Shown here piece after piece: positions 1-64,000 of a DNA stretch of 64,000 nucleotides. The notes under the pieces are model-generated. The model saw only the letters and a list, made by a program, of their open reading frames with translations, had not been told where the DNA came from and did no database searches. Every line of letters begins with the position of its first letter. The first letter of the stretch is position 1. A program made the position numbers and the translations under genes. This DNA is from Gammaproteobacteria bacterium (GTDB lineage Bacteria > Pseudomonadota > Gammaproteobacteria > SZUA-229): assembly GCA_024636785.1 (NCBI GenBank), contig JAGXGK010000042.1, forward strand, positions 18,636-82,635. Reading direction: 5' to 3'.

Positions 1-2
1 AA

Positions 3-287
3 TTCCCCGGTAGCACCATCACCCGTGCCATTCTGGAAGGTGAGATGGAGATGCAGCTTTCCGCCAGTGAGCTGTCAGAGACCAGCCAGGTGCTGAGCGA
101 TGAATTTATCAAGCAGCGGCTGGTTTCAGGTGAATTCTCGCTGGATGATCTGCTCAGAGAAGTGGAAAGCCGCTGCATCCGCATTGCACTGGAAATCAAC
201 AACAACAAGGTCAGCAAAGCAGCGGATGCGCTACAGGTAAACCGGACCACGCTCTACAGTAGAGTGCAGAAATTAGGGAAGCTGTAA
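3..287 (+). CDS. C-terminal fragment of a sigma54-type/NtrC-family regulator (Fis-type HTH), truncated by window edge
   Basis: Frame open from base 3; C-terminus SKAADALQVNRTTLYSRVQKLGKL is a Fis-type HTH. Confidence 0.65.
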   Translation, partial: FPGSTITRAILEGEMEMQLSASELSETSQVLSDEFIKQRLVSGEFSLDDLLREVESRCIRIALEINNNKVSKAADALQVNRTTLYSRVQKLGKL

Positions 288-289
288 TC

Positions 290-1633
290 ATGTACCAGGC
301 TCATTTTGGGCTGGAAAGACCGCCTTTTAAAATCACCCCCGACACCAGTCTGTTTTTTGAAGGCAGTCAGCGTGGCGCGGCACTGGACGCCCTGATCTAC
401 ACCGTCACCAGCGGCGAAGGCATTATCAAAGTGGTGGGCGAAGTCGGCAGCGGCAAGACAATGCTGTGCAGAATGCTGGAAGTGCGTCTGGCAGGCAAGG
501 TTGATGTTGTCTATATCGCCAATCCCAGCCTTTCGCCGGACAATATCCTGCATGTCATCGCGCACGAGCTGGGGCTGGAAATTGACAACAGCAGCAATAA
601 GCTCGATGTCATGCAGAAACTACACGCCTATCTACTGGAAAAACACGCCGATAATCGCCAGGTGGTTCTGTTTGTTGAAGAAGCCCAGAGCATGCCCATT
701 GAGACCCTGGAAGAGATCCGGCTGTTGAGTAATCTGGAAACAGAACACAGTAAATTATTGCAGATGGTGCTCTTCGGGCAGCCGGAACTGGACGTAAAAC
801 TGGCGCAGAGTCAGATTCGTCAGCTGAAAGAGCGCATCACCCACAGTTTCTATCTGGATCCCTTCCCGCCCGGGGACACGCTGGAGTACCTTAATTTTAG
901 ATTGCGAAACGTCGGCTACCGTGGCCCGGATGTGTTCAATCAGAAGACCGCCAATGCCATCGAAAAGTATTCAGGCGGCCTGACCCGGCGAATCAACATT
1001 CTGGCCGACAAGGCACTGATGGCCTCATTTTCGGAAGGCGGGCATGAGGTCACAATAAAGCATGTCCGCACCGGCGCCGTCGATAGCGATTTTAAAAAGA
1101 AGCGGAATGTGCGCCGCTGGCTGGCAGTAGCGGCAGTCGCCGTCGGTCTGGTGGCTGCGGTGTGGTTCGGTACAGTTATCGCGCCGTCGGAACAGAAAGA
1201 CTCGGCCGAGGCAACGCAAAATAATGAGATAACAGCAGCACCGGGCCAGGCTCCGGCAGAGACCATCGAGATCATAATTCCGGAGACTGATAGCCCGTTG
1301 GCATCAAGGCTTCAGGCAACAGAAGACTGGCTGGCGATAGCGCCGGACAGCCGATACAGCATACAATTGCTGATGACACGGGTGGACGATGTGCAGGGCG
1401 TAGAAAAATTCCTGAATGAACGCCCTGAAATGCTGGAACTCGACCAGATTTACATCTATGAAACGATCATCGATGAGACAAAAAACTATAGCGTGCTGTA
1501 CGGTGATTTTGAATCGTATCAGGTGGCGCTGACACAACTTCGCAGCCTGCCGGATGAGCTGAAGAGTAGCCAGCCGTTTCTACGCCGGCTCAGCGCCGTA
1601 CGCAAAGATTTAATCCGTAATCAGACATTGTAG
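290..1633 (+). CDS. mshM: ExeA/GspA-like AAA ATPase, MSHA biogenesis MshM-like, with TM segment and SPOR-like C-terminus
   Basis: MYQAHFGLERPPFKITPD start, Walker A GEVGSGKT, Walker B VVLFVEEAQ; next to secretin and pilus ATPase genes. Confidence 0.8.
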   Translation: MYQAHFGLERPPFKITPDTSLFFEGSQRGAALDALIYTVTSGEGIIKVVGEVGSGKTMLCRMLEVRLAGKVDVVYIANPSLSPDNILHVIAHELGLEIDNSSNKLDVMQKLHAYLLEKHADNRQVVLFVEEAQSMPIETLEEIRLLSNLETEHSKLLQMVLFGQPELDVKLAQSQIRQLKERITHSFYLDPFPPGDTLEYLNFRLRNVGYRGPDVFNQKTANAIEKYSGGLTRRINILADKALMASFSEGGHEVTIKHVRTGAVDSDFKKKRNVRRWLAVAAVAVGLVAAVWFGTVIAPSEQKDSAEATQNNEITAAPGQAPAETIEIIIPETDSPLASRLQATEDWLAIAPDSRYSIQLLMTRVDDVQGVEKFLNERPEMLELDQIYIYETIIDETKNYSVLYGDFESYQVALTQLRSLPDELKSSQPFLRRLSAVRKDLIRNQTL

Positions 1634-1680
1634 CGACAACAGGTTTAAGGAAAAACGAATAAGGAAAAATGGGTGAGTAA

Positions 1681-3285
1681 ATGAATAAAATAATTAGAAA
1701 TATCGGGGTTCTCGGGCTATCGCTGCTACTGATTGCCTGCGGTGCCAGTAATCCTCCGACCAGATCGGAAGGGCATCTTGATAATAAGTCGGCACCGCTC
1801 GATACCATTCCGGCGACAGTGAATGACGCCCCCATATTGCCCGAACCTGAACAGCGGCCCGCGCTGGAAACCTACACCGTGGTGGTCAATCAGGTGCCGG
1901 TGCGCGAGTTGTTGTTTTCCATGGCCCGGGATGCCAGTTTAAATCTGGATATCGACAGCGACATCGAAGGCAAAGTTACCATGAACGCCATCGACCAGAC
2001 TTTGCCGCAAATTCTGGAGCGGCTCACCCGTCAGGTCGCTATCAATTACACACTGGAAGACGACACCCTGCATATTCGCGCCGACAAGCCGTATCTGCAT
2101 CTCTACAGCGTCAACTATCTGAACATGTCACGCCTGAGCAAGGGCAGCGTTGAGGTCTCCACCGAAATCAGTTCGACGGGTACTACCGAAGGGGCTGCGG
2201 GTAATAACTCCAGTTCAGAGGTTAATAATGTCTCCGATAATGAGTTCTGGAAAACCCTGATCGTTAACTTCGGCGGCATCATCGGTGAAGAGGTCAAAGG
2301 CGACGAAGCCGGCAGCAGTCGAAATATCATGGTCAATCGCGAAACCGGCGTGGTCGGCGTGCGCGCGACATTCCGGCAGCACCGCGAAATTCAGACGTTT
2401 CTGGATCGCGTCATCGGCGGCGCGCAGCGTCAGGTTATGATCGAAGCCACCATCGCCGAAGTCACCCTGAGTGATCGCTATCAGGCCGGTATTGACTGGT
2501 CGATGGTGAAGATGGATGGCCTGGGCAATATCACCGATCAGATCAGTCAGAATTTACTGGGAGGCAACCTCGGCACCACCCCTTTCTTTGAATTGTCCAG
2601 CTCAACCACCACCAGCTCCGGCGAGAACCTGTCGGCGACCCTCAAGGCGCTGGAGACCTTCGGTGACGTAAAAGTATTATCCAGCCCCAAGGTCATGGCA
2701 CTCAATAATCAGACCGCCATGCTCAAGGTGGTCGACAACGCAGTCTATTTTTCCGTTGAAGTGACGCCCGAAATCATTAACGCTGCAACCGGCGTCGTCA
2801 CCAGTCCGGCCACCATCAGCACCGACATCAATACCGTGCCGATTGGCTTTGTCATGTCGGTGATGCCCTTCATTGACAGCAATGATGTGGTCACCCTGAA
2901 TATCAGGCCCACCATATCCAGAATTGTGGATACGGTAAACGATCCCAATCCGGAACTGGCAAAAGAAGGCGTCATCAGCAGCATTCCGGTCATTCAGGTG
3001 CGTGAGATTGAATCAGTGCTAAAAGTGAACAATGGTGACACCGCCGTCATCGGCGGGCTGATGCAGGATCAGGTCAATAAAAGAACCACCGGCATACCCA
3101 TCCTCTCCAGCATCCCTTTTCTGGGCGCGCTGTTCTCTTATCAGGATGACGAGTATGTGAAATCCGAGCTGGTGATTTTTATACGACCGGTCGTGGTGCA
3201 CGAGGCCAGTCTGAACGGTGACCTGAAAGAGTACCGCAAATATCTGATGGATGATTTTGATGCCAGTCCAGCCCAGTCCAGATAA
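1681..3285 (+). CDS. mshL: MSHA-type pilus secretin, lipoprotein
   Basis: Lipobox LLLIACG, secretin core (VKVLSSPKVMALNNQTA...GDTAVIGGLMQD). Confidence 0.88.
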   Translation: MNKIIRNIGVLGLSLLLIACGASNPPTRSEGHLDNKSAPLDTIPATVNDAPILPEPEQRPALETYTVVVNQVPVRELLFSMARDASLNLDIDSDIEGKVTMNAIDQTLPQILERLTRQVAINYTLEDDTLHIRADKPYLHLYSVNYLNMSRLSKGSVEVSTEISSTGTTEGAAGNNSSSEVNNVSDNEFWKTLIVNFGGIIGEEVKGDEAGSSRNIMVNRETGVVGVRATFRQHREIQTFLDRVIGGAQRQVMIEATIAEVTLSDRYQAGIDWSMVKMDGLGNITDQISQNLLGGNLGTTPFFELSSSTTTSSGENLSATLKALETFGDVKVLSSPKVMALNNQTAMLKVVDNAVYFSVEVTPEIINAATGVVTSPATISTDINTVPIGFVMSVMPFIDSNDVVTLNIRPTISRIVDTVNDPNPELAKEGVISSIPVIQVREIESVLKVNNGDTAVIGGLMQDQVNKRTTGIPILSSIPFLGALFSYQDDEYVKSELVIFIRPVVVHEASLNGDLKEYRKYLMDDFDASPAQSR

Positions 3286-3300
3286 TTTGAGATTGATGAT

Positions 3301-4623
3301 ATGAGCCTGTTACTGGACGCATTGAAAAAAGCTGAGAAAGAAAAACAGAAAATGCGCGAAGCGGAAACCGCAGCGGCTGATTACAGTAGTGCGGCAACAG
3401 AGGCTGAGCCTTTGGAGTTACAGGCGGCCACGCAAACCCCGCCCCTGCAACTGTCGCCGGAACCACCGGAAGCAGAAACTGTTGTCGATGAACTGGAACT
3501 GGTGCTGGATGAGCCACCCGAAGTTTTGGAGCCACCAGAGCCGCAGGGCCCTGCGCAGGAAGCACCCGAAGCGCCAACAGTGGAAGCAACGGAAGCGCCG
3601 CTGGAGCTGGAGAGAAGTGCCGCCACCACCTCCACCGTTTCGGATGATGCGTTGCAATTATTAATCTACAAAACCAACAAAAGATACCGCCGGAAACAGA
3701 AGATATTATGGGGCAGTCTATTATCTGTCGCCGTCATTATTCTGCTGGTGGCCGGAGGCTATCACTATTACGGTGTGCTGGAAGAGGTCGAATCACTGGA
3801 GCGTAAACATAGGCTGGCGATGCAGGCGGTGCAGGCCGAACCGGTAAAGCAAAGCCGGAAGCCATCGCCTGTTGAGTCGGTGAAAACAGACGAAGTCGCG
3901 CCGCCGCCTCCCCCGCGCGAAGTGGAAGTGAAGGCGAAGCCGCAGGCAGCTGCAAAACCGGTCGCTAAACCTGCGACCAGTGCGGTAACGCCACAGGTTA
4001 AGGCCGAGGAGGTCGAAAACAGTTTTTCAGTGCGGCAAACTAGAACTGAAGATCCGATCAATGCACTGCTGCAACAGGCCTGGCTGGCCTATAACCGTGA
4101 GGATTACTCCCGGGCGGGCAAAATCTATGAAAGCGTCTTGCAGCGTGAAGCAAAAAATCGCGATGCGCTGCTGGGCATGGCCGCGGTGGCTATCAAAAAC
4201 GATGACCTTAAAAAGGCGAAGCAGAGCTACCAGTTGCTTCTCAGGCTCGATCCCCGGGACCAGGTGGCGAATGCGGCAATGGCCAATCTGGAAAAAACCA
4301 CGATGGGTTCGCAGGAAGAGAGCCAGCTTAAGTCGCTTCTGCAACAGCAGCCATCCGCCTTTCATCTGAATTATGCCCTGGGCAACTATTATGCCGGTCA
4401 GGGCAAATGGCCGGAAGCGCAAGCGGCCTATTTCAAGGCCTGGCAGGGCGATGCTGAGAATGCGAATTATGCCTACAATCTGGCGGTGAGCCTGGATCAG
4501 CTGGGCAAGCGTAAAGAGGCGTTGCGTTTTTACCGGCAATGTCTGGTATTAGCGGAAAAACAGACGATCAGCTTTTCCAGAACGGATGTGCAAACACGCA
4601 TCGACAATCTTGCTGCCGAATAG
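3301..4623 (+). CDS. TPR protein with N-terminal TM, MshN-like
   Basis: MSLLLDALKKAEKEK start, central TM, C-terminal TPR-like repeats; same operon. Confidence 0.7.
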   Translation: MSLLLDALKKAEKEKQKMREAETAAADYSSAATEAEPLELQAATQTPPLQLSPEPPEAETVVDELELVLDEPPEVLEPPEPQGPAQEAPEAPTVEATEAPLELERSAATTSTVSDDALQLLIYKTNKRYRRKQKILWGSLLSVAVIILLVAGGYHYYGVLEEVESLERKHRLAMQAVQAEPVKQSRKPSPVESVKTDEVAPPPPPREVEVKAKPQAAAKPVAKPATSAVTPQVKAEEVENSFSVRQTRTEDPINALLQQAWLAYNREDYSRAGKIYESVLQREAKNRDALLGMAAVAIKNDDLKKAKQSYQLLLRLDPRDQVANAAMANLEKTTMGSQEESQLKSLLQQQPSAFHLNYALGNYYAGQGKWPEAQAAYFKAWQGDAENANYAYNLAVSLDQLGKRKEALRFYRQCLVLAEKQTISFSRTDVQTRIDNLAAE

Positions 4624-4629
4624 AAAATT

Positions 4630-6339
4630 ATGAATTCAGCCGAAATAATTATAAAAGCCAAAAAACGACTTGGCGAACGTCTGGTTGAAAAAGGGCTGGC
4701 GTCGGTCGATCAGGTTGAAATTGCTTTAACCGAACAGAAGAAGACCGGTCGCCTGATCGGCGAGATTCTGGTGTCGCTGGGTTTTGTCTCAGAGTCGGTG
4801 ATGCGGGATATGCTCGGTCAGGTGTTGGGCATCAAAAGTGTCGACCTGAAAAGCGTGGTGCCCGATGCCGCAGCGCTGGAGTTAATTCCAAAAGAAATGG
4901 CCGAACGGCACGTGATCGTCCCGATCAGTTTCAATCCGGAAAATCAGCATCTCCGACTGGCGATGAAAAATGCCTCCGATCTACAGACGCTGGATCGGGT
5001 ACACGCCCTGGTCGGTAGAAAAATCGAAATCACCCCCTTCGTTTCGGGCGAAGGTGAAATCAAACGGGCGATTGACCAGTTCTATGGTTATGAGCTTTCG
5101 GTGGACGGTATTCTGCGCGAGATCGAGACCGGTGAAATTGATTACCAGAGTCTCGACGCAGTCGAAGATGAATACAGCCAGCCGTTGATCAGGCTGGTCG
5201 ATGCGATTTTAGCCGACGCCGTAAAGCGCGATTCCTCGGACATTCATTTCGAGCCGGAAGACGGTTTCCTGCGCCTGCGCTACCGCATTGACGGCGTGAT
5301 GAGACAGATTCGCAGTCTGCATAAAGATTACTGGTCCGCCATTGTGGTGCGCCTGAAAGTGATGTCTTCGATGAATATTGCAGAAACCAGAATTCCGCAG
5401 GATGGTCGCCTGAGTCTGCAAGTGCAGGGCCACCGTGTTGATTTTCGTGTATCGGCACAACCCACCACACACGGCGAAAATATCGTATTGCGTGTGCTTG
5501 ACCGGGCCAAAGGCATTGTACCGCTGGAAGATCTGGGGCTGCATGAAGACACCCTCAGCGCCCTGAAAATGATGATGGCGCGCCCCGAAGGTATTATTCT
5601 GGTAACAGGGCCGACCGGTAGCGGTAAGACCACCACGCTCTACTCGATGCTCAATTACGTGAAGTCCGAAGAAGTAAACATCATGACGCTGGAAGACCCG
5701 GTGGAGTACCCGGTGGATATGATCCGCCAGACCTCCATCAACGAAGTGGCGAGGATGGATTTCGCCAACGGCATCCGCTCCATGATGCGGCAGGATCCCG
5801 ACATTATTTTGGTCGGTGAGGTGCGTGACGAAGACACCGCCGAAATGGCATTCAGAGCCGCCATGACCGGGCATCAGGTGCTGACCACCCTGCACACCAA
5901 TTCAGCCATTGGCGCGATTCCCCGCCTGCTGGATATCGGTGTACTGCCCGATATCATGACCGGAAACATTATCGGCATCATCAGCCAGCGCTTAATCCGC
6001 CTGTTGTGTACGCACTGCAAAGAGGAGGTATGGTCGGACGTGGTCGACAGCAGACTGCTGAGAGTCACTGAGCCGGTAAAAATTTATGAGCCCGCAGGCT
6101 GTGAGCGTTGTGGTCATACCGGCTACAAAGGTCGAATCTCCGTTATGGAAGCGTTAACCATCGAAGACGATCTGGATGAGTTGATTGCAAAAAGAGCAAC
6201 GCTGGGTGAGCTGAAAGAGTGTGCCGTGAAATCGGGTTATAAAACCCTGGCTGATGATGCCATAAGAGTAGTAAAAGCCGGCCTCACTTCTCTGCGGGAG
6301 GTTTCACGAGTGATCGATATGACGCGGCGACTGAAATAA
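4630..6339 (+). CDS. mshE: GspE/PilB-family assembly ATPase
   Basis: Walker A GPTGSGKTTTLY, DPDIILVGEVRD, CxxC...CxxC (CTHCKEE...CERCGHTGYKGR). Confidence 0.92.
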   Translation: MNSAEIIIKAKKRLGERLVEKGLASVDQVEIALTEQKKTGRLIGEILVSLGFVSESVMRDMLGQVLGIKSVDLKSVVPDAAALELIPKEMAERHVIVPISFNPENQHLRLAMKNASDLQTLDRVHALVGRKIEITPFVSGEGEIKRAIDQFYGYELSVDGILREIETGEIDYQSLDAVEDEYSQPLIRLVDAILADAVKRDSSDIHFEPEDGFLRLRYRIDGVMRQIRSLHKDYWSAIVVRLKVMSSMNIAETRIPQDGRLSLQVQGHRVDFRVSAQPTTHGENIVLRVLDRAKGIVPLEDLGLHEDTLSALKMMMARPEGIILVTGPTGSGKTTTLYSMLNYVKSEEVNIMTLEDPVEYPVDMIRQTSINEVARMDFANGIRSMMRQDPDIILVGEVRDEDTAEMAFRAAMTGHQVLTTLHTNSAIGAIPRLLDIGVLPDIMTGNIIGIISQRLIRLLCTHCKEEVWSDVVDSRLLRVTEPVKIYEPAGCERCGHTGYKGRISVMEALTIEDDLDELIAKRATLGELKECAVKSGYKTLADDAIRVVKAGLTSLREVSRVIDMTRRLK

Positions 6340-6354
6340 CTGAAGATGTAAATC

Positions 6355-7563
6355 ATGCCGGATTATAAATTCAAAACAATCGACGAAATGGGCAAGGTGC
6401 GCGGCGATACCATGATCGCCAGCAACCCCATGGAGCTGGAAAAACGCCTGAAAAGCATGGGCTTCGATCTGCTCAGTTTCGACGAGCAGGCCAAAGCCTC
6501 GAAATCATGGCTGCGCCGCAAAACCATCAGCCGACGAGAACTGATCAATTTTACTTTCCATCTTGAACAGTTATTAAAAGCCGGTGTGCCGCTGCTCGAC
6601 TGCCTGCGTGATATTCGCGACAGCCTGGATTACAGCCATTTTACCGATGTGTTGCAAACCATCATCGATGACATCGAAGGCGGTAAAACTTTGTCGCTGG
6701 CATTGTCCGAACACAAAAATATTTTTGATGACATCTATGTCACCCTGGTTCGCGTCGGCGAAGAGACCGGGCTTCTGGTCAGGGTACTGGGAGAAATGGG
6801 CGAGACCCTGCGCTGGCAGGATGAGCTGGCAGCGCACAGTCGAAAAATAATGATCTACCCCGGCATCGTCAGCTTTGTGGTGCTGAGCGTAGTCAGTTTT
6901 TTGATGATCTATTTGATGCCACAACTGCTGCCGTTCATAAAAAACATGGGCACGGAAATTCCCACGCATACGCGGATACTCATCTCGGTATCATCCGCAT
7001 TTGTGAATTACTGGTATGTCATGTTGCTGAGTCCGATAGCCATTTTTGTCACCATCAAATTGATCGCCGTTAACAGACCGGATGTTCAGCGCTTCATCGA
7101 CAAAATGAAACTAAAAATATGGCTGTTCGGGCCGCTAATGATGAAAATAAAATTAGCCCGCTTCGCCAACTATTTTGCCATGATGTACGGCGCAGGCATT
7201 ACGGTGCTGAATGCCCTGAAAATTTCCGAAGGCATTATGAACAACATGATGCTGGAAGACTCCATACACGGTGCCAGGGCACGCATCTCGGAAGGCATGC
7301 AAATCAGCGAAAGTTTTGAAGCGACCGGCGTATTTCCTTCCATGATCGTGCGCATGATCCGTATTGGTGAAGACACCGGTGCAATGGACGAAGCCCTGAT
7401 GAACGTCAGTTATTTCTATAATCGCGAAGTGAGAGAGTCGATAGATAAAATTGAGCCGGCCATGATGCCGGTATTGACAGTGCTGCTGGGCGGGATAATG
7501 ATGTGGATTATGCTCTCAGTACTGGGCCCGGTTTACGATGCAGTGGCCAACATAAAAATATAA
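6355..7563 (+). CDS. mshG: GspF/PilC-family inner-membrane platform protein
   Basis: Two T2SSF-like halves, FTFHLEQLLKAGVPLLDCL and FANYFAMMYGAGITVLNAL. Confidence 0.9.
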   Translation: MPDYKFKTIDEMGKVRGDTMIASNPMELEKRLKSMGFDLLSFDEQAKASKSWLRRKTISRRELINFTFHLEQLLKAGVPLLDCLRDIRDSLDYSHFTDVLQTIIDDIEGGKTLSLALSEHKNIFDDIYVTLVRVGEETGLLVRVLGEMGETLRWQDELAAHSRKIMIYPGIVSFVVLSVVSFLMIYLMPQLLPFIKNMGTEIPTHTRILISVSSAFVNYWYVMLLSPIAIFVTIKLIAVNRPDVQRFIDKMKLKIWLFGPLMMKIKLARFANYFAMMYGAGITVLNALKISEGIMNNMMLEDSIHGARARISEGMQISESFEATGVFPSMIVRMIRIGEDTGAMDEALMNVSYFYNREVRESIDKIEPAMMPVLTVLLGGIMMWIMLSVLGPVYDAVANIKI

Positions 7564-7584
7564 TGTCAGGGATAATTAACGAGC

Positions 7585-9165
7585 GTGAATAGAGTTTTTT
7601 ATTTTTCAGGTCATCGACTAACGGTATTCCACTGGGACCGTAAAAAGTTTCACGGTGCCTGCTCGTTCGAGCCTAATCTGGAAGGCCTGGATAAATTCAA
7701 GCAGTATCTGAACACCTCCGCAAAATCGCCAGCCCGGTTACTGGTCGATGTCATTGAGGAAGACTTCAGAATAGAAACGGCACCGCATGTCTACGGTAAA
7801 GATAGAAAAGCCGTTATCGGTCGACTGCAAGACCGCCATTATCGCTCCAGCAGACAGTACGTCTATTCGGAAGTCATTGGCCGTGAGAAAAAAGGCCGCC
7901 GCGATGACAAAGTATTAATCGGCGGTATCACCAATCCGGGCCTGGTTGACATCTGGAAAGACACCATCGAAGAATGCCGGGTACCCTTAATTGGCATCTG
8001 GACGCTGCCATTGCTCAGTAAAGGCATGCTGCCACTGATCGGCGAGAAAGCCGGAGCCGTGCTGCTGGTGAGTCAGCAGGTTAACAGCAATCTTCGGCAG
8101 ACATTCTTCAGAGATGGCAAAATGCTCTCCAGTCGCCAGTCAGTGATTAATCAGGACGCCGGCAACATCAGCGACATTGGCAAGTTTGCCGCACCGGAAG
8201 TGGCAAGAACCGTCGCCTTTCTGCGCAATCAAAGGTTGATTGCTGCCGATGAGCTTGTGCATGTACACATAGTTGGCTCGGAAAGCCAGATTAAATCGCT
8301 GCAAGCCGAATTCAAAACAGATGCCTTAAATGTAATAAAAACCCACACCCTTCCCGAGCTGCAAAACAAAGCCGGCGTGCACGGCCTGTCAGGCAAATAC
8401 TCCGATGGGATACTAACCTGGTTATGTGCCAGGCAGCAGGCATTCCAGTCGCATTACGGCATGGCGAAAGAGTACCGCGAATATTATTACCAGCTGGGCT
8501 CAAAAGCGCTTATGGCCGCTAGTATCCTGCTGCTTCTGGCGGCCATGCTAATCGCGCAATCTAATTTCTCCAGCGCCATAGAGCATGAGCGCTCGGTCGA
8601 ACTGCTGCGCGTGCAGGCCGAGGAATACAAAAAATTATACAAGCTGCGCTTTGAAGAATACGAACCGGTGTTTGAGCACGCAAGATCAATGAATGCCGCC
8701 GTTGATATGGCCGAGCGCATAGCTCAGCACAGCCGAACCTCGCCGCTGGACTTCATGATAGAAATAAGTGAAGTACTGTCAAAGCCCGGCCTTGGTATCG
8801 AGCATATAGATAAGATCGAATGGCAGGCGGAACAGTATAAAGACCTCGGCGACATCAAAGAGGTTAATAAAGGAAAAGTTGATGCCACCGTCGAAGACCC
8901 GGTCAGGCATGTCGGCGTAATTCACGGGCGTATAAATATTTCAGATGATAATTATAGAGTCTCGGTGACGCAGGTTAACCGGATTATTGAAGCCCTGAGT
9001 CAGCATGAAAGAGTTGAACAGGTCGAAGTTCTGAATATGCCCGTTGAGGTTCGCTCGGAAAAAGCCTTCACCGACGAAAGCGGCTTGAACGTCAATGCCG
9101 GCAGCAAAAAACAGAAAGGTAGGTTTGCGCTCAAAGTGACGATGAGAGAGCCGGATCATGAATAA
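7585..9165 (+). CDS. MshI-like protein (PilM/PilN-like fusion), GTG start
   Basis: Position between GspF-type and PilO-like genes; cytoplasmic N-terminal region, single TM, PilN-like C-terminal part. Confidence 0.6.
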   Translation: MNRVFYFSGHRLTVFHWDRKKFHGACSFEPNLEGLDKFKQYLNTSAKSPARLLVDVIEEDFRIETAPHVYGKDRKAVIGRLQDRHYRSSRQYVYSEVIGREKKGRRDDKVLIGGITNPGLVDIWKDTIEECRVPLIGIWTLPLLSKGMLPLIGEKAGAVLLVSQQVNSNLRQTFFRDGKMLSSRQSVINQDAGNISDIGKFAAPEVARTVAFLRNQRLIAADELVHVHIVGSESQIKSLQAEFKTDALNVIKTHTLPELQNKAGVHGLSGKYSDGILTWLCARQQAFQSHYGMAKEYREYYYQLGSKALMAASILLLLAAMLIAQSNFSSAIEHERSVELLRVQAEEYKKLYKLRFEEYEPVFEHARSMNAAVDMAERIAQHSRTSPLDFMIEISEVLSKPGLGIEHIDKIEWQAEQYKDLGDIKEVNKGKVDATVEDPVRHVGVIHGRINISDDNYRVSVTQVNRIIEALSQHERVEQVEVLNMPVEVRSEKAFTDESGLNVNAGSKKQKGRFALKVTMREPDHE

Positions 9166-9772
9166 GAAATTATATATTCACCCGCTCATAAAAAAACCAC
9201 TGATACTATTCATGGCGGTAATAATTATTGCCATAGCGCTGGTTGCCGCCTCGGATCGTTATATAAAACATGCTTATGAAGGGCGACAATCAGAAAACAG
9301 AGCCATGCGCTTATGGAAAAACAAAATAGACGGCTCCAGAGAAAGCAACAAAATAATTGATCAATATGAATCGGATTATCGGGCTCTGGTAAGCAATAAC
9401 ATAGTCGGCGAAGAGAATCGGCTCAACTGGCTGGAAACTATACAGGAAGCCGCCAATGCTAAAGGCCTGTTCTCGGTAAAATACAATGTCAGTAGCCAGC
9501 GCCTGGTGGAAGATAAACAAGGCCGGCATAGCGCACAAGGCCTGGAAATCTATCGTAGTATGATGACGCTGGATATGGAAATGGCGCACGAAGGTGATCT
9601 GTTTTCCATGCTCAATACCCTGCACGAAAAAGCGCAGGGACTTTTTACCGTCGATAAATGCGTGATTGAAAATACCGGCAACAAAATAAAAAATAGCACT
9701 GAAAGAATACAGGCCTATTGTGATCTCAGCTGGTACAGTTTCAAGTCAGCTGAAAAGCGGAGCCAACAGTAA
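9158..9772 (+). CDS. PilO/MshJ-like pilus assembly protein
   Basis: One N-terminal TM and coiled-coil region; start overlaps preceding gene. Confidence 0.55.
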   Translation: MNKKLYIHPLIKKPLILFMAVIIIAIALVAASDRYIKHAYEGRQSENRAMRLWKNKIDGSRESNKIIDQYESDYRALVSNNIVGEENRLNWLETIQEAANAKGLFSVKYNVSSQRLVEDKQGRHSAQGLEIYRSMMTLDMEMAHEGDLFSMLNTLHEKAQGLFTVDKCVIENTGNKIKNSTERIQAYCDLSWYSFKSAEKRSQQ

Positions 9773-9773
9773 A

Positions 9774-10181
9774 ATGATAACACTGAAAAAAATTCTATTG
9801 CCTCTCTTTTTGGTGCTGCCGCTACAGGCAATGGCGCAGCAATACAGCGAACAGTCGCTAAAAACATTATTCACCACCCCGCAAGAAAGGCAGGCGATAG
9901 ATAGCAACAGAAGAAATAACAGAGCTTCAGCCAATCAGATACAGGGCGGCACTTCCAGAGTCCAGCTCAATGGCATCGTGAAACGCAGCAACGGAAAAAG
10001 CGTAGTCTGGATCAACGGCCAGAACACTATGGATAGCTCAAATGTAGAAAACTACAAAGTATATTCAAACGCCATCAACGCCGGCAACAAAACCCCGGTG
10101 ATGATCGACGGCAAAACAATCTACCTCAAACCCGGCGAAACCTGGTCAGAAGGTGAGGGCGTTTCCGATGTTGCTAAATAA
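9774..10181 (+). CDS. MshK-like periplasmic protein
   Basis: Internal ATG (MITLKKILLPLFLVLPLQAMAQQ signal peptide) is a better start than 9720; operon position. Confidence 0.55.
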   Translation: MITLKKILLPLFLVLPLQAMAQQYSEQSLKTLFTTPQERQAIDSNRRNNRASANQIQGGTSRVQLNGIVKRSNGKSVVWINGQNTMDSSNVENYKVYSNAINAGNKTPVMIDGKTIYLKPGETWSEGEGVSDVAK

Positions 10182-10210
10182 TTTAAAAAGTGTAATCCAC
10201 CGTGTTATTC

Positions 10211-11713
10211 ATGTCCACCCGTTCATCAGTTAAAACACCAAAAAATCAGCAGGGCTTAGCGTTGCTGATTTTGATTGTTGTTATAGTTTTAGCGTTCGCC
10301 ACCTATTCATTTTCCGGGCTTTTTATTAATCAGATTAAAACCGATGAGAAAATGCAAACTCAGGCGGTATTGAAGAAGGCAAAAGCGGCACTTATTGCGT
10401 ATGCTGTATCAAATTGGGCAGTAGCAGGAGATTATGGGGATCTGGGTAAACTACCATGCCCTGATTATAATTCTTCGCTTCAAGAAGGAAAGCAGGATAG
10501 TAATTGTGGCAGCGCGTATGCAAACGGAATCGGGTATTTTCCATGGCGAACGGTTGGTATAGATGAACCCATGGATTCTAGCGGGTCCTGTCTTATCTAT
10601 GCCGTGTCCCCTGCATATAAACAGACTCCATTTGCCGCGTTAAATCCTGACAGTTATGGGCAGTTTCAGATAGTGGATGAAAATGGCAATATTGTAGTTG
10701 GCGATACAGCAGAAAGCCGTCCAGTTGCGGTCATTATTGCACCTGATAGTACGTTATCCGGACAATCTAGAAATATTCTTGCTGGAACTGCATGTGGCGG
10801 AGATTACAACAACCTTGCGGCATATCTTGATGACAATGGTACGATAAATAATGCAGCGATTGATACAGGTACAGAGAATGTGATTGATCAGCTTCTGCAA
10901 ATTTATGCTGGCACGAAATCCGTGACAAACCCGGTGAATGACAGGATTATAACTATCAGTTATGACGAGCTATGGAGTTCTCAACAAGCTGTGCTAACAG
11001 GTGCAGCGTTCGATGAAAAAATTGAAAGCCTAACAGAAGCAATTGCACTCTGTTTTGCAGCATATGGCGCAAATAATGGCGGACACTTACCCATGCCGGT
11101 ATTACCTGATTTGAGTGGTGGTGAATATCGAAGGGATGTTGATTACGATGATAGTAATGATTTCACATCTGGATACGCTGGTCGATTACCATATGATGTT
11201 AGTCGGGCTAATTTAGAATTAAGTAACGGAAATGATAGTTATGTTTTTAAGAATTCGTATTGTGATGGTATTGATTTAGTATCAACACCATTGATAATAG
11301 AAAATATAAATTTTTCTAATGACGCAGGCAGTGATAGTGGTGAATATTTTAACGTTTGGAGAAATTGGAAAGATCATTTTTTTTATATCATATCAAAAGC
11401 GCACAGACCTTCTAGTATCGCCGTGTCTGCATGCGGTGGTGATTGTGCAAAAGTAGGGGCTATAGATTACGCTGGAATAGTCTTTTTTGCTGGTCTTAAA
11501 CTAAATTCCCAGCAGCGGTACACATCTATATTTGATAGTGCACTGGCAGCTGATTTAGATGATGATAAGGATGATATTGAGAATTATCTAGAAGACAATA
11601 GAGCGAGTATTTTTCCGGATAATTTAGGCAATGGTGTATACGATACAGTAGGCGCAGGAAGCAATGATATTATGTTCTGCATTAAAACAGATATGAGTGT
11701 GGTGGCCTGCTAG
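10211..11713 (+). CDS. Large prepilin-like protein with atypical N-terminus
   Basis: KNQQGLALLILIVVIVLAFATYSF; lacks Phe+1/Glu+5; KLPCPDYN motif. Confidence 0.6.
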   Translation: MSTRSSVKTPKNQQGLALLILIVVIVLAFATYSFSGLFINQIKTDEKMQTQAVLKKAKAALIAYAVSNWAVAGDYGDLGKLPCPDYNSSLQEGKQDSNCGSAYANGIGYFPWRTVGIDEPMDSSGSCLIYAVSPAYKQTPFAALNPDSYGQFQIVDENGNIVVGDTAESRPVAVIIAPDSTLSGQSRNILAGTACGGDYNNLAAYLDDNGTINNAAIDTGTENVIDQLLQIYAGTKSVTNPVNDRIITISYDELWSSQQAVLTGAAFDEKIESLTEAIALCFAAYGANNGGHLPMPVLPDLSGGEYRRDVDYDDSNDFTSGYAGRLPYDVSRANLELSNGNDSYVFKNSYCDGIDLVSTPLIIENINFSNDAGSDSGEYFNVWRNWKDHFFYIISKAHRPSSIAVSACGGDCAKVGAIDYAGIVFFAGLKLNSQQRYTSIFDSALAADLDDDKDDIENYLEDNRASIFPDNLGNGVYDTVGAGSNDIMFCIKTDMSVVAC

Positions 11714-12489
11714 TGGTAATAAGAAAAAATATATCTGGCTTTACACTTATCGAATTGGCGATTGTGCTGGTTATTGTTGGTGTATTAATGGGAAGTTTTA
11801 TTGGGTCACTGGCATCAAGAATTGAAACCACTCAACGCAACAATGCTAAAAATCAGCTTGAAGATATCAAAATGGCAATTTTAGGATTCGCTGCAGCAGA
11901 GGGTAAGTTACCGTGTCCTGCAACAACTGTCAGCGCAGGTGGCGCGGATCCTGCCGATGGCGTATGTACATTGCAGCACGGGTTTGTGCCAGGTAGAACG
12001 CTTGGACTGGATGGTGCCTATAACATGGATAACTTATTAATTGATACATGGGGAAATCCAATTCGTTACAGTGTGACAACTGGTCCTGATTTTACTACGG
12101 CAGGCAATATGGCGGCGACAACCATGGCTGTTCTTGCTCCAAACTTGGTAGTTTGCAGCGAGGATAGTGCTGCTGCTGATAGCTGTTCAGCAGGACTTGA
12201 ATTGATTGACAACGCACCGTTCATTTTGTTGTCGCTGGGAAAAGACGGAAGTGCCTTTGTTTCAAACGTAGCACCAAATTCAGATCAGGGTGAGAATGCC
12301 GGTGAAGTAGCTGTTGCAGCCAATGCTGCAGGGGAAAATCTGGCCTATACCGTAGGTGGCAATCGAGTATTTGTCAGTAAGGAGTTTAGTGCTGTTGGCT
12401 CAACAGCAGGCCAGTTCGACGATTTGATAGTATGGGTCTCGCCCTATATTCTTTACAGCCGCATGATAGAAGCAGGCCAGTTGCCTTAA
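11713..12489 (+). CDS. Prepilin with type IV N-methylation motif
   Basis: GFTLIELAIVLVIVGVLMG; GKLPCP motif; GTG start overlapping previous stop. Confidence 0.8.
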   Translation: MVIRKNISGFTLIELAIVLVIVGVLMGSFIGSLASRIETTQRNNAKNQLEDIKMAILGFAAAEGKLPCPATTVSAGGADPADGVCTLQHGFVPGRTLGLDGAYNMDNLLIDTWGNPIRYSVTTGPDFTTAGNMAATTMAVLAPNLVVCSEDSAAADSCSAGLELIDNAPFILLSLGKDGSAFVSNVAPNSDQGENAGEVAVAANAAGENLAYTVGGNRVFVSKEFSAVGSTAGQFDDLIVWVSPYILYSRMIEAGQLP

Positions 12490-14171
12490 TTATTAACCAC
12501 CTGCTCCAACTTAAAACAAACACGCCCCTCGATATTTTCGTATAACTCCAACTCAATATTATGACGGCTGGCCTGTTGCCGGCATTGGTATAAGCCAATA
12601 CCAAAACCATCTTCTGAATCAAGCGGGGTGTTGAACAGCATGGCGGCGAGTTGTTCGGGCACGGCGTTGCCGGTATCGCAGACGGTGAGTCTTACGTTGT
12701 TGTTGCGACATTCCAGCTGCACGAATATTTCTATATCGGCTTGAAGGATGCGTTTGTGGCGGGCATTGTCCAGCAGGTTTTCAATGATGCTGTCGTAAAC
12801 ATCGACAGGTATAGAAAAATCACTTTCGATATTTTCGATGAAGTCGATATTGCGCCGGTTGTAGCGCACTTTCAGTTGATTCCACCAGCTGCTGATGCTC
12901 GATATTTTGGACTGTTCCTGTTTCGGGGTGGATAGTTTATCGAGAGTGGTTTTCAGCCGTTGCGTCAACAGCGGCAGTTGCTGCTGCAAAATAACCTGCA
13001 CGTCTTCAAGATTGGTGTCTTTATCCAGCGCGATCAGAGTCATGGTTTGCGTGGATTGCAAAATGTTTTTAACGTCGTGTGTGAGTTTGGAGCCGGTTTC
13101 ATAAATAGCACGAAGGTGTGCCTGTTTGATCAGTTGCTGCTCCTGTATTTTGGCTCTGTAATAAAAGCTCAGCACGTTTAACAATAGTCTGGTGTGCAGT
13201 AACAGAGCGGGACCAATGGGACTGTAGGCGTATAGCGTTATATTTAAGCCATCGTCGACAAATTTTGCAGTGTGAGCGCTTTTTATGCCGGAGAGATGTT
13301 CCTGATTATGATTCTGCCAATGTACCCCGCAAACCCAGTCATAGGCGTACAGGTGTTGAATGCTGGTATGAAGAAACTGTTCAGGCTGGATGTTAGTGTT
13401 GGCTTCGACGGCGGAGAGTCTGGAGATCCACTGTTCAAAGGGGCCACCGATATTGAGCAGGTATCGTTCCCATATTTGCGCGATGCCGGAAAAGCCGGCG
13501 CGTGGTGTCCACAATACAGCTGTCGCGAGTAGAAACAGAGCGGCAATTAAAATTGTAATCACCAGCGAATGTAAATAAGGCGTTGTTGATGAAAATGTAA
13601 CAAGTACGCTACCCATGCATAAAAACAGGGTCAGTATGACAATGAAAAAGCCACGAATGAAGTCGATGTGCGCAGCGTGGGCGCTTCTTGAAGGAATAAA
13701 GACAAGCAGCAGTGGCAGGCCCAGCAAAATAAACTGAACGATTATTTGGTCACCCGCAGGAATCCCGGTTAATTCAAACAGGGTAGGATTGATGATAAGC
13801 ACCAGCTCAAGAAAGAGGGTGATGACTGCCAGGCCATAAGTGGCCCGGCCGATGCCGCGCGCGAAGATGCGACCTGTGAGCAGGCTGAGCAGCAACAGCA
13901 TCCAGAATGCGCTGATCCAGAAATTGAACCATAGGATGAAGACCAGTATGAAACCGGACAGCAGAGCCAGATTAATCCAGCTAAAGTTGTAATCACGACT
14001 TAAGATGGGCTGCCATAACAAAAACAGCCCGAAATGGGTCAGCAGGAAGCTGTAGGCAATCTTGTTGTCCGGCCCAAGAAAAACAGCCATTAATAGACTG
14101 AACAGCATCAGCCCGAGTAACTGATGCTCGAAGTTGAAAAAACGCCGGATGGATAGCAAAGGTAGAGTCAT
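12486..14171 (-). CDS. Membrane sensor histidine kinase (PilS/PrsK-like layout)
   Basis: Multi-TM N-terminus; H-box LTHDVKNILQ; N-box ENLLDNARH; G-box VCDTGNAVP...GFGIGLYQCRQ. Confidence 0.8.
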   Translation of the reverse strand: MTLPLLSIRRFFNFEHQLLGLMLFSLLMAVFLGPDNKIAYSFLLTHFGLFLLWQPILSRDYNFSWINLALLSGFILVFILWFNFWISAFWMLLLLSLLTGRIFARGIGRATYGLAVITLFLELVLIINPTLFELTGIPAGDQIIVQFILLGLPLLLVFIPSRSAHAAHIDFIRGFFIVILTLFLCMGSVLVTFSSTTPYLHSLVITILIAALFLLATAVLWTPRAGFSGIAQIWERYLLNIGGPFEQWISRLSAVEANTNIQPEQFLHTSIQHLYAYDWVCGVHWQNHNQEHLSGIKSAHTAKFVDDGLNITLYAYSPIGPALLLHTRLLLNVLSFYYRAKIQEQQLIKQAHLRAIYETGSKLTHDVKNILQSTQTMTLIALDKDTNLEDVQVILQQQLPLLTQRLKTTLDKLSTPKQEQSKISSISSWWNQLKVRYNRRNIDFIENIESDFSIPVDVYDSIIENLLDNARHKRILQADIEIFVQLECRNNNVRLTVCDTGNAVPEQLAAMLFNTPLDSEDGFGIGLYQCRQQASRHNIELELYENIEGRVCFKLEQVVNN

Positions 14172-14218
14172 TTGCCTACAATTGCCTATTAATAAGTTTC
14201 ATCAGGTAAATCGGTTCC

Positions 14219-14989
14219 ATGGTTTCTCAAATGCTAACAATATCGAAATTTACCATAATTGAATCGATGCGTAATCGATTGTTGTGGTTATCTCTGCTGA
14301 TGATGATTATAGGCTTTGTGCTGGTTGAGTTTGTCGGTGATTTAGCCATCACCGAGCATCGTGCCACGCAGCTGTCGGTGCTGGCGGTGTTTCTGCGCCT
14401 GAGCGCGGTGTTGCTGGTAGCGCTGTTTGTCGTCTCCAGCAGTTTGCGCGAGCTTCAGGACAAGACACTGGAAATAATCCTGGCCATGGCCATCACCCGC
14501 AGCACTTACTATCTGGGGAAATTACTCGGTTACCTTGCCCTCTCGGTGCTCATGGCGATCGCTTATGCCGTGTTGCTGCTGATTTACGCGCCGTTTGAGC
14601 AAGTTCTGATCTGGGCACTGTCGCTGGCATTCGAGCTGTCGCTGGTGGTAGCGCTGGCGCTGGTGATGATGTTTACCTTTAAACAAACACCGGCAGCTTT
14701 AACCGGCGTATTCATCGTTTATTTGGCCGCCCGCATCATGGCGGCGCTGTCACTGATGGCGCAGCACCCCATCGTCAGGGATGATAGCATCGGACAGAAG
14801 TTTATGAATGTTTTTATCGAAATGATGACCTGGATACTGCCTGACCTGAGCCGCTTCACACAAACCGAATGGCTGGTTTACGCCACCGCTGACTGGCAAC
14901 AACTATGGCCGATACTGATTCAAAGCCTGATCTATCTCAGTTTGTTATCAGCAATCGCGCTGTTTGATTTCTACCGGAAAAACTTTTAA
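14219..14989 (+). CDS. ABC-2 type permease (PilI-like candidate)
   Basis: About six TM segments; SSLRELQDKTLEIILAMAITRSTYYLGKLLGY typical of ABC-2 permeases. Confidence 0.7.
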   Translation: MVSQMLTISKFTIIESMRNRLLWLSLLMMIIGFVLVEFVGDLAITEHRATQLSVLAVFLRLSAVLLVALFVVSSSLRELQDKTLEIILAMAITRSTYYLGKLLGYLALSVLMAIAYAVLLLIYAPFEQVLIWALSLAFELSLVVALALVMMFTFKQTPAALTGVFIVYLAARIMAALSLMAQHPIVRDDSIGQKFMNVFIEMMTWILPDLSRFTQTEWLVYATADWQQLWPILIQSLIYLSLLSAIALFDFYRKNF

Positions 14990-15720
14990 TGCCGGCGATT
15001 TTTTTCGACAAAGAACGGCCGGTATGGCATGTGCCCAAAACGGTTCAGCTGCTTCTGGTGCTGGCGCTGGCGTTGCAACTGGTCTGGCATTGTCAGCAGC
15101 AAACCGACGTAGCACAGGCTGAAGACCTGCCCGCGCCCATGTCAGTGAGCGCCTACACGCTGGTTTCGCTGAATGAGCCCATCGCCATCTCAAAGCTGCT
15201 TAATTTATGGCTACAGTCATTCGATAACCAGCCCGGAATAAGTCTCTCCTTCCATCAGCTCGATTACCTGCGCATTACCCGCTGGCTGGACACCATCATG
15301 GCACTCGACCCCGAAGGGCGCTACCCGATGCTGGTCGCCGCCAGAGTCTATGGCAGCGTCACCGACCCGGCGCGCCAACGCATCATGATGGATTACATCT
15401 ACAACAAGTTTAACGAAGACCCGAACCGGCACTGGCGCTGGCTGGCCCATGCCGCCATAATCACTAAACACAATCTAAAAGATATGCCGCTAGCGTTAAA
15501 ATACGCCCGCGCACTGGCGGAAAAAGCCACCGGCGAACAGGTTCCCTATTGGGCGCGTGACATGCACTTCATACTGTTGGAAGACATGGGCGAAATCGAA
15601 GCCGCCAAAGTTCTGGTGGGCGCATTACTGGAAAGCGGCGAAATAACCGATCCTTATGAACTGCGCTTCCTGAGCGAAAAAATCCGCGAATTAGAAGAAA
15701 AATCGACAGAAGGAGAGTAG
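14989..15720 (+). CDS. Membrane-anchored hypothetical protein (PilG-like candidate)
   Basis: Single N-terminal TM, helical soluble region; start overlaps permease stop. Confidence 0.55.
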   Translation: MPAIFFDKERPVWHVPKTVQLLLVLALALQLVWHCQQQTDVAQAEDLPAPMSVSAYTLVSLNEPIAISKLLNLWLQSFDNQPGISLSFHQLDYLRITRWLDTIMALDPEGRYPMLVAARVYGSVTDPARQRIMMDYIYNKFNEDPNRHWRWLAHAAIITKHNLKDMPLALKYARALAEKATGEQVPYWARDMHFILLEDMGEIEAAKVLVGALLESGEITDPYELRFLSEKIRELEEKSTEGE

Positions 15721-15722
15721 AG

Positions 15723-15740
15723 CTGTCGAGATCTCGACAG
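15723..15740. promoter_or_regulatory. Perfect 18-bp palindrome CTGTCGAGATCTCGACAG upstream of pilin promoter
   Basis: Exact self-complementarity read from sequence. Confidence 0.5.
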
Positions 15741-15801
15741 AAAGAATAAGTTTTAACAGAATAATAATAAAAAATCCCCATTGCAGCGGTATTTTTATAG
15801 A

Positions 15802-15817
15802 TGGCCTGTTAATTGCA
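15802..15817 (+). promoter_or_regulatory. Candidate sigma54 promoter TGGCCTGTTAATTGCA
   Basis: GG-N10-GC; compare consensus TGGCACG-N4-TTGCA; about 60 bp before pilin ATG. Confidence 0.65.
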
Positions 15818-15876
15818 ATATAATCAGCTATAAATATAAAATAAGATCAATGCATAACAAAATTGAGAGAAATAGT

Positions 15877-16608
15877 ATGAGCATGCACCAACAAATGAGA
15901 AAACAGCTAGGCCGTCAACAGAAGGGTTTTACCCTGATTGAAATCGCAATTGTATTAGTAATTATCGGCCTGCTACTGGGTGGCGTGCTCAAAGGTCAGG
16001 AATTGATTAATACTGCACGTGTTCGCTCGCTTAATAACAGCGTTGATGGCATTACCGCAGCCTGGTTCAGTTTTCAGGATCGTTATCGTGCGTTTCCGGG
16101 TGATTATTTAACGGCAAGAGCAGCTGTGAATTTGCCGGGTGTGACGGCAGGTGGTGATGGTAATGGTCAAGTCGTCACAGCTGCAGAGCGTGGACTTGCA
16201 TGGGTGCATTTACAGGCAGCAGGTTATATAACCGGCGGTTATACTGATAATACTGCCAGCATCGCAGATGCCGCTTTATATGTATGCACCACAGTGCTAT
16301 GTCCAGATAACGGATTCGGATCCGGTATGGTTATAAGTCACGGAAGTGTACAGATAAGTTCAGTTGCAGCGACAGCGGCAGCGCATGAATTGATTACTGG
16401 CCAGGGTGTTCCGGTTGACGTGCTTGCCGAGCTCGACCGTAAAGTAGATGACGGAATTGCTGGAGCTGGATTAATGCAAATAGGGTTGGGTGGCACCACC
16501 TGGACGCCAGCAATGGCTGCAGCTTGTATTAACACTGTTGCTACTGTCGATGAGTATCAGTTGAAAACACCCAGTGACAATTGTGCAGCGGTATTCAGAA
16601 ATTTTTAA
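15877..16608 (+). CDS. Type IV prepilin
   Basis: RQQKGFTLIEIAIVLVIIGLLLGGVLKGQELI; start revised from 15781. Confidence 0.85.
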   Translation: MSMHQQMRKQLGRQQKGFTLIEIAIVLVIIGLLLGGVLKGQELINTARVRSLNNSVDGITAAWFSFQDRYRAFPGDYLTARAAVNLPGVTAGGDGNGQVVTAAERGLAWVHLQAAGYITGGYTDNTASIADAALYVCTTVLCPDNGFGSGMVISHGSVQISSVAATAAAHELITGQGVPVDVLAELDRKVDDGIAGAGLMQIGLGGTTWTPAMAAACINTVATVDEYQLKTPSDNCAAVFRNF

Positions 16609-16635
16609 TTGCATTGCGACGACGTGATATAAAAA

Positions 16636-16660
16636 GAGCCCGGTATGCGGGCTTTTTTTT
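16636..16660 (+). terminator. Rho-independent terminator after prepilin
   Basis: AGCCCggtatgcGGGCT followed by T-run. Confidence 0.75.
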
Positions 16661-16704
16661 GCCCTGCTTTTAATGAAACCTGTAAACTAAAGTTCAGCAT
16701 AATC

Positions 16705-17445
16705 ATGAAAGTTATTGAGTGTAATAATCTGCTTAAATCCTACGGTGCCAAAAAAGTGCTCGATGGCATTAACCTGTCGGTAAATCGGGGTGAATTTTTC
16801 GGGCTGGTGGGTATGAACGGCAGCGGCAAATCCACCATGATTAAAGCCATGCTCGATCTGGTGGCGGTTGATGGCGGCGAGATAAAACTATTTGGTGAGC
16901 CGCATCGTCAGGTAACGGCAAGAAAAAAACTGGCCTATCTGCCCGACCGCTTCTCGCCACCGCCACACCTTAAGGGCAAAGACTTCATCTGCTACATGCT
17001 TGAGCTTCAGGGTCAGAAGTGCGATGAAGCCGGCATCAATAAAATGCTCGACGCACTGGAGCTGGACAAAGCCGCAATGCAGTCATCGGTAGGCAAACTC
17101 TCCAAAGGCATGACACAAAAACTAGGCCTCGCGGTCTGTCTGCTGAGTGATAAAAAACTACTCATACTCGACGAACCCATGAGCGGACTGGACCCCAAAG
17201 CCAGAGTGCTGTTTAAACAAGAATTGCACAGTAAAAAACGAAATGATCCGGAAGACCCCGGCCTCACCGTTTTTTTCAGCTCACACGTTCTGGCCGACGT
17301 CGACGAACTCGCCGACCGCATAGCCGTACTGCATAACAGCAAACTGATGTATGTCGGCAGCACTGCAGGTTTTAAAAAAGAGTATGCAGCAGAAACGCTG
17401 GAAGAAGCCTATATGCAGTGTATTGAAGGCATAGTTGGCAGTTAA
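16705..17445 (+). CDS. ABC transporter ATPase (PilH-like candidate)
   Basis: Walker A GMNGSGKST, signature LSKGMTQK, Walker B LLILDEP. Confidence 0.85.
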   Translation: MKVIECNNLLKSYGAKKVLDGINLSVNRGEFFGLVGMNGSGKSTMIKAMLDLVAVDGGEIKLFGEPHRQVTARKKLAYLPDRFSPPPHLKGKDFICYMLELQGQKCDEAGINKMLDALELDKAAMQSSVGKLSKGMTQKLGLAVCLLSDKKLLILDEPMSGLDPKARVLFKQELHSKKRNDPEDPGLTVFFSSHVLADVDELADRIAVLHNSKLMYVGSTAGFKKEYAAETLEEAYMQCIEGIVGS

Positions 17446-17459
17446 AAGCTAAACAAGGA

Positions 17460-17620
17460 GTCCGCGAAAAACGCACTAAAATGCCGGGAGCATTTTGAAC
17501 GCACGCAGTGCGGCCCGGAGGGTAAAGCGCAGGATTGCGCGTAATCAAGAACGCGAAAAAACCATTTAATTCATACGCTCTGCTTTTGACTTTTTCGCGT
17601 CCTTCGCGTTTTTCGCGGAC
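17460..17620. repeat. Dispersed intergenic repeat with 15-bp perfect inverted arms carrying an inner three-hairpin element (copy A)
   Basis: GTCCGCGAAAAACGC at 17460-17474 and its reverse complement at 17606-17620. Confidence 0.7.
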
Positions 17621-17681
17621 AAAGCTCTTGTTCTTGTCTGTGTTCATCTGTGGACTAAATGTTTTAATCGTCTACCGCCAG

Positions 17682-18308
17682 TTATTTTATAGCTGCAGCA
17701 TCAGCAACCGTGGAAGACAGCCAGCGAGTCAGATCCTGAGCTAATTTTGTAGTAGCGGAATTGAGCGCCTCGACGCCTCCTCTGGCATTCTGCGTGCGGG
17801 CGTCAAAGCGTTGTTGAAATGTCCTGGTGGCGACCACCTGGCTGCTGTCTAAGTCTACAAGATAAAACTCTATGCTTACTCGGCCCTCGGAGGTGTCATC
17901 AGAATTTATATGATGATAGAACTCAAGCAGATTGCTCTCCAGTAATAAATCGGCACGGGCGCTGGAGTGTGAAGGTAGAACCGACCTGAACGTCGCACTT
18001 TTACCAATGCATGTGACGAAAGCAAAGCTAAGCATATTGTTGGGCGTGTCGCTCCAGCTACTGTATGCATAGGGGAGTAGCATCAATTCATTTTGCCGAT
18101 AAAGCAGGTTCCTGCTCATAATCGCGGATGTGCTTTTGGGCTTTGAGATTTTCAGCACTTTTGAGGGCAAGGGTTCTGAGGGTAAAGGCGTGAATGCTTC
18201 ACAAGAAGGCTGGAGCATATATAGATCATCAGGAGGGACGGCTTTGCTGGCGCAACCTGAAACTATAGTAACGCTGATGAACAGCAACAATGTATATAGC
18301 TTATTCAT
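17682..18308 (-). CDS. MCE-associated auxiliary lipoprotein (PqiC/ABC-type auxiliary lipoprotein family)
   Basis: Lipobox TIVSGCAS; downstream of MlaD-type gene. Confidence 0.7.
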   Translation of the reverse strand: MNKLYTLLLFISVTIVSGCASKAVPPDDLYMLQPSCEAFTPLPSEPLPSKVLKISKPKSTSAIMSRNLLYRQNELMLLPYAYSSWSDTPNNMLSFAFVTCIGKSATFRSVLPSHSSARADLLLESNLLEFYHHINSDDTSEGRVSIEFYLVDLDSSQVVATRTFQQRFDARTQNARGGVEALNSATTKLAQDLTRWLSSTVADAAAIK

Positions 18309-19194
18309 ATTCGGTAGCTTCTCCGGGGCCGGGTCGTGGCGATGTTTGTTTAAAAAGAAGATCTCGCGGGCTTTTCTGAATATCCGAAAGCGTCATTTCC
18401 AGCTGTGCCGATAACGCGTACAGCCTGTCTAACAATGCATCCGCCTGTTCAAGAGTTGGTGCGGCCATAGCTTTGAGATTATAGTCGCCCCGTTGCAGAC
18501 TATTATTAAATGCTTGTGCCGCCTGGCTGATTTCATCTGCGGCGTCAGCGGTTTTGTCCAGTGAGATAATGGCCTTTTCTTCCATGATAATACCGTTAGC
18601 CAACAACGTTTCAAGCTCACCTTCATAGCTTTTTATAGAGGCGGTGATATCTACGGCGTTCTCTATCAAGGCATTGTAATTGGACAGATTTTCATTGCTT
18701 AATAATGTGTTGATGCGATTAAGTGCTTCCAGTAGATTCAGGGCAATGTCCGGCAGCGAATCATTGAGCTTGCCGAATGTAGAAGGGGATGATTCAATTG
18801 TGGGGATCTCTCCAGCCTGTGATGTCAGGCGCGGTGAGGCTTTGCTGCCACCCTCTAATTCAATAAATGCCAACCCGGTTAAACCGTGAAATTTAAGAAC
18901 GGCAACACTGTCTGTTTTAACAGGCGCTTCTTTTTTTACCTTTAACAGCAATGCTATCTCCTCATTATTTTTAGGATTTATTCGTATTGACTCTACTATG
19001 CCTATATGGACACCCCGGTACTTTACCGAAGCGCTACGACTCAGGCCGGCAACGGATTCCTCGAAATATACCTTGTAGAAAACATCATCATCCATGGATC
19101 TTAAATCTTCCAGCCAGAATATAAAGCCCACAAGACCTATAACAAATATAATGACAAAACTCCCGACGAGGAGATTATTAGCTTTGCTTTCCAT
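18301..19194 (-). CDS. MlaD/MCE-domain substrate-binding protein
   Basis: LVGSFVIIFVIGLVGFIFWL TM then MCE domain (VYFEESVAGLSRSASVKYRGVHIGIVESI). Confidence 0.85.
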   Translation of the reverse strand: MESKANNLLVGSFVIIFVIGLVGFIFWLEDLRSMDDDVFYKVYFEESVAGLSRSASVKYRGVHIGIVESIRINPKNNEEIALLLKVKKEAPVKTDSVAVLKFHGLTGLAFIELEGGSKASPRLTSQAGEIPTIESSPSTFGKLNDSLPDIALNLLEALNRINTLLSNENLSNYNALIENAVDITASIKSYEGELETLLANGIIMEEKAIISLDKTADAADEISQAAQAFNNSLQRGDYNLKAMAAPTLEQADALLDRLYALSAQLEMTLSDIQKSPRDLLFKQTSPRPGPGEATEYE

Positions 19195-19195
19195 G

Positions 19196-19957
19196 TTATT
19201 TACTGAGCCTCATCGTGCCTTTAGCACCTTTAAAAAATTTATTGATGACCGGATGATCTAATCCGGTGACTTCGTCATAACTACCTTCTGCAATAACTTT
19301 CTGCTCGAACAAAACACTGAAGCGATCGACGATATTCATGATTAAATTAAGGTCGTGAGTCACCATGACGACAGTAAAGCCTAACAGGTCTCTTAAACCG
19401 ACAATTAATTGCTCGAATTCCTCCGCGCCTACCGGATCCAGCCCGGAGGTGGGTTCATCTAAAAAAAGGATTTCAGGATCCATTGACAGTGCTCTCGCCA
19501 GTGCCACGCGCTTAATCATGCCGCCGCTCAGTTCTGATGGATAAAGGGAGCCGGCATGTTCTGGCAGGCCCACCATATTTATTCTTGCCTTAACGATGAC
19601 GTCAATTAACTCCTTAGGAAGATCTGTATATTCCTTAAGAGTAATGCCAATGTTCTCAGCCACATTTAATGATGAAAACAGCGCGCCCGATTGAAATAGC
19701 ACGCCGAATCTTTTCTTCAACTCAACAGCGTCTGATGAGTTTATATTCAGCACGTCATTACCGAGAACTTGAATACTTCCGCTCTGTGGTCGAAGCAGCA
19801 TGATCATCTCTTTCAGCAGGGTTGATTTACCGGAGCCACTAAAGCCGAGTAAACCGTATATTTCTCCTTCGTTTACGCTCAGGGTTATATGATCATGCAC
19901 TATAGTCTCATCAAAACTGGTAACCACATCCTCAATACTTATCACGGTTTTTTTCAA
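19196..19957 (-). CDS. MlaF-like ABC ATPase
   Basis: GFSGSGKSTLL, LSGGMIKRVALARAL, ILFLDEPTSGLDP. Confidence 0.88.
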   Translation of the reverse strand: MKKTVISIEDVVTSFDETIVHDHITLSVNEGEIYGLLGFSGSGKSTLLKEMIMLLRPQSGSIQVLGNDVLNINSSDAVELKKRFGVLFQSGALFSSLNVAENIGITLKEYTDLPKELIDVIVKARINMVGLPEHAGSLYPSELSGGMIKRVALARALSMDPEILFLDEPTSGLDPVGAEEFEQLIVGLRDLLGFTVVMVTHDLNLIMNIVDRFSVLFEQKVIAEGSYDEVTGLDHPVINKFFKGAKGTMRLSK

Positions 19958-21111
19958 ATCCCTAACTCCGTTAAAATTATCGAGAACAGTGCATCACAGG
20001 CAATCACCAGAAAAATAGCATTGACGACGCTTATCGTTGTATATCTGCCGATGCTCTCGCTATTGTATGAAACCTGAAAGCCGCGAAAGCATCCTACCGT
20101 GGCAATTAACAATGCGAAAAAAGGTGCCTTTATAATTCCAATCCATACATGCCTTGAATCCAGTACACTCTGTAGGCGCAATATAAATTCGGTATAGGAG
20201 ATATTCATCTGCGTGTCAGCGATCATCATACCGGCGGCGATACCAACAATATCGGCAAAAAATATTAACAGTGGCATTGCTATCATTAAAGCCACAATTC
20301 TTGGTAGAACCAGAAACCTCATCGGATCAAAGCTCATGGTTTTCATGGCATTGATCTCTTCGGTTATTTTCATTACGCCTATTTGTGCAGTATAAGATGC
20401 ACCGCTTCTTCCTGCTACTACGATTGCGATAATTAAAGGCGCAAGTTCTCGAGTTATGGAGATGGCTATCATTTCGACTATAAAAATATTTGCACCGAGC
20501 TTTTCCAGTTGCACGGATGCCTGATATGAAACCACAATTCCAATTAGAAAAGCGGTGACTGCTACGATGGGCAATGCCTTGACGCCCGCCTCTTCAATAT
20601 TTTTTATGATCGCTTTAAATCTGATCGAAGAGGGATGCAGCAGGGAATATAATAAGGTGACCGTTATTTCGCCAATAAAAGTGATAAATTCAATAATATC
20701 GTGAAAGACAGACAGGGTATTTTCCCCGGCCTTCTGCAGGAGAGCGGAAAGCATATTATCTTTAGCGGTTATCAACTCCGGCGCTTTCTCTTCCTGCTGA
20801 AACAGCGCCAACGTTTTTTGCTGCCTGCTGCTGGCATCGACAATATCGACCTGCTTAAACCGGGATTCGAACTTTTTTACATAGTGTTGAAGCAGGATGA
20901 TGCCCGCGCTATCAAACTCTTCAACTGCGGAGATATCCCAGCTTACATTGCTTTGTGCCGGTATACGCTTAGAAATGCGTTTAATACTAGAGACGACATT
21001 GGTGACATATTTAAGCGTCCATTTTCCTTTGCACTTAAGCAGATACAGGTCATCTTCATTCTCAACCAGGATAGCTGCACTGTCTGTGCTGTTTTTTAGC
21101 CCTGTCGCCAT
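19954..21111 (-). CDS. MlaE-like permease with N-terminal STAS-like domain
   Basis: MlaE core (ELAPLIIAIVVAGRSGASYTAQIGVMKITEEINAM); N-terminal WDISAVEEFDSAGIILLQ resembles STAS. Confidence 0.85.
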   Translation of the reverse strand: MATGLKNSTDSAAILVENEDDLYLLKCKGKWTLKYVTNVVSSIKRISKRIPAQSNVSWDISAVEEFDSAGIILLQHYVKKFESRFKQVDIVDASSRQQKTLALFQQEEKAPELITAKDNMLSALLQKAGENTLSVFHDIIEFITFIGEITVTLLYSLLHPSSIRFKAIIKNIEEAGVKALPIVAVTAFLIGIVVSYQASVQLEKLGANIFIVEMIAISITRELAPLIIAIVVAGRSGASYTAQIGVMKITEEINAMKTMSFDPMRFLVLPRIVALMIAMPLLIFFADIVGIAAGMMIADTQMNISYTEFILRLQSVLDSRHVWIGIIKAPFFALLIATVGCFRGFQVSYNSESIGRYTTISVVNAIFLVIACDALFSIILTELGI

Positions 21112-21158
21112 ACTAATTTGTAAACCGAATAATCAGCTGAATCAACGCGTTCAGGAGG

Positions 21159-21225
21159 CTGTCGGGTTTAGGGAAATTTGGGCCGCTCTCCCGCTTCCGC
21201 AGACAATTCATCCTAAATTCGACAG
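21159..21225. repeat. REP-like intergenic imperfect palindrome (copy 1)
   Basis: CTGTCGGGTTTAGGGAAATT paired with AATTCATCCTAAATTCGACAG; related copy at 35442. Confidence 0.55.
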
Positions 21226-21242
21226 ACGTCTGTTGCCTGCAA

Positions 21243-21404
21243 TTACTGAAAATTCATGCTGGCAGCGCCGAACAGTCCAAGTAGACCGATAGCGATTAAA
21301 TATATGGCGACTATGTAGTTCAGCAGTCTGGGTATAAGCAGGATGAGGATTCCGGCCAGCAGGGAAATAATCGGGGCGAGAGTTAAGGTCATGTTCATAT
21401 TCAT
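21243..21404 (-). CDS. Small membrane protein, DUF3096-like (53 aa; absent from supplied ORF track)
   Basis: Hand translation MNMNMTLTLAPIISLLAGILILLIPRLLNYIVAIYLIAIGLLGLFGAASMNFQ. Confidence 0.7.
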   Translation of the reverse strand: MNMNMTLTLAPIISLLAGILILLIPRLLNYIVAIYLIAIGLLGLFGAASMNFQ

Positions 21405-21886
21405 AGTTGTTGTTCCGTCATTTGTACATATATGGCAGCAATCTTGGTCATACCGGAATCCGCAGTTAAGTCACGTATTCAGGTCATAGTTGACTATGTG
21501 CCTGTCGTAATGATAAAAATGATTTGCTGGAGTATTTGGCGAATACCCATCGCATACAGGGTTTCTATGCCTGTATTACTCAGCTTCATTCTTGCGCTTA
21601 GTATGCGTCAGTTCCCGTCTCAACACCAAACATTTTCTGTAAAAGACGGTAATAAAAAGAGCAGATATCCTGCCCGGAAATTAAGTCTCAGTGAGCTCAA
21701 AGACCTTTTCTGCTGTAGATGTCATACCCTGAAATTGCCAAACCCCGCAAGTTGTGCTTTTATACATCCTTGAAATGACAAAGGCCAATTTTGGCATCAT
21801 ATTCAGCGATGCTCTGTCCAGAACAGCCAGACTATGGTCATAAGAATCTATATTAAGAAAAAATTTTCACAACCGGGGTTATAAGC

Positions 21887-23086
21887 ATGGCTACAGAATT
21901 TTTAGAGATGCCTGATAAGGATGGCTATTTTGGTGAGTACGGTGGACAGATAATTCCACCGCCGCTGATTGAGATCATGAACGAGATCAATGATGCCTAC
22001 GATAAAGTGGTGCAAACCGAGGCGTTTCAAAACGAATTGCATGAGCTTTATGCGGATTATGTCGGTCGCCCGAGCCCGATCTATTTTGCCCGGAGGCTGA
22101 CTGCGCATGTGGGTGGCGCGCGTATTTATCTGAAGCGCGAAGATCTGAATCATACCGGCGCGCACAAGATCAATCACTGTCTTGGCGAAGCCCTGCTGGC
22201 CAAATACATGGGTAAGACCAAGGTGCTTGCCGAGACTGGCGCGGGGCAGCATGGTGTGGCTCTGGCCACCGCGTGTGCGCTGGTGGGTATCGAGTGTGAA
22301 ATCCATATGGGTGAAATCGACATAGAGAAAGAGCACCCGAATGTCACTAAAATGAAAATACTCGGCTGCACCCTGGTGCCGGTCAGTCGCGGTACCCGAA
22401 CCCTGAAGGACGCGGTAGACAGTGCTTTTGAGGAGTACCTGAAAGATCCGGTTAACTATTTTTATGCCATCGGTTCGGTGGTGGGGCCGCATCCTTTCCC
22501 CAAAATCGTGCGTGACTTTCAGAGCATTGTCGGCAAGGAGGCACGCGAGCAGTTTCTGGCAAGAGAACAGAAACTGCCCGATGTGCTGGTCGCCTGCGTC
22601 GGTGGCGGCTCTAATGCCATAGGTCTATTTACGGCCTTTATTAACGATGAATCGGTGAAAATGATTGGTGTCGAACCGGCGGGCAAAGGACTGAATACGA
22701 CTGACCATGCCGCTACCATGACACTCGGATCAAAAGGGGCGATTCATGGCTTCAAATGTTACAACCTGCAGGATCAGGAAGGTAATCCTTTACCAGTCTA
22801 TTCGATCGCCTCGGGTCTGGATTACCCCGGCGTCGGTCCCCAGCACTGCTATTTAAAAGATATCAGGCGGGTGGAATACAAGACCATCGACGACAAGGAA
22901 TGCCTGGATGCTTTTATGCTGTTATCCCGCAAGGAAGGCATTATTCCTGCGCTGGAAAGTGCCCACGCGGTTGCTTACGCCATGAAAATAGCCAAAGACA
23001 TGAGCAGTGATGAAACTATTCTGGTGAACCTGTCAGGCAGGGGCGACAAGGATGCCGATTTTGTCACTGAGCATTTGTCGCTTTAA
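21887..23086 (+). CDS. trpB: Tryptophan synthase beta chain, stand-alone variant
   Basis: PLP lysine motif [26 protein letters not shown]; no trpA adjacent. Confidence 0.88.
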
Positions 23087-23154
23087 TGGAAGAGTGGCTT
23101 AGGTTGCATTTATTAATATATTTGTACGAAGAAACCTGAATGGGAATTGGAGAA

Positions 23155-23187
23155 AGGCCTGAATTAATTGAAAATTGATTCAGGCCT
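23155..23187. terminator. Hairpin between convergent genes, possible bidirectional terminator
   Basis: AGGCCTGAAT/ATTCAGGCCT 10-bp perfect arms; no strong T-run. Confidence 0.4.
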
Positions 23188-23214
23188 GAAAGCTCCTTGA
23201 TGCACTATCACCTG

Positions 23215-23922
23215 TCAGTTGGTGAGCGTCTCAGCCTCGACACCAAACATATTTCTGTACAGGACTCCAAAAGCGATAATCATCAACGGCATGGTCCAGA
23301 TCAGCCCTAAGCCTAATGGGATCGCTGATATAAATATGATAATCGACAGGATTATAAAGAGCGCAAAAACCGAGAACCATCGGCGGGTTATCGCTTTGCG
23401 CGAGGTCTCTAACGCCTGCCATGGACTCATGCCTTTCTCAGCCACTAAGGGTAATGCCATATAGTAGGCGACCGACAAATAGATGCCGGGCAATATAAGT
23501 AACAGAAAGCCGATAATGATCATTATGTACATGAGTATCATGGTCAGCAGTAGCGGAATCATTTTTGAATAATAACCGAAGATAGAGCCCGCTTTGATGG
23601 GCGCATCGACGGCGCGTTTGATACCCAGAATAATGATGCCCGCCATCAAGGGCATAATAATCAAATTTAGCCCCAGCTGCATTATCAGTGATAAAGCAAC
23701 ATTGCCTGATGGATCCTGTGTCACTTCAATGAGAAGTGTGGATAGAAATGCGAAGGCTATCATTAAACCCATCATTACCAGGAAAACATATAAAAAGGCC
23801 AGATGAATCGTCCATTTTGCGCCGCGGGTTTTAGCCCAGGCTTCGCTGATGACAGCACCGATAGAAAATTCGTAATCGTCACTGACTGCTTTGTCGATAG
23901 AAGCGTAATTATCTTCTGACAT
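23215..23922 (-). CDS. Multi-TM membrane protein of unknown function
   Basis: Several long hydrophobic segments; ISEAWAKTRG N-terminal region. Confidence 0.7.
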   Translation of the reverse strand: MSEDNYASIDKAVSDDYEFSIGAVISEAWAKTRGAKWTIHLAFLYVFLVMMGLMIAFAFLSTLLIEVTQDPSGNVALSLIMQLGLNLIIMPLMAGIIILGIKRAVDAPIKAGSIFGYYSKMIPLLLTMILMYIMIIIGFLLLILPGIYLSVAYYMALPLVAEKGMSPWQALETSRKAITRRWFSVFALFIILSIIIFISAIPLGLGLIWTMPLMIIAFGVLYRNMFGVEAETLTN

Positions 23923-23982
23923 ATTATTATCTCTGTGTTTTTAGATTAGCCCTGTTCCTTATAGCAGATTTCATATATATGG

Positions 23983-24204
23983 TTAATCCAGTGATGGCCC
24001 CAACACAAAATCAACCGCTTCGAAGCCCCGCTCTTCCAGCAGATCCAATACATCATCCCAGCTGTATTCCGGATTCTCTTCCACTTTCGCGATGAGGCCG
24101 GTGACGTAGCGGTAGGCTTCGTGTCCCACAATGTCATCGGGTATTTGTATCAGGCGAATATTCGTTATCCTGTTTGCAGGCAGTATCATCAGGTTGCTGT
24201 TCAT
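23983..24204 (-). CDS. Hypothetical 73-aa protein
   Basis: Continuous ORF with plausible composition. Confidence 0.5.
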   Translation of the reverse strand: MNSNLMILPANRITNIRLIQIPDDIVGHEAYRYVTGLIAKVEENPEYSWDDVLDLLEERGFEAVDFVLGPSLD

Positions 24205-24396
24205 TTAATTCTCCGACATAGTTGTGTTGATAAAACCGCCAGATTCTAAAGTGCAATGGCGGCAAAGATAATTGAATTTACTCTCTCAACCGGATTCAGT
24301 CCATCTACATGAAAACCAGTCACACTGCGACAGGGAGTGATTGCGGTGCCGGGTTAACAGCGCTATGCTGGTCGTTTATTTAAAAAAGAGAAATTT

Positions 24397-25395
24397 ATGC
24401 CATCTTTGCGCGACAGATTTGTTCCCTGGGTTGCCCTTAGCCGTCTGGCCAGCGGCATTGTGTTGCTGTTATTGCTGATCATGCTGATCACTACTTTTGT
24501 GGTCAGTAACGAACCGGAGTCCTTCAAGGTAAAGGTCGATCAGCGCGGTGAAGAGATTGTTATCGGCAGCGCCAGTGTTAATACCGCGATCACCATAGGT
24601 GAGACGCTGCTGGAGAAAACCGGCGGCTACATCAGTAACGATGTGCTGCCGCCGTTCAGCCTTCTTGACGATATGCCCAACTGGGAATTCGGCGCGCTGG
24701 TGGCTCTGCGTGATCAGGCTGCGGCGCTACGCAATCACTACGCCCGTTCGCAATCGCAGTCGGTGGAAGACGCCGACCTTGCCCGCGCTGAACCGCAGTT
24801 TAACTTTCAGAACGACTCCTGGATGCTGCCCGCCAGCGAAAGCGAATACCGCACCGGTCTGGCTCATCTGCGCGCCTACCGTAAACGGCTGCTGGATGAC
24901 GACGATAGCAATGCGCAGTTTTTTGCCCGCGCCGATAATCTCGCCAGCTGGTTGCAGGTGGTGGAGAAGCGTCTGGGCAGTCTTTCCCAGCGTCTCTCCG
25001 GCAGCGTTGACCAGATACGCAGTCACAGCAATCTTGCCAATGACCCTGCCGCTCGCCAGAGTGCTCCGGCACAGGGCGTCGCCTTCACCCAAACGCCGTG
25101 GCTGGAAGTGGATGATATATTCTACGAGGCGCGCGGTCACGTCTGGGCGCTGCTGCACCTTTTCCGCGCCGTAGAAATTGATTTCCAATCCAGCCTGGAA
25201 CGGAAAAACGCCATTGCTTCGCTACAGCAGATTATTCGTGAGCTGGAAGAGGCGCAGAGGCCGGTGTCCAGCCCGATGGTGCTCAACGGCAGCGGCTTCG
25301 GCTGGGTATCCAACTATTCGCTGACTATGGCCAATTACATCTCCCGCGCCAATGCCGCGGTAATCGACCTGCGCGCGCTGATGGCGCGCGGCTAA
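24397..25395 (+). CDS. DUF2333 family protein
   Basis: TM followed by NTAITIGETLLEKTGGYISNDVLPP, characteristic of DUF2333. Confidence 0.8.
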   Translation: MPSLRDRFVPWVALSRLASGIVLLLLLIMLITTFVVSNEPESFKVKVDQRGEEIVIGSASVNTAITIGETLLEKTGGYISNDVLPPFSLLDDMPNWEFGALVALRDQAAALRNHYARSQSQSVEDADLARAEPQFNFQNDSWMLPASESEYRTGLAHLRAYRKRLLDDDDSNAQFFARADNLASWLQVVEKRLGSLSQRLSGSVDQIRSHSNLANDPAARQSAPAQGVAFTQTPWLEVDDIFYEARGHVWALLHLFRAVEIDFQSSLERKNAIASLQQIIRELEEAQRPVSSPMVLNGSGFGWVSNYSLTMANYISRANAAVIDLRALMARG

Positions 25396-25450
25396 TTACC
25401 TTCTAAGAACACTCAATTATTATTAACTCGATTCTACAGAGAGACATTAT

Positions 25451-26560
25451 ATGAAAGCTAGAGCCGCAGTTGCATGGGAAGCCAAAAAACCTCTGTCCAT
25501 TGAAGAAGTTGAAGTTATGGGTCCTAAACGAGGCGAGGTGCTTTTGAAAGTGATCGCTTCCGGTGTCTGCCATACCGACGCTTTTACGCTTTCGGGCGAT
25601 GATCCGGAAGGTGCCTTTCCCGCCATTCTCGGCCACGAAGGCGGCTGCGAAGTGGTTGAGCTGGGTGAGGGCGTTACCAGTTTAGCGGTGGGTGATCATG
25701 TTATCCCCTTATACATTCCTGAATGCGGCGAATGCGAATACTGCAAATCGCCCAAGACCAATCTTTGCCAGTCCATCGCTTCGACGGTGTGGACCGGTTA
25801 CATGCCCGACGGCACGCGGCGCTTTTCCAAAAACGGTAAAGATATCTATCATTACATGGGCTGCTCCACTTTTTCTGAATACACCGTGGTGCCGGAAATT
25901 GCGCTGGCCAAAATCAACAAGGCCGCGCCGCTGGACAAGGTCTGTCTGCTTGGTTGCGGCGTCACCACCGGCATCGGCGCAGTGCTGAATACTGCCAAAG
26001 TCGAGGCCGGTTCAACCGTGGCGGTATTCGGGCTGGGTGGCATCGGTCTCTCCTGCGTGCAGGGTGCGGTGATGGCGGGCGCGTCACGTATTATCGCCAT
26101 CGACATTAATCCCGACAAATTTGAATTTGCCAAACAGCTGGGCGCGACCGATTTTGTTAACCCCAACGATGTCGGTGACAACTTTGTCGAATACATGCAG
26201 GACACTTTTAACGGCGGCCCGGATTACTCCTTCGAATGCATCGGCAATGTTCACGTTATGCGCGATGCCCTGGAATGTACCCACATGGGCTGGGGCGTGT
26301 CGACCGTGATTGGCGTCGCCGGGAGCGGGCAGGTCATCCAGACCCGTCCCTTCAATCTGGTGGTGGGCCGTACCTGGAAAGGCAGCGCATTCGGTGGCGT
26401 CAAGGGCAGAACCGAATTGCCCGGTTACGTTGAGCGCTACATGGACGGCAAAATCGAGCTGGACAGCATGGTCACCCACACCATGCCGCTGGAGGATATC
26501 AACCGTGCCTTCGACCTGATGCACAGCGGCGAGAGCATTCGCTCGGTCATTATTTTCTAG
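25451..26560 (+). CDS. frmA: S-(hydroxymethyl)glutathione dehydrogenase / class III alcohol dehydrogenase
   Basis: [40 protein letters not shown]. Confidence 0.95.
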
Positions 26561-26571
26561 GAGCCCGCATC

Positions 26572-27414
26572 ATGTCACTGCAAATTATTGCAAGCATCAG
26601 AGAGTTCGGCGGTTATCTGAATCGTTACAGCCACGACTCTGCATCGTGTCATTGTGAAATGATCTTTTCGATATACCTGCCACCGCAGGCGCAGAACGAA
26701 AAGGTGCCTGCGCTGTACTGGCTCTCCGGCCTGACCTGTACCGATGACAACGCCCGCAGCAAGGCCGGGGCGCAGCGTTATGCGGCCGAGCACGGCATCG
26801 CCTTAATCTTTCCCGACACCAGTCCGCGCGGTGAGGATGTCGCCGATGCCGAGCGTTATGATCTGGGTCAGGGTGCTAGTTTCTATGTCAATGCGACGCA
26901 ACCGCCCTGGGCCGGACATTATCAGATGTATGATTATGTCAGCCGGGAACTGCCGGCCTTGCTGGAGGAAAATCTGCCGCTACTCGCCGGTGTTAAATCG
27001 GTCTCCGGTCACTCCATGGGCGGGCACGGCGCTTTGATCTGCGCGCTTAAAAATCCGTCCGGTTACAGATCGGTTTCCGCTTTCGCCCCTATCTGTAACC
27101 CGGTTAACGGTGAGTGGGGAAAAACTTGTTTCACCGCCTATCTGGGCGATGACAGAACAACATGGAACGCCTATGACGCCACGGCCCTGGTCGAAGCGGG
27201 CGCCAGGGTTTCTGATATTCTGATCGATCAGGGCACCGCCGATGAGTTTTATGATGAGAAACAGCTGCTGCCGGAGAGCTTGAAAGCGGCCTGCGACAAA
27301 GCCGGACAGGCCATTACCCTGCGCATGCAGGAGGACTATGACCACAGCTACCATTTTATCGCCAGCTTCATCGGCGAACACATCGCCTACCATGCCCGGG
27401 CACTGAAATCTTAA
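26572..27414 (+). CDS. frmB: S-formylglutathione hydrolase
   Basis: Esterase-D motifs YWLSGLTCTDDN and SGHSMGGHGAL. Confidence 0.93.
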   Translation: MSLQIIASIREFGGYLNRYSHDSASCHCEMIFSIYLPPQAQNEKVPALYWLSGLTCTDDNARSKAGAQRYAAEHGIALIFPDTSPRGEDVADAERYDLGQGASFYVNATQPPWAGHYQMYDYVSRELPALLEENLPLLAGVKSVSGHSMGGHGALICALKNPSGYRSVSAFAPICNPVNGEWGKTCFTAYLGDDRTTWNAYDATALVEAGARVSDILIDQGTADEFYDEKQLLPESLKAACDKAGQAITLRMQEDYDHSYHFIASFIGEHIAYHARALKS

Positions 27415-27420
27415 CAGCGG

Positions 27421-28068
27421 TTATTCACTTCGCGGCAGTCTGTTTGCCTTTTCCACCTGCGCCCTTAAATTTCGCAGCATTCTGAACGGCAGTGCCTGCT
27501 GTATTTTGTTAATGATCCAGTTCGGTAGCCAGCCTTTGGGGTCAGCATAAAAGATCAGTTCGGCTTTTGTTTTGTTGTCATTGATAGCGATCAGGGTATA
27601 TCGGCTTTCAAGTATCTCAGCTCTCACTGCGTCATCCTGCCCGGGCATCAGTTCGCTCTCTTCTGAGGTCATCTCCATGATTATCTTTTGATCGTCCTTG
27701 TAGATCAGTTTCCGGCGGTAGACAAAGTCTCTGTCGGAGGCGGGCCAGGGTGCTTCAAACAGGGTATATTCCAGTTTTTCCGTGTGTGAATAGTCTCTTA
27801 GTATGCGCACCTCCGCCAGAAACGGCACCCATGTTTTTCTTTTGGAAATATCTTCTATAAAAGCCTGTATCTCCTCTATGTTCGCTGCAATAACTATCTG
27901 GGTTTTCACTCTGACAATATCGGAGCCTTCGATTTCCTGCGCATAGACAACGATGCCCTGTTCTTCCCGAATTTTCTCCCACGGCGACTGCGTCGGTTCT
28001 GCCGGCAGATCCGAAGACATCATGCACAGCCATACTATTTTTGTGAACCAGATTCCCGATACTCTTTT
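27421..28068 (-). CDS. START-domain exported protein (start uncertain; ORF open to 28146)
   Basis: APWPASDRDFVYRRKLIY and DPKGWLPNWIINKIQQALPF. Confidence 0.7.
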   Translation of the reverse strand, partial: KRVSGIWFTKIVWLCMMSSDLPAEPTQSPWEKIREEQGIVVYAQEIEGSDIVRVKTQIVIAANIEEIQAFIEDISKRKTWVPFLAEVRILRDYSHTEKLEYTLFEAPWPASDRDFVYRRKLIYKDDQKIIMEMTSEESELMPGQDDAVRAEILESRYTLIAINDNKTKAELIFYADPKGWLPNWIINKIQQALPFRMLRNLRAQVEKANRLPRSE

Positions 28069-28234
28069 CATGCTTATAGAGCCTTCTTCAAAATAATCCC
28101 GAAAACTTATCTCCGGCATGGTTACTACTCTGCCGCATCCAGCCACAAAACTGCGTGCATCTTACTATGAGCAATCACACTAAAAATAGCGTTCGATCGG
28201 GATTGCTTCAGTCTCAATACTTATTCCCCGGCGA

Positions 28235-28262
28235 AAAAAAGGCCGCTAAATTTAGCGGCCCT
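28235..28262 (-). terminator. Rho-independent terminator of type III GS gene
   Basis: Minus strand GGGCCGCTAAATTTAGCGGCC then T-run. Confidence 0.75.
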
Positions 28263-28290
28263 CTCAGCTTTAGTGCAACAGCAGTCGCAA

Positions 28291-30465
28291 CTATTTGATA
28301 AATAGCATTTCACGGTACTTGGGTAATGGCCATAGATCATCGGCGACTTCAGTCTCCAGCAGATCAGCATGCTCGCGCACCTCATCCATCAGGCTGTGAA
28401 TCTCGTTGGCCGAATATTGCATGTGCTCTTCGATCGAAGCAAAGTCATCACGCTCCAGAGCGGCACCGAGTTTTTCCACTGCCGCCATCATGGCATTGGT
28501 TTCAGTAGCGATCGATTTTGCGACCGAGGTATCCATCTCAATGCCCATCTCCGCCATGCTCGAAGTGGTACTCGACAGTTCGAAGAGATTGCTGATGGCG
28601 GCCGGATAGATACTTGTTTTTGCCATTTCTACCATCAGCTTCGCCTCTACTTCGATGGAGAGAATGTATTGTTCGGCATAGACTTCATAGCGGCTTTCCA
28701 GCTCGACAGGTGAAAGCACGCTGGTGTTTTTGAACAGGTTTTTCACCGACTCTTCGCGAAACGCCGGCAAAGCATCGGCAGTGGTGGGGATGTTCTTCAA
28801 ACCGCGTTCCTCAACGGCGGCGGTGTGCCAGTCTGCAGAGTAACCGTCGCCGCCGAAGACGGCGTTGCCATGTTCGTTCATCAACTCTTTGAGCACGGCG
28901 AATACCGCATCGTCCTGTTTGACACCCTTGCCCAATTGAGCTTCCAGCTCACCGGCGATCCAGTTCAGTGAGTCGGCCAGAATGGTATTCATCGCTATCA
29001 GTGGGCCGGATACCGACTGCGAGGAGCCGACTGCGCGAAATTCAAAACGGTTGCCGGTGAAGGCAAACGGCGAGGTGCGGTTACGGTCGCCCGGATCACG
29101 TTCAAACTTGAGGATCTGGGAAAGGCCCAGATCCATCAGTCCGCCGACTTCACTGCTGGCGAGCTTGCCGTCCTTGATATCCTGGAATACATTCTCCAGC
29201 TGATCACCCAGATAGACAGAGAGAATCGCCGGTGGCGCTTCATTGGCCCCCAGGCGGTGGTCATTGGAAGCGGTGGCGATAGCCGCGCGCAGTAGGGGGC
29301 CGAAAAGATGTACGCCGCGAATGACCGCGCCGCAGAATAGCAGGAAGTTCAGGTTGTCATGGGGAGTGCTACCGGGGTCGAGCAGGTTGCCCTGAGTGGC
29401 ATTGCCCACCGACCAGTTAACGTGCTTGCCGGAACCGTTGATGCCGGCGAAGGGCTTTTCGTGCAGCAGACAGACGAAGCCGTGTTTCTTGGCGGTGGTT
29501 TTCAGCAGCGTCATCATCAGCTGCTGATGGTCTGCGGCGACGTTGGCGGCTTCGAAGTAGGGCGCAATCTCGAACTGACCCGGCGCCACTTCATTGTGAT
29601 GGGTTTTGGCGGGAATGCCGAGCCGGTACAGCTGATCTTCCAGATCCTGCATGAAAACCTGAACACGCGCCGGAATGGCGCCGAAGTAATGATCATCAAA
29701 CTGCTGGCCTTTGGCAGGCGGTGCACCGAACAGGGTGCGACCGGCCAGCAGAAGGTCGGGGCGGCTGTTGGCAAAGTTGGCATCGACCAGAAAATATTCC
29801 TGCTCCGCGCCACAGCTGGAATTCAATGGCGCAATATCGGTCTCGCCCATCAGGGTCAGCACTTTCTGCGCAGCTTTGTTCATGGCATTGTTGGAGCGCA
29901 GCAGCGGAATTTTCTTGTCCAGCGCCTCACCGGTCCAGGACATGAAGACACTGGGGATCATCAGGGTGGAGCCGTTATCGGTGTGCATAATATAGACCGG
30001 GCTGGTCGGATCCCAGGCGGTATAGCCGCGTGCAGCATTGGTCATGCGGATGCTGCCATTGGGGAAAGAAGAGCCGTCAGGCTCGCCCTTGATCAGCAGG
30101 CTGCCGGTAAATTCGGTAATCGCAGCACCTTCCGAGTTAGTGACGATAAAACCGTCGTGCTTCTCGGCGGTGATATTGGTCATAGGGAAAAAGATGTGAG
30201 AGAAAAACTTGACGTTTTTGGACATCGCCCACTCTTTCATCGCCGCAGCAACAATATCAGCGGTGGCGGCATCCAGCGGAGCGCCGGTCTGCACGGTGTT
30301 CTTGATCGCTTTGAAAGCATTTTTAGAGAGCGACTCCTCCATCTTTGCCAGATTAAAGACATCACAGGCCCAGATCTTTGATAGTGGTTCGGGAGTTGCT
30401 AAAGCCATGGGTTCACGGTTGGTGATTTGATAGATTGCCTGGACGCGAGATTCATTTCCACTCAT
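28291..30465 (-). CDS. glnN: Type III glutamine synthetase (724 aa)
   Basis: Length and GSIII motifs NSSCGAEQEYFLVD, KTHHNEVAPGQFEIAP, GSGKHVNWS. Confidence 0.92.
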   Translation of the reverse strand: MSGNESRVQAIYQITNREPMALATPEPLSKIWACDVFNLAKMEESLSKNAFKAIKNTVQTGAPLDAATADIVAAAMKEWAMSKNVKFFSHIFFPMTNITAEKHDGFIVTNSEGAAITEFTGSLLIKGEPDGSSFPNGSIRMTNAARGYTAWDPTSPVYIMHTDNGSTLMIPSVFMSWTGEALDKKIPLLRSNNAMNKAAQKVLTLMGETDIAPLNSSCGAEQEYFLVDANFANSRPDLLLAGRTLFGAPPAKGQQFDDHYFGAIPARVQVFMQDLEDQLYRLGIPAKTHHNEVAPGQFEIAPYFEAANVAADHQQLMMTLLKTTAKKHGFVCLLHEKPFAGINGSGKHVNWSVGNATQGNLLDPGSTPHDNLNFLLFCGAVIRGVHLFGPLLRAAIATASNDHRLGANEAPPAILSVYLGDQLENVFQDIKDGKLASSEVGGLMDLGLSQILKFERDPGDRNRTSPFAFTGNRFEFRAVGSSQSVSGPLIAMNTILADSLNWIAGELEAQLGKGVKQDDAVFAVLKELMNEHGNAVFGGDGYSADWHTAAVEERGLKNIPTTADALPAFREESVKNLFKNTSVLSPVELESRYEVYAEQYILSIEVEAKLMVEMAKTSIYPAAISNLFELSSTTSSMAEMGIEMDTSVAKSIATETNAMMAAVEKLGAALERDDFASIEEHMQYSANEIHSLMDEVREHADLLETEVADDLWPLPKYREMLFIK

Positions 30466-30612
30466 TACGTTTTCCTCAATATGTATATTTCAATTAAAAT
30501 TTGTTAGGGCTATCGGTGATAAGCTGCTCTGCGAAAGTGCGCGTATACTTCAGTTGCTTAACCCTGAAATGGCTGAGCGTCGATAGCTTAAATCCCTGTC
30601 TGCCTTGCTCTA

Positions 30613-30628
30613 TGCAATAAGCGCACCA
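30613..30628 (-). promoter_or_regulatory. Candidate sigma54 promoter TGGTGCGCTTATTGCA for glnN
   Basis: GG-N10-GC, perfect TTGCA -12 element, 137 nt predicted leader. Confidence 0.65.
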
Positions 30629-30755
30629 ATTTTATGCGCGGCGTTCGTCAGCGGGTTTTGAGCGGAAATCCGGCGAATACCCCATGGAAATAACACTTAT
30701 ATGCTCCACAATAACTTATTAGACAGTAAGAGGTTGTATTTTATCTGTCGACGCC

Positions 30756-30770
30756 GCACCTTATTGGTGC
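30756..30770. promoter_or_regulatory. NtrC-type site GCACCTTATTGGTGC
   Basis: Matches NtrC dyad GCAC-N7-GTGC; centred 149 bp upstream of the promoter -12 C. Confidence 0.7.
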
Positions 30771-30808
30771 GCAGCGTTCTATAATGGTGCGCTCAGGAAG
30801 ATTGTTGC

Positions 30809-31099
30809 ATGCAAAATAGCGTACCCGAAATTGCTGAGTTCACCGAAATTACCTGCAATCGCTGTCAGGCCAGCTGCTGCCGCCTGGAAGTATTATTGAT
30901 CAGCGAAACCGGTGTGCCGGAGCGCTATATCGCCACCGACCGCTGGGGTGGACAGACCATGGCCCGGCTGGATGACGGCTGGTGCGCGGCACTGAACCGT
31001 CAGACCATGAACTGCATGATATATGCGCAACGTCCCCAGATCTGCCGTGATTTCAAAATGGGCGGCCATGAATGCCGGGTGGAATTCACGACTGGATAG
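30809..31099 (+). CDS. YkgJ-family zinc/iron cysteine-cluster protein
   Basis: CNRCQASCC near N-terminus; RPQICRDFKMG near C-terminus. Confidence 0.8.
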   Translation: MQNSVPEIAEFTEITCNRCQASCCRLEVLLISETGVPERYIATDRWGGQTMARLDDGWCAALNRQTMNCMIYAQRPQICRDFKMGGHECRVEFTTG

Positions 31100-31180
31100 C
31101 TAATTTTGTACCGAGAAAAAGGCATTCAGTCCACCAAAAACACAAAGGACGCAAAAAAACTGAATAATTGTTAAACCAAT

Positions 31181-31369
31181 AGTCCACAGATGAACGCAGA
31201 TGAACACAGATAAAGTCAAAAACAGAAATGATTATTGATTCGCGAAGAATGCGAAAAAAACACTAGATGTGTTAGTGAAAAATCATTCACCGCAGAGACG
31301 CAGAGGGCGCAGAGAAGTACAAGGCATTAGCTTTTATCCGCGTTCATCTGCGTTTATCTGTGGACTGAA
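31181..31369. repeat. Dispersed intergenic repeat (CCACAGATGAACGCAGATG... / ...CATCTGCGTTTATCTGTGG arms, TTCACCGCAGAGACGCAGAG core)
   Basis: Imperfect inverted arms; shared words with 17.6, 38.2 and 43.1 kb copies. Confidence 0.7.
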
Positions 31370-31416
31370 AGCTTTAACTGCCAACTATGTCTTAACAAGT
31401 GAGATTTCAGATTGAT

Positions 31417-31980
31417 ATGAACACCCCTTCGGTTAGCTGTATTATTCTCGCCGGTGGTGAAGGCAGGCGCTTTCACCATGCGGATAAGGGGCTGGTGGAG
31501 TTTAACGGCCAGCCTCTGATTGCTCATGTTATGGCGGCGCTGAAGCATCAGGTCGATGATGTTGTCATCAGCGCTAATCGTAATTTCGAGCGGTACCGGG
31601 CGTTTTCGCCTTCGGTGGTTCCCGATGTCAACGAAAAGCACGGTCCGCTCTCGGGTATCGTCGCGGCGCTGCCTGTTTGCAGGCATGAGCAGGTGCTGGT
31701 AGTGCCCTGTGATATGCCTTTTCTGCCCGATGATCTACTGGCCCGGCTGCTGGCCGGTTCCGCGCAGCACGACATCAGCATTGCCGAGGTTCAGGACCGG
31801 TTGCAACTGGTGCTGCTAATGCACAAATCACTGCTGGCATCGGCGCAGGATCGGCTCGCTGCCGGTGATTACAGGCTGATGCAATGGGTAAAAGCCTGTT
31901 CACCCGCAGTCATCAACTTTGATGACCGGGCGGCGGCCTTCAAAAATATCAATGAGGCACGCGAACTCGATGGGCTTTGA
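31417..31980 (+). CDS. mobA: Molybdenum cofactor guanylyltransferase
   Basis: CIILAGGEGRRFHHADKGLVEFNGQPLI; VPCDMPFLP. Confidence 0.88.
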   Translation: MNTPSVSCIILAGGEGRRFHHADKGLVEFNGQPLIAHVMAALKHQVDDVVISANRNFERYRAFSPSVVPDVNEKHGPLSGIVAALPVCRHEQVLVVPCDMPFLPDDLLARLLAGSAQHDISIAEVQDRLQLVLLMHKSLLASAQDRLAAGDYRLMQWVKACSPAVINFDDRAAAFKNINEARELDGL

Positions 31981-32039
31981 GGCGCGTTCGCTGCTAAACT
32001 CCCGCTTGCGAAATCTTCCTGCGAACATAAAATTCATCC

Positions 32040-33182
32040 ATGGCACAGAACCTCGAACAACGCACCAAAGAAATTAACCGTGTCACCTGGTGGGGCGTTT
32101 TAGTCAATCTGGTTCTTTCCATAGTCAAGCTTGTCGGCGGTGTTATCGGCCAGTCACAGTCGCTGATTGCTGATGGTCTGCATTCGCTCTCAGACCTGAT
32201 CAGCGACGGCATGGTACTGGTCGCCGCCAAGCACGCCGGCGAAGAGGCCGATGAAGATCACCCTTACGGCCATGGCCGTTTCGAGACGCTGGCGACCGTA
32301 GCACTGGGCATGTTTCTGATCGTCGTCGCCGTCGGCCTTGCCTATGATGCTGCGATACGGGTTTTCGATAAAGAAGTTCAAGCCGTTCCGCACCTCTTTA
32401 CTCTGGGCATCGCGCTGTTTTCCATCTTCTCGAAAGAAGCGATGTACCACGTTACCCACCGCGTCGGGGTTCGCATCAACTCTAAAATGGTGATCGCCAA
32501 TGCCTGGCACCACCGTAGCGATTCGATTTCATCGGTGGTGGTGCTGATCGGCATTGCAGGTGCTCAGCTGGGTATGCCTATGCTTGATCCCATTGCGGCG
32601 ATTATCGTGGCGGTAATGATCGCCAAAATCGGCTACGACCTGGGCTACCACAGCGCCCGCGAGCTGGTCGATACCGCGCTCGAACCCGAGACGGTTGAGC
32701 AGATCAAATCAAAGATTCTGGAAAATGAAGAGGTGCTTGAGCTGCACATGCTGCGCACCCGGCGCATGGGGCACACGTCGCTGGTGGATGTGCACATTCT
32801 GGTTCACCCCAAACTCAGCGTTTCCGAGGGGCACCATATTTCCGAGGCCATCGAAACCTCCCTGATAAAATCTTTTGATGACATCAATGATGTCACCGTA
32901 CACATCGATCCGGAAAATGACGAGTGTGAGGCTCGCTGTCGAAATCTGCCGCTTCGCAGTGAATTGATTATCGCGCTGAAACACGAATGGTCGAAATATT
33001 CCGAACTGGATGAGATTGATGATATTACCCTGCATTATCTGGACGGGTGGATCACGGTTGAGGCGAATATCCCCCTGACCGTTCTGGATTCGCTGCAGGA
33101 TGCGGAAAGATTTCAGACTAATTTCCGCGAGGCCAGCCTGGCGGTTGCCAGCGTAGGTGAAGCCGACTTAAGGTTTCACTAA
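32040..33182 (+). CDS. Cation diffusion facilitator transporter
   Basis: ADGLHSLSDLISD, HPYGHGRFETLA, NAWHHRSDSISS. Confidence 0.92.
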   Translation: MAQNLEQRTKEINRVTWWGVLVNLVLSIVKLVGGVIGQSQSLIADGLHSLSDLISDGMVLVAAKHAGEEADEDHPYGHGRFETLATVALGMFLIVVAVGLAYDAAIRVFDKEVQAVPHLFTLGIALFSIFSKEAMYHVTHRVGVRINSKMVIANAWHHRSDSISSVVVLIGIAGAQLGMPMLDPIAAIIVAVMIAKIGYDLGYHSARELVDTALEPETVEQIKSKILENEEVLELHMLRTRRMGHTSLVDVHILVHPKLSVSEGHHISEAIETSLIKSFDDINDVTVHIDPENDECEARCRNLPLRSELIIALKHEWSKYSELDEIDDITLHYLDGWITVEANIPLTVLDSLQDAERFQTNFREASLAVASVGEADLRFH

Positions 33183-33382
33183 TTGCAAGTTTTTAAGCCG
33201 GCTCAACTTAAAATAGACGCTGCTCTCTTTCCATTGTGCGTCTGTTTCATGCAAAATACATTCAGCATCAGAATGTCGCTGTTCAGGCAGGCTTATTAAG
33301 CCATGCTGACTGAGGCTTCTTTTTTATCCGTGTTGCCGCTCAAATCAGCGGTTAGCCATTCTATTTTTCGAGGAGTAATGCA

Positions 33383-34792
33383 ATGTCTGCAAATGACGTT
33401 TTAAATATGATCAAGGAACACGACGTGAAATTCGTCGACTTCCGTTTCACCGATACTCAGGGCAAAGAGCAGCATGTTTCTGTTCCGGCTCATACCATCG
33501 ATGAAGATGTGCTGCTCGAAGGCAAGATGTTCGATGGTTCATCGATTGCCGGTTGGAGAGGCATTAATGAATCCGACATGATTCTGATGCCCGACTGCGA
33601 TTCTCAGGTGCTCGACCCGTTCACCGAAGAGGTGACTATGAACCTGCGTTGCGACATCGTCGAACCCTCCAGCATGCAGGGTTACAGCCGCGACCCGCGC
33701 TCCATCGCCAAACGCGCCGAAGCTTATCTTAACTCCACCGGCATCGCGGATACCGCCTATTTCGGCCCCGAAAACGAATACTTTGTTTTCGACAGCGTGC
33801 AGTGGACCGACGAAATGGGCGGGGTTTCCTACCGTATCGAGTCCGAAGAAGCGGCCTGGAATACCGGCAAAGATTATGACGGTAACAATATGGGACATCG
33901 TCCCGGCGTAAAGGGCGGCTATTTCCCGGTTCCACCTATCGATTCCCTGCAGGATCTGCGCTCAACCATGTGTCTGACCTGTGAAGAGATGGGCGTGGAA
34001 ACCGAAGTTCATCACCACGAAGTAGGTACCGCAGGTCAGTGTGAAATCGGCACCGTTTTCAACACTCTGGTGCGTAAGGCCGACGAAGTTCAGATCTTCA
34101 AATATTGCATCCACAATGTGGCGCACGCCTACGGCAAAACCGCTACCTTTATGCCCAAACCCATGGTGGGCGACAACGGCAGCGGCATGCACGTTCACGT
34201 CTCCCTGGCCAAAGACGGGGTCAACCTGTTCGCGGGTGACCAGTACGGCGGCCTGTCGGAAAATGCGCTGTTCTTTATCGGCGGCATTATCAAACACGCC
34301 AAAGCCATCAACGCCTTCTGCAATGCCTCGACCAACAGCTACAAGCGACTGGTACCTCACTATGAAGCCCCGGTGATGCTGGCCTACTCCGCCCGCAACC
34401 GCTCCGCTTCGATTCGTATTCCCCACGTCAGCAATCCTAAGGGACGCCGTATTGAAGTGCGCTTCCCCGACTCTTCGGCCAACCCCTATCTCTGTTTTGC
34501 CTCCATCCTGATGGCGGGCCTGGACGGTATTCAGAACAAGATAGATCCCGGTGAAGCAGCTGATAAAGACCTCTACAACCTGCCTCCTGAAGAGGAAGCA
34601 AAAATCCCGCAGGTGGCTTTCTCGCTGGCAGAAGCCCTGACTGAGCTGGATAAGGATCGTGAATTTTTGACCGCCGGCGGTGTATTCGACGATGACAGCA
34701 TTGACGCCTTCATCAAGCTGAAAGCGGCAGAGGTGCTGCGTTACCGTACTGCGGTTCATCCCTGTGAGTTTGATATGTACTACAGCGTTTAA
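33383..34792 (+). CDS. glnA: Type I glutamine synthetase
   Basis: [35 protein letters not shown]; adenylylation region [10 protein letters not shown]. Confidence 0.97.
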
Positions 34793-34834
34793 ACCACGGA
34801 TTCAGGCTAAACTCAAGCTGTTTAGTGTTATCTG

Positions 34835-34867
34835 AAAATGCCCCGGCTTTTGTCGGGGCATTTTTTT
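34835..34867 (+). terminator. Rho-independent terminator of glnA
   Basis: AAAATGCCCCG...CGGGGCATTTTTTT. Confidence 0.85.
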
Positions 34868-34903
34868 GTGCAGGCAAAAATAAATCGGGCTATGCTAGGG
34901 CTT

Positions 34904-35419
34904 ATGAAATACCTGCTGCCTCTCAGTTTTCTGCTGCTTATCGCCCTGCCCGTACAGGCGGAAATTTATCGCAGTGTCGATGAAAACGGCAACGTCATTT
35001 ACTCAGATCAAAAGTCGCCCGACAGCGAGCTGATTCCGACGCCGACGGACAATGCCGTCACCATGCCCAGACCGGAAACCAGCGCGCCGGTTGAGGAAGA
35101 GGAGGAAAAACCGACCGGCAATTATCACTCATTCAGCATTACCAGCCCCGAGCACAACGCTGTTATTAGAAACAATGCAGGCAATATCACGGTCAATCTG
35201 TCGATCGACCCGCCGCTGAAAGTCAGCTCAGGCGATTACATCCGCCTACATCTCGATGGTGAGGTGCTAAGGTCGAAATTAACCTCGTCGAGCACCCAAC
35301 TCAGCAACATTGCCCGCGGCAGCCATACTCTCAGGGCCGAACTGAGCAGCGCCTCGGGAAAAACTCTCAAGAGCGCATCGGTTCAGTTTCACCTGAAACG
35401 CATCTCCGTCCTTCATTAA
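34904..35419 (+). CDS. DUF4124-containing exported protein
   Basis: Signal peptide, then AEIYRSVDENGNVIYSDQ. Confidence 0.82.
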   Translation: MKYLLPLSFLLLIALPVQAEIYRSVDENGNVIYSDQKSPDSELIPTPTDNAVTMPRPETSAPVEEEEEKPTGNYHSFSITSPEHNAVIRNNAGNITVNLSIDPPLKVSSGDYIRLHLDGEVLRSKLTSSSTQLSNIARGSHTLRAELSSASGKTLKSASVQFHLKRISVLH

Positions 35420-35441
35420 TGCATAATTTCTGAGACTGGAA

Positions 35442-35487
35442 GGCTGTTGGATTCAGGATGAACTGACCGCTCTCCCGCTACAGACAC
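35442..35487. repeat. Truncated copy of the 21159 REP-like element
   Basis: GGCTGTTGGATTCAGGATGAACTGACCGCTCTCCCGCTACAGACA aligns to copy 1. Confidence 0.5.
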
Positions 35488-35536
35488 TATTCTCGGCCAG
35501 GCTCCTGGCCAGAACTAATCTGTCATTTCCCTGTCT

Positions 35537-35551
35537 GCACTATATTGGTGC
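35537..35551. promoter_or_regulatory. NtrC-type site GCACTATATTGGTGC
   Basis: Matches NtrC dyad; centred 149 bp upstream of the ntrB promoter -12 C. Confidence 0.75.
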
Positions 35552-35678
35552 AACATGCTGTAAACTGATTCCATGAACAGGACACTCATGCATACGCCGG
35601 ACTAACTCGTGGGAAACATCTGTCTTAATGCATTGATTCATAAAGGCGAATAATTTTCTACACAGCATCTCGCTTTTC

Positions 35679-35694
35679 TGGTTCGATATTTGCT
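35679..35694 (+). promoter_or_regulatory. Candidate sigma54 promoter TGGTTCGATATTTGCT for ntrBC
   Basis: GG-N10-GC spacing; TTGCT -12 element; ends 14 nt before the ATG. Confidence 0.65.
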
Positions 35695-35707
35695 TAGTGA
35701 ATAGATA

Positions 35708-36775
35708 ATGATACAAAACATACAACAATCCGCTCAGTCAATACTGGATACTCTGCACTCCGCCGTGCTGGTTATTAATCAGCAGCTGTGCGTTGAATAT
35801 ATGAACCCCTCCGCAGAAATGATGTTCCAGATCAGCTACGCCCGGGCAAAACAGCGCCCTCTTCAGGAGCTGGTTATCGATGAGACCGATTTTTTTACAC
35901 GTCTGAAACGATCCCTGAAAACCCAGCACCCCTTCTCTGCCTATGAAGAGGATCTAACGGTGCGCACCGGACAGGTTCTGGCGCTGGATTATATGGCCTC
36001 ACCGATTCAATACGGCAATCAGCCGCAGTGCCTGCTGCTGGAGCTGGTCAGCCGGGGGCGTCACCGCAAGATTGCGCAGGAAAAACATCTGCTCATTCAG
36101 AATGAGGCCAGCCGCAGTCTGCTGCGCGGGCTCGCCCACGAAATTAAAAACCCGTTGGGCGGTATACGCGGTGCGGCCCAGCTGCTGGAAAGGAAGCTGG
36201 ACAACGAGCAGGATCGCGAATTCACCACGGTCATTATTCGCGAAGCCGACCGTTTGAAAAAACTGGTCGACCGCATGCTGGGCCCGCGCGGCGTACCGCA
36301 CAAGCGCCAGCTCAATATTCATAAAATGCTGGAGCATGTGCGCAGCCTGGTTCAGGTGGAAACCAGCAAGGTTAAATTCATCGCCGATTACGACCCCAGC
36401 CTGCCGGATATTTACGGCGACGAGTCGATGATTATTCAGGCCATTCTGAACATTACCCGTAATGCCATCAGAGAGGTCTCCGACGATGGCGAAATCATAT
36501 TCCGCACACGCTCGATAAGAAATTACACCATTGGCGATAACGCCTATCCGCTGGTCGCCAAGATCGACATCATCGACAACGGCCCCGGTGTGCCCGAAGA
36601 CCTCAAGGAAAAACTGTTCCTGCCCATGGTTACCGGCCACGCCGAAGGCACCGGTCTGGGTCTGTCGATTGCACATACCCTGATTAACCGGCATGACGGC
36701 CTGATTGAATTTTCCTGCACGCCGGGATACACCACTTTTTCTATTCTGCTCCCCCTTCTTACCGACCCCGAGTAA
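35708..36775 (+). CDS. glnL: Nitrogen regulation sensor kinase NtrB
   Basis: PAS-like N-terminus; H-box GLAHEIKNPLGGIRGAAQLLE; followed by ntrC. Confidence 0.95.
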   Translation: MIQNIQQSAQSILDTLHSAVLVINQQLCVEYMNPSAEMMFQISYARAKQRPLQELVIDETDFFTRLKRSLKTQHPFSAYEEDLTVRTGQVLALDYMASPIQYGNQPQCLLLELVSRGRHRKIAQEKHLLIQNEASRSLLRGLAHEIKNPLGGIRGAAQLLERKLDNEQDREFTTVIIREADRLKKLVDRMLGPRGVPHKRQLNIHKMLEHVRSLVQVETSKVKFIADYDPSLPDIYGDESMIIQAILNITRNAIREVSDDGEIIFRTRSIRNYTIGDNAYPLVAKIDIIDNGPGVPEDLKEKLFLPMVTGHAEGTGLGLSIAHTLINRHDGLIEFSCTPGYTTFSILLPLLTDPE

Positions 36776-36780
36776 CGGCC

Positions 36781-38175
36781 ATGACTGAAAAACCACAAGT
36801 ATGGATTATTGATGACGATGAATCGATTCGCTGGGTGCTGCAAAAATCACTGGAACAGGCGGGCATGGAAGTTACCAGCTTCAACAAGGCGGATGGCATT
36901 CTCGACCGGCTGCAAACCTCCGAACCCGATACTATTATCACCGACGTGCGCATGCCCGGCATGGATGGCCTGACCCTGCTCACCGCATTGTCAGAATCCT
37001 ATCCCGAAATTCCGGTCATCATCATGACCGCCCATTCCGATCTCGACAGTGCGGTTTCCGCCTTTCAGGGCGGCGCGTTCGAATACCTGCCCAAACCTTT
37101 CGATATCGACGATGCCATCTCACTGGCGCAACGCGCCTGCATCCGGCGCCACGAAACACAGGGCGTACCTGCTGCGCCGCAGGCCCTGCCGGAAATCATC
37201 GGCGAAGCACCCGCCATGCAGGAAGTGTTCCGCGCCATCGGTCGACTTTCCAGATCCAACATTAATGTTTTGATTACCGGCGAATCGGGTACCGGTAAGG
37301 AACTGGTCGCACAGTCACTGCATAAACACAGCCCGCGTTCCGCACAGGAATTCATCGCCCTGAATACCGCAGCCATTCCCAAAGACCTGCTCGAATCTGA
37401 ACTGTTCGGTCACGAACGCGGAGCCTTTACCGGCGCGCAGACACAACGCAAGGGGCGCTTCGAACAGGCCGACGGCGGCACTTTATTTCTCGACGAAATC
37501 GGCGACATGCCATCCGAATTGCAGACACGACTGTTGCGCGTACTGGCGGATGGTATCTTTTATCGCGTCGGTGGTCACACCCCGATCAAGGTGGATGTTC
37601 GCATCATTGCCGCGACACACCAGAACCTTGAGCAACGCGTGAAGGAAGGCCTGTTCCGTGAAGACCTCTATCACCGCTTGAATGTAATACGCATCCATCT
37701 ACCCGCCCTGCGCGAACGCCGTGAAGACATCCCGGCATTGCTCAATCTTTTTTTGCACAAAGCCACCAAGGAGCTCGGTGTTTCGCCCAAACAATTATTA
37801 CCGGAAGTAGAACAATACCTGTCGACCATGGAATGGTCCGGTAACGTCCGTCAGCTGGAAAATACCTGTCACTGGTTAGCGGTAATGACCTCCGGCAAAA
37901 CCATTCACCTTTCTGATCTCCCCGAAGAGCTACAGCCAAAAAACCAGACCCCGTCGTTAAGCGGAAGCACCTGGCAACAGGGTATCGCCCATTATGCAGA
38001 AAATATGCTGCAATCGGGCAGGGACAGAATAGCAGACGAAATTATCCCCGATGTCGAACGCGTTCTCATAGACGCCGCGTTAAAACAAACCCATGGCCGC
38101 AAACACGACGCCGCAAAACTGTTGGGCTGGGGCAGGAATACACTGACGCGAAAAATTAAGGAACTGAATATTTAA
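36781..38175 (+). CDS. glnG: Nitrogen regulator NtrC
   Basis: REC domain [34 protein letters not shown], Fis-type HTH. Confidence 0.96.
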
Positions 38176-38189
38176 TACTGGGATTTTTC

Positions 38190-38276
38190 ACCGCAGACAA
38201 ATTTTTCTGGAAAAAATTTGAACAGCCGCAGGCTGGCCCGAAGGGTAGAGGGCAGGAAGCCCGAAATAACCGCAGA
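38190..38276. repeat. Three-hairpin element copy B inside an ACCGCAGA repeat context
   Basis: Hairpins at 38198-38220, 38224-38234 and 38250-38262; ACCGCAGA on both sides. Confidence 0.65.
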
Positions 38277-38667
38277 GGTCGCAGAGAAGTGCAAAGAATT
38301 TGGTCCACAAATAAATGCAGATAAAAAACTAATGCTTTGCCTGCGAAGTCACGAAAAGTGCCATTGAAAATTAATTGACAGCAGCACGCTAAAATACAGA
38401 AATCTGTTAATCAATATAATTCCTCTTTCTATCAGGGTGATAGTTGTTTAAACTGTGCTAGCTTAGCACTTGATCTGAGCTAGTAAAAATAGAGAGTGAT
38501 TATGATACTTGACCCCTTTTCTCTTTTTCCTTTTTAACTGAAAACCTGTAGCGATTCAGTACACAAGTTGCAATCGAAAGCGTTGCCAAAGATGTTATAG
38601 GCATGAACGAACAGAGAAGCATTGACTACCGGCAGTGCTTTTCGAATTCATATCTGGAGGAAGTGTT

Positions 38668-40287
38668 GTGCGTATAACCGAGACGACAAAATATACCGCT
38701 TATGGCACATTATTTGGTCTGTGTTTTCCGGTTGGCGCCGTGGCTTTTCTTTATCTCATCGGTGAGATCGGTGCTCACGATAGTCCTCACTCTCTTGTCG
38801 CGCAGGCGCATCAGAATTCACTGCTTTATATCATCGACACGGCACCTTTCTTTTTAGGCCTGTTCTTACGTTTCGCGGGTATTCGCCAGGATAAACTGCT
38901 GCAATTTTCGGCATCTCTGGAACAACAGGTCGCCGCCAAAACCGAATCTTTAAGCCACGCACTTATTGAAGCAAAAAAGGCTAACGAGACCATCGCCCAC
39001 ATGGCCGAGCACGATATGCTCACCGGCCTGCTCAACCGGCGTCGCTTCCAGAAAGAACTGGAGAAATGGTCGCATTACACTTTGCGCTATCAACGCAGCG
39101 CGGCACTCGTATTTATCGATCTCGATGAATTTAAATATGTGAACGATACCTATGGTCATAGTGCAGGCGACAAATATCTGATTGGAGTTGCGGAGCTATT
39201 GACCAGCGCATTGCGTACGACTGACACAGTGGCCCGCTGGGGCGGAGACGAATTCGCCATATTACTCCCTGAAACATCCAAAGAGGCGGCCATCACGGTG
39301 GCTAACAAATTATTGCAGCTATTCAACAAGACCGAGCTCGATATCGAAGGCCATATCCTGTGGCCGAGTGCCAGCATCGGCATGGCCCTGTTCCCGGATC
39401 ATGGCACTGATCTCGAAGGTATCGTGGTGTATGCCGATGCGGCCATGTATGAAGCCAAAGCCGCAGGTCGAAACTGCTGGCGTCTGTATTCGTCATCCTC
39501 ACAGGAAGTCGAGCGCATACAGGGGCATATACAATGGGAAGGTCGGCTACGACGTGCCCTCGAAAACGATCAGTTCCTGCTGCTTTATCAACCATTGCTG
39601 CGTTTGTCGGATAACACCACACCCGGCTATGAAGCCCTGTTGAGAATGGAAGATCGCGATGGGCAGTACATCAGCCCCGGGTTATTCCTGGGATCTGCCG
39701 AGCGTTTTGGACTTTCGGTACCCATTGATTTTATGGTTATCCGCAAAGCATCGCGCAAAATTTCCACCCTGGTTGAGCACAATCTCTGGATCTCGCTTAA
39801 TCTCTCACGCAGTTCGCTGGAAGATGTAAAGCTGTTCGAGCATATCGAGACTGCAGTGAAGGATAATGCACTCAGGCCCGGACAACTGCATGTAGAAATT
39901 ACCGAAGCAACAGCGATGGAATATCTTGACCAGATGAGCGGACTGATCGTGAAATTGAAGACCATTGGTTGCAGTGTAGTGCTCGATGATTTCGGCCCCG
40001 GGCCGGGCTATCGTTATCTGCAGCAGCTGCCCGTAGACATGGTCAAAATCGACGGTGAACTGATTCTCGGCCTCGCGACACAGCCAAACAACCAGGCACG
40101 AGTCAGAAATATCACCAAAGCAGCGCATGAGAATGGAATACTGGTCACGGCGAAATGTGTCGAGGACGCGTCCCTTATCGATACGCTGCGAACCTTGAAC
40201 GTGGATTTTGCACAGGGCTTCGCCATCGGCATGCCGGTAGAAGCGATTGAGCAGATACAGGCGTTTGTTTCAGCGAATGAAAACTGA
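38668..40287 (+). CDS. Membrane GGDEF-EAL protein; EAL domain probably degenerate
   Basis: RTTD I-site, GGDEF, YEALLRM; strong SD GGAGGAAG before GTG 38668 (ORF track start 38635). Confidence 0.9.
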   Translation: MRITETTKYTAYGTLFGLCFPVGAVAFLYLIGEIGAHDSPHSLVAQAHQNSLLYIIDTAPFFLGLFLRFAGIRQDKLLQFSASLEQQVAAKTESLSHALIEAKKANETIAHMAEHDMLTGLLNRRRFQKELEKWSHYTLRYQRSAALVFIDLDEFKYVNDTYGHSAGDKYLIGVAELLTSALRTTDTVARWGGDEFAILLPETSKEAAITVANKLLQLFNKTELDIEGHILWPSASIGMALFPDHGTDLEGIVVYADAAMYEAKAAGRNCWRLYSSSSQEVERIQGHIQWEGRLRRALENDQFLLLYQPLLRLSDNTTPGYEALLRMEDRDGQYISPGLFLGSAERFGLSVPIDFMVIRKASRKISTLVEHNLWISLNLSRSSLEDVKLFEHIETAVKDNALRPGQLHVEITEATAMEYLDQMSGLIVKLKTIGCSVVLDDFGPGPGYRYLQQLPVDMVKIDGELILGLATQPNNQARVRNITKAAHENGILVTAKCVEDASLIDTLRTLNVDFAQGFAIGMPVEAIEQIQAFVSANEN

Positions 40288-40343
40288 ACTTAAATTTGTA
40301 TAAATAACCTTTAATATAAACGTAACATAAGCAGAACTCTTTG

Positions 40344-41411
40344 ATGAGAAAACGAAATTTACTCGCCACCGGGATGCTCTTTTTGGCCCTGTCTGGTACT
40401 AGCCAGGCTGTTGAAGTGATCGGCAAGAAACTGGAAGTGTATGGCAAGGCACATGTCTCGCTCGATTACAGTGATCCGGATGCGGCGGGTGAGGACAGTC
40501 AGTTCAGCGTGTCGAACAATTCAACCCGCATCGGTTTCAAAGGGGAGCACGCCATCAGGCCGGAGATGACTCTGTTATGGCAATATGAACAGGGTGTCGA
40601 TATCGTAGAAAGCGGTGGTACATTCGCTTCGCGCAACAGCTTTCTGGGGCTGAAAGGTCGCTTTGGCCGGATCCTGGCCGGCCACTATGATACACCGTCC
40701 AAATCGCTTGGCTCGAACTGGGGGATGTTCAGCGATACGATTGGCGACCGTCGCGCGATTCTTGGTGCCTACAGCAATGGTTATGGCAATGACCTGAATG
40801 ATCGGGCGAAGAATGCAGTTTTATACAGCAACCAGTTCGATGCGTTGGAATTCCATGCTATGTACTCGGCCGATCCCTATTCTGACGGTGTTAGCGGCAG
40901 TCAGGATAACAACGATAACGATCTGATCAGCGTGTCGCTCACCTACAGCGCGAATCAGCTGACGGTCGGTGCTGCACTGGAGCAATGGTCTCTGGATCCA
41001 GAAAATGAGGCTGAGGAAGTCGACAATCTGCGTCTGACCGCCACCTATAAACTAGATCAACTTCAGCTCGGTGCCATCTACGAGTCCACCGACAGTGATG
41101 ATGTCATCTACGACCGGAACGCTTACGGGGTGAACGCAAAATACCGGTTTGGCGAGGCCATGGATATGCGCGTGCAGTATCTCATCGCGGACGATCATAG
41201 CGGTCAAGCCGAATCCGGGGCGCAGCAGCTGGCGCTGGGAGTATTCAACCAGCTGGACAAGGCAACCCAGGTTTATGCGGCCTATACCATGACCGATAAT
41301 GACGCCAATGCAAACTATCAGGGGATCGATGGCGGTCACGGTGACGAGCTGGAAACCATGGCTGGTGGTAGTCCCTCCTCCATCTCTGTCGGTGCGGTCT
41401 ACAAGTTCTGA
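40344..41411 (+). CDS. Gram-negative porin
   Basis: Signal peptide SQAVEVIGKKLEVYGKAHVSLDY, beta-rich sequence, C-terminal Phe. Confidence 0.88.
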   Translation: MRKRNLLATGMLFLALSGTSQAVEVIGKKLEVYGKAHVSLDYSDPDAAGEDSQFSVSNNSTRIGFKGEHAIRPEMTLLWQYEQGVDIVESGGTFASRNSFLGLKGRFGRILAGHYDTPSKSLGSNWGMFSDTIGDRRAILGAYSNGYGNDLNDRAKNAVLYSNQFDALEFHAMYSADPYSDGVSGSQDNNDNDLISVSLTYSANQLTVGAALEQWSLDPENEAEEVDNLRLTATYKLDQLQLGAIYESTDSDDVIYDRNAYGVNAKYRFGEAMDMRVQYLIADDHSGQAESGAQQLALGVFNQLDKATQVYAAYTMTDNDANANYQGIDGGHGDELETMAGGSPSSISVGAVYKF

Positions 41412-41438
41412 GGTTGATTTCTTTTAACTGTGCATCAT

Positions 41439-41478
41439 AAAAAGCGGATCTGTCATGAGGTGACAGATCTGCTTTTTA
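41439..41478 (+). terminator. Rho-independent terminator of porin gene
   Basis: AAAGCGGATCTGTCA/TGACAGATCTGCTTTTT. Confidence 0.8.
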
Positions 41479-41616
41479 TTCGGAAATAAAGTTTGAATCA
41501 ATGCATTAGCGCTAAGCAAGTGCCATTCGGTTCTGATCTATTTTTTCCTTTCCTGCATGAGGCGCTCAATCGTGACGATCTTAGTTTAAAGCATCCCACG
41601 AGCTGATTCTAAACCA

Positions 41617-42384
41617 CTAAAAATCAACCGGCAGATAAAAGAACACGAACCTGCCATCTTCAATATCTACTTTTAAAGTAGCGCCGTGGTAGATGCCGTA
41701 ATCGACGTAGCAGGGTTGCTGGCTGTTGGCGGGGCATTCGCTGGCGTGTTGGGGGGATTCTAAATCGCGGTCTTTGTCGTACCACGAGAGCAGCATGTGG
41801 GTTTCAAGTTTGTGGTCGGCGACTTCGTTGGCGATGTTCATGGCGACCTGATAATCAGTCGGTGAAGGTTCGGGGTGCAGGGAAACGGTTTCGATGTTGA
41901 AAAAATCGGGGCCGTCCATGTTGTAAAAGGAGCCGGTGTCGGTTGCTTTGGGAATAGTGTCAGTGGCTTCGAAATGCACGCTGGATTTTCTGTCGATGTG
42001 GGCGGGGATGTTGGTGGAGACCGGGCAATGGCCCATGCGGTCGATGATGTAGGTAATGTCATCGTCACTGGGTTGGCCGGATTTTAGTTTGGCGTTGAAA
42101 TCGACCGTTACGCTTTTTATTGCCCAGAATTCATCAGCCGTTAATTCAAGTTCGCCGGTAGCTGATTCGAGTACGAGGTTGCGCTCGGCACTGTTGGTAC
42201 GCATGTACAGGTGCTGGCAGGAGAACAGGCCGTATACCAATAGCAGAAAGCCCGGTGATTTTACGTTGAGGTGCAGCGTTTTCCATTCGCCATCCAGCAG
42301 TATCTCGACGGCCAGATCGGTGACGTTGTTGTCTTTGCTTTCGTAGTTGCAGCTAAGGCGTAGATGGAAGTGGCGGTCGGTCAT
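41617..42384 (-). CDS. Conserved hypothetical protein, cotranscribed with EF-P-like gene
   Basis: 255-aa ORF immediately downstream of 42389-42949. Confidence 0.6.
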   Translation of the reverse strand: MTDRHFHLRLSCNYESKDNNVTDLAVEILLDGEWKTLHLNVKSPGFLLLVYGLFSCQHLYMRTNSAERNLVLESATGELELTADEFWAIKSVTVDFNAKLKSGQPSDDDITYIIDRMGHCPVSTNIPAHIDRKSSVHFEATDTIPKATDTGSFYNMDGPDFFNIETVSLHPEPSPTDYQVAMNIANEVADHKLETHMLLSWYDKDRDLESPQHASECPANSQQPCYVDYGIYHGATLKVDIEDGRFVFFYLPVDF

Positions 42385-42388
42385 GGTT

Positions 42389-42949
42389 TCAGGCCCTGGA
42401 CATAAATTCGCGGGTTTCGGTGTTAACTTTGATGCTTTCGCCCACCGCCAGATATTCGGGCACCTGCACTACCAGGCCGGTGGTGAGGGTGGCGGGTTTG
42501 GTGCGCGCGGATGAGGAGGCGGCTTTCATGCTGGGTGAGCATTCGGTAATTTCGAGTATGACGGTGGAGGGCAGTTCGATGCCGAGTATCTGGCCATCGG
42601 AGATCAGCGCTTTGAGCCCTTCCAGCCCTTCCGACAAAAACGGCAGCTCCTCTTCCAGACTGTAGTCGCTGAGTACGTATTGTTCGTAGCTTTCGGTGTC
42701 CATGAAGGTACAGCCTTCGGCATCGCGGAACAGCAGCTGGATGGCGCGACGATTCATCTCGATGTCTTCAATCGTCTCATCACCCTTGAAGCTGCGCTCG
42801 AATTTCTGCTGGGTGCCTATTTCGTGGCCGCTCACTTTATAGAGAGTGCTGCCGCTGCGTGAGGAGGGAGACTGTACAAAAACTTTCTTGACGACGATGT
42901 TTTTGCCGTCGATTTTGAACACGGTACTTCGTTTTATTTCATTAGCTTT
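42389..42949 (-). CDS. efpL: Elongation factor P-like protein (YeiP/EfpL)
   Basis: MKANEIKRSTV...QSPSSRSGSTLYKV...ARTKPATLTTGLVVQVPEYL; start revised from 42964. Confidence 0.87.
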   Translation of the reverse strand, partial: KANEIKRSTVFKIDGKNIVVKKVFVQSPSSRSGSTLYKVSGHEIGTQQKFERSFKGDETIEDIEMNRRAIQLLFRDAEGCTFMDTESYEQYVLSDYSLEEELPFLSEGLEGLKALISDGQILGIELPSTVILEITECSPSMKAASSSARTKPATLTTGLVVQVPEYLAVGESIKVNTETREFMSRA

Positions 42950-43106
42950 CATAATTAATATCAATAACAGGAATTTAAGGTGGACAATTATCGCATTTTT
43001 AGGCGGTGGCTGCGCTATGTGCAGCGTGTTTTATGACATTGATGATTTGCGCTGGAGCAGTTTCCTGAGCGTCCTGAGTGAGTGGGATGACATTTAATAC
43101 AAAAGC

Positions 43107-43261
43107 TTTCACCGCAGAGGCGCAGAGAGCGCAGAGGAAAACATTTCTTAATTTAAAATCAGATGCCCTCTCGGCAATACGCGAAAATGTTAAATAATCT
43201 ATTACAGTCGGCACTTACAACACAAAATTTTAAAGATTTTCTCTGCGCCTCTGCGGTGAAA
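43107..43261. repeat. Intergenic repeat with 22-bp perfect inverted arms
   Basis: TTTCACCGCAGAGGCGCAGAGA at 43107-43128 and its reverse complement at 43240-43261. Confidence 0.8.
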
Positions 43262-43280
43262 AAATATTTAATCTTTTTCT

Positions 43281-43832
43281 CTAAAACTCTTCCACGGTGT
43301 AGCGTTTAATCCGGATGCTGTCACTCCAGTAATCGGCGGGCAGGCCGGATTTTATTTTCAGGTGATTCAGGAACTCGCGCCGATCCTGTAATGATTCCCA
43401 GACGGAGGGCAGGAAGGTACCGCGGCGACTGCCCTCTTCCATGATCAGGCCGTCGACGCCGGGGCGTAGCTGTGTGATCAGGTCCTCTTCAGAAGCAAAG
43501 GTCATCTCTTCGGGTGTGCCGAGGATGGAGATATGAATCTGCAACTGATTCAGTTCATCTTGTTGTAGTGGTGGAAAACGCGAGTCGGAAAACGCGGCGG
43601 CGAAGGCGTTGTGGGCAACATCTTCGGCCAGAGGGCGTACCGGTTCAAGCATGCCGATGCAGCCGCGCAGTTGGCCATGTTTATTCAGTGTGACAAAGGT
43701 GGCGCGCCGGGTTTGCAGCTCTGCGTCCAGCGCGCTGAGATCAACCGCCATGGCGGTGCCATGAGCAAGGCCGTGCTGGATGGAATCATAGGCGATGCTG
43801 TGAAGCTTTTGCTGTTGTTGCTTATTAAGCAT
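43281..43832 (-). CDS. amrA: AmmeMemoRadiSam system protein A (AMMECR1 domain)
   Basis: TFVTLNKHGQLRGCIGMLEPVRPL. Confidence 0.92.
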   Translation of the reverse strand: MLNKQQQQKLHSIAYDSIQHGLAHGTAMAVDLSALDAELQTRRATFVTLNKHGQLRGCIGMLEPVRPLAEDVAHNAFAAAFSDSRFPPLQQDELNQLQIHISILGTPEEMTFASEEDLITQLRPGVDGLIMEEGSRRGTFLPSVWESLQDRREFLNHLKIKSGLPADYWSDSIRIKRYTVEEF

Positions 43833-43835
43833 GAG

Positions 43836-44633
43836 CTACGCTTCCGGCTGTACGAATGCCCAGGCGCCGTAGCCGACTACCTGCCCTCGTCCGCCGGCGG
43901 TATCGCCGGAGTTGCGCAAATCGAGCGTGGCGACTTTAAGGTGGTGTTTACGCGCCGATAACACCAGACCAAGTATGGGGTTGCGGCCACAGGCCTGGCC
44001 GAATTCAATGTGTTTGTCATCGAGATTTTCAATGGCCCGGCAGGTTGCCGTGTCCAGTGACTGCGCCGTACAGTAGTCGTGGTAATGGCTGAGGTCGGAT
44101 GAGATGACGATCAGGGTTTCATCACCACCCCAGACCGCTTCCAGCACTTCATGGACTTCCTCGCCACTGGCATCTCCCACCACCAATGGCAGCAGAGTAA
44201 ATTCATCCAGCGTCTTTTGCAGGAACGGCAGCTGCACCTCCAGGCTGTGTTCCTGCGCGTGGGTCAGGTCATATTCCTGCACCTGCGGCAATTGCAAAAT
44301 TTTGTCACTGAGCTCACGATCGATGGGGATGGCGCCCAGCGGCGTCTCGAAATAATCAGCGCTACTGGTGGCGAGGCCTGTCAGGGGAACGCGATGACAG
44401 GGGCCCAGCAGAACTACGCGACGGATTTTATTTTTGGCCGGAATCAGTTGTGCGTAGGCATTGGCGGCAACCGGGCCGGAGTAAACATAACCGGCGTGCG
44501 GCACGATAATCGCCTTGGGCGTGGCGGCGGTGGCTGTGGCGGCAGCGAGCATGGACTGAATCTCTGCGCTAAGTCGCACCGGGTCTCCCGGGTAAAACAT
44601 GTCTGCGACTGCGGGATGTCGAATGCTGGACAT
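43836..44633 (-). CDS. amrB: AmmeMemoRadiSam system protein B (Memo-like)
   Basis: IVPHAGYVYSGPVAANAY, VLLGPCHR, ISSDLSHYHDY. Confidence 0.93.
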   Translation of the reverse strand: MSSIRHPAVADMFYPGDPVRLSAEIQSMLAAATATAATPKAIIVPHAGYVYSGPVAANAYAQLIPAKNKIRRVVLLGPCHRVPLTGLATSSADYFETPLGAIPIDRELSDKILQLPQVQEYDLTHAQEHSLEVQLPFLQKTLDEFTLLPLVVGDASGEEVHEVLEAVWGGDETLIVISSDLSHYHDYCTAQSLDTATCRAIENLDDKHIEFGQACGRNPILGLVLSARKHHLKVATLDLRNSGDTAGGRGQVVGYGAWAFVQPEA

Positions 44634-44812
44634 AACAAACCTCCTTTGGAGAAATTGTTGGTAATGCAGCGACTGACTGTGCTGCGCATTGGCAAATGGA
44701 TCACGTCGTTACTTATTATTATGCGACCTATGGTCTTTAAATGTACAGTCTCAAGCCCCATGATAAAGTGATAGGGGATTTGAAATGTCGATTCAACGAT
44801 GGCGGCTCAGAA

Positions 44813-45931
44813 ATGGCGGCAGCAAAAGAAAAGATATTGATGACGGATGATGGGGTGGTGCCGACCAAATACTGGCACGATCTGGATGATGGTCGGGTGC
44901 AGTGTGATTTATGTCCGCGCCTGTGTAAGTTGCACGAAGGACAGCGCGGTTTGTGTTTTGTCCGCGCCCGCGTCGATAACCAGATCGTGCTCACCAGCTA
45001 CGGACGATCCAGTGGTTACTGCATCGACCCCATCGAAAAAAAGCCGCTCAACCACTTTTTACCGGGAACACCGGTGCTGTCGTTTGGCACCGCCGGCTGC
45101 AACCTGGCCTGCAAGTATTGCCAGAACTGGGACATCAGCAAATCGCGCGAACTGGATACGCTGATGGACCGCGCCACGCCCGAGGCGATTGCGCAGGTGG
45201 CGGAAGAGCTGGGCTGCCGCAGTGTGGCCTACACCTATAATGATCCGGTAATTTTCCACGAGTACGCCATTGATGTCGCCAAAGCCTGTCAGCAGCGCGG
45301 CATTAAATCGGTGGCGGTGACCGCCGGTTATGTCTGCGATGAGCCGCGCGCCGAATTTTACCAGCATATGGATGCGGCGAATGTTGATCTGAAAGGCTTC
45401 AACGAGGAGTTCTACTGGAAAGTCACGGGCGGCCATTTGCAGCAGGTGCTGGACACCATCGAATACATTCATAATGAAACCGATGTCTGGATGGAGCTGA
45501 CCACCCTGGTCATACCCGGTTATAACGACAGCGAAAAAGAGCTCAACGAAATGACCCGGTGGGTGGTGGAAAAACTGGGGCCGGATGTGCCCATGCATTT
45601 CACCGCATTTCATCCTGATTATAAAATGATGGATGTGTCGTCCACGCCCATGGCAACGCTTAAGCGAGCGCGTGAAATCGCCATGAAAAACGGCGTGCGT
45701 TATGCCTATACCGGCAATGTGCATGATAATGAGGGCGAGAGCACCTATTGCCATTCCTGCGGCATGCGTTTAATAGAGCGCGACTGGTATGTGCTGGGCG
45801 AATGGAATCTGGATGCCAACGGCTGTTGCACGAAATGCGGCACCTGGTGCGCCGGGGTTTTCGAATCGGGCCACGGCCACTGGGGCTCAAAACGCCAGCC
45901 GGTGCGGCTTTCAGATTACGTTACCGTTTAG
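44813..45931 (+). CDS. amrS: AmmeMemoRadiSam system radical SAM enzyme
   Basis: Radical SAM motif GCNLACKYCQNW; CDLCPRLC near N-terminus; start revised from 44741. Confidence 0.92.
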   Translation: MAAAKEKILMTDDGVVPTKYWHDLDDGRVQCDLCPRLCKLHEGQRGLCFVRARVDNQIVLTSYGRSSGYCIDPIEKKPLNHFLPGTPVLSFGTAGCNLACKYCQNWDISKSRELDTLMDRATPEAIAQVAEELGCRSVAYTYNDPVIFHEYAIDVAKACQQRGIKSVAVTAGYVCDEPRAEFYQHMDAANVDLKGFNEEFYWKVTGGHLQQVLDTIEYIHNETDVWMELTTLVIPGYNDSEKELNEMTRWVVEKLGPDVPMHFTAFHPDYKMMDVSSTPMATLKRAREIAMKNGVRYAYTGNVHDNEGESTYCHSCGMRLIERDWYVLGEWNLDANGCCTKCGTWCAGVFESGHGHWGSKRQPVRLSDYVTV

Positions 45932-46129
45932 CCTGTCTCTTCAGGAGGCATGGTGCGATAAACTTTGTGTAAATTTGCTATGATTGAAGGCACGGTGTTC
46001 TGGAATTACGGTGAGGAAACGTTGTCCGGAATGTAATTATTTCAAGCAGGCCTCTTTGAACAGGCATAACGGCGGTTCATTATGGGTAGATGCATGGAAA
46101 TTTACTAAATACGTAAGGCTCTCGATCAT

Positions 46130-47974
46130 ATGTATGAATCATTTTACGGCTTGAAAGAAAAGCCGTTTTCGATGCTCCCCGACCCCGGGTTTCTGTATCT
46201 CAGCAAGAAGCACCAGAAGGCGCTGACCCTGTTTGAGTATGGCTTGATGAACCATGCTGGCTTTTGCGTGATCAGTGGTGAAATAGGATCAGGCAAAACC
46301 ACTCTGCTACGCAAATTGCTCGAAAACATGAACCATAAGATCAGGGTGGGCATGATCACCAACACCCATCAGGACTTTGGCAATCTGCTGGACTGGGTAC
46401 TATCGGCCTTTGATATCCACGAAAAAGGTTTGAATGAAGTCGAAAAGCACCAGCGCTTTGTCGATTTTCTCATTGAACAATATGCCGCCAAAAGACACAC
46501 GATGCTCATCGTTGATGAAGCCCAGAACATGTCCGCCAGCAAACTGGAAGAGCTGCGCATGCTGTCAAACATCAATGCCGACAAAGATCAGATTTTACAG
46601 ATCATTCTGGCCGGTCAGCCCGAGCTTAAGGATACTCTGGGCCTGCCCGAGCTGAAACAGTTCGTGCAGCGCATCGCCGTGGATTATCATCTGGATGCAC
46701 TGGATCAGGACGACACGCGCGGTTACATTGCGCATCGTCTGTCGGTAGCGGGCGCCAATCACCCCATTTTTACCGAGGCGGCCAGTGATCTGATACACAA
46801 GTACAGCGGCGGTATTCCGCGTCTGATTAATCTGCTCTGTGATACCGCGATGGTGTACGGCTTTGCCGACCAGCTGGCAGAGATTGATGAAGACCTGGTG
46901 GTGGATATGCTTCTGGAGCGGATGCAGGGTAGTCTGGTGCCGCTGGCCTGCACCGAAATGCCTAAAAAAAAAGTCGGCACACGAATAGCGGCTAAAAAAA
47001 CAGCAGACAGCACGGGCATATCTCAAACAATCGCTGCTGGTGTTACCATACAGGAAAGTGAAACGGAACCGGAAAGCTCGTCCGAAAACGAAACTGATGA
47101 AAGCAAGGCCCCGGAAGAATCCGCTGGCATAAACCAGGCAGCAGAAATACCGGCGCCAGATCATGGCATCGAAGAGCATGTTAGTGAACAGGCTATTTCA
47201 GAAGCTGTACAGGTGAGGGTTTCTCCCGAACCTGAAACAGGCGCACCGGCAGCAATCGACGATGCTGCACCGGATAAGTCGCCCCGTTTGCGTTTTTTTA
47301 ATCCAATATTGATGACGTTGCTGGCGCTGGTGATGGCGACGCTGTTTTATGCACTGAGTCTGGAGGATGACAAGTCCGGTTCGGGCGCGGTCGCGATAGA
47401 ACAGAATCAATCCAGCGTACAGCCTGATCTTATCAAAAGAGCATCGCCAGTCGCAGAGCCTTCGCCTGATCAGGCTAATGAGCAGCCACTGCCAGTATCG
47501 ATAAAACGGCAACTGGATGAAACGCTGAAAATTCAGCAGGAGATGGCCAAGCGTCAGCGCCAGGATCGTGCCAGAATGAAAATACTGGAACAGAAGGCAA
47601 CGCAGATGCAAATTGAACGCGATGCCGCACTGGCCAAAATGGAGGCGGAAAAAGCCCGCCGTGCAGCCCAGGCTAAGGCGGCACGCATTGCCGCAGAGCG
47701 TGAGCAGGAGGCGCAAAAAATTGCTCAAATAGCAATTGCTGAAGCGATGGCGGCGGCCAATAAACTAAAATTAATGGAGGAGGTTAAGGCTAACGAAGCG
47801 CGACTTCAGGCAGAGCGGGAAGAGCAGGACGAGCAGGACGAGCAGGACGAGCAGGAAAAACTCAATGCCGCAGAAAATCTTGAAGCTGAGAAAGCCCGCA
47901 AAAAGGCCTCCAAAGCACGGATTGAAATGCTCTGCCAGGGATCTACAGCACGGTTTTTATCGACCTGTCGATGA
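46130..47974 (+). CDS. ExeA/GspA-type AAA ATPase with TM and C-terminal coiled coil
   Basis: MYESFYGLKEKPFSMLPDPGFLYLSKKH, GEIGSGKTTLL, MLIVDEAQNM; TM near 47290-47360. Confidence 0.85.
   Translation: MYESFYGLKEKPFSMLPDPGFLYLSKKHQKALTLFEYGLMNHAGFCVISGEIGSGKTTLLRKLLENMNHKIRVGMITNTHQDFGNLLDWVLSAFDIHEKGLNEVEKHQRFVDFLIEQYAAKRHTMLIVDEAQNMSASKLEELRMLSNINADKDQILQIILAGQPELKDTLGLPELKQFVQRIAVDYHLDALDQDDTRGYIAHRLSVAGANHPIFTEAASDLIHKYSGGIPRLINLLCDTAMVYGFADQLAEIDEDLVVDMLLERMQGSLVPLACTEMPKKKVGTRIAAKKTADSTGISQTIAAGVTIQESETEPESSSENETDESKAPEESAGINQAAEIPAPDHGIEEHVSEQAISEAVQVRVSPEPETGAPAAIDDAAPDKSPRLRFFNPILMTLLALVMATLFYALSLEDDKSGSGAVAIEQNQSSVQPDLIKRASPVAEPSPDQANEQPLPVSIKRQLDETLKIQQEMAKRQRQDRARMKILEQKATQMQIERDAALAKMEAEKARRAAQAKAARIAAEREQEAQKIAQIAIAEAMAAANKLKLMEEVKANEARLQAEREEQDEQDEQDEQEKLNAAENLEAEKARKKASKARIEMLCQGSTARFLSTCR
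47822..47857. repeat. 9-bp tandem repeat GAGCAGGAC, about 3.9 copies
   Basis: Three exact copies plus GAGCAGGAA, encoding EQD repeats. Confidence 0.9.
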
Positions 47975-47989
47975 CCGGTTATTCTCTAA

Positions 47990-48296
47990 ATTTATTTTCT
48001 ATCCCGGCAGCGTTCAAAGGTCTCGCCATTATCAATGGCGGCATTTTGCACGGTAGCTTCGTTGGGGAATAGCGTTTTGAGGTCGGCCATGCCCGGAGTC
48101 TCAGCTTTTTCGTCGTAGCGTCGCCAGATTTTATCCCGGCGCTCATCGTCAAAATAAAAACCGGTGGGCAGCAGGCAGACGGTTTTCTGATTAAAGTCGC
48201 TGATTATTTTGGGCTCTGTGAGTTTTCCGGATGATATGAGTATACCTTCAGATTGTAGAGTGTTCAGTGATAATGCCCGTTGCTGCAGAGTGAGAG
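47990..48296 (-). pseudogene. Possible gene remnant without a start codon
   Basis: Open minus frame ...LQSEGILISSGKLTEPKIISDFNQKTVCLLPTGFYFDDERRDKIWRRYDEKAETPGMADLKTLFPNEATVQNAAIDNGETFERCRDRK. Confidence 0.35.
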
Positions 48297-48312
48297 ATTA
48301 TAGAGAGAACCC

Positions 48313-48699
48313 ATGTCACATTCAGCAGTGAAATTGTTAGCGATTACAGAATTGGGTGGCTATCCGGATTTTACCAGTATATATAAGCAGCAGGGATATG
48401 AAGTGGTGAACATCGACAGTGTGCGCAAGGCGGTGAAGCTGATTCGCCAGCACCAGCCTGCCGTGATTGTCTCGGAATTTAATTTCCAGTCCGATTTCCG
48501 TGACCGTACCAGCAGTCTGGAGACGGTGCTATCGTGCGCGCAGGGCGTGGCGGATGCAAAGATGATTGTGTTTTATGAGCAGGAAACCCGGCAGCAGTAT
48601 GCGCGTTTTCTGGAAAGGTTCGAAGTCTACGCTTCGCTGCCTTTCCCCGTTGATGAACAGGCGCTCCGGCGTGTGCTGGCGCAGGCACTGGTAGAATAA
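48313..48699 (+). CDS. Hypothetical protein, receiver-like fold possible
   Basis: Alternating hydrophobic pattern (VKLLAITELGG..., AVIVSEFNF); no clear phospho-Asp pocket. Confidence 0.6.
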   Translation: MSHSAVKLLAITELGGYPDFTSIYKQQGYEVVNIDSVRKAVKLIRQHQPAVIVSEFNFQSDFRDRTSSLETVLSCAQGVADAKMIVFYEQETRQQYARFLERFEVYASLPFPVDEQALRRVLAQALVE

Positions 48700-48818
48700 G
48701 CACTTATGTAACCCGGGCTCAAATGAGCCGGGTTTGATTTAACCTGCCTTTTTATACTTGTATTTGTAAGTGAATATCAAGTAAAAAGCAGGCATTGAGA
48801 ATGTGACAGGCGGTAACT

Positions 48819-49517
48819 ATGACTAGCAACAAGACCATTAACGAACTAATTGAAAGTACCGATTCGGAAGAATCTATCGAGTATCTGAAAAGTTATCTTC
48901 AGATGAAAGAGCAGGCCATGGCCGACCTGGCGGAGGATGCCACCGAGCTGGAGAAGGCCAATCTGAAACTGGATATTGCCGAGGCGCTGGTCGGCGTCGG
49001 TAGGGCGGATGAGGCGTGGTCGGTCGCGCGCGAGGCATTTTCGATGTTTCTGGAAAACGAGCAATGGGAAGAGGCGGTGAAATGCTGTGACGTGCTCTAC
49101 CAGAGCGGCCAGCCCGCCTCACTGGTTGCGCTGGGTCAGGGCGTCTGGCTGGCGGTCACCTATCCCATCGACCCGCAGTTGACTATCAACATGTTGGGTT
49201 ATGTGATTGATGAAACCCCTGAAAAGGCCGATGGCGCGGCGATTGCGGCCATTGTGGCACACTATGTGGCTGATATGCGGGCAGAAGGCAAGGCGCGGGA
49301 GAGCATGACTTTTCTGACTAACCAGATGCTGGCCAATGTCGCGCGCGGCCATTCCGGCATAGAAGATCAGGCCGCCATGGATGTCTGGATGGAAAAGCTG
49401 CAACTGCTGGATCCGGCCGTATTCCTGCCCCGTCTGTCGCTGGTGCTGGGTGCCATTGTGCCGCATGACCAGTGGTGGTTTGACCGTGAAGCCCTGCGCG
49501 AAAAAATCGCTGATTAA
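48819..49517 (+). CDS. Hypothetical helical repeat protein
   Basis: Helix-rich, TPR-like composition. Confidence 0.65.
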   Translation: MTSNKTINELIESTDSEESIEYLKSYLQMKEQAMADLAEDATELEKANLKLDIAEALVGVGRADEAWSVAREAFSMFLENEQWEEAVKCCDVLYQSGQPASLVALGQGVWLAVTYPIDPQLTINMLGYVIDETPEKADGAAIAAIVAHYVADMRAEGKARESMTFLTNQMLANVARGHSGIEDQAAMDVWMEKLQLLDPAVFLPRLSLVLGAIVPHDQWWFDREALREKIAD

Positions 49518-49655
49518 ATAAGGAACAGCTTGTCCGTAAATAACGCGAAGCACGCAAAAAACCTTTTTTGTTTTTAACCTTGCGTGCTCGTGTACCTCTG
49601 ATTTTTTTGAGATGTGCTTACGGTTTGAACGCCCGGATTATTGATTGAACCGGCG

Positions 49656-50312
49656 TTATTTCAGAGAAAGTTCACTGATATCGGGGATGGGTGCTTTCTC
49701 CTTCTCTCTGGGGTTTTCAATGACATCGGCACCCACCTCGGCCATGGAGAGTGTGCTGATGTCGGCGATTTTCTGGGGCGTTACTTCGACCGGGTTTTCG
49801 AGAACGTCGGCGCCCACTTCAGCCATGGAAATATCGCTGATGTCATCAATTTCCTGCGCAACCACTGCAACCGGATTTTCGATAACATCGGCACCGACCT
49901 CAGCCATGGAAATGGCGCTGATATCGCCAATTTCCTGAGGTGTGACCGGCACCGGGTTTTCGATCAGAATAACCCCCGGCTCGGCGATACTGATGCTGTC
50001 AATGCTGGAGTCGGAAGAGTCTGCGGAGGCCTGAGAGTCGGCTGGTACCGGTTCGGCCGGCGCCGCGTTCTGGGGCTGTCCGGCCGCCTCGATTTTGATC
50101 ACCAGACCGATATTTTCCAGCGCGCTGTGGTACTTTTCAGCCATCTCTTCACTGACTTTCGACTTGATGACCTTGCGACCGCCGGCAAAAAAGGACTGGA
50201 TTTTGGCCGGCTCTGTTTTGAACAGCCGGGCCATGTTCTGCTGGACGGTTATTTTGTCTTTACCGGACTGGATAATTCCGTAAAAGACAATATTGAAGAG
50301 AGGTTCGCTCAT
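49656..50312 (-). CDS. Protein with N-terminal conserved domain and 27-aa tandem repeats
   Basis: SD AAGGAG before ATG; repeats ISxISMAEVGADVIENPVxVxPQEIxD. Confidence 0.75.
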   Translation of the reverse strand: MSEPLFNIVFYGIIQSGKDKITVQQNMARLFKTEPAKIQSFFAGGRKVIKSKVSEEMAEKYHSALENIGLVIKIEAAGQPQNAAPAEPVPADSQASADSSDSSIDSISIAEPGVILIENPVPVTPQEIGDISAISMAEVGADVIENPVAVVAQEIDDISDISMAEVGADVLENPVEVTPQKIADISTLSMAEVGADVIENPREKEKAPIPDISELSLK

Positions 50313-50438
50313 GCCGGACTCCTTATAATCGCAGTCTTCTTAATAATTGTTTAGCTTTACCTGCATCCACGTTTAAGTCATGGATTCAGGTTTAGTAGAT
50401 AAGTGTAGTCTAAAGTCATTATTTTCATGAGTGCCGGG

Positions 50439-50714
50439 TTATTTTTTCTCGGGCCGGGTAAAGGGCACCACATGCGAAGTTTTGGGTTCATCAACATAAC
50501 GGGGACGGGCGGTATTGGTATGGCCGTTGGCTTCGGCCAGTTCTTTTTCACGCGCCGAAATCAGTGCAAAGCAGTGCTTGATGTTTTCAACCGTCGCTTC
50601 GGTGAGCGGGTGACGCATACCCTTGGGGGGTGTGGTCTCACGGACAACACCGGAGAGGGTTTTGCGCATGGCAATTAAAATAAGCTGGTCTTTGGAAAGT
50701 TCGTCGTTGTTCAT
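50439..50714 (-). CDS. Hypothetical small protein
   Basis: MNNDELSKDQLILIAMRKTLSGVVRETT...; start revised from 50762. Confidence 0.65.
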   Translation of the reverse strand: MNNDELSKDQLILIAMRKTLSGVVRETTPPKGMRHPLTEATVENIKHCFALISAREKELAEANGHTNTARPRYVDEPKTSHVVPFTRPEKK

Positions 50715-50868
50715 AATTAAATTTTTTAACCGGGTGGCATAGAATGTATAATAGTTTAGCAAATTACTAGGTTTTAGTGTAAGTGACCGGAATGCGGCAA
50801 TAGGGTTTGGCAGTAGCCAGTTGCCTTCTTATTTGAACATCGAAAATATGAATTTGAGGTAAAGTGAA

Positions 50869-51111
50869 ATGCCATATTATATTTACAAAATAAGCTCACA
50901 ACCGGGCATGGATCTGGTGAAAAATCTTGATCTTCTCGGGCAGGAGGCTTCATTTAGAGAGGCCAAGCACATGGCCAGAGAGCTTCGTGCAAAGCTGAAT
51001 GGCGATAAAGGCGTGACTATCAAGGTCATGTTTGCCGATAATCAGCTATCCGCCGAAGAGCAGCTGCTGGAGCATCGGGAAAAGCCCATTACGATGGAGC
51101 ATGAAAAATAA
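50869..51111 (+). CDS. Hypothetical small protein
   Basis: 80-aa ORF after AGGTAAAG. Confidence 0.65.
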   Translation: MPYYIYKISSQPGMDLVKNLDLLGQEASFREAKHMARELRAKLNGDKGVTIKVMFADNQLSAEEQLLEHREKPITMEHEK

Positions 51112-51126
51112 CCTGATGGCTGCTTG

Positions 51127-51579
51127 ATGGAAGAGGATGAATATAAAGCGACTTATCGGGAGATAGCGAAAATTCGCTGTGTTTTTGAGAAGGCGCTGAC
51201 TAATAATCAGTGTAAATGTCGTCTGTCGCAGCATTTCTGGCTGGCGGACAGGGAAGGTTATGCCTGCGAGTCAGAGGAAATAGCAGGTAAATGTGCTCAT
51301 ATTCTTAAAAAGTTGCAGGAAAGTTCGAGATTTTTGCTGAAATCACACGCTGTCGGCGAGCCGCTGCCGCATAACGCAAATATTCGGGTGCAGGTGGGCG
51401 GTCTGCGCGGCCTGAGAGCAGTGCTGGGCAGCGATGAGAAAACCGCTGTAATTTCCGATATCCGCAGCCTGATTGAGCGGGCCGAGCAGCAGTATGACAG
51501 CATGGATGGGTTGCCCTACAGCGAAATAGTCCAGTCTATCGCCAGTTTTCAGGGCCGGAAACGCGGTAAAAACAGGTAG
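51127..51579 (+). CDS. Hypothetical protein
   Basis: MEEDEYKATYREIAKIRCVFEKALTNNQCKC...; closely follows previous gene. Confidence 0.6.
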   Translation: MEEDEYKATYREIAKIRCVFEKALTNNQCKCRLSQHFWLADREGYACESEEIAGKCAHILKKLQESSRFLLKSHAVGEPLPHNANIRVQVGGLRGLRAVLGSDEKTAVISDIRSLIERAEQQYDSMDGLPYSEIVQSIASFQGRKRGKNR

Positions 51580-51614
51580 AGCCATTTTTCGGTCCGAAGT
51601 TTTAAGAGGTTGTT

Positions 51615-51947
51615 GTGTATAAAACTAAAGTTGTACGAGCACGTTCTACCAATGAATATGTCGGCCTCATCGAGCAGGCGCTGGATGATATCTGGGATAT
51701 CCGGCAATCAATTGAATTTGACGGTGAAGGCATTGTCGAGATGGGCTCGTTCATCGACGAGCTGGAAACCAGTCTGAAAGAGATCTACCAGTCGATGAAG
51801 GACGGCACCTATGAGTTTGCCACCGGCGATTTCCCGTTTATGGCCTCGCTCGACAATTATCACGCCTCCATGATTCCCTTCCGCTTCCTGCTGGTGCGTA
51901 TCAATGAGACACACATGAAAGGACTGGAGATCGGCGATCAGGACTGA
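51615..51947 (+). CDS. Hypothetical protein
   Basis: 110-aa acidic helical ORF, GTG/ATG start region. Confidence 0.65.
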   Translation: MYKTKVVRARSTNEYVGLIEQALDDIWDIRQSIEFDGEGIVEMGSFIDELETSLKEIYQSMKDGTYEFATGDFPFMASLDNYHASMIPFRFLLVRINETHMKGLEIGDQD

Positions 51948-52091
51948 TCTTCCGATGGCATAAAAACCGGCCTTCTGATTTATCTATTGCTTCAACCGTG
52001 AGCAGAAATCCGGCATTGGTATTCTTTCGTACCCTCAAACAGCTAAAGATCCCTCCCTGCATTAGCTGCAACTCATCAATTAATCAGGGCA

Positions 52092-52817
52092 TCACTTATC
52101 TTTAATGGAGGCCAGTGCCTCCTCCCTGTTCACCGGTGTGTAGGGAATATCCCTGATTTTGTCATGCACCTGCATGCGGTATTTCACAAAATCCTGTTTC
52201 TCATCAAAGTGTAAAAATGGATTGCCCTGCTTCTGCGTGGCCATGGTTGAGGTCGGGTCGGTGGGGGCGTAATTGTGTCCGGGATGGAGAATGGTGTGGC
52301 TGGGCAGATCGCTACGCAGGTGCTTCAGGCTGTTGAACATCTGCTCGGGGTCGCCACCCGCCATGTCGCAGCGGCCGCAGCCGAAGACAAACAGGGTGTC
52401 GCCGGCGATCAGGTGATCACCCATGTGGTAGCAGGCCGAACCCGGCGTGTGCCCCGGGGTGTGCAGCACCGTGATTTCAGATTCACCGATTTTGATGATA
52501 TCGCCACCCCGGTGCAGGGTGGGTTTTTCCTGCTGCGCCCCCCAGAATTTGGCCTCCTCCTTGAGCAGGTGAATCTGGGCATCGTACTGGTTCAATACCC
52601 GCTCGACGCCATTGACGTGGTCATGATGGCTGTGGGTGAGCAGAATGTCGGTGATCAGAATCTCATTGGCTTTGGCCAGTTCAATCACCTCTTCCACCTC
52701 CCAGGCGGGATCGACAATGGCGGCCCGGTTGCTGGCCTTGTCGTGCAACAGGTAGACGAAATTTTCCATAGGGCCTAGTTCAAGGGCGTGGATCTGGTGG
52801 GGGCTGTCTGATTTCAT
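52092..52817 (-). CDS. Hydroxyacylglutathione hydrolase-type metallo-beta-lactamase
   Basis: THSHHDHVNG, TPGHTPGSACYH, LHPGHNY. Confidence 0.85.
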   Translation of the reverse strand: MKSDSPHQIHALELGPMENFVYLLHDKASNRAAIVDPAWEVEEVIELAKANEILITDILLTHSHHDHVNGVERVLNQYDAQIHLLKEEAKFWGAQQEKPTLHRGGDIIKIGESEITVLHTPGHTPGSACYHMGDHLIAGDTLFVFGCGRCDMAGGDPEQMFNSLKHLRSDLPSHTILHPGHNYAPTDPTSTMATQKQGNPFLHFDEKQDFVKYRMQVHDKIRDIPYTPVNREEALASIKDK

Positions 52818-52949
52818 AAGGGTAAATTTCGTTTATTAACAGTTGCTTATGTTTAAAGGTGGGCGTTTAAAAGGGTGATCATCAGTATAAACATGGTTAT
52901 AATCCGACGCCAGTAATAAAGTGATGACTCACCGGAAGGGGTCTTTTAA

Positions 52950-53966
52950 ATGAGCAAAAAACAGTTAGAGACAAATAACAATAATAATCCGGCTGTGCTG
53001 CCGGTGGAACACGACAAGCGCATCTTATCAAGATTGCAGCTGTTCAGAAATGTGGATCTTGATCATCCGGCCTTTGATGACCTGCTGATGCAGTGCAGCT
53101 ACCGCGAATTAGAAAAAGGCGATTCGCTGCTTTCTATCGATAAGGAAAATCATTATTTATACATTCTGATAAGTGGCCGTTGCAGGATTCAGCTAGGGCA
53201 TCACAACGAAACCCCGCTGGCCACCGTCGAGCCCGGCGAGTGCGTGGGTGAAATGTCCATCATCGACAGTCGGGTGCCTTCAGCTGCGGTTTACGCCACG
53301 GAGTCCAGTCGGGTGCTCGAAATCGAGCAGGAAGTGCTGTGGCGCATGGTGAGTCATTCACACAAGATCGCGAGAAACCTGCTCTATATCATGTCCGAGC
53401 GCGTGCGTTACAGCAATCTGGTCATCGCCGACAGTATTGAGCAGCAGCGTAAGTATCAGCAGCACGCCACCATTGATGCGCTCACCGGGCGACATAATCG
53501 CGGCTGGATGAATGATGTTTTTGCCCGTGAAATACAGCGTGCAGAACGTGAACAGACGCCCTTATGCCTGATGATGCTGGACATCGATTACTTCAAGCAA
53601 TACAACGATAAATATGGCCATCTTGCGGGCGACCGGGTGCTGATGCGGATGGGCGAAGCCGCCGATGCACCGCTCAGAACCAATGACCTGTTTGCGCGTT
53701 ACGGCGGCGAGGAGTTTTCGGTCTTGCTGCCGGAGACGCCCATGGCGCAGGCGCTCATTGTGGCCGAGCGTTTGCGGGTTCACATCAGCAATACCGACCC
53801 CGGCATTCTAGATGGTGTGCAGCTGCCAAAAGTGACTGTATCGATCGGCATCGCCGAATATAAACCGGGTAATACGCTGGAGACGCTGATAGCGGCGGCC
53901 GACATGGCGATGTACCGCGCCAAGAACAATGGCCGCAACTGTGTCAGGATCGCTACCGATGCCTGA
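52950..53966 (+). CDS. Diguanylate cyclase with N-terminal cyclic nucleotide-binding-like domain
   Basis: PGECVGEMSIIDSRVPSA; GGDEF-type GGEEF with RTND I-site five residues upstream. Confidence 0.9.
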   Translation: MSKKQLETNNNNNPAVLPVEHDKRILSRLQLFRNVDLDHPAFDDLLMQCSYRELEKGDSLLSIDKENHYLYILISGRCRIQLGHHNETPLATVEPGECVGEMSIIDSRVPSAAVYATESSRVLEIEQEVLWRMVSHSHKIARNLLYIMSERVRYSNLVIADSIEQQRKYQQHATIDALTGRHNRGWMNDVFAREIQRAEREQTPLCLMMLDIDYFKQYNDKYGHLAGDRVLMRMGEAADAPLRTNDLFARYGGEEFSVLLPETPMAQALIVAERLRVHISNTDPGILDGVQLPKVTVSIGIAEYKPGNTLETLIAAADMAMYRAKNNGRNCVRIATDA

Positions 53967-54028
53967 AGCCTTGCATTGAGCCTCAGATAACTGAAAATAG
54001 GCGCTGAAGATTTTCCAGTGGACTCGTC

Positions 54029-54522
54029 GTGAAAGCAGCCTCCATATACCCAGAACAACCCCCGGCAGAGCGTCCTTCCATCGGCGTGGGGGTGATGCTG
54101 TGGAAAGGCGATTATCTGCTGTTGGGACAGCGCATTGATGCGCAGGGCGCGACCTGCTGGCAGTTTCCCGCTGGCAGTTTCCCGGCGGGTGTCTGGAGGC
54201 CGGTGAGAGCGTACTTGAATGCGCCGCCAGAGAGGTGCGCGAAGAGACCGGTCTGGCTATCGGGTGTGCCCGCCCCGCCGGTTTCAATAACCTGCCGTTT
54301 TCAGTGGGTGAGCGTGACTATGTCACCCTGTATGTCAGCGCCGTTCATCTATCCGGTGTGCCAGAGGTAATGGAGTCGGAAAAGTGCCAAAGCTGGCAAT
54401 GGTTCAATCACCGCGAACTGCCCGAGCCTCTGTTTCCACCCATTACCCATTTGCTCAAGCAGTCACCAGATTTGAGCGTATTTAAGATTGATCTTGAAAC
54501 TCCAGCAGACGGGCAAAAATAA
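54029..54522 (+). pseudogene. NUDIX hydrolase disrupted by a 14-bp tandem duplication
   Basis: ORFs 54029 and 54235 are two halves; removing one copy of CTGGCAGTTTCCCG restores WQFPGGCLEAGESVLECAAREVREETGL. Confidence 0.9.
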
Positions 54523-54829
54523 AATGTGCTCATCTTTCACTTTCATCGGCTGCTGGCTAAAGCCTCTTTTAATGAACCCGTTAATGTAATCTTCCCGCTG
54601 AGTTTTTTGTAGCAAAGCTGGAAGCCGACCGGTCTCCGGTTTTTAAACCACACGTAGTTAGGTGTTGATGATTTTGGCGAGCTGAATGGATTTCACGTAA
54701 CATAACGGACAGTTTCACAAGAACACATTTTGATCATTTGTTGATAAATATAGGCTGAGTTCGAGGCGTGTTCTGTGATCGACTTCTACAATTAAAATTA
54801 AAGTAAAAAGTAAGAGGCATAAAATAAAA

Positions 54830-57741
54830 ATGGCGCAATCCTTTGGGCTTGGCATGCAGGAACTTTGGAACAGTTCACAACTGAGTGGCGGCAACGCCGC
54901 CTGGCTGGAAGCGCTCTACGAAGATTACCTTCGAGACCCCGCCAGTGTGGATGCACAGTGGCGCGAGTTTTTTGATCGCCTGCCCGAAGCAAAGGCGGGC
55001 GAAGTTCACCAGCAGGAAGTGCCGCATGATGAAGTGCGCGCCTATTTCAGGGCACTGGCGAAAGAGCCTCAGCACGCCTCAACCCCGTCCAATGCTTACC
55101 TGCTGGAACAGGGGCGCAAGCAGGTGCAGGTGCTGCAACTGATTAATGCTTACCGGTTTCATGGACATCAGCAGGCCGGAACAAATCCGCTGGACGATAC
55201 AGAAAAAAAACAGGTCGCGGAACTTAAACTCGAATACCACGGCTTAAGCAGCAAAGATCTGAATATCGAATTTGAAACGGGCTCATTGTTTGGCCCGAAA
55301 TGCGCCACGCTCGAACAGATTCATGAAACCCTGGTGCAGAGTTACTGCGGTTCGGTGGGTGTTGAATATATGCACATACTGGCCACCAAAGAGAAGCGCT
55401 GGTTACAGCAGCGCATCGAGGCCGCGGGTCAGAGTTCGGAGCTGAGTATTGAAGAGAAAAAAAATATTCTGCGCCAGCTTAGCGATGCCGAAGGTCTGGA
55501 AAAATATCTGCACACCAAATATGTAGGGCAGAAAAGATTTTCGCTGGAAGGCGGTGAGTCGCTGATCCCCCTGCTCGACGAACTGATCCTGCGCGCCGGC
55601 GCACAGGGCGTCAGGGAGATCGGCATCGGCATGGCGCATCGCGGCCGACTCAATGTGCTGGTTAACATTATGGGCAAAACGCCGGCGGAACTGTTCAGCG
55701 AATTTGAAGGCACCCAGGATGTCACTACGATGACCGGTGACGTGAAATATCATCAGGGCTTTTCCTCCAACGTCAGTACCGCAGGCGGCCCCGTGCATCT
55801 GGCGTTGTCCTTCAATCCTTCGCATCTGGAAATTGTCGGCCCGGTGGTGGAGGGCGCGGTGCGTTCGCGGCAATTCCGGCGCGGTGACAGCGCCGGAGTC
55901 GAAGTCATACCGGTGCAGATACACGGCGATGCAGCATTTTCCGGCCAGGGCGTGGTCATGGAAACTTTGCAGATGTCGCAGTCGCGTGGTTATTCCACCA
56001 AGGGCACGCTGCACATCATCATCAATAATCAGATCGGTTTTACCACCAGCAACCAGCACGATTCACGCTCCACGCATTACTGTACCGACATTGCCAAAAT
56101 GGTGGACGCGCCCATCTTTCATGTTAACGGCGATGACCCTGAAGCGGTCATCCGGGTAACGCGACTGGCTTTCGATTATCGGATGAAATTCAAAACCGAT
56201 GTCGTCATCGACCTGATCTGCTATCGCCGCCATGGCCACAATGAGGCCGATGAACCGAAGGCGACGCAGCCGATGATGTATCAGAAAATTTCATCGCTGC
56301 CGACCACGCGAAGCCTGTATGCGCAGAAACTGGTGGAAGAAGGCAGCCTCAACACAGTGCAGGTTGAGCGTATGATGGCGGCGGTACGCGAACTGCTGGA
56401 AGCGGGCCGGTGTATGGTGCCGCATAAATTAGACGACGGTGAAATCGACACCTCCGAGCTGGTGGACTGGAGCACCTATAAAAGCTGCGCCACGCTGGAC
56501 GACGTGGAAACCGGCGTCGCCAATGAAGTCATGCGCAAACTCAGCGACACCATGCAGCAGCTGCCGGAGGGTTTTGTGCTCAATCCCCGCGTGGCCAAAA
56601 TTGTTGCCGACCGGCATAAGATGGCCGTAGGCGCGTTGCCCATAGACTGGGGCTACGCCGAGATCATGGCCTACGCCACCTTATTGCACGACGGATTTTC
56701 GGTGCGTCTCTCCGGCCAGGACTGCGCGCGCGGCACCTTCTTTCATCGCCATGCGGTGCTGCACAATCAGAAAGAGCGCGTGGCTTTCGTGCCGCTGCGC
56801 AGTCTGGGCAAAGACAAAAATAATTTTCTGGTCATCGACTCGCTGCTCTCCGAGCTGGCGGTGCTGGCATTCGAATATGGCTTCTCTACTTCCGACCCGA
56901 AAACACTCACTTTGTGGGAAGCGCAGTTCGGTGACTTTGCCAATGGTGCGCAGATCGTGATCGATCAGTTCATCTCTTCCGGTGAACATAAATGGGGGCG
57001 AGCCAGTGGTCTGGTGATGCTGCTGCCGCATGGTTACGAAGGTCAGGGTGCCGAACATTCTTCGGCACGACCGGAGCGTTTTCTACAGCTGTGCGCCGAA
57101 CAGAACATGCAGGTATGCGTGCCCACCACCCCGGCGCAGATGTTTCATCTGCTACGTCGGCAGATGGTGCGCAAGTGCAGAAAACCGCTTATCGTCATGA
57201 CCCCGAAAAGTTTATTGCGGCACAAACTCTGCGTCAGCACCCTGGAGGATATGACGGCGGGCAGCTTCCGCAGAGTCATCGCTGAAGTCGAGGCGATTGA
57301 TCCGGCAAAAGTTGAGCGGGTTATTTTATGCAGCGGCAAAGTCTATTACGACTTGCTGGAAAAACGCCGGCAGGAAGCCATTGACTATGTTGCCATCATC
57401 CGCGTCGAGCAGCTGTATCCCTTCCCGGCGCCAGAGTTGAATGCAATATTAAAGTGTTACACTAAAACAAAAACACTAATATGGTGTCAGGAAGAGCCGA
57501 TGAATCAGGGTGCATGGGATTTTTTCCGGCCCCGCGCCAATGACCGGCTGGAGAAGGAGTGGGAGTTGCATTATGTGGGTCGCGAATCCTCTTCAGCACC
57601 GGCAGTGGGTTCGGCCAAACTGCACGTCATCCAGCAGGCCCAACTGGTGGAGCGTGCCCTGCTGTTTAATGAAAAAGAGTTGTTTGATGATAAAAAACGG
57701 GTTGATGAAAAAAAGCGTGAGCACAAGAGGCAGGCAAAACG

Positions 57742-57745
<4 letters not shown>
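54830..57745 (+). CDS. sucA: 2-oxoglutarate dehydrogenase E1
   Basis: Full-length E1, [25 protein letters not shown]. Confidence 0.97.
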
Positions 57746-59046
<1,301 letters not shown>

Positions 59047-59065
59047 GCCAACGCCGGAGTCAGCC

Positions 59066-60499
59066 ATGAGCAAAAAATACGATGTAGTGGTTATTGGTGC
59101 CGGCCCGGCCGGTTATGTCGCCGCCATTCGTTGCGCGCAGCTGGGCCTGAGCGTGGTCTGCGTGGATGAATGGCACAATCGGGCGGGTGAATCTTCGCTC
59201 GGCGGCACCTGTTTGAACGTGGGCTGCATTCCCTCCAAGGCCCTGCTGGAATCATCCCACTTATATGCGCTCTCGCAGAAGCAATTCGAGGATCACGGTA
59301 TCACGGCGGCGGAAAGCGGTATCGATGTACCGGCGATGATGGCGCGCAAGGACAGGGTGGTGAATGAACTCACCCAGGGCATCAAGGCGCTGTTCAAGGC
59401 GAACAAGGTTAAATTTGTTCACGGTCACGCGCGGCTGGCGCAGGGCAAAAAAGTCGAGGTGCACGAGCGCGGTGGAAAAAAAATAATCGACACGCTTGAG
59501 GCGAAAAATATCATCCTGGCGTCGGGTTCGTCTTCGGTGCATCTGGATCAGGCACCGCTGGATCACCAGTACATTGTCGATTCCACCGGCGCGCTGGAAT
59601 TCGATGCCGTGCCCGAACGCCTGGGCATTATCGGTGCCGGCGCCATCGGGCTGGAGCTGGGTAGCGTCTGGTCGCGTCTGGGCTCGGAGGTGGTGCTGAT
59701 CGAAGCCATGGACGAGTTTTTGAGCATTGTTGACCAGCAGATTTCACGCGCCGCTTTTCACAGCTATAAAAAACAGGGGCTGGATATCCGCATCAATGCG
59801 CGGCTGTTATCGGCCACGGCAAAAAACAACGAGGTGCAGGTCACCTACGAAGACAACCGTGGTGCCCAGCAGGTGACATTCGACAGACTGATTGTGGCGG
59901 TGGGCCGCAAACCCAATAGCGACACCATGTTCGGTGATGAGATCGAGCTGGAGTTCGATGAGCGCGCCTGTATTCATGTCAACAAACATTGCGAGACCAG
60001 CGTGCCCGGTATTTATGCTATCGGCGATATCGTGCGCGGCCCGATGCTGGCGCACAAGGGTTCCGAAGAGGGGGTGATGGTGGCTGAGCGTATCGCCGGG
60101 CAGGACTCTAGCGTGAATTATGATCATATCCCCTCGGTGATTTACAGCCATCCCGAAATCGCCTGGGTGGGTAAAACCGAGCAGGATTGTGAGGCCGAAG
60201 CCATACCGGTGAATATCGGGGTGTTCCCGATGAGCGCCAGCGGCCGTGCCAGAGCCATGGGCGACAGCGAAGGCATGGTGAAAATCATCGCCCACAAGGA
60301 GACCGACCGGGTGCTGGGCGTGCACATTTTTGCCGCCCAGGCGTCCGAGATGATCGCGCAGGCGGTGACCGCGATGGCCATGCAGGCCAGCGCGGAAGAC
60401 ATCGCCCTCACCGTTTTTGCCCATCCCACCCTGTCTGAATCGCTGCACGAGGCCGCGCTGGCGGTGGGTCGACGCGCCATTCATATCAAGAACGGATAA
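59066..60499 (+). CDS. lpd: Dihydrolipoyl dehydrogenase E3
   Basis: GGTCLNVGCIPSKALL; HAHPTLSE-like FAHPTLSESLHEA. Confidence 0.97.
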   Translation: MSKKYDVVVIGAGPAGYVAAIRCAQLGLSVVCVDEWHNRAGESSLGGTCLNVGCIPSKALLESSHLYALSQKQFEDHGITAAESGIDVPAMMARKDRVVNELTQGIKALFKANKVKFVHGHARLAQGKKVEVHERGGKKIIDTLEAKNIILASGSSSVHLDQAPLDHQYIVDSTGALEFDAVPERLGIIGAGAIGLELGSVWSRLGSEVVLIEAMDEFLSIVDQQISRAAFHSYKKQGLDIRINARLLSATAKNNEVQVTYEDNRGAQQVTFDRLIVAVGRKPNSDTMFGDEIELEFDERACIHVNKHCETSVPGIYAIGDIVRGPMLAHKGSEEGVMVAERIAGQDSSVNYDHIPSVIYSHPEIAWVGKTEQDCEAEAIPVNIGVFPMSASGRARAMGDSEGMVKIIAHKETDRVLGVHIFAAQASEMIAQAVTAMAMQASAEDIALTVFAHPTLSESLHEAALAVGRRAIHIKNG

Positions 60500-60560
60500 A
60501 AAAGTTTTATAATACCGCCGCATAATCAACCCATTTCATTTCGAGCCGAGGTTTGAAGTG

Positions 60561-60599
60561 ATGCAACAAAAACAGCCGGGATACCCATACAGCGCATGA
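60561..60599 (+). other. Putative 12-codon leader [15 protein letters not shown] overlapping sucC start (ATGA)
   Basis: GAGG about 10 nt upstream; stop TGA overlaps sucC ATG. Confidence 0.4.
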
Positions 60600-61762
60600 A
60601 CTTACACGAATATCAGGCAAAAAAAGTCTTTGTCGATTACGACCTGCCGGTCCCCAATAATCAGGTGGTACAGGCCTCCGCCGACGTGACTGCGGCGGTG
60701 AGCGCGCTGAAGGGTGAGCGCTGGGTGGTCAAGGCTCAGGTGCACGCCGGTGGTCGCGGCAAGGCGGGCGGCGTCAAACTGGTGGATGATGTTGAAACGC
60801 TCAAACGCACCGTGGGCGAAATGCTGGGCTCGCATCTGGTCACTATACAGACCGGCGCTGCTGGTCAGCCGGTGAATCATGTTTTGATTGAAGAGACCTG
60901 CGACATCGCCCGCGAACTCTATCTTGGCGCAGTGGTCGATCGCGCCACGCGCCGAGTGGTACTGATGGCCTCCACCGAAGGTGGCATGGAGATCGAAAAA
61001 GTGGCGGAAGAGACGCCGGAAAAAATCCTCAAAACCAGCATAAATCCGATCACCGGCCTGCAGCCGTTTCAGGGAAGACAGCTGGCCTTCGGGCTGGGGC
61101 TGGAAGGCGAGCAGGTAAAACAGTTTGCAAAAATACTCGCCGGTCTGGCCAGAATGTTCATCGAAAAAGACCTCAGCCTGGTGGAGATCAATCCACTGGT
61201 GGTGAGCAAAAGCGGCGAGCTGATCTGTCTGGACGGAAAAATAAACGTCGACGATAACGCTCTCTACCGTCAGCCCGAACTGCTGGCCATGCGCGATGTG
61301 GCGCAGGAAGATGAACGCGAAAATCGCGCCAAGGAGTGGGATCTGAATTACATCTCTCTGGACGGCGATATCGGCTGCATGGTCAACGGTGCCGGGCTGG
61401 CGATGGCGACCATGGACCTGATCAAACTCTGCGGTGGCGAGCCGGCGAATTTTCTCGATGTCGGTGGCGGCGCCACCAAAGAGCGGGTCGCTGAAGCATT
61501 CAAAATTATTCTCTCGGATGAAAACGTCAAAGGCATTCTGGTGAATATTTTTGGCGGCATTGTGCGTTGTGATCTGATTGCCGAAGGCATTATCGGCGCC
61601 GCCGAAGAGGTGCAGCTGAACGTGCCGGTGGTAGTGCGCCTCGAAGGCAACAATGCCGAAAGAGGCACGCAGTTGCTGAACGAATCGAAGCTCAATTTAA
61701 TCGCCGCCACCGGTCTGACCGATGCCGCAGAAAAAATCGTCAGCGAGGTGAAAGCCGTATGA
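60596..61762 (+). CDS. sucC: Succinyl-CoA synthetase beta subunit
   Basis: [31 protein letters not shown]. Confidence 0.97.
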
Positions 61763-62631
61763 GCGTTCTCGTTGATAAATACACCAAAGTGATCTGTCAG
61801 GGTTTCACTGGCAAGCAGGGTACCTTCCATTCCGAACAGGCGATTGCCTACGGCACGCAGATGGTGGGCGGGGTCACCCCCGGCAAGGGCGGGCAGACCC
61901 ATTTGAATCTGCCGGTGTTCAATACCGTGCGCGAAGCGGTGGATGAAACCGGCGCCACCGCCTCGGTGATTTACGTACCCGCACCGTTCTGCAAGGACTC
62001 CATGCTCGAAGCCATCGATGCCGGTGTCGATCTCATCGTCTGCATCACTGAAGGCATTCCCACCCTGGACATGCTCCAGGTGAAAATGGTGGCGGACAGC
62101 GCCGGCACCGTACTCATCGGCCCCAACTGCCCCGGCATCATCACCCCCGGCGAATGCAAAATCGGCATCATGCCCGGCTCGATACACCTGCCCGGCAAGG
62201 TCGGCGTGGTGTCGCGTTCCGGCACCCTCACCTACGAAGCGGTAAAACAGACCACCGACCTCGGTTTCGGTCAGAGCACCTGCATCGGCATCGGCGGTGA
62301 CCCCATTCCGGGCATGAGTTTTATCGACGCGCTCCGGCTGTTCCAGCACGATGAGCAGACCGAAGCAATTCTGATGGTGGGTGAAATCGGCGGCACCGCC
62401 GAAGAAGAGGCTGCTGAGTTTATCCAGCTGGAAGTCACCAAACCGGTCACCGCCTTCATCGCCGGCGGCACCGCGCCCAAAGGCAAACGCATGGGCCACG
62501 CCGGGGCGATTATCGCTGGCGGCACCGGCACCGCCGAAGAGAAGTTCGCCGCACTGAAAGAAGCTGGTGTGCACATCGTGCGTTCACCGGCGGAGCTGGG
62601 TCAGGGCGTGAAGGACGCCACCGGCTGGTAG
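61759..62631 (+). CDS. sucD: Succinyl-CoA synthetase alpha subunit
   Basis: [17 protein letters not shown]; phosphohistidine region GHAGAII. Confidence 0.97.
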
Positions 62632-62655
62632 AGCCGGACTTCGTCAGCGGTTGGT

Positions 62656-63252
62656 TTACGCAGAGAGCTTTTTCAGCTGCCGATCATGCAGCCTGCTCAG
62701 CGTAATCAAACCGGCAACCGCACCAAACAGCGCCCAGCCCATGTCGGCCTGGGTATCCCAGACATAACCCTGCGTACCCAGAAAAGACTCCGCCGCCTCC
62801 TCACTCAGCAGCGCCACCCCCCATTCAACCAGCTCGTAAAAAGCGCTGAACGCCAGACAGAAAGAAACGACAAAAAACGACTGCCAGAATGCGCCGTTGA
62901 TAATATTTTTTCGCAGAATAATTTCGCGCGTAATCAGCGCCGGCACAAAGCCCTGCACAAAATGTCCGAGCTTGTCGTAATCGTTGCGGCTGGAACCGAA
63001 CAGCTCTTTGATGTTGTCGAAGAGAGGCACTTCCGCATAGGTGTAGTGTCCGCCGACCATGAGAATAATGGCGTGAATCAGAATCAGAAAATAGACCAGC
63101 GGCGTCAGCCGGAAAGAGTGATAGGTGAACGCCAGCACAATAAAGCCGAGAATGGCGGGCGAGACCTCCAGAAACCAGGTGAGCTGATCTTTGGGATTGA
63201 TGCCCGACCAGATCAGAACAAATAAATAAATGCTGATCCAGAGATATTTGAT
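62656..63252 (-). CDS. DUF2238 (YjdF-like) membrane protein; 5' end extended to a putative ATC start
   Basis: MVGGHYTYAEVPLFD...YDKLGHFVQGFVPALITRE; coding continues upstream of GTG 63138. Confidence 0.75.
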   Translation of the reverse strand: MKYLWISIYLFVLIWSGINPKDQLTWFLEVSPAILGFIVLAFTYHSFRLTPLVYFLILIHAIILMVGGHYTYAEVPLFDNIKELFGSSRNDYDKLGHFVQGFVPALITREIILRKNIINGAFWQSFFVVSFCLAFSAFYELVEWGVALLSEEAAESFLGTQGYVWDTQADMGWALFGAVAGLITLSRLHDRQLKKLSA

Positions 63253-63463
63253 GGCGTTTTCCTCAAACTAAAAATGCCGGTGCTAAGCGCCGATGAAAAT
63301 TAATTATATTGTTGTAGCTTAAACTTGATAAGACTCAATGACTATAAAATCACCAGATGACCTGACACTGTTTTAGAGGCTCATGCCCTCAGCTTTCATA
63401 AAACCGACCTTTAATATTTTTATTTTAACTATTGAGTCCGGCGAGTAACGTACACTCAGATCT

Positions 63464-63889
63464 TTAAGATTTCGGAAAATCCTTTAAGCAGCACTTTCCA
63501 GAAGGATTACGAACTTCACATTCACAAACATGCTCTTTGGTTTCCTTAACCACGAATTCTTTAGCTTCTGGAGTAACCGCCTCCTGTACAGTCACGCCAA
63601 AGCAGTAACACACTAGAGCATTATCAGTCTTTTCTTTTATACCAACGGTAGTGCGTAACGCTGACTTCTTAATAACTGAGTCATCATGGCCAAAGTAAAC
63701 CACATCACATTCTGGATCTTCACAGAAGTAATAATTTTGAACCGTACCACTCCAAAGCCATGGCGTTTGTATGTGATGCAGAATGGTTTTTTCAGAAACT
63801 CCCTTATATTCTCTTCCATTAACGGGGCATCTGTGTGTCTTGTACGTTTCAGTGTTTGAACAAGATTTAGGGCAGCAATCAGACATTGT
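63464..63889 (-). CDS. CopZ-like Fe-S/copper metallochaperone candidate
   Basis: Cys-rich: SDCCPKSC, HRCPVNG, FCEDPECDVVYFG, VCYCFGVT. Confidence 0.65.
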   Translation of the reverse strand, partial: TMSDCCPKSCSNTETYKTHRCPVNGREYKGVSEKTILHHIQTPWLWSGTVQNYYFCEDPECDVVYFGHDDSVIKKSALRTTVGIKEKTDNALVCYCFGVTVQEAVTPEAKEFVVKETKEHVCECEVRNPSGKCCLKDFPKS

Positions 63890-64000
63890 CATCACCTTGG
63901 TTGTGATTATTATTGCTCAATGATAATACACAAGCTAAATGACTGCTATGGGTCGGCAGCGAACTACCGGCTCAGTATCTCAACCGCGTATATGCGGCCA

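Follow-up and report, generated by a model that had tools for sequence, protein, structure and literature searches.

The two copies of a 71-nt element carried by the window (i.e. the whole stretch of 64,000 nucleotides that was analysed) belong to a real, structurally constrained and mobile repeat family. The reading favoured here, with a probability of about 0.6, is that this element is a short mobile repeat of ~71 nt that is non-autonomous, forms four adjacent hairpins on its sense strand and is recognised as a folded single strand, the copies linked to tRNA or rRNA genes being transcribed. The two copies and their host sequences are as follows.

17460-17474, + strand: left arm of the host inverted repeat of copy A, GTCCGCGAAAAACGC, 100% complementary to 17606-17620
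17476-17546, + strand: copy A of the element (71 nt), subtype CTAAAATGC, junctions A|C...TC|A, 71.5 bits with the covariance model R1 (filters off)
17477-17497, + strand: hairpin 1 of copy A, loop CGGGA at 17485-17489 (RNA and DNA folds)
17500-17512, + strand: hairpin 2 of copy A, CGCAC-GCA-GTGCG (fold and stem covariation)
17513-17523, + strand: hairpin 3 of copy A, GCCC-GGA-GGGT (fold; CCCGNAGGG nearly invariant)
17527-17540, + strand: hairpin 4 of copy A, GCGC-AGGATT-GCGC (fold and stem covariation)
17606-17620, + strand: right arm of the host inverted repeat of copy A, GCGTTTTTCGCGGAC, perfect complement of the left arm
38190-38197, + strand: left host flank of copy B, ACCGCAGA, a repeat of the 12-mer type, with an 8-nt direct copy at 38269-38276
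38198-38268, + strand: copy B of the element (71 nt), subtype CAAATTTTT, junctions A|C...TA|A, 88.7 bits with R1
38198-38220, + strand: hairpin 1 of copy B, loop CTGGA at 38207-38211 (RNA fold and loop conservation)
38223-38235, + strand: hairpin 2 of copy B, CAGCC-GCA-GGCTG (fold and stem covariation)
38236-38246, + strand: hairpin 3 of copy B, GCCC-GAA-GGGT (fold and conservation)
38250-38262, + strand: hairpin 4 of copy B, GGGC-AGGAA-GCCC (fold and stem covariation)

The first-pass annotation had described three hairpins within 17463-17560, all of which lie where it had placed them and appear in the RNA minimum-free-energy fold. However, GGCCCGGAGGG, which it took for a linker, is instead a further hairpin (GCCC-GGA-GGGT, 17513-17523), and the fold of 17476-17546 therefore displays four hairpins, not three. 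The core of hairpin 2 had been correctly located, but its stem extends to C17500-G17512, and the element itself, whose boundaries were defined from aligned copies, covers 17476-17546 and not the whole of 17463-17560. The second copy announced near 38.2 kb, with the same loops, was found at 38198-38268; its RNA fold shows these four hairpins again but with other stems, including the exchange of GCAC/GTGC for AGCC/GGCT that had been pointed out, and its covarying outer hairpin-4 pair is T38246-A38266. The core pattern matches the window twice, versus 0.00 expected from shuffled sequences, and the third-best R1 match in the window, after copies B and A, reaches 11.1 bits.

The structure of the element is maintained by compensatory change. 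In the alignment of R1, a covariance model made from 31 diverse copies, 99.1% of the pair cells form (75.9% in shuffles), a proportion that falls to 25-41% when the partners are slid, and double-sided changes affect 168 cells versus 50 in shuffles. As the R1 copies had been selected partly by pairing, covariation was retested on sets that were not so selected. Among 122 non-redundant matches to a pattern leaving the hairpin-2 arms free, 111 have all three positions paired; in 56 copies chosen by spacing alone, pairing is seen in 97.6% of the 1232 cells. The selection on structure suggested from the two window copies is thus strongly supported. These 56 copies include 19 G.T cells but only 5 A.C cells, an excess which indicates that folding involves the sense strand; a folded RNA would give an equal bias. 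The CNGGA loop of hairpin 1, the GNA triloops of hairpins 2 and 3, the A(N)GGA of hairpin 4 and the linker AA are conserved, whereas the outer hairpin-4 pair alternates between C-G and T-A. GNA triloops are unusually stable in DNA. Fold z-scores are lower with DNA parameters (-5.1) than with RNA parameters (-3.2), which is weak evidence for single-stranded DNA; the difference partly reflects the energy parameters themselves, and the antisense strand gives z-scores similar to those of the sense strand. A closing stem formed by the flanks was rejected as a general feature: it is significant against swapped flanks, but the effect is lost at non-tRNA sites with same-locus controls (5 copies exceed all their controls, versus 5.4 expected).

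The element is far from restricted to the pair of copies first noticed. Indeed, a search with R1 recovered at least 43 copies from the host MAG, whose completeness is 72.6%; of the 57 genomes searched, 47 carry the element, with a maximum of 84 copies per genome. In a pattern scan of GTDB, the matches listed belong mostly to Gammaproteobacteria, including Thioalkalivibrio, Alcanivorax, Marinobacter, Halomonas, Pseudomonas, Psychromonas, Ectothiorhodospira and other genera. The family is therefore dispersed across Gammaproteobacteria. A second type (type II), found in Pseudomonas, Alcanivorax, some Thioalkalivibrio and at E. coli tyrT, has hairpins 1 and 4 devoid of GGA loops. A phage origin was discarded, with a single viral contig only. 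Some copies (L005, L098, L176 and L181) occur as close inverted pairs resembling BIMEs or REPINs.

Copies are precisely placed between an A and usually a purine (A|C...TA|R). The left end is A|C and the right end TA|A or TC|A; most copies have GA before the left junction, and an A precedes the left-end C in nearly all of them; the profile of the right-end site is partly conditioned by the way in which the ends were chosen. The hosts include 12-mer inverted repeats, REP-like sequences (CATTCCCGCGAAAGCGGGA|ATCC), duplicated tRNA 3' tails, the 3' tail of 5S and the element itself. The duplicated tRNA tails are cut in the T-loop at TTCGA|ATCC, mostly with an intact tRNA upstream. Nested copies have unnested counterparts, and head-to-tail tandems are also found.

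Empty orthologous sites are provided by a sister species (G004) with ~91% identity over the flanking genes. The site of copy B is empty in this species and has the same length once the 71-nt insert is removed, so that at least copy B was recently gained or lost between the sister species. Furthermore, the presence of ACCGCAGA on both sides of copy B corresponds to a host unit and not to an 8-bp target duplication, which this empty site rules out. Another copy (L021, G000:C13:7675) is missing from G004, where the site reads CACCGCAGA|GGCGCAGAGGGCGCAGAG, with the same length and one substitution, and the site of a third copy (L018) is empty with one host-repeat unit fewer. Globally, three copies of the host MAG have empty sites in the sister species, two of exact length and without target duplication, which supports the insertion into a surrounding repeat initially proposed for copy A; at copy A itself, the orthologous locus is too diverged to be read.

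The CGCGAAAAA sequences reported on both sides of copy A are present at 17463-17471 and 17552-17560, within a larger inverted repeat with arms of 15 nt. The 12-mer of the host inverted repeats, TTCACCGCAGAGNNCGCAGAG, has 45 matches in the host MAG, several of them as facing pairs ~70-240 bp apart (e.g. G000:C7:20536-20630). The two flanks of a single element covary, with CGCAGAG or CGCGAAA on both sides. The window genes 16645-17445 and 36781-38175 encode an ABC ATPase and a sigma54-type regulator, both named by inspection; in five other species of the genus, these genes adjoin each other in convergent orientation, whereas ~20 kb separate them here, and both split points bear host repeats with the element. 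A separate MITE-like repeat of ~125 bp (L021:1-125, G000:C13:7200-7325) has ~30 copies, ~80-95% identical, in the host MAG and ~40 in the sister species.

Two known kinds of sequence are homologous to the element, namely the tyrT repeats (RtT) and the rrn T1-T2 spacer of E. coli, and the family is thus not wholly new. The window has no Rfam match at gathering thresholds, and the best relatives tested, a tRNA-linked copy (29.4 bits) and the rrn copy (24 bits), both align over the full length of RtT (RF00391) below its cut-off of 45 bits. Conversely, among the tyrT repeats, which Rfam identifies as RtT at 133-138 bits, three are matched by R1 with 23.7-27.3 bits (E 9e-5 to 8e-4), inside the Rfam matches. 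The match to an already described element that the first-pass annotation had envisaged is therefore partial. The Box C repeats of E. coli, on which a literature search yielded nothing of use, and integron attC sites were also considered as candidate relatives. The 178-bp tyrT repeats (RtT/rttR) share with the family the core GGCCCGAAGGG or GACCCGAAGGGC, hairpin 2 ahead of this core and the junctions TTCGA|C...GAGTA|ATCC within a duplicated tRNA 3' tail. Such a tail hosts many members of the family but neither window copy, both being away from tRNA genes, and the loops of hairpins 1 and 4 differ in RtT. The pairing drawn by Rfam also differs from the local hairpins supported here: at L212 711-1495, in its consensus, the partner of the GGTTC arm is the CCCGAAGGG segment, whereas covariation favours local hairpins 2 and 3.

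At a duplicated 5S 3' end, with the junctions GGA|C...ATA|A, the rrn T1-T2 spacer displays the four hairpins of the element, with CGGGA and AGGAC loops; it reaches 74.2 bits with R1 and is not annotated as a repeat in MG1655. Unlike the window copies, located in an intergenic palindrome, it is tied to a duplication of the rRNA terminator. Its presence varies among E. coli strains. In ATCC 25922, the rrn operon beside yhdZ lacks a 168-bp block (5S tail, T1 and element), a picture that a deletion between the duplicated tails would also give.

How the copies spread can be read in several ways. The element itself might not transpose at all and be disseminated by gene conversion or recombination between multicopy host repeats. 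The 45 copies of TTCACCGCAGAGNNCGCAGAG in the MAG and the location of one subtype at an identical point of the host repeat agree with this; the copies with empty sites, all three of one subtype and located in homologous host repeats, could owe their spread to gene conversion, which can explain part of the pattern. However, equally precise junctions are found in hosts that are unrelated, namely tRNA tails, REP-like hairpins, the 5S tail and the element itself, which implies insertion without any need for homology and makes this explanation of the whole family quite unlikely. The relation to REP/RAYT systems evoked at the outset fares still worse. REPs are defined by a GTRG-type head tetranucleotide followed by a palindrome. 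Like REPs and BIMEs, the element is short, intergenic, hairpin-forming, repetitive and devoid of target duplication; Y1 transposase genes are present in 42 of the 57 genomes, and rtT-like repeats have been termed BIMEs (PMC2965389). Nevertheless, its conserved sequence includes no GTRG head, the consensus of its left boundary being GAC, and it associates several hairpins in a fixed order with precise ends. Moreover, copy number does not follow the number of Y1 genes, some genomes harbouring 16-19 copies and no detected Y1 gene; R1 has no match at the ten Y1 loci examined, and no RAYT was found next to the element. Mobilization of a REP or BIME by a RAYT or another Y1 transposase is therefore very improbable. 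The non-autonomous elements of the IS200/IS605 type resemble the element by their terminal hairpins, strand-specific structure and lack of target duplication, and the empty sites reveal precise insertion without such duplication; however, no linked TnpA was found, and the target GA|R is not a known tetra- or pentanucleotide. The search for an autonomous partner, limited to the 10 Y1 loci and to a host MAG 72.6% complete, found none.

The element could also be mainly a functional RNA module, of the kind claimed for RtT (a small RNA, an attenuator or an element of 3'-UTRs), the loops of hairpin 1 (CNGGA) and hairpin 4 (CANGGANG) being CsrA/RsmA sites and its spread resulting from the usefulness of the RNA or from CsrA titration. 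The CsrA/RsmA consensus is CANGGANG in a hairpin loop. Hairpin 4 of type I copies resembles it, although the loop often has 5 nt and misses the first N. In nearly all these copies, the loop with its closing pair has the sequence CA(N)GGANG, and a few of them, such as L196, match RUACARGGAUGU exactly. Furthermore, 52 of 248 copies lie at most 350 nt downstream of a tRNA gene on the same strand, and two tRNA-linked copies that are otherwise identical (L034 and L036) differ by a compensatory change. RtT RNAs are expressed in A. pleuropneumoniae, where they were detected as sRNAs on Northern blots (PMC4986893), and rtT-like BIME repeats located upstream of gatY, rbfA and cvpA were proposed as candidate attenuators (PMC2965389). 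However, GGA loops are missing from type II copies and from the E. coli tyrT repeats, and the presence or absence of copies between sister species is unlike a conserved role for the window copies. The orientation relative to neighbouring protein genes is too weakly biased (35 of 57) to argue for a 3'-UTR role, which was set aside. As an account of the whole family, a primary RNA function thus seems unlikely. An RNA role is nonetheless likely for the tRNA-linked RtT copies, and type I copies, with their CsrA-like hairpin 4, may have one as well.

The precise, duplication-free insertion of a strand-specific fold into unrelated sites fits the mobile repeat favoured here, with recognition as a single strand by a trans-acting recombinase. 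According to the proposed mechanism, a recombinase or transposase acting in trans would recognise the folded single strand, probably of DNA, which would then be joined at the target. The copies linked to tRNA or rRNA genes would be transcribed along with the host gene, and some of them, such as RtT, may have been retained for an RNA role. More broadly, and with rather less than even confidence, the element might represent a class-wide, unnamed family of four-hairpin mini-elements that move as folded single strands by means of an enzyme, the RtT repeats and the rrn T1-T2 spacer of E. coli being resident copies.

The tyrT/RtT repeats, the rrn T1-T2 spacer and unnamed intergenic repeats, which have apparently been treated apart, are hereby united as one structured mobile family; a literature search of incomplete coverage found no publication describing the family as such. 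The exact ends and the target rule make the search for the enzyme testable. These data also suggest that a stable-RNA by-product studied for a role in the stringent response may have originated as a mobile element. Finally, a plasmid copy of the rrn spacer (L211:2501-2570) lies just upstream of a TEM beta-lactamase gene and probably derives from the rrnB terminator cassette of a cloning vector.
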